This document shows, one piece after another, positions 1 through 36,775 of a stretch of 36,775 bases of DNA. The DNA lies in NCBI GenBank assembly GCA_030444405.1, contig JARFPM010000031.1:1-36775 (forward strand). The letters run 5' to 3'. The notes below the pieces were generated by a model, which did not search any database, was not told the origin of the DNA, and saw nothing but the letters and a program-made list of their open reading frames with translations. This DNA comes from Nitrospira sp. Lineage in GTDB: Bacteria > Nitrospirota > Nitrospiria > Nitrospirales > Nitrospiraceae. The first letter of the stretch is position 1, and each line of letters starts with the position of its first letter. The translations under genes and the position numbers were made by a program.

Positions 1-377
1 GGTTTGGTCGACACTTCCTTGAAGACGACGCGGAACGGCGCCGATGAAAAACTAGGGAAGCTCTGCATGATCGACCGTAAGAGTCGGAGGGCGCCCTTCG
101 GTCCGATCAGGGTCATCCCTGGACGATGGCCTCCTCCGTATTTGGCATAGATCACTGCGTCGAAAAAGAAGGTGATGAAATCGGAAAAGTGGTCCGCGTG
201 AAAATGAGAAAACAGGATGTGCGTGATCCGGTGTCGGTTGAAACCGGTTTTGATCAGATTCATCAACGTACGTGGCCCGAAATCCAGGAGAAGATGCTGA
301 TCGGTGCGCACCAGATACCCGGCCGCGGCGCGCGTGGGATGCACATTGGTCCCGGAACCGAGAATGGTTAGTCTCAT
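1..377 (-). CDS. MBL-fold metal-dependent hydrolase (RNase Z-like), 3' end outside window
   Basis: The minus strand is open from an ATG at 377 to the left edge (125 codons, no stop), so only the N-terminal part is seen. It starts MRLTILGSGT, the usual first strand of the metallo-beta-lactamase fold in RNase Z-like proteins. The zinc motif SHFHADH lies at about residues 55-61, and the segment before it (LLLDFGPRTLMNLIKTG) also fits this fold. Members hydrolyse phosphodiester or related bonds with two metal ions. Whether this is a tRNA 3'-processing enzyme or a general hydrolase cannot be told without the C-terminal half. The gene is divergent from the HEAT-repeat gene at 466. Confidence 0.85.
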   Translation of the reverse strand, partial: MRLTILGSGTNVHPTRAAAGYLVRTDQHLLLDFGPRTLMNLIKTGFNRHRITHILFSHFHADHFSDFITFFFDAVIYAKYGGGHRPGMTLIGPKGALRLLRSIMQSFPSFSSAPFRVVFKEVSTK

Positions 378-465
378 GGCCAGCGCATCGGATGCTACAG
401 TCGGCGCAGAATAGTCTCAATGAGAAATCTCGGTCAAGCCGGTAGTTGCGTCGAGGCTCCATTCG

Positions 466-1140
466 TTGACGGCCAATCGTTCACGTTCGTATGATCTTCG
501 CCCTATGTTGGACCATCGCGCCCAAGGGCAAGCAAACCTGACCGTGCTTGCCGTGCTGCTCGGACTCATTGTGACCAGCGTGTGGGTCTGGAAACGGCTA
601 CCGGCTGACACGCAGGATTACATCATCGACAAGGCCGTGCCGATGGCAGCGATCGCCCTGGTGATGGCAGTCCTCTTGTTCATTCCGATCAGAGCGATGG
701 TTCGCCGTCATGCAAAGTCTCAAGAACGAGCCAAACTCCTGACATTATTTGAGCGAGAAACCGTTCAAGACAAGAAGCTGGAGATGGCGTTCGCTTTGCT
801 TGAGATGAATGGATATCGCATTGATGGGCTCGATTCAGCGATCCCCGCCCTGAGAGAGCTGTTTGCAACGACACTCCAACGAGCGCTGGGTGATAAGCAG
901 CATCGTATCCGAGGCATGGCTGCTAGCCATCTGGGCGCGTTGCAAGATCTGTCCGTCGTGCCACTGCTGCTCAAAGCGTTGGAAGATGACCATGCCTATG
1001 TGCGTTCCTGCGCAGCTTTGGGGTTGGGGCGACTGAGAGCCATCGAAGCACGTGAACGTTTAAAGACTGTGATGGAACATGATTGGGACCAAACCGTCAG
1101 AAGCAGGGCCAGGGAAGCATTGGAACGGATGCACGAGTGA
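466..1140 (+). CDS. membrane-anchored HEAT-repeat protein
   Basis: Encodes 224 aa. Two hydrophobic segments near the N-terminus (about residues 24-43, and 58-76 starting at AVPMAAIALVMAV) are followed by a charged linker and then helical HEAT/PBS-lyase-like repeats (around residues 150-222, for example IRGMAASHLGAL and VRSCAALGLGRL). HEAT repeats bind proteins; no catalytic motif is visible, so the role is probably scaffolding on the inner face of the membrane. The start used is TTG at 466, with GAGG about 9 nt upstream; an ATG at 505 is the alternative and would remove 13 residues. The gene is convergent with the metallophosphoesterase, 24 bp apart. Confidence 0.8.
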   Translation: MTANRSRSYDLRPMLDHRAQGQANLTVLAVLLGLIVTSVWVWKRLPADTQDYIIDKAVPMAAIALVMAVLLFIPIRAMVRRHAKSQERAKLLTLFERETVQDKKLEMAFALLEMNGYRIDGLDSAIPALRELFATTLQRALGDKQHRIRGMAASHLGALQDLSVVPLLLKALEDDHAYVRSCAALGLGRLRAIEARERLKTVMEHDWDQTVRSRAREALERMHE

Positions 1141-1164
1141 CGATTATGGGGCTTGGGGCTCGGC

Positions 1165-2025
1165 CTATTCTTCTATCCAGTCAATCACCGCAATCTCCGG
1201 CCGGCAGTTCCATCGAAAGGGAAGAAAGGACCATCCCAGTCCGCGATTGAGGTAGAGCCTGTGCTTGCCTCGTTGATAGAAACCTTCTACCCGGCCATTG
1301 CATCCAGGCGGAAGCCAGAAGGTGGGGATACCCGGCACCCTCCACTGCCCGCCATGACTGTGTCCGCAGAGAATCAAGTCTATGGCATGTTGAGCTTCGA
1401 CATAATCGAGGATGTTGGGGGCATGTGCCAGGAGCAACGTAAAGCGGGAGTTGGCGCGAGGTGGGACACATCGAAGATCCGCACGATGAAGCGATGGATC
1501 ATCGACGCCGACGATCGCCAGTTCTCCCTTTCCCGTTGAAACGATGGCACTTTGGTTCACCAGCAGCGTGATCTTGTGCCGGTCGGCAAGTTCGGCATAC
1601 TGTGCCACCGGCACGCCGCTATAGTGGTCGTGATTGCCCAACGTCATGTACAGGGGTGCGATGGCGCGCAGCTGTTCGAGGAATCGAAACAGATGAGGCA
1701 GACCTTCCGGTACGTTGAGGAGATCCCCGGTGACGAAAATCCAATCGGGGTGAAGGTCACTCACGGTTTCGACGATGCGATCATGCCTCGCCTGATATCG
1801 GTCCAGGTGCAGATCCGTGAGATGGACGGCGCGACGACCGGCAAGGGACGGATGGGGATGGGTGAGGATGGAAACGTCATGATCGGACAACCCCCATTCC
1901 CAATGAGGAACCAGGCTGAACGCCCGATAGAGTGGCTCGCTTAAGCAGTAACCGATAAACGATCGCACGCGATCAGGCCATGACACCGTCCGTCGCCGGC
2001 TCATTCCGCAACCTGTCGTTTGCAT
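1165..2025 (-). CDS. calcineurin-like metallophosphoesterase
   Basis: About 286 aa. The full set of metallophosphoesterase motifs is visible in order: DLHLDR, GDLLN, GNHDHY, a later LLAHAPN segment and GHSHGGQ. These bind the two catalytic metals. The overall form resembles the YkuE/YaeI-type family of phosphoesterases that act near the membrane, but I see no clear membrane segment here. The substrate is unknown. The frame stays open up to a TTG at 2103, but the ATG at 2025 (GGAA about 8 nt before it) or the ATG at 2004 is more likely. It is divergent from truD, with a short shared upstream region. Confidence 0.87.
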   Translation of the reverse strand: MQTTGCGMSRRRTVSWPDRVRSFIGYCLSEPLYRAFSLVPHWEWGLSDHDVSILTHPHPSLAGRRAVHLTDLHLDRYQARHDRIVETVSDLHPDWIFVTGDLLNVPEGLPHLFRFLEQLRAIAPLYMTLGNHDHYSGVPVAQYAELADRHKITLLVNQSAIVSTGKGELAIVGVDDPSLHRADLRCVPPRANSRFTLLLAHAPNILDYVEAQHAIDLILCGHSHGGQWRVPGIPTFWLPPGCNGRVEGFYQRGKHRLYLNRGLGWSFLPFRWNCRPEIAVIDWIEE

Positions 2026-2128
2026 GATCGTTTCCGCATGGACGAGAAAAGTATACCATGGGCTTGGCTTCCACCAGATTTGACAACGTATCCCTGCAAC
2101 CAACCGCTATTCCGACGAAGGAAACCGT

Positions 2129-3175
2129 GTGACGCAACCAATCGAGCCCTTTCTCACCAATAACTTGCCTGGAATCAGCGGACACATCCGCACCGTGCCC
2201 GAAGACTTTCAAGTTGAAGAACGGCCGCTCTATCTTCCTTGCGGGGAAGGGGAGCATCTGTACGTGACGATCACCAAACGTGGTCTTTCCACTCCGGATC
2301 TGGTCCGACGGCTCTCATCTTCCTTAGGAATCAAGATACAGGCCATCGGCGTGGCAGGCCTGAAAGACGCGCGAGCCGTCACGACTCAGATGGTGTCCTT
2401 GCAAGGAGTCCAACCGGAACAGATCACTCGCCTCAAAATCGACGAGGCCCTCTTAAACGTGCAAGTCCTCGGGCTCCATCGTAATCGGCTACGAACCGGC
2501 CATCACGCTGGCAATCGCTTCCGATTAGTCATCCGCAATGTCGCGGATCACGCCTCTGCAACCGTGCCGGCCGTCCTTCAACAGCTGAGCACACGCGGCG
2601 TGCCCAACTACTTCGGCCCTCAACGGCAAGGGAAAGCCGGAGACAATTACCAAGTCGGCGCCGCGCTTCTGCAGGATGCAGGGCGGCGTGAAAAGATGAG
2701 TCGCGCCACGCGCATTTGGTATCTCAACTCCTACCAATCATTCTTGTTCAATCAAATACTTGCCCGCCGGATCGACCGTCTCGATCGGGTCATCGTCGGT
2801 GATTGGGCCATGAAGCTAGAGAATGGGGCCTGCTTTCAAGTAGTGGATGCAGAGAAAGAGCAACCGCGAGCTGATCATTTTGCGATTAGTCCGACAGGAA
2901 TCCTCTTCGGCTCGCGCGTGTCCTGGGCCAGTGGCGAGCCTGGTCGAATCGAGGAAGCCGTCATTGCCGGAGCTGGTGCAACAAAGGAAGCCCTCGTCGC
3001 CGCCGCGAAGGCTTGCGGATTCCGTGGTGAACGCAGAGCGCTTCGTGCCCCCCTTACTGAACTCGAATGGTCACTGAATGGCGATAACCTCATCCTCTCC
3101 TTCAGCCTACCTCCCGGCGCCTACGCCACAAGCGTACTCAGGGAACTGATGAAAGTATCTCCCACGAACTCTTAG
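2129..3175 (+). CDS. truD: tRNA pseudouridine(13) synthase TruD
   Basis: 348 aa, typical for TruD, which isomerises U13 of tRNA-Glu to pseudouridine. The catalytic aspartate is in GLKDARAVTTQ and falls at residue 80, the same number as in the E. coli enzyme. The NYFGPQRQG motif (about residues 160-168), which lies near the active site in this family, is intact, and the N-terminal ISGHIRTVPEDFQVEE is also characteristic. The start is GTG at 2129, preceded by AAGGA about 6 nt upstream. Monocistronic, divergent from the metallophosphoesterase. Confidence 0.96.
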   Translation: MTQPIEPFLTNNLPGISGHIRTVPEDFQVEERPLYLPCGEGEHLYVTITKRGLSTPDLVRRLSSSLGIKIQAIGVAGLKDARAVTTQMVSLQGVQPEQITRLKIDEALLNVQVLGLHRNRLRTGHHAGNRFRLVIRNVADHASATVPAVLQQLSTRGVPNYFGPQRQGKAGDNYQVGAALLQDAGRREKMSRATRIWYLNSYQSFLFNQILARRIDRLDRVIVGDWAMKLENGACFQVVDAEKEQPRADHFAISPTGILFGSRVSWASGEPGRIEEAVIAGAGATKEALVAAAKACGFRGERRALRAPLTELEWSLNGDNLILSFSLPPGAYATSVLRELMKVSPTNS

Positions 3176-3242
3176 TTCCTCTCATTTTCTTTCTCCTGCC
3201 ATAGCGGGTGGTAATATATGGTTACATCCAGTGAGGACCGCT

Positions 3243-4487
3243 GTGAACCAATACCAAGAAAGCGTGTGCCTTCAAGGTCACATCATCGACTCTCTGTTGC
3301 TCGCCAAGGTGCTTGATCTTATCCTGATGATGGGGGGAACGTTCGACCTGGAGGATGTTCACATCGGGAAGACCAGGGAAGAACCGTCTCATGCTCGTAT
3401 TCGGATCCGAACCACCTCCAGAGCGCTCTTAGACGACATCCTGAAGGCGATTCAACCACACGGTGCCTCGATCGAACGTGAGGCCGACTGCCGCACCAAT
3501 CGTGCGCCTGCTGACGGAGTGTTACCCGATGACTTCTATGCCACGACGCATCTACCCACACAGATCCGGCTCAACGGTCGATGGCTGGACGTGGATCGAA
3601 TCGAGATGGACCTCGCCGTTCTGGTCAACGAGGCACGCTCCATGGCCCAGGCCGTGCCGATGGGCGAAGTTCGTCGTGGGGATCAGATCGTGGTCGGTCG
3701 AGAGGGGGTGCGTGTCATACCTCTCCAGCGGCCACGCGAACGGGACGTCTTTGGATTTATGGAGTCTCAGGTCTCGGCTGAACGACCCCATGGCCATATC
3801 ATCGCCGATATCGCGACTCGTATGAGGCAATTGCGAGAACGGCATCGACATGGACAGGCTGATTCCAAAGTATTGTTGGCAGGAGGACCAGCGATCATTC
3901 ATGCCGGCGGCCGAGAAGCCCTCACCTGGCTGATTGAACAGGGATTCGTGCACACATTGTTCTGCGGCAATGCCCTCGCCGCCCACGATATGGAGGCGGA
4001 CCTGTATGGAACGTCGCTGGGCTATGGGCTTAGTGCCGGCCGAGCTGTCCCACATGGTCATGAACACCATTTGAGGACCATTAACCGGATTCGTGCAATC
4101 GGCAGCATTGAGGCAGCCGTTACTTCAGGGGTGATCAAACAGGGAATCATGGCGGCTTGTATCAGACAAGGTGTGCCGGTGGTCATGTCCGGAACGATTC
4201 GCGATGACGGTCCCTTGCCCGGAGTGATAACGGATTCTGTTCGCGCACAATCCGCGATGCGTGCCTTGACCCCCGGTATCGGGCTGGCTCTGCTTGTTGC
4301 CTCGACGCTACACTCCGTGGCGACTGGCAATCTTCTGCCGGCAACCGTTCCCACGGTCTGTGTAGACGTGAACCCGTCGGTCCCGACCAAGCTGGCCGAC
4401 CGTGGGAGCTTTCAGGCGGTCGGCCTCGTCATGGATGCAGCCTCGTTTTTGTCAGAACTCGCCAGGGTGTTGGGGCGGTCGACATGA
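3243..4487 (+). CDS. TIGR00300 / LOR-SDH family protein, probable ornithine cyclodeaminase
   Basis: About 414 aa from GTG 3243 (GAGG 6 nt upstream; GTG 3231 is also in frame). The opening ESVCLQGHIIDSLLL and the body match the LOR/SDH-type domain that forms the C-terminal half of cyanobacterial AgrE/ArgZ, where it acts as an NAD-dependent ornithine cyclodeaminase making proline and ammonia. Stand-alone relatives occur in archaea. A conserved glycine-rich segment (VLLAGGPAIIHAGG, about residues 211-224) and a later HGHEHHLRTINRIR segment are visible. The stop overlaps the start of the next gene by 4 bp (ATGA), and that gene supplies the other half of the fusion. Family placement is firm; the reaction is inferred from homology and context. 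Confidence 0.85.
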   Translation: MNQYQESVCLQGHIIDSLLLAKVLDLILMMGGTFDLEDVHIGKTREEPSHARIRIRTTSRALLDDILKAIQPHGASIEREADCRTNRAPADGVLPDDFYATTHLPTQIRLNGRWLDVDRIEMDLAVLVNEARSMAQAVPMGEVRRGDQIVVGREGVRVIPLQRPRERDVFGFMESQVSAERPHGHIIADIATRMRQLRERHRHGQADSKVLLAGGPAIIHAGGREALTWLIEQGFVHTLFCGNALAAHDMEADLYGTSLGYGLSAGRAVPHGHEHHLRTINRIRAIGSIEAAVTSGVIKQGIMAACIRQGVPVVMSGTIRDDGPLPGVITDSVRAQSAMRALTPGIGLALLVASTLHSVATGNLLPATVPTVCVDVNPSVPTKLADRGSFQAVGLVMDAASFLSELARVLGRST

Positions 4488-5284
4488 GCCGCCTCCTCGT
4501 CTGTCCTCCTGACTATTTTGGAATCGAATACGAGATCAATCCCTGGATGCGGCTCAGCAACCGAGTGGACCATGAACGGGCGATACGCCAATGGCATGAA
4601 TTGATGCGTGTACTTGAAAAGGACCTGGGCGTCGTGCTCGAACGGATGACTCCCATTCCTGGGTTGCCCGACCTCGTATTTACGGCCAATTCAGGCATCG
4701 TGGTTGGACAAACCGCCGTGCTGAGTCGCTTCCGGTACCCTGAACGTCAGCCTGAAGAAGCGCATTTTGAAGATTGGTTCCGTGGGCAGGGCTATGACTT
4801 GCTCACGGTAGAAAATGAACTGTATTTTGAGGGAGCAGGCGATCTCCTGGGTTTCCCAGAATACTGGTTCGGTGGCTATCGACAGCGATCGGATATCCGA
4901 GTCTTTCCGATCCTCAGTGATCGTTTTCACCGAGAAATCATTCCTCTCGAACTCGTCGACAGCCGCTTCTATCATCTGGATACCTGCCTCTGTCCCTTGA
5001 GCGGCGGCGAGCTCCTCTATTTCCCTGCTGCATTTGATCGCTATGGCCAGACGGCGATTGCTGAACGTGTTCCGGAGAGGCTGCGGCTCACTGTTCCGGA
5101 AAATGAAGCCTTGAAATTCGCCTGCAATGCGGTCTGTGTCGGGAAACACGTCGTTCTCCCTGCGGGATGTCCCACCACTCAGGCCTGGCTTTGCATAAAA
5201 GGGTATGAAGCTCACCCGGTTCAGCTCGATGAATTCATGAAATCCGGCGGGTCGGCCAAGTGCCTGACGTTGGCGTTGGACTGA
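4484..5284 (+). CDS. guanidine-modifying (amidinotransferase-fold) hydrolase, probable arginine dihydrolase
   Basis: 266 aa with the alpha/beta-propeller fold of arginine deiminases and dimethylargininases. Visible active-site elements are N19 in EINPWM, N69 in LVFTANSG, E116 and D120 in FEGAGD, H164 and D166 in YHLDT, and the nucleophile C260 in GGSAKCLTL. This set, including the two asparagines, is that of the N-terminal domain of cyanobacterial ArgZ/AgrE, which turns arginine into ornithine, CO2 and two ammonia. It is translationally coupled to the upstream LOR/SDH gene by an ATGA overlap, so arginine to ornithine to proline can be proposed. A plain deiminase or a dimethylargininase is the main alternative. 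Confidence 0.85.
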   Translation: MSRLLVCPPDYFGIEYEINPWMRLSNRVDHERAIRQWHELMRVLEKDLGVVLERMTPIPGLPDLVFTANSGIVVGQTAVLSRFRYPERQPEEAHFEDWFRGQGYDLLTVENELYFEGAGDLLGFPEYWFGGYRQRSDIRVFPILSDRFHREIIPLELVDSRFYHLDTCLCPLSGGELLYFPAAFDRYGQTAIAERVPERLRLTVPENEALKFACNAVCVGKHVVLPAGCPTTQAWLCIKGYEAHPVQLDEFMKSGGSAKCLTLALD

Positions 5285-5303
5285 TTCAACCACGACCCCA
5301 AAC

Positions 5304-5379
5304 GTCGTCAAGTCAACAAGTCACAAGTCTAGCGAGGACCTGTCGACTTTCGGCTTTCTGACTCACCATTCACGGCTTC
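5304..5379. repeat. heptad-phased inverted repeat at a convergent junction (element 1)
   Basis: The left arm (about 5304-5330) is built on spaced AAGTC units. The right arm (5345-5379) reads as consecutive 7-nt units GACTTTC, GGCTTTC, TGACTCA, CCATTCA, CGGCTTC, whose complements resemble the left arm. It sits between the convergent genes ending at 5284 and 5370, and the right arm runs over the stop codon of the latter. It probably acts as a bidirectional terminator. This is the least regular of three such elements in the window. Confidence 0.5.
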
Positions 5380-5732
5380 TTTCTGAAGAGGAATGCCCCA
5401 TACATCCCTGCAATTGCGATCGTGACGAGCTCAATCGTCAGAAGCATGCGGCTCACGACAGCTTCCGGAGCCGGAGGAGAGAGGATGAAATACATACCGA
5501 GAAACTCGGGCGTCTGCGTCGGTGGTGTCTCCCATGGCGGGAACAAGATAGCCAGGATCAGAACGACAACCATCCCATAGAGCACCGTGAGATTGAGCTG
5601 GTCCGGTGCCGACGTAGTGTGGGGTGGAGAAGGTGGCGGGCACTCCGATCGAGCGTCGAGCCGCCGACCGCATTGGATACAGAAACGGTTGATCTCCGGT
5701 TGTGACCGGCTGCAGGTAGGACAGATTTGCAT
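5370..5732 (-). CDS. zinc-ribbon membrane protein
   Basis: 120 aa. The N-terminus carries a zinc ribbon with two CxxC knuckles (CPTC at residues 4-7 and CIQC at 18-21), then a proline-rich linker, then two hydrophobic segments (around residues 48-66 and 95-114) ending in a basic RKKP tail. The layout suggests a small inner-membrane protein with a cytoplasmic zinc-binding head. No enzymatic motif is visible and no specific function can be given. The last codons lie inside the adjacent inverted repeat. Confidence 0.75.
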   Translation of the reverse strand: MQICPTCSRSQPEINRFCIQCGRRLDARSECPPPSPPHTTSAPDQLNLTVLYGMVVVLILAILFPPWETPPTQTPEFLGMYFILSPPAPEAVVSRMLLTIELVTIAIAGMYGAFLFRKKP

Positions 5733-5823
5733 AATCGGGAGAAGGAGAGATCACAGCATAGAGAAAGATTACAGGAAAGAAATCTGTTTTCCCAGTGCTG
5801 ATGTTATATTCCAAGATGAAGAA

Positions 5824-6549
5824 TCAGAAGTGATACCCAACACCGAACGAGACTAGATGCATCGTATAGGTTGCATCGAGGCCATAGGGGAAAGGCCAGA
5901 GATTTTGATTTTCGTCGAATTTGAAGTGCGCGTAATTAAATTTCCATTCAGCAAATGCCATAAGATGTTTGGTGACGTGGTATTCAAGGCCGACCTTCGC
6001 GTTCAACCCGAGTCTCGCATTGTCTGAGGTTGATTCTGGTGAGTCTGGTGCCGGACCTTCTCCCTTGATTCGCGCAAAGAAGATTCCTGGCCCCACTCCC
6101 ACATAGGGCTGCAATCGAGTCTTGTGATAACGAAGCATAAGATTAAAAGGAGCCAAAGTTAATACTCGAAAATATGCTCCTTGAAGAGTTGCGCTTGCTG
6201 TTACGCCGGGCACTGAGGGGTTCTGAAAGGTATGAACTTGCTGCTCAATGTGGGGAGTTGTATAAAACACTTCCGCTTCTAGACCAACCCAGCGAGCAGA
6301 ATTAAAGTAGTGACCTATTTTGCCGCCAAACATAAAAGAAGTTGATAACTCAAGCTCGCCGTGTGTCGTGCCGGGAAGAAGGAATGGGGATGTGGCATCG
6401 CCACCTGAAAGACCTCCAGGCACTGCGAATCCGAATTGTCCAGCAATGTACGTTTCTGCGCGCGTTTCAGTGCAATTCGGCGAAAAAGTGAGCGATAGTG
6501 CAATGATAGATACCCCAAGATAGCGTTGTATTTTCTGTAACTTCCTCAT
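5824..6549 (-). CDS. outer-membrane beta-barrel protein (OmpA/OmpW-like)
   Basis: About 241 aa from ATG 6549, which has AAGG about 6 nt upstream; the frame stays open to 6594, but that start would bury the signal peptide. The N-terminus (MRKLQKIQRYLGVSIIALSL) is an export signal, with a probable cleavage site after TRAETY or nearby. The mature part alternates polar and hydrophobic residues with many aromatics, as in small 8-stranded barrels (for example VGLEAEVFYTTP, PYVGVGPGIFFAR). It ends in GVGYHF, with the terminal phenylalanine recognised by the BAM machinery. Ligand or function is unknown. Confidence 0.82.
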   Translation of the reverse strand: MRKLQKIQRYLGVSIIALSLTFSPNCTETRAETYIAGQFGFAVPGGLSGGDATSPFLLPGTTHGELELSTSFMFGGKIGHYFNSARWVGLEAEVFYTTPHIEQQVHTFQNPSVPGVTASATLQGAYFRVLTLAPFNLMLRYHKTRLQPYVGVGPGIFFARIKGEGPAPDSPESTSDNARLGLNAKVGLEYHVTKHLMAFAEWKFNYAHFKFDENQNLWPFPYGLDATYTMHLVSFGVGYHF

Positions 6550-6642
6550 CGAACCTTCACTATATGCAACCTTCAAGCTCTTGCTTCTTGCCAAGTGTCA
6601 TCATGATGCATTTATTATCGACCTCTTGGAGAGCAACTGCTG

Positions 6643-6676
6643 TGCCGTGGATACGGCATGGGTCTAGTTATGCCGT
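6643..6676. promoter_or_regulatory. overlapping TGCCGT/ACGGCA dyads upstream of gpsA
   Basis: TGCCGT at 6643-6648 pairs with ACGGCA at 6653-6658 across 4 nt. A second TGCCGT at 6671-6676 can pair with the same ACGGCA across 12 nt. Three half-sites in alternating orientation lie between the divergent beta-barrel gene and the gpsA promoter. This may be an operator or an alternative-hairpin element; no known regulator site is recognised. Confidence 0.4.
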
Positions 6677-6716
6677 TTGACTTCACTTGACAAATTGCAC
6701 TAACACGTTCCATTCG

Positions 6717-6747
6717 TTGACAGGTACTCGATAGCTTCCTATATAAT
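6717..6747 (+). promoter_or_regulatory. near-consensus sigma-70 promoter for gpsA-larB
   Basis: A perfect -35 hexamer TTGACA (6717-6722) is followed by a perfect TATAAT (6742-6747) with a 19-nt spacer; TATATA at 6740-6745 gives 17 nt. Transcription would start near 6754, about 45 nt before the gpsA ATG. A second TTGACA sits 30 bp upstream at 6687-6692. Confidence 0.65.
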
Positions 6748-6798
6748 CCGCCGTCCTGAATGGATGAGTGATGATGTCGCCATGAGGCTGAATCGCTT

Positions 6799-7821
6799 AT
6801 GCCGACCACTATCAATAAGATCGGCGTTATTGGAGCCGGAGCCTGGGGCACAGCCCTGGCAAAACATCTGGCCGAGAAGGGTCTGGAGGTTCGTCTCTGG
6901 GCCTATGAGCACGACGTCGTCAACGCCATCAACACCTCTCATGAGAATCCTGTCTTCCTCAAGGGCGTCCCTCTTCCGCCAAGTTTGATAGCCACTTCCT
7001 CACTCGGTGAGGCCGTAAGCGGCCGCGACGGGGTTCTGTTTGTCGTACCTTCGCACCTCACCCGATCCGTGTTTCATCAGTTGGCGCCTTGCCTCTCTGC
7101 CCCCTTGCCGTTGGTGTGCGCAACCAAGGGCATAGAAGAAAACACGGCCAAGCTGATGACCCAGGTGATGGAGGACGAGTTGCCGGCATCTATGCACTGC
7201 TCGCTCATGGTGCTTTCCGGACCCAGTTTCGCCTCCGAATTCAGTGTCGGAAAACCCACGGCCGTGTGCCTGGCCGGCTCAGATGAACAATTGGTGCGGC
7301 GGTTTCAAAGTGCCTTGATGACGCCTGTATTTCGGGTGTACGCCGATACAGACGCCATCGGTGTACAACTCGGCGGAGCCTTAAAAAATGTCATGGCACT
7401 GGCCTCCGGTGTGATCGACGGTCTGGACCTCGGACTCAATGCCCGCGCGGCGCTCATTACCCGAGGCCTAGCTGAAATCATCAGGCTAGGCGTGGCGATG
7501 GGAGCTGATCCACGCACGTTTTATGGACTTTCCGGAGTCGGCGATCTGGTATTGACCTGTACGGGCACGCTCAGCCGAAACCATTCGGTCGGCGTTCGGC
7601 TCGGCAGGGGAGAAAAGTTGGAGACGATATTGGCCGGAATGCAGGCTGTCGCAGAAGGCGTTCGGACGAGTCGTGCGGCACTCACGTTGGCCCGTCGCTA
7701 TCAGGTCGATATGCCGATCATACAAGAGATCAACGCCGTGTTGTACGACGATAAATCCTGTTTGAAGGCCGTCAGTGATTTGATGGAACGGGACGCAAAA
7801 TCAGAGAAAGGGTGGACATGA
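6799..7821 (+). CDS. gpsA: NAD(P)-dependent glycerol-3-phosphate dehydrogenase
   Basis: 340 aa, normal for GpsA, which reduces dihydroxyacetone phosphate to sn-glycerol 3-phosphate for phospholipid synthesis. The Rossmann motif GVIGAGAWGTALA begins at residue 9. Also visible are the VPSHL segment, VLSGPSFASE, the catalytic lysine region LGGALKNVMALASG, and the substrate-binding GLSGVGDLVLTCTGTLSRN. The Shine-Dalgarno match is weak (GAGG 11 nt upstream). The last codons overlap larB by a few bases, so the two are co-translated, although no direct metabolic link is known. Confidence 0.95.
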   Translation: MPTTINKIGVIGAGAWGTALAKHLAEKGLEVRLWAYEHDVVNAINTSHENPVFLKGVPLPPSLIATSSLGEAVSGRDGVLFVVPSHLTRSVFHQLAPCLSAPLPLVCATKGIEENTAKLMTQVMEDELPASMHCSLMVLSGPSFASEFSVGKPTAVCLAGSDEQLVRRFQSALMTPVFRVYADTDAIGVQLGGALKNVMALASGVIDGLDLGLNARAALITRGLAEIIRLGVAMGADPRTFYGLSGVGDLVLTCTGTLSRNHSVGVRLGRGEKLETILAGMQAVAEGVRTSRAALTLARRYQVDMPIIQEINAVLYDDKSCLKAVSDLMERDAKSEKGWT

Positions 7822-8615
7822 ATCCTGAAGGGCTCGAACGGCTCTTACAGCAGGTCCGTCAAGGACAGGTTACGGTGGAACAGGCACTTCAGCACCTGCG
7901 CTCACTGCCTTTTGAGGATCTGGGCTTCGCCTCGCTCGATCATCATCGGTCCTTACGACAAGGGTTCCCCGAGGTGGTCTTGTGTGAAGGGAAAACCACG
8001 GCACAGGTCATCGCCATCGCTCGGGCACTCATCAGGAAGCAGGGCCCGTTTCTTGCCACTCGTGTCGACCCATCGGTCGCGCGTGCCATTCGCCGTCTGA
8101 ATCGGCGAGCACAGTACTATCCCGATGCACGCATTGTGGCAATTCGCACCTCCAGGCAGAAACAACATGGGCATATACTCGTGGTCACAGCGGGAACTGC
8201 GGACGTGCCCGTGGCGGAAGAAGCTCGTGTGACCGCGGAAGTGATGGGAAGCCACGTCGAGCGGCTGTACGATGTCGGTGTCGCCGGCATCCATCGGCTG
8301 CTCGGAAAGAAAGATCGGCTATTTCATGCGCAGGTCGTGATCGTCGTCGCCGGTATGGACGGCGTCCTGCCGAGCGTGGTGGGAGGCTTGGTCCACTGCC
8401 CGGTCATTGCCGTGCCGACCAGCCGAGGCTATGGTGCGAGTTTTGGGGGAGTCGCTGCACTGCTGACGATGCTCAATTCCTGCGCAGCGGGTGTGGGAGT
8501 GATGAACATCGACAACGGATTTGGCGCAGCATGTCTTGCGCATCGGATCAATCTGTTGGGAGCCCAGTCATTGGTCAACAGTCATTCGTCATTGAAGAGA
8601 ACAGGTTCCAAGTGA
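7818..8615 (+). CDS. larB: nickel pincer cofactor biosynthesis protein LarB
   Basis: 265 aa from ATG 7818; GTG 7812 is also in frame, and AAAGGG precedes both. LarB carboxylates the pyridinium ring of nicotinic acid adenine dinucleotide at C5 and hydrolyses the anhydride, the first step toward the nickel-pincer nucleotide (NPN) cofactor. The AIR-carboxylase-like core is clear: VTAGTADVPVAEEA, GVAGIHRL and the long glycine-rich run starting TSRGYGASFGGVAALLTM and including NIDNGFGAA. The C-terminal residues (about the last 16) are encoded by the left arm of an inverted repeat and are probably not conserved. LarC follows 0.8 kb on; larE and larA are not in the window. Confidence 0.93.
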   Translation: MNPEGLERLLQQVRQGQVTVEQALQHLRSLPFEDLGFASLDHHRSLRQGFPEVVLCEGKTTAQVIAIARALIRKQGPFLATRVDPSVARAIRRLNRRAQYYPDARIVAIRTSRQKQHGHILVVTAGTADVPVAEEARVTAEVMGSHVERLYDVGVAGIHRLLGKKDRLFHAQVVIVVAGMDGVLPSVVGGLVHCPVIAVPTSRGYGASFGGVAALLTMLNSCAAGVGVMNIDNGFGAACLAHRINLLGAQSLVNSHSSLKRTGSK

Positions 8616-8639
8616 CCATTGACCAGTGACTATTGACTT
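8565..8639. repeat. heptad-phased inverted repeat at the larB 3' end (element 2)
   Basis: The left arm (8565-8594) reads as 7-nt units AGTCATT, GGTCAAC, AGTCATT, CGTCATT. The right arm (8613-8640) reads TGACCAT, TGACCAG, TGACTAT, TGACTTC. The GTCA cores of the left arm are complementary to the TGAC cores of the right arm, so the RNA can fold into a long imperfect hairpin with a loop of about 18 nt. The left arm is translated as the end of LarB, the right arm begins at the larB stop codon, and the element ends 2 bp before the stop of the convergent gene at 8642. Confidence 0.7.
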
Positions 8640-8641
8640 CT

Positions 8642-9223
8642 CTAACGCACTTCCAGCGTACCCCGCTTCGGCCAAGCGACCATCAGGGTGCGCAACCCCT
8701 TTTCTCCGTTTGCCAACAACTTTGTCCGCACCTCATACGAATAGGTGCCCACCCCTGCAAGTTGCTTGCGGTGATCCTGACCATCCCAGGCAAGTTCGAC
8801 GGATACCTTCGATCGTTCCATCTCCCCATCCACGGCTGAGAGGACTTGGATGGTCTGTCGATGAGTGAGAAATCGAAGCGATGTCTTCGAAGGAGAACTA
8901 ATGAGGGATGTTACTTCCAAGATCATGTCTCCATCCACTTCTTTCGGAAGCTGGACCGTCACGGAAAATTGAAGAGGGCCGTTGCCCAACGTAAATGGTG
9001 TCGGCGCAATGTTGAGGCCGACAATTTTGAGCTCAGGCTCGGGCCTGGAAACGCGGGGGCTCTTCACCTTTGAGAGCCCGTCTGCCGGGTAGAATGTACT
9101 TAGACCACCACAGAGGGTGAGAACCCCGAGCAGGAGCGTCGTACGATGTAAATTGTTTACAGTCTTCAACGAAAAACCGAACCTAGCTTCGTGAGTCAGG
9201 GCGCCGTGTTCGCCACGATGCAC
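8642..9223 (-). CDS. exported protein of unknown function
   Basis: Up to 193 aa. A hydrophobic stretch TTLLLGVLTLCGGLS (about residues 28-42) looks like a signal peptide, which suggests the true start is internal, near the TTG at residue 19 or another alternative codon. The mature part is beta-rich (LKIVGLNIAPTPFTLGNG, LQFSVTVQLP, YSYEVRTKLLANGEKG) and resembles an immunoglobulin-like or FlgD-type beta-sandwich, in which a GVGTYSYEV strand is common. I do not recognise a family. It lies inverted between larB and larC and is convergent with larB. Confidence 0.65.
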   Translation of the reverse strand: MHRGEHGALTHEARFGFSLKTVNNLHRTTLLLGVLTLCGGLSTFYPADGLSKVKSPRVSRPEPELKIVGLNIAPTPFTLGNGPLQFSVTVQLPKEVDGDMILEVTSLISSPSKTSLRFLTHRQTIQVLSAVDGEMERSKVSVELAWDGQDHRKQLAGVGTYSYEVRTKLLANGEKGLRTLMVAWPKRGTLEVR

Positions 9224-9373
9224 GGTCAGTTCAATTCAACGGCATTGTTCAGGGGATAGCATAGCAGCCCTGAGCTGTCAACGAAGCTTCGACAATGAAC
9301 CAAATGATTGCCGTTCTTGGCCGCCTTCGGTAAGATGACCGGTCATTTTACGTGTACCGGGGTGAGGAAGTCC

Positions 9374-10591
9374 GTGGGCCGGCATCTGCATTTCGATTGT
9401 TTTTCTGGAATTAGTGGAGACATGGTCCTGGGTGCACTAGTGAGCGCTGGGCTGTCGTGGACAGACTTAGTTAACGGCCTCAAACGCCTACCGCTCAGCG
9501 GTTATCAACTGCGGAAACGTGAAGTGCATCGTGGCGCGCTCCCGGCGACAAAGGTCGACGTGGTCGTTCAGCAGGGATTTCAACGTCCGCTGACCCTCTC
9601 TCGTATTCGAAAGATCCTTGCCGGCAGTACGCTGCCCGGCCCGGTCAAGGCACGTAGTCAATCGGTTTTTGATCGACTCGCTGAAGCAGAAGGCCTTGCC
9701 CATCGAGTCGATGTGAAGGATGTTCACTTTCACGAAGTCGGGGTTGTAGATTCGTTTATCGATGTCGTGGGAGGCGTACTGGGTTGCTATTTCTTGAACG
9801 CCACCCGAGTCACATCGTCCCCCATCAATGTAGGGGCCGGTTCCATTCAGACCTCACACGGGCTCCTACCGGTTCCAGGACCAGCTGTCGCGGAGCTGGC
9901 GAAGGGGATCCCGATTTACGCCGCCGGCCCACGCTGCGAGCTCGCAACTCCCACCGGTGTTGCGCTGCTTCGAACATTGGCGTCGGAATTCGGCCCTATG
10001 CCGGCCATGAAAAGTATGGCAGTAGGCTACGGAGCCGGCGACCGTAATCCAGACGGGTGGCCCAATGCCTTACGCGTATTTCTGGAGGAAGAGTCCACAC
10101 CGGAGGCGCGTCAGACCGAGCGGGTGATACAGATTGAGACGAATCTCGACGACCTCAGTCCACAGACCTACGAATACCTCATGGAACAGCTCTTTCAGGT
10201 CGGTGCGGTTGATGTCGCGCTGACTCCCGTCGTCATGAAGAAAAGTCGACCAGGAATCGTGGTGAGTTGTCTGGCCACTGAAGACCGGACGGATGCCGTG
10301 CTTGAAGTCCTCTTTCAGGAAACGACCACGCTTGGAGTACGTCTGCACGAGGTACGCCGGCGGGTCCTTCCGCGACGATTCGTCCCTGTCGCGACCCAAG
10401 ACGGAGTCGTTCGCATGAAAGTCGCCGAGGTCGGTGCCGGATGGGACAAAGCAGCCCCCGAATATGAGGACTGTAAGGCCATCGCAAAACGAACCGGTCG
10501 CCCCCTCAAGACGGTTATGGAGGAAGCGCTGCTGGCCTATCGACGAGGACTCCGGAAGAACAGAATGGGCAACGTGCGAGGCCGGGCGTGA
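9374..10591 (+). CDS. larC: nickel pincer cofactor biosynthesis protein LarC
   Basis: About 405 aa from GTG 9374, which has GAGG 6 nt upstream and places HLHFDCFSGISGDM at the N-terminus as in other LarC proteins. ATG 9335 and GTG 9362 are alternatives. LarC is a CTP-dependent cyclometallase that inserts nickel into the bis-thiocarboxylated pyridinium nucleotide. Conserved segments include DVHFHEVGVVDSFIDVVG, the GLLPVPGPAVAELAKG and ATPTGVALLRTLA motifs, and ETNLDDLSPQTYEYLMEQL. The full length contains both the LarC1 and LarC2 parts in one frame, with no ribosomal frameshift. The stop overlaps the next gene (GTGA), indicating translational coupling. Confidence 0.93.
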   Translation: MGRHLHFDCFSGISGDMVLGALVSAGLSWTDLVNGLKRLPLSGYQLRKREVHRGALPATKVDVVVQQGFQRPLTLSRIRKILAGSTLPGPVKARSQSVFDRLAEAEGLAHRVDVKDVHFHEVGVVDSFIDVVGGVLGCYFLNATRVTSSPINVGAGSIQTSHGLLPVPGPAVAELAKGIPIYAAGPRCELATPTGVALLRTLASEFGPMPAMKSMAVGYGAGDRNPDGWPNALRVFLEEESTPEARQTERVIQIETNLDDLSPQTYEYLMEQLFQVGAVDVALTPVVMKKSRPGIVVSCLATEDRTDAVLEVLFQETTTLGVRLHEVRRRVLPRRFVPVATQDGVVRMKVAEVGAGWDKAAPEYEDCKAIAKRTGRPLKTVMEEALLAYRRGLRKNRMGNVRGRA

Positions 10592-11592
10592 CCGTTCTGT
10601 ACTACGTTCTCCTCTTTGTCGTTTCCGTCGCGGTCACGCTCGGTGGTTGCGCACTCTTTACCAATGCCATTGAGTGGCTGGGCAAACGGCGAGGTATCTC
10701 CGAGGGTGCCGTAGGTAGCGTCTTTGCCGCAATCGGCACGACCCTGCCTGAAACATCAATCCCCATCATCGCGATTTTCTTCGGCGAAAGCCAGGACGAG
10801 GTTGAGGTCGGCTTGGGCGCCATCTTAGGCGCGCCTTTCATGCTCAGCACACTGGTGCTGCCCATATTGGCCGTTCTTCTGCTGCTCTATGCAAGGGCGG
10901 GCAAGCGGACTGCACGATTTCATCTGAACTATCGTGAAGTGCTGATAGACCTCACGTTTTTTATGTTCGGGTATTTTGTCGCCCTGGGTTGCGCTTTCTT
11001 ACCCGCTAGATTGATTCACCTCATTGCAGCCGGTGCATTGATTTGTTTGTATATCTATTACATGAAGCTCAAATTCACACCGGCCGGTGGGGAAGAAGAA
11101 GGCGGTGACCTGGAGCCGCTGATTTTCGACAAAACCGCAGCCACACCGTCGTACGCGATGATCGCATTTCAAGCCCTCTTGGGGTTAGGCGGATTGATAT
11201 TGGGCGCCCATTTGTTCGTCTTGGCTGCTGAATCGATGGCCGGCTTGTTCGACATGTCACCGTTGATTTTGGCATTGCTCATCGCACCGCTCGCCACCGA
11301 GCTGCCGGAGATGTCCAACAGTTTTCTCTGGCTCTATCGCAAAAAAGACCGGCTCGCCGTGGCCAATGTCACAGGAGCCATGGTTTTTCAAGGCACCTTC
11401 CCGGTGGCTCTGGGGCTGATTGGAACCGAATGGTCGATTGCACCATCGGCATTGACCACCATGATCTTGGCCGTGCAGGCCGTGGGAGTCTGCCTCCTGC
11501 AGATTCTGATCGGAGGCCAGTGGCGGCCGTGGCTGCTCGCCGCTGGAGCAGTGTTCTATATCGGCTATACCGTGCATCTCTATGTCAATTGA
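10588..11592 (+). CDS. sodium/calcium exchanger (CaCA) family cation antiporter
   Basis: 334 aa, about ten membrane segments. The two inverted alpha-repeats that form the ion site are visible: AAIGTTLPETSIPIIAIFFG near residue 47 and IAPLATELPEMSNSFLWLY near residue 232, each with the Pro-Glu pair that binds cations. The family exchanges Ca2+ or other cations for Na+ or H+. The GTG start overlaps the larC stop by 4 bp and the 3' end overlaps pdxA by 11 bp, so it is embedded in the operon. A link to nickel handling is possible from position only; Ca2+ is the family default. Confidence 0.88.
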   Translation: MTVLYYVLLFVVSVAVTLGGCALFTNAIEWLGKRRGISEGAVGSVFAAIGTTLPETSIPIIAIFFGESQDEVEVGLGAILGAPFMLSTLVLPILAVLLLLYARAGKRTARFHLNYREVLIDLTFFMFGYFVALGCAFLPARLIHLIAAGALICLYIYYMKLKFTPAGGEEEGGDLEPLIFDKTAATPSYAMIAFQALLGLGGLILGAHLFVLAAESMAGLFDMSPLILALLIAPLATELPEMSNSFLWLYRKKDRLAVANVTGAMVFQGTFPVALGLIGTEWSIAPSALTTMILAVQAVGVCLLQILIGGQWRPWLLAAGAVFYIGYTVHLYVN

Positions 11593-12664
11593 GTCGCGAT
11601 CACCTCGCAAGCATTCCTCATCCTCCAAACTCCCCTTGCTGGGTATCACGATGGGAGACCCGGCCGGCATCGGCCCGGAAGTGATCGGCAAGGCACTGTC
11701 TGGAGCTCACTTGCGCAATGTTTGCCGACCGATCGTCATCGGATCGCTTCCCGTATTGGAACGAACGATCAAGGCACTGAAGCTCGAACTGAGAGTCTTC
11801 CACATTGATGGCCATGAAACTACGATACCGCGCCGAGGAACGGTGGCCGTGCTGGACCCGTTGGAGATACCACTGGGAAGGTTTAAACCCGGTGCTGCAG
11901 CGGCAGAGACCGGTGCGGCTTCAGTCGCCTTTATCAAAAAGGCAGTCGAACTGGCTCAGATCGGCTGTATCGAGGGAATGGTGACGGCACCCATCAACAA
12001 AGAAGCCATCAATATGGCTGGCTGCCAGTACCCAGGCCATACCGAATTGTTGGCCGATCTCACTCAAGCGAACGAGTCAGGCATGATGATCGTGGGCGGG
12101 CCCTTACGGATCATGTTCGTTACGACACACGTCGCGATCAGAGATCTCTCGTTGCTGCTGACTCAAGCAAAGATCGAAAAAGCGATCCGCTTGGCTCATT
12201 TGGCGCTGACCACGCTGTTCGGAATCAACCGCCCCAGGATAGGAGTGGCTGCTCTCAATCCCCATGCCGGTGAGCATGGATTGTTCGGCGATGAGGAAGC
12301 CCGAGTGATTCTGCCCGCCGCCCGTGCTGCCCAGCAGAAAGGCATCCTGGCAAGTGATCCTCTGCCGGCGGACACCTTATTTGGAAAAGCCGCGAAAGGA
12401 TCATTTGACGGCATCGTCGCCCTATACCACGATCAGGGTCTTATTCCACTGAAGCTTGTCGCCTTCGGCATGTGCGTCAATCTCACCGTAGGCTTGCCGA
12501 TTATCCGCACCTCAGTGGATCATGGAACCGCTTTTGATATCGTCGGCAAGGGCGTCGCCGATCCCGGAAGTCTGATTGAGGCCGTCAAGCTGGCTGCCAG
12601 GATCGCTCGGAATAAAATGGCTGCACTTCCGACCAAGAAGGGACCGGCCAGACGTGTTGTCTGA
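11582..12664 (+). CDS. pdxA: 4-hydroxythreonine-4-phosphate dehydrogenase
   Basis: 360 aa. PdxA oxidises 4-phosphohydroxy-L-threonine in the DXP-dependent route to pyridoxal 5'-phosphate. Motifs: GITMGDPAGIGPEV (residues 21-34), VTAPINKEAIN, the metal ligand histidine in YPGHTELLADLT, NPHAGEHGLFGDEE, YHDQGLIPLK and GTAFDIVGKGVADPGSL. The first 16 residues (SRSPRKHSSSS) are a low-complexity extension, so the true start could be slightly downstream. It overlaps the antiporter gene by 11 bp and has a small gene and ksgA after it; pdxA-ksgA is a common pairing in bacteria. Confidence 0.95.
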   Translation: MSIESRSPRKHSSSSKLPLLGITMGDPAGIGPEVIGKALSGAHLRNVCRPIVIGSLPVLERTIKALKLELRVFHIDGHETTIPRRGTVAVLDPLEIPLGRFKPGAAAAETGAASVAFIKKAVELAQIGCIEGMVTAPINKEAINMAGCQYPGHTELLADLTQANESGMMIVGGPLRIMFVTTHVAIRDLSLLLTQAKIEKAIRLAHLALTTLFGINRPRIGVAALNPHAGEHGLFGDEEARVILPAARAAQQKGILASDPLPADTLFGKAAKGSFDGIVALYHDQGLIPLKLVAFGMCVNLTVGLPIIRTSVDHGTAFDIVGKGVADPGSLIEAVKLAARIARNKMAALPTKKGPARRVV

Positions 12665-12683
12665 TACCTCGAAAGGTCTTGCC

Positions 12684-12971
12684 ATGGTCCGGCAGCAAAT
12701 TGACGAATTGGAGAGTCTCGAGAAACAGACTCTTCAAGATCTGAACACTGTCGCCGGGACGGAACGAATCGCAAAATGGAAAGCCCGCACCGTAGCGCTT
12801 GTCACCAATACCCTGGGCCATCGTGAAGGACAAGCCTTCGCGAGCGTTCAGCCAGGGCCATCGTTTACTCACGACCTGGTGGAAGAATTTGCCGATCTTG
12901 TGGAGTGTTATCGCATACGACTGAGGGCATTGGCCGAGCAATTATCCCAGGCTCCCCCGACTGAGAGTTGA
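12684..12971 (+). CDS. small conserved-looking protein of unknown function between pdxA and ksgA
   Basis: 95 aa from ATG 12684, with AAAGG 7 nt upstream. The frame stays open further upstream inside pdxA, but the extended part is an overlap artefact. The protein is mostly helical and charged (VRQQIDELESLEKQTLQDL; HDLVEEFADLVECYRIRLRALAEQL), with a possible short coiled coil at the N-terminus. There are no motifs, no membrane segment and no recognised family. Its fixed spacing (19 bp after pdxA, 3 bp before ksgA) supports it being a real operon member. Confidence 0.65.
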   Translation: MVRQQIDELESLEKQTLQDLNTVAGTERIAKWKARTVALVTNTLGHREGQAFASVQPGPSFTHDLVEEFADLVECYRIRLRALAEQLSQAPPTES

Positions 12972-12974
12972 GGG

Positions 12975-13799
12975 GTGGACTCCTCCTCTCTCCCTCCTGT
13001 ACCAATCAAACGTCTTGGACAGAATTTTCTCATCGATCCCAACATTGTGCGCAAAATCGTCGCGTTGGCGGAACTAACCCCGACCGATACCGTTTTGGAA
13101 ATCGGCCCCGGGCGCGGCATCCTCACAGAAGCGCTTTGCCGTACCGCCGGCCACGTGACGGCAATCGAAGTCGATCCGCGGCTCCATGCTTATCTGACTG
13201 AACGACAGCCCCGGTTTTCGAACCTCACGCTGGTCCTCGCCGATGCGATGACCTACCCCATCGAGCACCTTCCGATCGGCGCCATCGTCGTCGCCAATCT
13301 TCCATATTATTTGTCCACCCCTCTCCTCTTCCGGCTTCTCGACCAGCGCGACCGTTTCCCCCGCATGGTCCTCATGCTCCAAAATGAGGTCGCCGATCGA
13401 TTGGTAGCAAAACCCGGCAGCTCAGACTATGGAATTCTTTCAGTCATGGCACAGTATGCGGCAGAGATCACGAAAGCGTTCCGCGTCTCCGCTCAGTGCT
13501 TCAGACCAAAACCGGACGTCGGCTCTGCTGTGGTCCTGCTGAAAACCAAACATCAGAGAGCACTGAACCAGGAGGAAGGGTCCACATTTGCCACACTCGT
13601 GAAAGCCGCCTTCGCGCACCGCCGCAAAACACTAATTAACTCCCTGAAAGATCAAGGATACAAGCAAGAACCGGTGGCAGCGGTATTGAATTCCCTCAAT
13701 CTCTCCCTCAGCACCCGAGCGGAAACCCTTTCCATCGAGCAGTTTATCGAACTGACTCGCCGCATATGGCGGACGGGCTTCACGAGCCTTCACCAATAG
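12975..13799 (+). CDS. ksgA: 16S rRNA (adenine(1518)-N6/adenine(1519)-N6)-dimethyltransferase
   Basis: 274 aa. KsgA/RsmA dimethylates two adenines in the 3' hairpin of 16S rRNA during small-subunit maturation. It shows KRLGQNFLIDPNIVRKIV at residues 12-29, the SAM-binding EIGPGRGILTEAL, the acidic IEVDPRL, the catalytic NLPY at 108-111 followed by YLSTPLL, and FRPKPDVGSAVV. The C-terminal helical domain (AFAHRRKTLINSL) is complete. Start GTG 12975 is preceded by TTGAGGGG. It is the last gene of the larC-to-ksgA run. Confidence 0.96.
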   Translation: MDSSSLPPVPIKRLGQNFLIDPNIVRKIVALAELTPTDTVLEIGPGRGILTEALCRTAGHVTAIEVDPRLHAYLTERQPRFSNLTLVLADAMTYPIEHLPIGAIVVANLPYYLSTPLLFRLLDQRDRFPRMVLMLQNEVADRLVAKPGSSDYGILSVMAQYAAEITKAFRVSAQCFRPKPDVGSAVVLLKTKHQRALNQEEGSTFATLVKAAFAHRRKTLINSLKDQGYKQEPVAAVLNSLNLSLSTRAETLSIEQFIELTRRIWRTGFTSLHQ

Positions 13800-13907
13800 C
13801 AATTACCGAGATGAAGCGAGTCGTCGGCAGGATCCGAATCGATCTGAGATCGTGCTACTGGTAAACCATTGATGATTGGAAAGCCGGCGCAGTGCGTGCT
13901 CGGGACG

Positions 13908-14540
13908 CTACGTGGGTCGCATGTGAATTTTGAAAATGACGCGGCGGCTCTTATCTCGGTCGAGGTGACCGGCATCATTGCGTAGCAGGTTCTGTTTTCC
14001 GCGCCCGTTGGCAGTGGCTTTCTGCAAAAAACACTCATAGGCCCAAGGAAGCTTCTCGCGGATCACTTCCAAGCTTTTGGCCAATACTGCAAATGAGCGG
14101 TCCTGACTGAGTCTCAGATTGCGGATATCGTCACCCAGATCGTCGGTGTACCCTTCTATGACAAAGGCTTCCACTTCCTGCTCTCCAGGTCCACAGGTCA
14201 TTGAGGCGTAGTGAGGCATGACCTCGGACAGGAAGGATTCTGCAGTAGGGAGCAACGTACTTTTCCCAAAATCAAAGTTGATCGCCGCATCCGGCACCGT
14301 GATCGTATGGACGCTTGGCCTTTTGGCTTCCCGTGGTGGATGATGTAGGTCAAGTCTCGGCGTCATGGCCATCGTTACGACAGGGCTCCTGGCTTGTTTG
14401 GCATTTCCATCTTCGACTCGAGCCACATAGGCCACAAGCAGTAGGATGAAGATGACGGCGAGCGAGGTCATTAGATCTGCAACACCGCTCGTCACCACGG
14501 TTGAGCTGTCAGGGGAGTCCTGTGCGATGATCGACTTCAT
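13908..14540 (-). CDS. MotB/ZorB-like OmpA-domain protein
   Basis: 210 aa. A short cytoplasmic start is followed by one membrane helix (about residues 20-41) with an aspartate at its beginning (VADLMTSLAVIF, D22), matching the proton-binding Asp of MotB and ZorB. After a linker comes an OmpA-like peptidoglycan-binding domain: AINFDFGKSTLLPTAESFL, then VIEGYTDDLGDDIRNLRLSQDRS. This arrangement is that of a stator B subunit anchored to the cell wall. Its start overlaps the stop of the A-subunit gene by 4 bp, so the two are translationally coupled. It is convergent with ksgA. No flagellar or Tol/Exb gene is near. Confidence 0.85.
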   Translation of the reverse strand: MKSIIAQDSPDSSTVVTSGVADLMTSLAVIFILLLVAYVARVEDGNAKQARSPVVTMAMTPRLDLHHPPREAKRPSVHTITVPDAAINFDFGKSTLLPTAESFLSEVMPHYASMTCGPGEQEVEAFVIEGYTDDLGDDIRNLRLSQDRSFAVLAKSLEVIREKLPWAYECFLQKATANGRGKQNLLRNDAGHLDRDKSRRVIFKIHMRPT

Positions 14541-15775
14541 CTCCTTCGTTCGCTCCGTGCCGTTTCATGTGAAACAAGTGGCTTTCCTGGATTGCTGTCA
14601 TTATCAGCCGGACGTACACGTTCTGTCGTCGCAGTGGCACTGCTCCTGAGTTCCTGAAACATCGCTTCGATCTCTGATTGAGACAGCTGCACTGGTGAGC
14701 ACTGTTCCTTAATCGATCGGTTGAGATCGTGAATCGCTTCCAGCAATGAATTTATCAAGGGTCTTAGCGCCCGCTGGACCTCGTGACCGATCTCCCCCGG
14801 CAAATCATCAAACTTCGTCGTTGAATGTTGTGAATGCAGAGCCGTGAGCGCCTGTGAGGCGGAGTTCAGAGCTGCGACGGTTGGTCCGAGGCGCTGCTGC
14901 ACGACCTCTACAAGCTGATGCGCTGTCTCGTTTTGGATGGGAGCCACTACGGCGCTTGAAGGTCCGTTCGTCGATGAGGAAACCTGGCCAAATTGGTCGG
15001 CGGCTTTCTGAGGAAACATCTCGTCCAGGAGGGAGATGCACTCCCGGTGTCGGTTGCCTAGGCGATGCCAAAGAGAATGTTCGAGGAGAGTGAACGCATT
15101 GGCGCACGCCAGACCGACAATAGATGTGACAAACTTTCCTGACAGCCCGTTGATAAGCCCTTGGATTCCATCGATATCCGACCCATTCGCATGGAGCTTG
15201 CTGAGGCCGATCAGAATGGCCAGGAAGGTGAGCATCAAACCCATACCCGTCATGAAGGCCGGAAGCTGCCTGTAGAAACGGACATTGAGATGGGCGGCAC
15301 AGATGGATTCAAAGGAGAAAAAATCACTTGCAGAGCGCTGACTGTGGACTGTCGGCTCAAGAAACCAGGCAGATTGCTCTACCGCAAGAGTCTTACGATA
15401 CGAAAGCCACTCTCTGGCAAAAACCTGCTCCGACCGTGCCGCACGATCCAATGCCTGCAGGTCGTCAAGGTCGCGTCGCGCTTCCGACGACTTATCAAGA
15501 CCCGCCCGCCTCTTCGCCAAAGCCGGGATGACAAGCCAGTCTTTGGAAACCCGCCGCCGTGCTAGGACCAGAGGTGCAACGGCAGACTGGAACCGCGAAA
15601 GCGTCCGTTGAATTCGTAACAAACTTCGGATGAGCACTGCACTATGCCACAGACAAAGAGTGAGGATCCCCGCAGCACCGATCCAGCTGAACAGAGGACT
15701 CTGAAGCCCGCCGACAACCGTCACGTCACGAGCGAGCAATTCCCAAAGCGCAGTGAACGAATCCATTTCATCCAT
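14537..15775 (-). CDS. ZorA-like (MotA/TolQ/ExbB superfamily) proton-channel protein
   Basis: 412 aa. Membrane helices: residues 29-49, 172-193 (LPAFMTGMGLMLTFLAILIG) and 213-235 (GKFVTSIVGLACANAFTLLE). A long cytoplasmic stretch separates the first two. This three-helix layout, with a loop before TM2 and conserved Thr/Ser in TM2 and TM3, is that of ZorA rather than MotA, which has four. The tail (240-412) is helical (VVQQRLGPTVAALNSASQAL; PLINSLLEAIHDLNRSIKEQ) but much shorter than the roughly 500-residue tail of E. coli ZorA. It forms a two-gene unit with the MotB/ZorB-like gene. Zorya C, D or E genes are absent next to it, so a defence role is only a hypothesis. A MotA- or ExbB-type energiser is the alternative. 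Confidence 0.75.
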   Translation of the reverse strand: MDEMDSFTALWELLARDVTVVGGLQSPLFSWIGAAGILTLCLWHSAVLIRSLLRIQRTLSRFQSAVAPLVLARRRVSKDWLVIPALAKRRAGLDKSSEARRDLDDLQALDRAARSEQVFAREWLSYRKTLAVEQSAWFLEPTVHSQRSASDFFSFESICAAHLNVRFYRQLPAFMTGMGLMLTFLAILIGLSKLHANGSDIDGIQGLINGLSGKFVTSIVGLACANAFTLLEHSLWHRLGNRHRECISLLDEMFPQKAADQFGQVSSSTNGPSSAVVAPIQNETAHQLVEVVQQRLGPTVAALNSASQALTALHSQHSTTKFDDLPGEIGHEVQRALRPLINSLLEAIHDLNRSIKEQCSPVQLSQSEIEAMFQELRSSATATTERVRPADNDSNPGKPLVSHETARSERRR

Positions 15776-16088
15776 CGGACGGACCTACTGAGGGCCAAGC
15801 ACCAATCTCAGGATCAGCACAACTCGATCGTCTCCCTCAACTTCTGTGCCAGAGAGAGGGATGCGAGAAATAGCCGCGCATCGCTACACTGTCGAGATAG
15901 CGTTATATCTCAGAAGGGAAATTCCTGCCGAGTGAGCGGCAAGTTCTGCAGGAATCGGGGAGGCAGGATCTCTGCAGCCGAACTGCCTGTTAGCAAATTT
16001 GTCATCCAGTCGATTGAGAGCCGCTTTTCATGTTATGGTTTGTCTTGAGAGGTGTGAGTTCGGACAATCAGAGGAGGCGGCGATTCCA
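15776..16088. other. intergenic region with an inverted repeat
   Basis: This 313-bp gap separates the divergent ZorA-like and lipoprotein genes. I see no convincing gene in it. It holds an inverted repeat: ATTCCTGC at 15921-15928 and GCAGGAAT at 15948-15955, with a nested GCCG/CGGC pair (15927-15930, 15937-15940), allowing two alternative hairpins. It should contain the promoters of both flanking genes, but no clear -35/-10 pair stands out. A purine-rich AGGAGG lies near 16075, ahead of the lipoprotein. Confidence 0.4.
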
Positions 16089-16433
16089 ATGGGTCTCAAG
16101 ATGGTTCTCGGCCGACTCGCCGGGATTCTGTGTGTGGTGTTATCGGTCACGGGATGTGCAAGCGAATTCTCCGTCCTAGGCGCATCCGGCAAACCTCTTC
16201 TAATTTCGCGTCGAGGTTATTCCCCGGACGAATGTACTGTGAAGGTGAAGGACGATGCCGCTCGCATGGGCGTCACATTGCGGTATATTCATATCCGTGG
16301 CAGCTCCGTGGGCCGTTCGCTGCTATGGCCCTTTGAACCGGGATACGCCTGTGAAGCTGCGATCGGCCCAGAGCAGATCCCAACCGGCGCTTATCCTAAC
16401 AGTCCCAGGATCCTTTTCGAGCCTCATGATTGA
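16089..16433 (+). CDS. small lipoprotein of unknown function
   Basis: 114 aa from ATG 16089, preceded by AGGAGG about 10 nt upstream. The N-terminus is a lipoprotein signal (basic start, hydrophobic LAGILCVVLSV, lipobox VTGC with the cysteine at about residue 23). The mature protein has two further cysteines (DECTVKV and YACEAAIG), which could form a disulfide in the periplasm. No family is recognised. The frame stays open upstream to 15999, but that part lacks a signal and is rejected. Confidence 0.7.
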   Translation: MGLKMVLGRLAGILCVVLSVTGCASEFSVLGASGKPLLISRRGYSPDECTVKVKDDAARMGVTLRYIHIRGSSVGRSLLWPFEPGYACEAAIGPEQIPTGAYPNSPRILFEPHD

Positions 16434-16571
16434 GCCCCTCCGAGTTTCCTTCGTTCTCTCTACCTAAAAGGATTTGGCCGGATCTCAGTGCCGGGATCGA
16501 CAAACCCGCCAGGCTTTGCGCTACACGCTCTTTATCGGCGACTCAGATATGTCGCTACTTCCTGGATTCGC

Positions 16572-16599
16572 TTGTTGATTCAGGGTCTTTAGCTATACT
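16572..16599 (+). promoter_or_regulatory. probable sigma-70 promoter of the GGDEF gene
   Basis: TTGTTG at 16572-16577 and TATACT at 16594-16599 are separated by 16 nt. Transcription would begin near 16606, about 55 nt before the ATG at 16661. Confidence 0.45.
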
Positions 16600-16660
16600 T
16601 ATCATGTGCGTGAAATCGTGGTCAGGAGGGGTTAGGGAGAAAGCTCTGGCCCGGAGCGCG

Positions 16661-17584
16661 ATGATCAAGATTTTATTGGTTGAAGACAACGATGTCGACG
16701 CACGCCTGACTCAAGACATTCTGGCGGACTGGGGCATGGAAGAATTCGATGTCATCCATGTGACCCGCCTGAGCGACGCCATGACCCACCTGGCCCGCGC
16801 ACGTTTTGACGCCGTCCTTCTCGACCTCTCACTGCCGGACGGTTACGGACTTTCAACCGTTCGTCAAATGCAAGCCGCGAACCCTACGATTGCCATTATC
16901 GTGCTGAGTGGACTCAATGACCAGACGCTCGCGTTACAGGCTGTTCAGAATGGCGCACAGGATTACCTCGTGAAGGGGCAGGGGCAGTCGGAGCTGTTGG
17001 CCCGATCAATCCGGTATGCCATTGAACGAAAACGGGCTGAAGAGCGGGTGACCTACCTTGCCCAATATGATCAGCTGACGGGCCTTGTGAACCGCACCTT
17101 GTTTCGTGATCGCCTTATCCAAGCTATGGCGCGCAGCAAACGGCTCCAACAGCCTCTCGGTCTCATGCTCCTCGACCTCGATCAATTCAAACCGGTGAAC
17201 GATACCATGGGGCACAATGTCGGTGATCAGCTTTTGAAGGCCGTCGCTGAAAGACTTCAAGAGTGTGTGCGCGAAGTGGACACGGTCGCCCGCATGGGAG
17301 GAGATGAGTTTACTATTATCCTTGAAGGCCTGACGTGCGAAGAGGATATCGCGCTTGTCGCACAACGAATCACCAAGCTATTGGCTGAACCATTCCCCCT
17401 TGGGGAGCACAGGGCGTTGATCGGAGTCAGTATTGGTATCACCGTCTACCCGACCGATGATCACGAAGTCGATGAGCTCTTGAAGCATGCCGATGCCGCA
17501 ATGTATCGAGCCAAACAACAAGGGGGAAGCTCTTTTCAGTTTCACATTCCCGATGATTCGCCATCCTCCAGCCGCCTAAGTTAA
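16661..17584 (+). CDS. response regulator diguanylate cyclase (REC-GGDEF)
   Basis: 307 aa from ATG 16661 (CGGAG just upstream). The N-terminal receiver domain has the acidic pair E8/D9, phospho-acceptor D55 in LLDLSLPDG, and the conserved lysine in YLVKGQ. A short helical linker (YAIERKRAEERVTYLAQYDQ) leads to a GGDEF domain beginning LTGLVNRTLFRDRL. The signature is intact (RMGGDEF), so the enzyme should make cyclic di-GMP from GTP. The inhibitory I-site RxxD (REVD) lies exactly five residues before it, predicting product feedback. The cognate histidine kinase is not adjacent. The frame extends upstream to 16430, but that part has no domain. Confidence 0.92.
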   Translation: MIKILLVEDNDVDARLTQDILADWGMEEFDVIHVTRLSDAMTHLARARFDAVLLDLSLPDGYGLSTVRQMQAANPTIAIIVLSGLNDQTLALQAVQNGAQDYLVKGQGQSELLARSIRYAIERKRAEERVTYLAQYDQLTGLVNRTLFRDRLIQAMARSKRLQQPLGLMLLDLDQFKPVNDTMGHNVGDQLLKAVAERLQECVREVDTVARMGGDEFTIILEGLTCEEDIALVAQRITKLLAEPFPLGEHRALIGVSIGITVYPTDDHEVDELLKHADAAMYRAKQQGGSSFQFHIPDDSPSSSRLS

Positions 17585-17587
17585 CGC

Positions 17588-17605
17588 TCATCGACTCTTC
17601 GATGA
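17588..17605 (+). terminator. stem-loop after the GGDEF gene
   Basis: TCATCGA (17588-17594), loop CTCT, TCGATGA (17599-17605): a perfect 7-bp stem 4 nt after the stop codon. No T-run follows, so it may stabilise the mRNA end rather than terminate by itself. Confidence 0.4.
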
Positions 17606-17792
17606 TCGAACCACTTTGTACAAATCTGTGTCTTCATCTACTCGTCCCTTGAAAACCCTCGAGGCCGATGGCTCCGTGATCGAGCAAATTCCGGTTTTTC
17701 CAGCGTTTCTGGTTCGTGAATGGTCGGGGCTCTGGCATACCGATTGCGTGCGCAAGTCACTCGACTGCCGTGCCAAAGGTTGGAGGCCAGCT

Positions 17793-18284
17793 ATGCTCCA
17801 CAAATATATCGGAATTCTCACGCTCCTATTCATTGTCTTTTCGGCCAGCGAGTCCTTGGCTGCCCCTACTCAACGGCAGGATACGACTCGCCGATTATAC
17901 GATCGCGTTATGGATGAATTTAAGCACCGCGACTACGAGGCGGCGATGGCAGGTTTCCGACTCTTCATCGAGCTGCATAGCCAATCCTCCTTAGCAGCCA
18001 ATGCGCAATATTGGATCGGAGAATGTCAATATCGAATGGGGCGATATCGAGACGCGCTCAAGTCGTTTTATGAAGTCGTGTCCAATTATCCGCTCAGCCC
18101 GAAATTGGCGGCTTCCACGCTGAAGCTCGGCCAGACATACACGAAACTTGGTGATCACGAGAAGGCGCGGCTCATGTTTGACCGCGTTGTGGAACAATAT
18201 CCGGACAGCTCGGAAGCAGAACTCGCTCGCAAAGCCATCGAGGCTTCCCCCAGTCCCGAAGACTCGACGAATCAATCGCCGTAG
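17793..18284 (+). CDS. exported tetratricopeptide-repeat protein (YbgF/CpoB C-terminal-like)
   Basis: 163 aa from ATG 17793, with GGAGG 6 nt upstream. The signal peptide (LHKYIGILTLLFIVFSASESLAA) ends before APTQRQ. The mature part is three TPR-like helical hairpins of the YbgF/Tol-Pal type: YDRVMDEFKHRDYEAAMAGF, AQYWIGECQYRMGRYRDAL and KLGQTYTKLGDHEKARLMF, with the P-x-S/A capping positions. YbgF works with Tol-Pal in envelope constriction, but this protein lacks the N-terminal trimerising coiled coil and no tol or pal gene is near, so it may be a different TPR protein. The frame extends upstream to 17616 without a signal. Confidence 0.8.
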   Translation: MLHKYIGILTLLFIVFSASESLAAPTQRQDTTRRLYDRVMDEFKHRDYEAAMAGFRLFIELHSQSSLAANAQYWIGECQYRMGRYRDALKSFYEVVSNYPLSPKLAASTLKLGQTYTKLGDHEKARLMFDRVVEQYPDSSEAELARKAIEASPSPEDSTNQSP

Positions 18285-18321
18285 GAGACAGTCTCTTTCG
18301 ATGCAAGCGGCTCGGCTCTCG

Positions 18322-18828
18322 TCACTCCTCTGTAGTAATCCCAAGTCTAGCGGTGAGCTCGGGCAACGAATGGCTTTGCTTTGGCGGTAACTTCGTCAGC
18401 TTGATTCCCGCCGCATCGAGCACCGATTCGATGACGTGCTGCCGTTCAGCCTGATGAGCTGGCGAAGATTCATGCTCAATCTGCACGACCTGTTCAACGC
18501 GGCATGACCCGGGATGGACCAAGACAAAATCGACCCGTTTGAGTGCGATCTGCCGCAAAACATGGGAACGCGCCTTTGCCCCCGCTTCGACCTCTACGAA
18601 GGCCCATAGTGGCACTTGACTAAACACGAGGTAGCGCTCCTGCACGGCCATTTGCAGGAGGCTATACAACGCAACCTCTTCTTCCTCGAGCAATCGGGTG
18701 GAACCGATGGTGACGCCGGGAGGAATGGCAAACGGCGCTGTCTTCTTCTTTCTTCGTCGTCCCTTCGTCAGATAGCGCCAAAGCACGAGGATCACCGCGA
18801 TGACCGAACCGACCAGAAGAATTCTCAT
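18322..18828 (-). CDS. DUF2726 family membrane-anchored protein
   Basis: 168 aa. One N-terminal membrane helix (MRILLVGSVIAVILVLW) is followed by a very basic patch (GRRRKKK) and a soluble domain with features of DUF2726, a nuclease-like domain related to restriction endonucleases and topoisomerase-associated folds: LEEEEVALYSLLQMAV near the start, KRVDFVLVHPGSCRVEQVVQIEHE in the core, and a C-terminal helix. No function is established here. It overlaps the anmK stop by 4 bp and so is co-translated with it. Confidence 0.7.
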   Translation of the reverse strand: MRILLVGSVIAVILVLWRYLTKGRRRKKKTAPFAIPPGVTIGSTRLLEEEEVALYSLLQMAVQERYLVFSQVPLWAFVEVEAGAKARSHVLRQIALKRVDFVLVHPGSCRVEQVVQIEHESSPAHQAERQHVIESVLDAAGIKLTKLPPKQSHSLPELTARLGITTEE

Positions 18829-20024
18829 TTCTTTTTACTTCCGCCTTTGCGCCCTCGCAGCCGCTCATACCACCGTGGGCCACTTGGAACGATGCAGCCC
18901 AATAACCTTGGGGACGCCGCCCCCGTAACCGATGGGACGTTCCCGCACTGTTCCATCACGGTCTGATACGCGAGGACGGCAAAAGCCACCGATTCCAGCG
19001 CCTTACTATCCCAACCGTGGGACTCAAATGACGTGACCGGCACGGGAGCAAAGATCTCCGTTAAATATCCCATAATCGCCCGGTTCCTGACACCACCTCC
19101 ACCCACGATCACGTCATCGATTCCTCCCTTGATCCATCGCCTTGCCGTTCCGACTGCTTCGGCAGTCCAGCGGCTACAAGTTGCGAGAAGATCTTCGACC
19201 GATAACCGACGCGTTTGTTGCCAATTGAGTAATTCATCCAGCATCTTCGCACCGAACGCCTCACGGCCCGTCGATTTGGGGGGTGTCTGAGAAAGATACG
19301 GATGTGCGAGAAGTTTGGCGAGTAATCTTGAATCGACCCGGCCTTTGGCTGCCAAACGCCCCTCACGGTCCATCGAAGCCCGACCATTCGTGGTGCGGGA
19401 CATGAGCCCATCGAGGACCATATTTGCCGGCCCCGTGTCGAACGCGACCAGGTCCGTAGAGCCTGATCCGCGGGGAAGGTAAGTGACGTTGCTGATGCCG
19501 CCAAGATTCACGATGAGCCGAGCGCGGCGTGGATGCTGAAACAGCAGCGCGTGGACCCCCGGGGTAAGCGGCGCCCCTTGCCCGCCGGCCGCAATGTCGC
19601 GTGGGCGGAAATTGGCCACTGTGGTAATCCCCGTACGTTCGGCAATCACGGCCGGCTCAGCGATTTGCAGTGTGGAGCGTATTGTGCTGGCACCTGTATC
19701 TCTGATGCCATGGGGCAGGTGGTGCATCGTTTGGCCGTGAGATCCGATCAGGTCTACGTCTTCTGGGGACAATTGAGCCGACCGAATGACTCCTAAAGCG
19801 GCGTCGGCGAACCATTCGCCTAACAGCGCATTCAGGTGGCAAATATCCGCCACCGTTCCTGAAACCGACGCCGAGAGAATTCGTTGCTGCAGCGAACGCG
19901 GGTAGGGAAGCGAATGAAACGCGAGCATCCCCACCTTGAGGCCGGCTTTCTGACGGACGACGGTGACCAGCGCCGCATCGACCCCGTCAGCTGAAGTTCC
20001 TGACATCAATCCGACTACATTCAT
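18825..20024 (-). CDS. anmK: anhydro-N-acetylmuramic acid kinase
   Basis: 399 aa from ATG 20024 (AAAGGA about 8 nt upstream); the frame stays open to 20198 but lacks homology there. AnmK phosphorylates and opens 1,6-anhydro-MurNAc, recycling peptidoglycan. Motifs: GLMSGTSADGVDAALV (residues 5-20), GSHGQTMHHLP, the VANFRPRDIAAGGQGAPLTP segment, LIVNLGGISNVTYLP, DTGPANMVLDGL and VGGGGVRNRAIM. The C-terminus is extended with basic residues (RLRGRKGGSKKK). It forms a two-gene unit with the DUF2726 gene and is divergent from znuA. Confidence 0.95.
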   Translation of the reverse strand: MNVVGLMSGTSADGVDAALVTVVRQKAGLKVGMLAFHSLPYPRSLQQRILSASVSGTVADICHLNALLGEWFADAALGVIRSAQLSPEDVDLIGSHGQTMHHLPHGIRDTGASTIRSTLQIAEPAVIAERTGITTVANFRPRDIAAGGQGAPLTPGVHALLFQHPRRARLIVNLGGISNVTYLPRGSGSTDLVAFDTGPANMVLDGLMSRTTNGRASMDREGRLAAKGRVDSRLLAKLLAHPYLSQTPPKSTGREAFGAKMLDELLNWQQTRRLSVEDLLATCSRWTAEAVGTARRWIKGGIDDVIVGGGGVRNRAIMGYLTEIFAPVPVTSFESHGWDSKALESVAFAVLAYQTVMEQCGNVPSVTGAASPRLLGCIVPSGPRWYERLRGRKGGSKKK

Positions 20025-20148
20025 CTTCGCTATCCTTTCACCACCCGTGTGCATCCCGAGTGGGTGTGCTACGCTAATCGAACTTTGGTGTATGGTCAAG
20101 GAGTCGAATGGACAGGGCCTATTGAACGATACCAAGAGGATGATGTCG

Positions 20149-20177
20149 TTGACACCGTAATACGCGGATGGTACCGT
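20149..20177 (+). promoter_or_regulatory. possible promoter of znuA
   Basis: TTGACA at 20149-20154, a 17-nt spacer and TACCGT at 20172-20177. The -10 is poor. Transcription would start at about the znuA ATG (20185), implying a leaderless message or a start at the in-frame GTG at 20203. No clear Zur-type operator is visible. Confidence 0.3.
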
Positions 20178-20184
20178 CCCGCCG

Positions 20185-21117
20185 ATGTTTCTGATCAACC
20201 ATGTGAGGAAGTGGCATGTCTTGTCTTTCCTCGCCGTGCTATCCGGCTTCTATCCCCCCCTTGACACCCTGACGGAGGCTCGCGATCCAATTCCAGTCGT
20301 GGTAACGATTCCCGTCCTGAAGGATCTGACGGAGCAGGTCGGTGGCCCTCATGTACGAGTCACATCGTTGTTGAGCGGCTACGAAAACGAGCACACCTAT
20401 TCACCCAAGCCCACCGATCTGGTCGCAGTCCGGAAGGCCAGGCTATTGTTGGAGATAGGCATGGGACTTGAGGTGTGGGTGTCATCTCTGGTGAAGAACG
20501 CGGGAAGCCAATTGTTACGTGTGATCACGACATCCCAAGGAGTAGAGCTGATTCGAGACGATGCCGACCCTCATGAAGGGGCGCATCACGAAGGGGAATC
20601 CGGCAATCCGCATATTTGGCTGGACCCTGAGAATGTCGCCATCATGCTGCACCACATCACCAACGCCCTCAGTGAAGTGAATCCAAGTCATGCGGCTGAA
20701 TTCCAGGCTAATCAAGCGGCCTACCTCCAACGGCTTGGTCAGTTGCAAAAAGAGCTGTCCGGGCGTACTCAGCGGCTATCCGACCGACGTTTCATCGCCC
20801 ATCATCCGGCTTGGCCTTATTTGGCAAAGCGATTCAGCCTGGACATTGTCGGCACGATTCATAGGCAGTCCGGTGCCGAACCATCGGCTCTTCACCTGCA
20901 GTCTCTCATTGAGAAGATGAGAAGGGAGAATATCAGGGTTGTCGTATCAGAGGTTCAACTCAGCCAGCGACTCCCGGAGCTGCTGGCGAGGGAGACCAAG
21001 GCCCGTGTCGTCGTCTTGACGACGATGCCGGGCGGTTTGCCCGGAACCGAGACCTACCTCGACATGCTTCGCCATAATGTGCTCCAATTAGCCGATGCGT
21101 TGGAAACGACCTCGTAG
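20185..21117 (+). CDS. znuA: zinc/manganese ABC transporter substrate-binding protein (ZnuA-like)
   Basis: 310 aa with an N-terminal export signal (HVLSFLAVLSGFYPP). This is the cluster A-I metal-binding family. Metal ligand positions are visible: the histidine in ENEHTYSPKPTDL, the histidine in NPHIWLDPENV, the histidine pair in FIAHHPAWPYLA, and an acidic residue in the VVVSEVQ region. Between them is a short His-rich loop (DPHEGAHHEG) typical of zinc-type members. With znuC and znuB following it supplies the periplasmic part of a zinc importer; manganese cannot be excluded. The frame begins at ATG 20185, though GTG 20203 is possible. Confidence 0.88.
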   Translation: MFLINHVRKWHVLSFLAVLSGFYPPLDTLTEARDPIPVVVTIPVLKDLTEQVGGPHVRVTSLLSGYENEHTYSPKPTDLVAVRKARLLLEIGMGLEVWVSSLVKNAGSQLLRVITTSQGVELIRDDADPHEGAHHEGESGNPHIWLDPENVAIMLHHITNALSEVNPSHAAEFQANQAAYLQRLGQLQKELSGRTQRLSDRRFIAHHPAWPYLAKRFSLDIVGTIHRQSGAEPSALHLQSLIEKMRRENIRVVVSEVQLSQRLPELLARETKARVVVLTTMPGGLPGTETYLDMLRHNVLQLADALETTS

Positions 21118-21155
21118 CCTTTCTCCTCTTACCGTCGGAAGGAGTTTCGGATTCC

Positions 21156-21947
21156 GTGTCTGACCCCCGCGAGCCCATCATCCGTTTCGACCATGCCTCA
21201 TTTGGATTTCCCGGACTCATCGCACTCAAAGACATTTCGTTGGCTATCTACGAGGGAGAGTTCGTGGGAGTCATCGGCCCAAACGGATCAGGCAAGACGA
21301 CGCTTTGTCGAGCCGTGCTGGGGCTTCTCCCTCCAATCGAGGGACATCTTCGTATCTTCGACTGTGCCTGTGACGAGCTCCGCTGCCACCATCGCGCCAA
21401 AATCGGGTACCTCCCGCAGAAAGGGGTCGTCGATCGGAATTTTCCGGTGACGGTCCTCGAAACAGTGATGATGGGTCGTTACGGAGCACTGGGCCTGTTC
21501 AAGCGTCCAGGAAGGAAGGATCATGACATCGCACTGGAAGCCCTGGTTCAGGTCGGAATGGAATCTCACAAGGATAATGCCCTCGGGCAACTGTCCGGCG
21601 GCCAGCAACAACGCGTCTTCATCGCCAGAGCCCTGGCCCAGCAACCCAAGGTCCTGATATTGGATGAACCGACCACTGGTTTGGATATCACTACCCAACA
21701 CAATGTCATTGAGTTGGTACAGCACCTTCATGACGAGCTTAAACTCACGGTCCTCCTTATTACGCACGACATTAATATGATCCGCTCACGGGTGGATCGA
21801 TTGGTTCTTCTCAAAACCAGACTCTTCGCTGCCGCCCCCCCCGCTGAGGTTCTCAAGCCGGAGATTCTTCACCAGGTGTATGGCAAAGAACTTGTTATTG
21901 CTGAGAAAGATCTCGTCATAGTCGAGGATTATCACCATCACCACTAG
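21156..21947 (+). CDS. znuC: zinc ABC transporter ATP-binding protein (ZnuC-like)
   Basis: 263 aa from GTG 21156 (AAGGAG upstream). All ABC ATPase motifs are intact: Walker A GPNGSGKTTLC, Q-loop YLPQKG, signature LSGGQQQRVFIARAL, Walker B VLILDEPTTGLD and H-loop ITHDINM. It powers import through ZnuB. The protein ends in DYHHHH, a native run of four histidines that could bind zinc at the cytoplasmic side. It lies 38 bp after znuA and 16 bp before znuB. Confidence 0.92.
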   Translation: MSDPREPIIRFDHASFGFPGLIALKDISLAIYEGEFVGVIGPNGSGKTTLCRAVLGLLPPIEGHLRIFDCACDELRCHHRAKIGYLPQKGVVDRNFPVTVLETVMMGRYGALGLFKRPGRKDHDIALEALVQVGMESHKDNALGQLSGGQQQRVFIARALAQQPKVLILDEPTTGLDITTQHNVIELVQHLHDELKLTVLLITHDINMIRSRVDRLVLLKTRLFAAAPPAEVLKPEILHQVYGKELVIAEKDLVIVEDYHHHH

Positions 21948-21963
21948 GAATTGACTGCACGCA

Positions 21964-22794
21964 ATGTTGGATCTCCTCGCCTACGACTTCATGCAACGCT
22001 CCCTTCTTGCCGCAGCGATGGTGGGAGGGCTCTGTTCCGTCATCGGGGTGTTTGTGGTCTTGCGGGGGCTGGCGTTTGTTGGGGCGGGGACGTCGCATGC
22101 TGCATTTGCGGGTGTGGCTCTCGGCTACTTGATGGGTTGGCCGCCCTTGTTGTTGGCCATCGTGTTCGGCCTTGCGACGGTCTGGATTACCGGCTGGGTC
22201 GAAGAACGTGGCAGAATGAAATTGGACGTCTCAATCGGCATTCTCTATACCACGACAATGGCGCTGGGCATTCTCTTTATCGGACTGATGAAAACCTACA
22301 ATGCCGAGGTGTACGGATATTTATTCGGCAGTGTTCTCTCGGTCACTCCTGAGGAACTTCACACCATCGGAGCGTTGAGCGTTCTCGTGTTGGGCCTCCT
22401 GCTGCTATTTGCAAAAGAGCTCTATTTCATCGCCTTCGACCAAGAGATGGCTGAGGCCTCCGGTGTACCAGCACGACAGATATTTTTTCTGCTTCTGACG
22501 TTGGTCGCCTTGACAGTCGTGATCTCACTGAAGACTGTCGGCGCTATTTTGGTGTTTGCGATGATCCTGATTCCCGCCTCGACAGCCTATCAACTCACTC
22601 ATAGCCTTACGGCGCTGACTCTGTATTCCGCAACGATCGGAATCCTGACCTCAGTTTCCGGCGTCATGATTTCCGCCCTATGGGACGTGCCTTCCGGACC
22701 GGCAATAGTTTTACTGGCAACCACCGTCTTTTTTATCTCCGTCTTTCTGTCTCCCAAACGGTTGCGGCGCCTGCACCTCGTTCATTCTAATTAG
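21964..22794 (+). CDS. znuB: zinc ABC transporter permease (ZnuB-like)
   Basis: 276 aa, about eight to nine membrane helices (for example SVIGVFVVLRGLAFVGAGTS and TVGAILVFAMILIPASTAY). The LRGLAFVGAGTSHAAFAGVALG segment near residue 35 and the MILIPASTA segment are standard in the ZnuB/MntB permease family. It completes the three-gene import system. The order A-C-B matches many znu operons. No Zur regulator gene is present in the window. Confidence 0.92.
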   Translation: MLDLLAYDFMQRSLLAAAMVGGLCSVIGVFVVLRGLAFVGAGTSHAAFAGVALGYLMGWPPLLLAIVFGLATVWITGWVEERGRMKLDVSIGILYTTTMALGILFIGLMKTYNAEVYGYLFGSVLSVTPEELHTIGALSVLVLGLLLLFAKELYFIAFDQEMAEASGVPARQIFFLLLTLVALTVVISLKTVGAILVFAMILIPASTAYQLTHSLTALTLYSATIGILTSVSGVMISALWDVPSGPAIVLLATTVFFISVFLSPKRLRRLHLVHSN

Positions 22795-22953
22795 GTGCAT
22801 TGCTCCATTTTCATGATAATGTTATGTGCAAAACACAACCGCCGGCGATCGTGGTGCTATCGTTATTCCCCCTGTATTCCTACTGTAAGAAGATTGGGAT
22901 AAAGACAATTATTCGCTCTTAATGGGAAAGACCAGCACCAGAGGAGGAGGTTC

Positions 22954-23583
22954 ATGCGTAGGCAAGCGTTCCGAGGAAGTGTAATTGGGTTGATGTTCGC
23001 AGTCGGCGTCGCTCTACTCCCCCTTTCAAACGGCGCTCTCGCAGAAGAGTTCGGGGGAACAGCACCAGGCAAATGGATATTGGGCTTTCGTGCAGGCTTT
23101 AGTCCGCTGACTCAACAGCTTTCGGACAACACCTCGACATCCATCGGACCACTGGTCAATTTTCAAGGCCTGTACAGCCTCAACACCTGGCTCTTGGTTG
23201 GAATGATGCTGGAATGGGAGCGGCACGGAGTCAGTGTCGAGCAGCCTGACGTAGACCTGGGACATCAAGACACAGTATCGGTCCTTCCAACGGTAGAATT
23301 GCGTCCCGTAAAACTTGGTCACATAACTCCGTACGTGAACATGAGCTTCGGTGTGAACGTCAATAGCTTCGGTGAAGATACGGCTATTCGCATCAGTCCC
23401 AGCAACACCTTTGCCTGGCGACTAGGCTGGGGGGCGGATTACAGGCTTAGCGAACGGTTTGCTCTCAATGCCGAATGGGCCTACAAGCGAAACGATGGCC
23501 ATACGACCGGTACTGGCGGTAGGCAGGATGACTGGAATGCGTCCTCGTTCGGCTTTCTCTTCGGCGGAAAGATGTTCTTCTAA
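22954..23583 (+). CDS. outer-membrane beta-barrel protein
   Basis: 209 aa from ATG 22954, with a strong GAGGAGG about 7 nt upstream. The signal peptide (VIGLMFAVGVALLPLSNGALA) is followed by a mature part rich in alternating aromatic and polar strands (KWILGFRAGFSPLTQQ, PYVNMSFGVNVNSFG, WRLGWGADYRLSERFALNAEW) and ends GFLFGGKMFF, with the terminal phenylalanine typical of barrels inserted by BAM. It looks like an 8-stranded OmpA/OmpX-type barrel of unknown function. It is 160 bp from znuB and may be separately transcribed. Confidence 0.82.
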   Translation: MRRQAFRGSVIGLMFAVGVALLPLSNGALAEEFGGTAPGKWILGFRAGFSPLTQQLSDNTSTSIGPLVNFQGLYSLNTWLLVGMMLEWERHGVSVEQPDVDLGHQDTVSVLPTVELRPVKLGHITPYVNMSFGVNVNSFGEDTAIRISPSNTFAWRLGWGADYRLSERFALNAEWAYKRNDGHTTGTGGRQDDWNASSFGFLFGGKMFF

Positions 23584-23598
23584 CTGGCCTTTCCCTGG

Positions 23599-23657
23599 TG
23601 CCTCATGCTCACCTCCGAAACGCTATTGCAGTGGGCGTGTGCATGAGGCATGCCTCA
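23599..23657. terminator. inverted repeat between convergent genes
   Basis: TGCCTCATGC (23599-23608) is the exact reverse complement of GCATGAGGCA (23641-23650), with a 32-nt spacer. The right arm also forms the first part of a perfect 14-bp palindrome (TGAGGCA/TGCCTCA, 23644-23657). It lies between the ends of the barrel and acetyltransferase genes and could end transcription from both sides. Confidence 0.5.
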
Positions 23658-23663
23658 CTGTTT

Positions 23664-24095
23664 TCACTCAAGTCGACTATCTTTGCTTCGGCTCCATACC
23701 ATCCCGGTCTGCTCCTTTGAGCTGAATCCTAATTTTTCATAGAAACCCGGACGTCTGGTGCAGAGCCAAAAGAGCTCCACCCTCTTGAGGCGCGGGTGAT
23801 TGAGGATGCGCCGGACGATTTCAGTCCCGATGCCTTGTCTTTGATAGGCTTGATCGACAATCACATCCCAAATGGTCGCGCGATAGACGAAATCGGTGAG
23901 TACGCGGCCGAAGCCGATCAGCTGATCACGGTCCCAGGCGCAGAGAACCACATCAGTATGTTGCAGCATGGCTTTGGCATCATCGGCGGATCGATCCTTC
24001 GCCCAAGGCGCCTGATGGAACAGCCGAAGAAGCTGGGGGACTTCGGGAGGTTCGTTATGGGAGTAGGTGACGGCGGACTTGAGGGTTGGAGGCAT
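23664..24095 (-). CDS. GNAT family N-acetyltransferase
   Basis: 143 aa. The central AcCoA-binding motif is clear: IWDVIVDQAYQRQGIGTEIV (about residues 75-94), with the R/QxxGxG/A element as QRQGIG. The preceding LIGFGRVLTDFVYRA and the C-terminal LCTRRPGFYEKLGF strand complete the GNAT fold. The acceptor amine is unknown. Start ATG 24095. It is convergent with the beta-barrel gene and divergent from the small zinc-ribbon gene. Confidence 0.88.
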   Translation of the reverse strand: MPPTLKSAVTYSHNEPPEVPQLLRLFHQAPWAKDRSADDAKAMLQHTDVVLCAWDRDQLIGFGRVLTDFVYRATIWDVIVDQAYQRQGIGTEIVRRILNHPRLKRVELFWLCTRRPGFYEKLGFSSKEQTGMVWSRSKDSRLE

Positions 24096-24145
24096 CTTAT
24101 ATTAGAGTATCCTCCCGAATTGTTTTAGAGTGTACGGGGAAACCG

Positions 24146-24325
24146 ATGTCAACGCAAGTCCGAAGCTGCCCAAAGTGCTCCCACCTCATGTGGCTAAAAC
24201 CGGATGAGCACGAAGTGCTCGACGATGAAACCGTTCGAGCGAAGTGCCCCCACTGTGGTAGCGCTGCACGCTTCAAACTCGTCACCGTCGGTGCGAACGC
24301 CTTGGGCCCCAAGATGGGGCACTAG
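24146..24325 (+). CDS. small zinc-ribbon protein
   Basis: 59 aa from ATG 24146 (GGGGAA just upstream). Two CxxC pairs, CPKC (residues 8-11) and CPHC (34-37), form a zinc ribbon; the rest is short and polar. The frame extends upstream to 24086 without a better start. Such mini-proteins are common and their function is unknown here. Confidence 0.7.
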   Translation: MSTQVRSCPKCSHLMWLKPDEHEVLDDETVRAKCPHCGSAARFKLVTVGANALGPKMGH

Positions 24326-24342
24326 CCGCTTTGCGGAGTTTT

Positions 24343-24415
24343 CAGTTGTGAGTTTTGAGTGATGAGTTGGGCCTCTCCGAAAAACTAAGAACTAAGCACT
24401 CAGCGCTCATAACTG
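24343..24415. repeat. heptad-phased inverted repeat at a convergent junction (element 3)
   Basis: The outer ends CAGTT (24343) and AACTG (24411-24415) pair. The left arm has 7-nt units TGAGTTT, TGAGTGA, TGAGTTG. The right arm has AACTAAG, AACTAAG, CACTCAG, CGCTCAT, AACTG. The two arms are imperfect reverse complements around a central spacer of about 15 nt. The element fills the gap between the convergent genes ending at 24325 and 24421. Confidence 0.7.
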
Positions 24416-24420
24416 TGGCA

Positions 24421-24843
24421 TCACATGCCGCCACCCGCACGATCCAACTCCGGCTTATTGCCTGGAAGGACTTTGTGTAGGGCGGCGCGGTACTCCTTGA
24501 GTCGCATTTCGTCCATTCGCCCGATCGCAATTTCTTTATCCCGCTGCATTCGTTCCAAGTGATCCAACGTCGAGAGAAGGGGTTGAATGGCTCCGAGGAG
24601 GTTCCCGACTTCAAACGCCTCCAGCGATGACACCAACGATTCATTCAGGGCCTTGTAGGGAGTCCCGGCACTCTGGCGTCGAAGGCGCGAGACGAGGTTC
24701 TCATAACTATCGACGGCCTCGAATGTAGGTTTCACGCCCGATGGCACTGTACTCAAGCGGACAATCGGCGGAAGTTTGGCGGCATAGGACTTGATGTGAG
24801 ACGTTAACCCTCCCACAGCATCAAGTACTTCGGCCGTCAGCAT
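24421..24843 (-). CDS. helical protein of unknown function, coupled to rluD
   Basis: 140 aa, almost entirely helical, with a possible coiled-coil stretch in the second half (LLSTLDHLERMQRDKEIAIG, then MRLKEYRAALHKVLPG). No motif, membrane segment or signal. The ATG at 24843 lies inside the last codons of the RluD-type gene (7-bp overlap), so it is expressed with it. I do not recognise a family. Confidence 0.6.
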   Translation of the reverse strand: MLTAEVLDAVGGLTSHIKSYAAKLPPIVRLSTVPSGVKPTFEAVDSYENLVSRLRRQSAGTPYKALNESLVSSLEAFEVGNLLGAIQPLLSTLDHLERMQRDKEIAIGRMDEMRLKEYRAALHKVLPGNKPELDRAGGGM

Positions 24844-25841
24844 GCATCCTCGGTAAGGTGCAAGTCGGCAACTGGTTCACGCGGCTTTTTCTCCTCAGGG
24901 AAGATGAGCTGTTCAAGCGCATGCATCACCCGCTTCATATCGCCGGGTACCGACCTTGTGAAGTCCTCCACCTTGCCCGTCGCCGGATGAGTAAAACCGA
25001 GGGTTCTGGCATGGAGCATCACCCGAGGCATCTCCACCCCACCGATTACACACACCTTTCGTCCGCCGTACGTGTGATCGCCCAGAATGGGATGTCCCAA
25101 GGAGGCAAGGTGAACTCGAAGCTGGTGAGTTCGGCCCGTTCGCGGGTAGAGCAGCACATGGGCAGCTACTTTCCCAAACCGTCGGTCCACCACATACTCT
25201 GTAATAGATTCCTTGGGACTGGTCGTTCTTGAGGAAAATGTCTTCCGGTCTTTGATGTCCCGACCAATTGCCAGTTCGATCACTCCTCGCCCTTTCTTGG
25301 GGACGCCCCAGATCAATGCCTCATAGACCCTGGTGATCGTATGGAGCTTGAACTGCGCTGCAAGGGCACGATGCGCCACATCGGTTTTGGCAGTCACCAT
25401 GATGCCGGAGGTTTCTTTGTCAAGTCGATGAACAAGGCCTGGCCGTTCTTTCCCCCCGATGGTCGAAATTGATCCTCCCGACGTTTGGAAATGATGCAGC
25501 AGTGCGTTGACAAGCGTACCGGTCCAGTTTCCTGGGGCAGGATGGACAACAATACCAGGAGGCTTGTTCAACACCAGAAGAGACTCATCTTCAAAAAGGA
25601 TCTCCAGCGGGATCGCTTCTCCCTTGATCGAGAGGGGCTCCGGTTTGGGGACATCCATTGTAATCCGGTCGCCTGGTTTGATCTTCTGACTGGCTTTGAC
25701 GACCTGATCGTTGATGCGAATGCGCCCCAGCTCGATCAGCCTCTGTAACGCCGACCGCGAGATGTCTCGTTCTCGATTGGCGAGAAAGAGGTCCAGCCGT
25801 TTCGGCTGTTCCCCGGATGTGACGAGAAATTCTGTAATCAT
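24837..25841 (-). CDS. rluD: 23S rRNA pseudouridine synthase, RluD/RluC type
   Basis: 334 aa. The N-terminal S4 RNA-binding domain (about residues 13-63, QPKRLDLFLANRERDISRSA) is followed by the RluA-family catalytic domain, with the catalytic aspartate D141 in HRLDKETSGIMV. Other family segments are LLVLNKPPGIVVHPAPGN, PRTGRTHQLRVHLASLGHPI and HARTLGFTHP. S4 plus this core is the RluD form, which modifies helix 69 of 23S rRNA at positions 1911/1915/1917; RluC-type specificity is possible. The downstream unknown gene overlaps it. Confidence 0.9.
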   Translation of the reverse strand: MITEFLVTSGEQPKRLDLFLANRERDISRSALQRLIELGRIRINDQVVKASQKIKPGDRITMDVPKPEPLSIKGEAIPLEILFEDESLLVLNKPPGIVVHPAPGNWTGTLVNALLHHFQTSGGSISTIGGKERPGLVHRLDKETSGIMVTAKTDVAHRALAAQFKLHTITRVYEALIWGVPKKGRGVIELAIGRDIKDRKTFSSRTTSPKESITEYVVDRRFGKVAAHVLLYPRTGRTHQLRVHLASLGHPILGDHTYGGRKVCVIGGVEMPRVMLHARTLGFTHPATGKVEDFTRSVPGDMKRVMHALEQLIFPEEKKPREPVADLHLTEDAC

Positions 25842-25915
25842 GAGCCAATTACGCTACTAAAGAGCTCTGGTCAAATGCAATCGGCGATTACCCGCGGTTT
25901 GCTTCTTACGTAACG

Positions 25916-25939
25916 GAGGACCATATTGAGGACCATATT
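25916..25939. repeat. 12-bp tandem duplication
   Basis: GAGGACCATATT occurs twice without a gap (25916-25927, 25928-25939) in the divergent region between the RluD-type gene and the ATP-grasp gene. It could be two direct protein-binding sites or a simple slippage product. Confidence 0.6.
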
Positions 25940-26032
25940 GTCGGAGTAGACTGGCCCAGCCCTCAAAATGATTTCAAGTTCGACGATGTTGTAGGGAGCT
26001 GATCATCGAGATTCCGCTGGGGGCGGTAACCG

Positions 26033-26062
26033 GAGAAGCTCTTCGGCTTCTCTCCCAGGGAG
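26033..26062 (+). promoter_or_regulatory. leader hairpins before the ATP-grasp gene
   Basis: GAGAAGC (26033-26039), a TCTTCG loop and GCTTCTC (26046-26052) form a stable 7-bp hairpin. It is directly followed by the small dyad CTCCC/GGGAG (26052-26062). These lie 54-83 nt before the ATG at 26116 and may shape the leader of the Anbu-cluster message. No T-run follows, so termination is unlikely. Confidence 0.4.
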
Positions 26063-26115
26063 CTGTTGAAGCCAGCGTGGTGTTTTGTTAGGGTGACTGC
26101 CCCGGAGCAACTCAG

Positions 26116-27546
26116 ATGAGCAATCGATTTTCGCATTACGACCCAGAGGGATTCTACGACGAACTCTACGAGGACAAAGGCCAACCACGACCCGGAAGCA
26201 CGCTTTTGCTGCGAAAGTTTGCGTCACTGCCGGAAGGAGAACTGAAGAAACGCCAGGAAGCGGCGGAACGCGTCATTCTCAACATGGGGATGACGTTCGG
26301 CATTTCTGGAAGTGACGACGGCCATGAACAGATCTTTCCCTTCGACATCGTGCCACGGATCGTCTTGGCATCGGATTGGGAACGCATCGAATCCGGGCTT
26401 CGCCAGCGCATGCGCGCGTTGAACTTGTTTATCGACGATGTGTATCACGACCAAAAGATCCTCAAGAATGGGGTGATTCCCAGCGAACTGATTTATTCCG
26501 GGAAGGGCTTCTTGCAGCCCTGCATCGGCCTCAACCCACCGCGGGGCATCTGGTGCCACATCGCAGGGATCGATCTGGTCCGAATCGGTGATGGCCAGTA
26601 CTATGTCCTCGAAGACAATACCCGTTGCCCGTCCGGAGTGGCCTATGTGTTGGAGGCCAGACAGGTCATGAAACGGACATTTCCCGAGCTGTTCGAGGCC
26701 TATCGCGTGCGGCCGGTGGATGGGTATCCAAGCCAACTCTTGGAAACCCTTCGGTCCCTTTCGGACCTTCCTGATCCAACCGTCGTAATCCTCACGCCGG
26801 GTATCTTCAATTCCGCCTATTACGAACATTCCCTGCTCGCCCAAAAAATGGGTGTGGAATTGGTCGAGGCCAACGATCTGGCGGTCGTGGATGGGTCAGT
26901 CCATATGCGAACCACCAAGGGATCTCAACGCGTGGATGTGATCTACAGGCGGATCAATGACGACTATTTGGACCCACTGGCGTTTCGTCACGATTCAGTA
27001 CTGGGAGTGCCCGGTCTTATGGAATCTTACAAGAGAGGCAGGGTGGCGCTCGCCAACGCGCCCGGCACCGGCGTATCGGACGACAAAGCCATTTATGCTT
27101 ACATCCCGAAGATCATCAATTACTACTTGGCAGAGGAACCGATCCTCCCCAACGTGCCGACCTATGTCTGTTCCGATAGACGGGATCGGACCTATGTCTT
27201 GGAGCATTTGGATCAACTGGTCGTGAAGGCCACCAACGAAGCCGGTGGGTACGGAATGATGATCGGTCCCCATGCCTCAAAGCAGGAACGTGAGGACTAT
27301 GCCCGTCGCATCGAGGCAGACCCACGCAACTATATCGCCCAACCAACCTTGGCACTCTCGCGGGTGCCCACCTTGGTGGAGGATCATCTGGAAGGGCGTC
27401 ATGTCGATCTACGTCCATACGTGTTGTATGGACGGGACGTATACGTCTTACCCGGAGGCATGACGCGCGTGGCGTTGCGGAAGGGGTCTCTCGTGGTGAA
27501 TTCCTCTCAAGGTGGAGGCAACAAAGACACATGGGTCCTTTCATGA
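26116..27546 (+). CDS. circularly permuted ATP-grasp protein
   Basis: 476 aa from ATG 26116 (GGAG 8 nt upstream). This is the CP_ATPgrasp_1 family (older DUF404/DUF407). Visible blocks are [12 protein letters not shown] at the N-terminus, [55 protein letters not shown] (ATP-binding lysine and glycine-rich loop) and [23 protein letters not shown]-grasp enzymes join a carboxylate to an amine or similar group using ATP. This subfamily is predicted to make or tag peptides together with the alpha-E and Anbu genes that follow; its substrate is unknown. Confidence 0.9.
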
Positions 27547-27619
27547 GTGCCTCCTTCGCGAGCCAGTGGAATACCAGGAATTGTCCAATAATTGGTGAAC
27601 AGGCAGGACTGGGCCAACG

Positions 27620-28597
27620 ATGCTGAGCCGAGTCGCCAGTTCCATCTATTGGTTGAACCGCTACGTCGAACGTGCGGAAAATTATGCTCGGTTCATCGAG
27701 GTGAATTTGAACCTCACGCTCGACCTTCCCAGAGGCACCACGGAGCAGTGGGAACCATTGGTGGCCACCACGGGCGATCATGAGAGCTTTACAGACCGCT
27801 ATGGAAAGGCGACGAAGGAGGCCGTCATCCAATTTCTCTCAGTCGATGCCGCAAACCCCAACTCGATTCTGTCCTGCCTGACGTCAGCTCGGGAAAACGC
27901 TCGATCAGTCCGAGAAGTCATCTCCACTGACATGTGGGAGCAAGTCAACCGCTTTTATCTCATGGTGAGAGCCGCTGCTTCGAAAGGCCTGTCTAGCCAC
28001 AATCTTCATACGTTTTTGGCGGACGTCAAAGCAAACAGCCATCTCTTTCTGGGCATTACCGATGCCACCATGTCGCACGGAGAAGGCTGGCATTTTGCCA
28101 GGCTTGGCCGTCTGCTGGAACGAGCGGACAAGACCTCCCGCATTCTCGACGTAAAATACTTCATGTTGCTCCCGACCGTCGCCGAAGTCGGCACGCCGTT
28201 CGATATCATCCAGTGGTCCGCATTGTTGAAATCCGCCAGCGCCCTCGAGAATTACAAACGTTTCGGCCGCATCTCCCCCGACGATGTTACGGCGTTCCTG
28301 ATTCTCGACTCCACATTTCCGCGAGCCATCCGGTACTGTCTCATCAAGAGCGAAGATTCGCTCCACGCCATCTCCGGGTCTGAGCACGGATCCTATGAGA
28401 ACCAAGCAGAGAAACGGCTGGGACGGTTGCGCGCGGAGTTGGACTTCGGCGATCTTGAGGATTGCGTATCCGGGGGCTTGCATGAATTCTTGGATCAGTT
28501 TCAAGCGCAGCTCAACCGTGTGGGGGACGCCATTTGCGAAACCTTCTTTGCCCCTCGTCCCGTCCACAGCACAATCACCGGAGCGGAGGCACAATGA
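27620..28597 (+). CDS. alpha-E domain protein
   Basis: 325 aa. The opening MLSRVASSIYWLNRYVERAE is the signature of the alpha-E (DUF403) family, an all-helical protein with conserved glutamates. Other family segments are ARENARSVREVISTDMWEQVN and FARLGRLLERADKTSRILD. Alpha-E proteins nearly always sit beside circularly permuted ATP-grasp genes and are thought to act with them. The stop overlaps the Anbu start by 4 bp (ATGA). A 73-bp gap separates it from the ATP-grasp gene. Confidence 0.9.
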   Translation: MLSRVASSIYWLNRYVERAENYARFIEVNLNLTLDLPRGTTEQWEPLVATTGDHESFTDRYGKATKEAVIQFLSVDAANPNSILSCLTSARENARSVREVISTDMWEQVNRFYLMVRAAASKGLSSHNLHTFLADVKANSHLFLGITDATMSHGEGWHFARLGRLLERADKTSRILDVKYFMLLPTVAEVGTPFDIIQWSALLKSASALENYKRFGRISPDDVTAFLILDSTFPRAIRYCLIKSEDSLHAISGSEHGSYENQAEKRLGRLRAELDFGDLEDCVSGGLHEFLDQFQAQLNRVGDAICETFFAPRPVHSTITGAEAQ

Positions 28598-29364
28598 CCT
28601 TTTGCTTAGGCATGAAAGTAGAAGATGGGCTAGTCGGCATCGCCGACACGCGGGTGACGACCGGCGTGGAATGCATTACGGCACGAAAGGTTTCCATCCA
28701 TCAGCATGGACGGCACTCGATGTTTCTCATGACCTCGGGGCTGCGTTCCGTGCGCGACAAGGCCGTCACCTATTTCGACGAAGCTATCGGGGAGAGCGAT
28801 CAGACATTCGATAAGCTGTTTAAAGCCGTCAACGTTTTCGCTGCGCAAATCCGGAGGGTTGCACAAGAGGACAAAGACGCGCTCGACAAAGCGGGATTAA
28901 TCTTCGACCTCCACGCTCTGGTTGGAGGGCAGTTGGAAAACGACCGGGAGCACAAGCTCTATCTCATCTACCCCCAGGGCAACTGGGTGGAAGTAAGTGA
29001 GGGCACGCCCTATTGCATCATCGGCGAAACGGGCTATGGCAAACCGCTCCTCGATCGCGTGCTGCGGTACCACTCCAACATGGACCTTGCTCTGAAGGTG
29101 GGATTTCTAGCCTTCGATGCCACTCGCACCAGCTCGACCAGCGTTGAATACCCTCTCGATGTCGTGCTCTATCGGCACGATACATTTGACATCGTCGAAC
29201 ATCGCTTTCAGAAGGATGACCTCAGCGAGATCTCGTCTTGGTGGCAGTCCCGCATTTTTGAATCAGTGGAAAAGCTACCATCGAAATGGGTTGATCGTCT
29301 GCTTGAATCGCTCCCTCGTGAGACCAGATCCTCCTCTAAAAACTACTCCGACACATCTTCGTGA
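28594..29364 (+). CDS. Anbu-type proteasome-like peptidase
   Basis: 256 aa from ATG 28594. This is the bacterial 20S/HslV-related peptidase Anbu (ancestral beta-subunit). Removal of Met1 exposes threonine as the likely N-terminal nucleophile (MTFCLGMKVEDG). Counting from that Thr, the catalytic-type aspartate falls at position 17 (GIADTRVTTG), with a lysine at about 31 (ARKVSIH). The core continues FLMTSGLRSVRDKAV and LVGGQLENDREHKLYLIYPQGNW. Translationally coupled to the alpha-E gene; a linked function in peptide tagging or turnover has been proposed for such clusters. The usual transglutaminase-like neighbour is not present. Confidence 0.9.
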   Translation: MTFCLGMKVEDGLVGIADTRVTTGVECITARKVSIHQHGRHSMFLMTSGLRSVRDKAVTYFDEAIGESDQTFDKLFKAVNVFAAQIRRVAQEDKDALDKAGLIFDLHALVGGQLENDREHKLYLIYPQGNWVEVSEGTPYCIIGETGYGKPLLDRVLRYHSNMDLALKVGFLAFDATRTSSTSVEYPLDVVLYRHDTFDIVEHRFQKDDLSEISSWWQSRIFESVEKLPSKWVDRLLESLPRETRSSSKNYSDTSS

Positions 29365-29389
29365 ACTGAGCTATAGCAGGCCCACTAGA

Positions 29390-29755
29390 ATGCCTCTCTC
29401 TGGACCAAGGACCGCGCCTGGGACAACCTGGATGGAATCCGGACGGCATGTCGGTAAAAAAGGCTTAGGGATGCAGTACCGGCTGATTAGCTTGTGGCCG
29501 ATCAACAAACGCAATGTCGGGACGAACGCTCTAGAAAGTATCGGGCTTGGCACCATCCTGACTCAACCCGACCGCCCCTACACCCGAGTCACGAAGGTCG
29601 GCAATACTCGCTATTTCGAAGCGGTGTATGCCGGTCTGGCCGTTACCCAGGCATGTCTCGGCTGCCACAATGCTCATCCCGACAGCCCGAAGCGTGACTT
29701 CAAGCTCAACGATGTCATGGGTGCGATCGTGATCAGTATTCAGTTGGGACAGTAA
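29390..29755 (+). pseudogene. 5'-truncated DUF3365 (c-type haem, Tll0287-like) protein
   Basis: About 121 codons from ATG 29390. From about residue 15 on it matches the C-terminal half of DUF3365 proteins: GLGMQYRLISLWPINKRN, RYFEAVYAGLAVTQACLGCH and HPDSPKRDFKLNDVMGAIVI. The haem-binding CxxCH is intact (CLGCH). The expected N-terminal half, with its export signal, is missing: the open frame upstream runs into the Anbu gene in another reading frame, and no signal peptide can be found. A c-type cytochrome domain without export cannot receive haem, so this is most likely a remnant. A short functional protein is possible but unlikely. Confidence 0.6.
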
Positions 29756-29830
29756 TCGAACAGCAGCACGGGACCTGAACGTGCATCGGTGCTTCAGAAA
29801 GCCGGCGATTGAGCCATAAGCAAAATCGTG

Positions 29831-29859
29831 ACCGGCAGAGTGGCTTCGGCTCTGCCGGT
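29831..29859 (-). terminator. strong hairpin downstream of atpC
   Basis: ACCGGCAGAG (29831-29840) and CTCTGCCGGT (29850-29859) form a perfect 10-bp GC-rich stem with a 9-nt loop. Read on the minus strand it is followed, after about 5 nt, by TTTT, so it fits as the end of the atp operon. It also lies after the plus-strand DUF3365 remnant and may work both ways. Confidence 0.65.
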
Positions 29860-29942
29860 TGGGGATGTGAAACCCGATAAACTGTGCACTGTGGGATTGG
29901 TTAATCGGCGTAATGAAAGGATGCAGGGGAACAATCGACGGG

Positions 29943-30365
29943 CTATGCGTGACCAGTCTTTCTCGCGCGTTCGGCGATTTTCTTGCGAAGACGCGCCTTT
30001 TCGAGGCTGATCTGGGCTTCTTTGACTTCAGACGGCAAGCCGCCTGCTTGCAGCCGTCGCTCTGCCTCAGCGACTTTGTCAGTAGCCCGATCCACATCAA
30101 TGTCTTCCGCTTTCTCGGCTATTTCCGCCATGATGGTGACTTTGGCCGGGGTGACTTCAGCATAGCCCCAGAGAATGGCCATATGGTTGGTCTGATCACC
30201 GATCCGATAACGGAGTTCGCCGATGCGAAGAGTCGACAGAAAATGGCAGTGCCCCGGGAGTACGCCGAACTCTCCTTCCGAACCAGGGGCAATGACTTCA
30301 TCCACCTGCTGGCTCAACAGCTGCTTCTCGGGCGTCACCACCTCCAATAGAATCGTTCTCGCCAT
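29943..30365 (-). CDS. atpC: F1F0 ATP synthase epsilon subunit
   Basis: 140 aa, normal length. The epsilon subunit is part of the central stalk and inhibits ATP hydrolysis. The N-terminal beta-sandwich is clear (ILLEVVTPEKQLLSQQVDEV, GSEGEFGVLPGHCHFLSTL), followed by the two-helix C-terminal domain (KVAEAERRLQAGGLPSEVKE). Start ATG 30365 with AAAGGAAAAG upstream. Last gene of the operon, separated from atpD by 129 bp that hold two hairpins. Confidence 0.95.
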   Translation of the reverse strand: MARTILLEVVTPEKQLLSQQVDEVIAPGSEGEFGVLPGHCHFLSTLRIGELRYRIGDQTNHMAILWGYAEVTPAKVTIMAEIAEKAEDIDVDRATDKVAEAERRLQAGGLPSEVKEAQISLEKARLRKKIAERARKTGHA

Positions 30366-30383
30366 TCTTTCTTTTCCTTTACC

Positions 30384-30404
30384 TTTCCCCCTACAGGGGG
30401 GGAA
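30384..30404 (-). other. intercistronic hairpin before atpC
   Basis: A CCCCC/GGGGG stem with a TACA loop sits just ahead of the atpC Shine-Dalgarno. It could tune atpC translation or protect the message, as intercistronic structures do in other atp operons. Confidence 0.45.
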
Positions 30405-30461
30405 GCGAGGCGTCCTCCACTGCGCGCATGCAACGAGGGTCTTCCGAGACCGCGTGTTGCG

Positions 30462-30480
30462 CGAGCAAGGAGGATGCTCG
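30462..30480 (-). other. intercistronic hairpin after atpD
   Basis: CGAGCA (30462-30467), a 7-nt loop and TGCTCG (30475-30480) lie 14 nt after the atpD stop. No T-run follows, so it is more likely a processing or stabilising element than a terminator. Confidence 0.4.
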
Positions 30481-30494
30481 GTTCATCCGCCTCC

Positions 30495-32852
<2,358 letters not shown>

Positions 32853-32995
32853 ACGATCCGCTCAAAATGGTTCCCACCTTTGTTCTCAGTCGCCCTCCTC
32901 CTTGCGACGTACTGTTGTGTACGCGTCAGTCGTGGGGCTCCCTGCGACCGCGTTGGACAACCGATTTTGATCGGCCGCAGAGCAGCTGTTCCTAT

Positions 32996-34513
32996 CTATT
33001 TTGCACCGTATCCCATCTTCTGCTTGAAGGTCGTGATGATCTCTTTCAAGCGAGCGCCGACCTTGTCGTCGATCTTGCCGATGGTGGTGACTTCTTTTTT
33101 CAGCTCCGCATGGTGCTGTTGAATATAGTGGAGCAGGTCGCTCTCGAACTGCTGCACCTTGTCGACCGGTACATCGTCGAGGAACCCGTTGACGCCCGCA
33201 TAGATCGAGAGGACCTGATCGGCCACCGGCCTCGGCTTGTACTGGCCTTGCTTGAGCAATTCCACCATGCGCATACCGCGCGCCAACTGCATCTGGGTTG
33301 CCTTATCCAGCTCGCTCCCGAATTGGGCGAATGCCGCCATTTCGCGATACTGTGCGAGGTCCAACCGGAGCGTCCCGGCCACCTGCTTCATGGTCTTGAT
33401 CTGCGCGGATCCACCGACGCGCGACACCGAGAGACCGACATTGATCGCCGGGCGAATGCCGGAATAAAACAGGTCGCTGCCAAGATAGATCTGACCGTCC
33501 GTGATCGAAATGACGTTCGTGGGAATGTAGGCTGAGACGTCGCCAGCCTGGGTTTCGATAATCGGCAGCGCCGTGAGACTGCCACCGCCGAGCTTGTCAC
33601 TCAATTTCGCCGCGCGCTCCAACAACCGGGAATGCAGATAGAACACATCGCCTGGATAGGCTTCGCGGCCTGGTGGTCTGCGGAGCAACAAGGATAACTC
33701 GCGATAGGCGACCGCGTGCTTGGATAGATCGTCATAGACAATCAACGCATGCTTACCATTATCCCGGAAATACTCGCCGATCGCGGCTCCCGAAAATGGC
33801 GCCAGAAACTGCATCGGCGCAGGGTCACTGGCACTAGCCGATACCACCATGCTGTATTCCATGGCATGGTTTTCTTCGAGCGTCTTCACGACTCGAGCGA
33901 CAGTCGAGCGTTTTTGGCCGATGGCGACGTAGATACAAAATACGCCGAGGCCTTTTTGATTGATGATCGTATCGACCGCAATTGCGGTCTTGCCTGTCTG
34001 ACGATCGCCGATGATCAATTCACGCTGTCCACGGCCGATGGGGATCATGGCATCAATGGCCTTAATGCCGGTCTGCAACGGTTCCCGAACCGATTGGCGG
34101 GTATTTACGCCAGGGGCGACCATTTCTATGCGCGAAGAAAGCGAGGACTTGATGGCTCCCTTGCCGTCGATCGGCTGGCCGATCGCGTTCACCACACGGC
34201 CGATCAACGCTTCACCCACCGGAATTTCCGCGATGCGGCCGGTACGCTTCACCGGATCGCCTTCTTTGACCCCGACAGAGTCGCCCATCAACACGGCGCC
34301 GACATTGTCTTCTTCAAGGTTCAGCGCGATGCCGTAAAGACCGCCGGGGAATTCGAGCATCTCGCCGGCCATGGCTCCGTCGAGGCCATAGACCTTGGCG
34401 ATGCCGTCGCCGACCTGAATGACGGACCCCATTTCCTTGACATCAACCTGTTTGTCGAAGCCTTTGATCTTCTCCTTGATGATCGCACTGATTTCTTCTG
34501 CCCTGATCTGCAT
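32996..34513 (-). CDS. atpA: F1F0 ATP synthase alpha subunit
   Basis: 505 aa, standard. The alpha subunit alternates with beta in the F1 ring and carries non-catalytic nucleotide sites. Present are [18 protein letters not shown], the P-loop [78 protein letters not shown], and the signature [19 protein letters not shown]. Start ATG with AAGGAG upstream; 9 bp after atpH. The region between it and atpG (32853-32995) holds no gene. Confidence 0.97.
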
Positions 34514-34522
34514 GGCTACTCC

Positions 34523-35062
34523 TTATTCTCGCGTCAACAGGACTTGCAAATCGCGCAAGCGACCTCGGACGGTGCTGTCGACCACCCTGCTGCCGATGTG
34601 AATTTGCAAGCCGGCGAGGTGACTGGCATCGATCTGAAACGTCACATCTACTTCGCGCTTCAGCGTTTCGCGTAGGCGCGTCCTGATTCGATCTTGTTCC
34701 GCCGGCGGAAGAACCGTCGCGGAGGAAACCGTCACCGGCTGCGTCCGTTTTGATTGATCGACCAATTTGCCGAATGCGTCGGCGATTTCCGGCAGAAAGT
34801 TCACCCGGTTCTTCTTCACCAACTGCCCCAAAAACGCTTTAGCGGCCGGAGGGCACCCTAGCCTGTCGCCGAGTGCGGTGAGGACGGTGATTTTATCTTC
34901 CACCCCGAATGCAGGTGAGGCCACCACGTGGCGAAGCTGAGCGGACTCCTTCAAGGCCTGACCGAGGCCAGTGAGTGTCCCCCGTGTGTCTTCGATGGTT
35001 GAGTGATCGAGGAGCTCGAAGAGGGCTTGAGCGTAACGTCGCGCAACTGTTGTCTTAGTCAC
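34523..35062 (-). CDS. atpH: F1F0 ATP synthase delta subunit
   Basis: 179 aa from GTG 35062, typical. Delta links the F1 head to the peripheral stalk. The N-terminal helical bundle (TTVARRYAQALFELLDHS) and the C-terminal beta/alpha part (EVDVTFQIDASHLAGLQIHI, VDSTVRGRLRDLQVLLTRE) match the family. It is the first gene of the operon: the F0 genes for a, c and b, which often precede delta, are not here, because a plus-strand gene follows at 35302. Confidence 0.93.
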   Translation of the reverse strand: MTKTTVARRYAQALFELLDHSTIEDTRGTLTGLGQALKESAQLRHVVASPAFGVEDKITVLTALGDRLGCPPAAKAFLGQLVKKNRVNFLPEIADAFGKLVDQSKRTQPVTVSSATVLPPAEQDRIRTRLRETLKREVDVTFQIDASHLAGLQIHIGSRVVDSTVRGRLRDLQVLLTRE

Positions 35063-35103
35063 CGTTCCAGATCCACATGCAATATTTAGAGAAACGTAAA
35101 CGG

Positions 35104-35120
35104 TTCGTGCGAGGCACGAA
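35104..35120 (-). promoter_or_regulatory. perfect hairpin in the atp operon leader
   Basis: TTCGTGC (35104-35110), a 3-nt spacer GAG, and GCACGAA (35114-35120). It lies within the predicted 5' leader, 42 nt before the atpH GTG. It may act as an RNA hairpin or as a DNA operator just after the promoter. Confidence 0.5.
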
Positions 35121-35132
35121 GGAGAGCTGCAA

Positions 35133-35162
35133 AAACTAGCATTGGGACCTATGAGCTGTCAA
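35133..35162 (-). promoter_or_regulatory. probable sigma-70 promoter of the atp F1 operon
   Basis: On the minus strand there is a perfect TTGACA (35162-35157), then 18 nt, then TAGTTT (35138-35133) preceded by TGC, an extended -10 form. Transcription would start near 35126, leaving a leader of about 64 nt. Confidence 0.5.
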
Positions 35163-35215
35163 TACGAGAGGATCGCGATCGAACAAGCTGCTCGTCAACG
35201 CTGCCGGGGGTGAAG

Positions 35216-35233
35216 TTCCAGTGTATACTGGAA
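35216..35233 (+). promoter_or_regulatory. TTCCAGT/ACTGGAA dyad upstream of the HEAT-repeat gene
   Basis: Perfect 7-bp inverted arms separated by GTAT. The dyad overlaps a possible -10 hexamer TATACT (35224-35229), so a bound repressor would block it. The matching -35 is poor. It lies about 70 bp before the ATG at 35302. Confidence 0.45.
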
Positions 35234-35301
35234 GTATGCTTGGCTCCCCGGGAGATCCCGCCCACACCTGGATTTGGTAATGAAGGGGGCGGAGTTGTTC
35301 C

Positions 35302-36384
35302 ATGCGAAAACAATCGGCCTTATCGCCCCTGGCAGTCTGCCTATTTCTAAGCCTGATTCACTCATCTGCGCACGCTTACCGGGAATACTTCACCCCGGAG
35401 CAAAGAGCCCAACTGGAAAAGATTCAGACCGTTTTGGTCGACGTCATCACTATCACGGATAAGGGCGGGGTGGAGGCTGGTGCCTTAGCCGACATCGTCG
35501 CTCAACGCCTGAACGAAATGGGTTACGTGACCGTTCGAGATCCTACGAGCCCTCATGATGTCATCCTTCGTACGAAATGTGAGCAACGGAAGACGTGGGA
35601 AGGCACGACGGCAGCTGGGGGAGATGCGGACCTTCCTGACGCGCCATCGCGCCTCTGGAAGGGGCCCGCCTGCCAGCTGACCTACGTGCTCGGCGGGATG
35701 AAAATCAAGTGGCAGAAAGAGGTGCGTACGGAGTTTGAGGATTCCGTGGCTGCCGCGCAGGCGGCCCAGGAGGTTGATCCTGCCCTCTATGCGATAACCA
35801 AGCTGCAGGAAGCCCTAGGAAAATACGAATTTCCGCTCCTCCTAGCGGCGGAATGGGGCCATGCCGATCGCCTTCTCAAAATGCTCGATTCTCCGGATGT
35901 CAGCCAATCTCGGAAGATCAAAATTATGTCGTTGCTGGGCGAGATGCAGGCTGACGAAGCGCTGCCAAGATTGAAGGAAGCTCTTAAAGATAGAGATCTG
36001 GCCAAACAGGCCATTGTCTCCATGGGCAATCTCGGCAAGGACGGCATTCCGTTGCTCGTTGACTTGATGAGTTCCTCGCCGCAGCCGGAAATTCAGGCGG
36101 CTGCCGCCAAAGGGCTAGGACAGCTCGGCGGCCTCCATGGGGACGCGTCGGTCGTCTTGCCGTTACTGGCCAAACTGCAAGATCCGAAGACGGACTGGAC
36201 GGTCTTGACCGAAGTCGCCTGGGCACTCGGCAAGATCCCGGACAAGCGATCGATCCAACCACTCTATGATTTGGATAAGAAACTCCAGGCCATTCGCGAT
36301 CCCGACAATGTGACGCTCAAGAAGCTCAAAGAAGCCGTCTTCTGGTCGATCAAGCAGTGCGACACGTGGGATCAGTATAGTTGA
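35302..36384 (+). CDS. exported HEAT-repeat protein
   Basis: 360 aa with a signal peptide (LSPLAVCLFLSLIHSSAHA, cleavage before YREYF). The first part (about residues 35-175) is an alpha/beta domain with two cysteines (RTKCEQRK and GPACQLTY), reminiscent of small periplasmic domains. The second part (about 175-345) is HEAT/PBS-lyase repeats (SRKIKIMSLLGEMQADEAL, AIVSMGNLGKDGIPLLVDL, LTEVAWALGKIPDKRSIQPL). It is probably a periplasmic scaffold; no catalytic residues are evident. Divergent from the atp operon. Start ATG 35302 with GGAG about 9 nt upstream. Confidence 0.82.
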   Translation: MRKQSALSPLAVCLFLSLIHSSAHAYREYFTPEQRAQLEKIQTVLVDVITITDKGGVEAGALADIVAQRLNEMGYVTVRDPTSPHDVILRTKCEQRKTWEGTTAAGGDADLPDAPSRLWKGPACQLTYVLGGMKIKWQKEVRTEFEDSVAAAQAAQEVDPALYAITKLQEALGKYEFPLLLAAEWGHADRLLKMLDSPDVSQSRKIKIMSLLGEMQADEALPRLKEALKDRDLAKQAIVSMGNLGKDGIPLLVDLMSSSPQPEIQAAAAKGLGQLGGLHGDASVVLPLLAKLQDPKTDWTVLTEVAWALGKIPDKRSIQPLYDLDKKLQAIRDPDNVTLKKLKEAVFWSIKQCDTWDQYS

Positions 36385-36459
36385 GCTTACATGCCTTGCG
36401 TCCCTAAATGGCAACAAGTAGACTTGCCGCTGCTGGGAATCTAACGGTGGAACATTTGC

Positions 36460-36471
36460 CGTACCGGTACG
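36460..36471. promoter_or_regulatory. 12-bp perfect palindrome upstream of the DUF4160 gene
   Basis: CGTACCGGTACG is its own reverse complement and lies 45 bp before the TTG start at 36516. It is a candidate operator for the DUF4160/DUF2442 pair. Confidence 0.4.
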
Positions 36472-36515
36472 AAGTGAGGCCATGGTGCGCCGGCTGAGGT
36501 AAGAAGGGGCCGTGC

Positions 36516-36755
36516 TTGAGTCCGACTATCTTTAAGGCTGGAGGATTTCGCTTCTACTTTTTCTCTCGGGAGGAGCGCCGAATACACGTTCACGTCTATT
36601 GTGAGCGTGGCGAAGCGAAGTTCTGGTTGGCGCCAAGGATTGAGCTCGCACGAAATTTCGGAATGTCTGCAACGCAGCTCCGTTCGGCCAAAGCCATCAT
36701 CGAGGAGCGCAAAGATGAAATCTGCAACGCTTGGGAAGAACATTTCGGGAGCTGA
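36516..36755 (+). CDS. DUF4160 protein
   Basis: 79 aa from a TTG start, which places the family's usual opening (SPTIFKAGGFRFYFFSREE) at the N-terminus; no in-frame ATG fits as well. The conserved core FFSREERRIHVHVYCERGEA is complete. DUF4160 genes are typically followed by DUF2442 genes, as here, and such pairs are often listed as possible toxin-antitoxin or mobile accessory modules. The biochemical role is unknown. Confidence 0.8.
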   Translation: MSPTIFKAGGFRFYFFSREERRIHVHVYCERGEAKFWLAPRIELARNFGMSATQLRSAKAIIEERKDEICNAWEEHFGS

Positions 36756-36775
36756 GGTCACCAACATCTCGAAGC
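36715..36775 (+). CDS. DUF2442 protein, cut by the window edge
   Basis: An ATG at 36715, 41 bp inside the end of the DUF4160 gene and in another frame, opens a reading frame (MKSATLGKNISGAEVTNISK) to the right edge. The EVTNISK segment is the usual start of DUF2442 proteins, which are DNA-binding-like partners of DUF4160. Only 20 codons are visible, so the call rests on this motif and on the typical gene pairing. Confidence 0.65.
   Translation, partial: MKSATLGKNISGAEVTNISK

Follow-up and report, generated by a model that had tools for sequence, protein, structure and literature searches.

The A and B Genes

A stretch of 36,775 nucleotides from a Nitrospira sp. genome (contig JARFPM010000031.1), referred to here as the window, was found to carry two adjacent genes on the reverse strand, denoted A and B, that lie between a convergent ksgA and a small, divergent lipoprotein gene. 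Both open reading frames are present as given in a preliminary description of this DNA, and the 4-bp overlap reported there consists of the sequence ATGA, which makes translational coupling of A and B likely. No zorC, zorD, or zorE gene and no flagellar or Tol/Exb gene adjoins the pair in the window, in agreement with the same description. Scans for promoters and terminators around A and B scored the real sequence no better than shuffled versions of it. The small lipoprotein-like gene has no match in Pfam, and its conservation tracks the ksgA block rather than the A-B pair. The coordinates of these features, and of the loci used for comparison, are collected in Table 1.

Table 1. Features of the A-B locus in the window and of the comparison loci
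Feature	Locus	Position	Strand	Basis or remarks
A protein, ZorA-like motor subunit	window	14537..15775	-	412 aa; PADLOC, Foldseek, AF2 model
B protein, ZorB-like	window	13908..14540	-	210 aa; PADLOC ZorB1, Pfam OmpA
ATGA start/stop overlap of A and B, 4 bp	window	14537..14540	-	sequence
Short cytoplasmic tail of A (~residues 257-412), predicted mostly helical	window	14537..15007	-	identity, dN/dS
TM2 and TM3 of A, containing the conserved TF (T183) and TS (T217/S218)	window	15060..15280	-	orthologue alignment
Lipoprotein-like gene	window	15999-16433	+	
Complete Zorya I operon	L056	3055-11288		two Nitrospira species (L056, L057, L059)
Complete Zorya I operon	L057	6909-14973		as for L056
Complete Zorya I operon	L059	614-8690		as for L056
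Complete Zorya I, near subclade	L183	643-8080		Nitrospirota; closest to the orphan pairs
Complete Zorya I, near subclade	L184	769-7850		as for L183
Complete Zorya I, near subclade	L202	6661-14295		as for L183
TolQ with TolR, TolB, and Pal	L197			profiles
MotA with MotB	L198			profiles
ExbB with ExbD and TonB	L199			profiles
ZorA1-like frame	L058	1-954		genome G001
B remnant beside ksgA	L193	8073-8456		genome G021
Lytic transglycosylase gene	L049	6919-7683		
Lytic transglycosylase gene	L214	6735-7241		

Sequence Matches and Predicted Structure

Protein A matched the PADLOC profile for ZorA1 with an E-value of 3e-20, the match being confined to the core, and protein B matched ZorB1 with an E-value of 2.7e-33 over residues 12-208 of 210. 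Judged by these profiles, the resemblance of A and B to ZorA1 and ZorB1 is far above chance. The Pfam OmpA-like domain was detected in B (E-value of 1.1e-7) and the ExbD domain was not, and Pfam MotA_ExbB (PF01618) gave no match to A at E ≤ 1. A search of the PDB sequences with A returned only Zorya ZorA chains, and the same search with B returned ZorB and OmpA domains. None of the NCBIfam Zorya cut-offs was reached by either protein (for example, 46.9 bits for ZorA against a cut-off of 100, with B below the ZorB equivalog cut-off), and thus the pair is a divergent relative.

The structure of A was predicted with AlphaFold2 as a monomer, using 28 orthologues (pLDDT of 71). In the model TM1 lies within a helix spanning residues 28-79, TM2 spans residues 165-196, and TM3 spans residues 203-253; a cytoplasmic β-hairpin is formed by residues 130-145, and residues from about 257 or 283 to 385 form a helical tail of low confidence. 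Additional cytoplasmic β-structure has been named as a hallmark of Zorya proteins (PMC12505986). Foldseek placed Zorya I ZorA first (8qyd/8vvn, 1e-7; TM score of 0.72 to 8vvn), followed at lower ranks by TolQ/ExbB at 1e-2 and then MotA at 0.4. The VIA-align Z-score was 17 for ZorA I and 11 for TolQ, and since the unrelated long-helix protein ClyA also scored 11, only the gap above 11 is meaningful; the alignment of A with 8vvn gave a Z-score of 14.8 at 2.7 Å over 199 residues. MotA did not appear among the VIA-align matches listed for A, which by itself proves nothing. The model of B consists of a single transmembrane helix and a short linker, followed by the OmpA-like domain.

The transmembrane motif of B, DLMTSLA, is invariant in the family and contains the aspartate D22. 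Among the 28 orthologues of A, T183 and S218 are invariant and T217 is nearly so, and these TF and TS residues of TM2 and TM3 are likely to line the channel. The paired arginines R199 and R200 of the OmpA domain of B are likewise invariant in the family. In alignments, D22, the Ser/Thr residues, and the OmpA arginines all coincide with the corresponding residues of true Zorya proteins, for which the channel aspartate and the peptidoglycan pocket are required in defense (PMC11890865).

The best profile and fold matches of the pair are therefore to ZorA and ZorB of Zorya I and not to MotAB, TolQR, or ExbBD, and the identity of A-B as a motor is well supported. The preliminary description had proposed, from the letters of the DNA, an orphan ZorAB-like pair with three membrane helices and a short helical tail of about 170 residues in A, and an Asp-containing helix with an OmpA domain in B. 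These assignments are borne out, with a tail of about 160-180 residues. A best match to MotAB, ExbBD, or TolQR, which that description had named as the outcome that would overturn it, was looked for by profile and by fold and was not found.

Comparison with the Zorya Types

The ZorAB complex of Zorya type I (8qyd, 8vvn) shares with the pair the topology TM1-cytoplasmic β-hairpin-TM2-TM3-tail, the channel aspartate within DLM(T/S), the OmpA-like domain, and the gene order A-B. The tail of A is much shorter than the approximately 460 residues of the type I protein, where it comprises residues 236-696 (PMC11890865). The pair also differs from Zorya type I in having no ZorC or ZorD nearby, in a genome that lacks ZorC, and in its near-core distribution. 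The motor core is the same in Zorya type II (8vvi) and type III (ZorA/B/F/G), and a short ZorA is already known from the type II protein of S. kujiense (378 aa). Zorya type II, however, has ZorE, a smaller membrane part, and a longer tail, which in S. kujiense runs to about 280 residues; type III is accompanied by DUF3348/DUF2894 partners. No ZorF (DUF3348) or ZorG was seen adjoining the pair.

Distribution and Mobility

The orphan pair was found in 50 of the 58 genomes of the same genus, in exactly one copy each, and it extends to additional genera within the family and the order. Two orphan pairs were never seen together in one genome. In a search of about 85,000 species genomes the best 80 matches all belonged to Nitrospira and its relatives, where the patterns used were family-specific, such that distant orphans could be missed. 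Two of these records are titled Nitrosospira, apparently through a slip in naming. The Zorya-derived orphan motor is characteristic of the Nitrospirales. Our literature search found no paper on orphan ZorAB in Nitrospira.

Wherever the contig permits, B follows A. Within the Nitrospirales the pair occupies at least eight different gene neighborhoods; the genes beyond B vary with the context, no zorE or other third gene of the unit was found after B, and no recurring neighbor is common to these contexts. The comparison of neighborhoods, which the preliminary description had recommended, thus placed the pair in the constant company of no other motor system. In G009 and G040, ksgA and the lipoprotein gene are separated by ~130-165 bp, versus 2203 bp in the window; this empty site is clean, and the pair of each genome is located elsewhere.

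Some Nitrospira carry a gene for a lytic transglycosylase between ksgA and the lipoprotein gene (L049 and L214), and such a gene lies upstream of A in L049 and L023. A link of the pair to peptidoglycan lysis was considered and rejected, the transglycosylase being incidental, as it is also found at the ksgA site in L214 and L221, from genomes that lack the pair at that position. A link to MltC was likewise set aside: this gene lies near the pair in another context and is usually separated from it by PilZ-like genes on the opposite strand.

The identity of A was found to correlate with that of KsgA, with a rho of 0.80 (n = 34, with 14 discordant genomes set aside) or 0.71 over all 55 genomes. 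In the 14 discordant congeners, A is far more divergent than KsgA predicts, and strictly vertical inheritance is therefore rejected. The correlation, taken together with these outliers, indicates mostly vertical descent within a locus and replacement or transfer between lineages. Carriage by phages or plasmids was also rejected: phage records and viral contigs yielded no copy of the pair, and those plasmid matches that were examined proved to be complete Zorya loci.

The relocation of the pair and its discordance with KsgA also fit a transferable defense unit, and they are the main observation that leaves a role in defense possible. As a stand-alone anti-phage device, the pair would open an ion path when phage entry perturbs the cell wall, and collapse of the gradient would kill or stall the cell with no need of ZorC or ZorD. 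The homology to ZorAB and the retained peptidoglycan-binding domain are consistent with such a device. We nevertheless regard it as unlikely, given a pair present in 50 of 58 species where complete Zorya is found in 2 of 98 relatives, and given that neither viruses nor the examined plasmids carry the pair. In addition, neither ZorAB by itself nor a tailless ZorA confers defense in E. coli for Zorya I/II (PMC11890865; PMC8565338), a result that pertains to E. coli only and to a long-tailed ZorA.

Complete Zorya Operons and the Origin of the Pair

Complete zorABCD operons, confirmed with PADLOC, were found in two of the relatives, two of them in G057 and the other in G053. The three operons listed in Table 1 (L056, L057, and L059) encode a ZorA of 656-666, a ZorB of 240, a ZorC of 550-580, and a ZorD of about 1250 aa, and G057 has the orphan pair in addition to its two complete Zorya I operons. 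Pfam searches for EH_Signature and for PF11828 (DUF3348, ZorF) gave no match anywhere, positive controls included, and a ZorC query that is positive in known genomes was used in their place. This query found ZorC in 2 of 98 relatives, namely G053 and G057, and ZorC is absent genome-wide from the genome that contains the window. A ZorA1-like frame without its N-terminal part was observed at the start of a contig (L058) in G001, which also has an orphan pair; no ZorB, ZorC, or ZorD was seen on this piece.

A tree was constructed with IQ-TREE from the concatenated A core and B (30 rows) and was rooted on one distant ZorAB II, which forms a long branch. All of the orphans form a single clade (support of 100/99). 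This clade lies inside another (100/98) that contains the ZorAB of a near subclade of Zorya I, three loci of which have zorC and zorD (L183, L184, and L202) and two of which are cut by contig ends (L200 and L201). Given the single ZorAB II root, the larger clade is nested among other Zorya I. The nearest single sister of the orphans, L183, is weakly supported (81/66). The B motif of these nearest relatives, TDLMTSLAVIFILLL, is almost identical to that of the pair; the near subclade, a distinct group of complete Zorya I in the Nitrospirota, has the ZorB motif FTDLMTSLAVIFILLL / ITDLMTSLAVIFILLL. Unlike the pair, L183, L184, and L202 possess zorC, zorD, and a long-tailed ZorA of ~612-703 aa. Since the orphans are nested among ZorAB proteins from complete operons, the simplest reading is that the ancestor was likely a complete operon, from which zorC and zorD were lost and in which the tail was shortened.

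Descent from Zorya I, with no effector close by, would also be expected of a split Zorya system in which the pair triggers effectors that are encoded elsewhere in the genome or have given way to unrelated proteins. This arrangement appears quite improbable, because ZorC is missing from this genome by a query that is positive in G057 and G053, the contexts of the pair share no recurring neighbor, and the tail, the presumed transmitter of the signal, is both short and poorly conserved.

Other Stators of the Same Genome

MotAB, TolQR, and ExbBD belong to the superfamily of 5:2 ion-driven motors, of which the pair would be a further member. Three MotA_ExbB proteins were found elsewhere in this genome by profile search, one each with its Tol-Pal, flagellar, and Exb-TonB partners (Table 1), and the A-B pair is a fourth stator-type unit. 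A connection to Tol through a YbgF-like gene at position 17616 was rejected, as this gene encodes a generic TPR protein and the real Tol-Pal cluster is at L197. The shared superfamily and the Foldseek matches to TolQ/ExbB at 1e-2 could suggest a divergent stator kept as a spare for one of these machines, which we hold to be very unlikely, since A lacks a Pfam MotA_ExbB match and fits the ZorA I fold far better, and since TolQR-TolB-Pal, MotAB, and ExbBD-TonB are all encoded separately in this genome, none of whose motor genes of these kinds lies near the pair.

Selection on the Pair and Its Tail

Among close species, dN/dS was determined to be 0.14-0.22 in A and 0.10-0.22 in B. The core of A (0.09-0.13) is more constrained than its tail (0.29-0.44), and the mean pairwise identities are 0.59 and 0.25, respectively. 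The length of A ranges from 384 to 491 aa across the orphan family, and the short tail is a family-wide property.

The preliminary description had also allowed for a relic. The loss of zorC and zorD, the short tail, and a broken B at the ksgA site of G021 could be read as decay of a Zorya operon, but the probability of this is almost negligible: the pair is intact in most species (50 of 58 congeners), is under purifying selection, and conserves its active residues, the short tail is found in the whole orphan family, and the selection data refute a relic for this lineage. The remnant of B in G021 (L193), found with no recognizable A, indicates that loss of the pair does occur at the ksgA locus.

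Proposed Function

We lean toward the view that A-B is an autonomous, peptidoglycan-anchored 5:2 ion motor that derives from Zorya I and serves a role other than defense of the ZorCD type. Such a role is favored by the absence of the effectors, the short and little conserved tail, the near-core presence in single copy, and the purifying selection. By analogy with the known complexes (PMC11890865), five A subunits would surround two B subunits, and ions would flow past a ring formed by D22 of B and the Ser/Thr residues of A, such that A and its short tail would turn relative to B anchored in the cell wall. The pair would represent the ZorAB half of Zorya type I, minus zorC, zorD, and most of the ZorA tail, and the Nitrospirales would have retained it for a function in the cell envelope or in signaling that is independent of ZorC and ZorD. 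Envelope sensing or maintenance is most plausibly that function. The preliminary description had raised the idea of a minimal stator with a use outside the known Zorya defense; among the readings of the pair this one has the best support, although we reach it by inference.

Work on Zorya has treated it as a single machine whose motor senses the phage and whose long tails recruit nucleases. A natural motor that is maintained by selection with a shortened tail and no nucleases offers a direct test of ZorAB acting alone, and annotation of such proteins as anti-phage ZorAB by homology can mislead across a whole order. The finding that most Nitrospira carry the motor half of Zorya without the half that attacks DNA suggests that a defense motor has been put to another use. 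It is plausible, and we advance it tentatively, that the Nitrospirales, which we take to be the environmentally central nitrite oxidizers and their relatives, have turned an anti-phage motor into a stand-alone and nearly universal envelope machine with a function of its own, which would be a fourth stator type alongside MotAB, TolQR, and ExbBD within one cell. If true, this would be an example of exaptation from defense to physiology.
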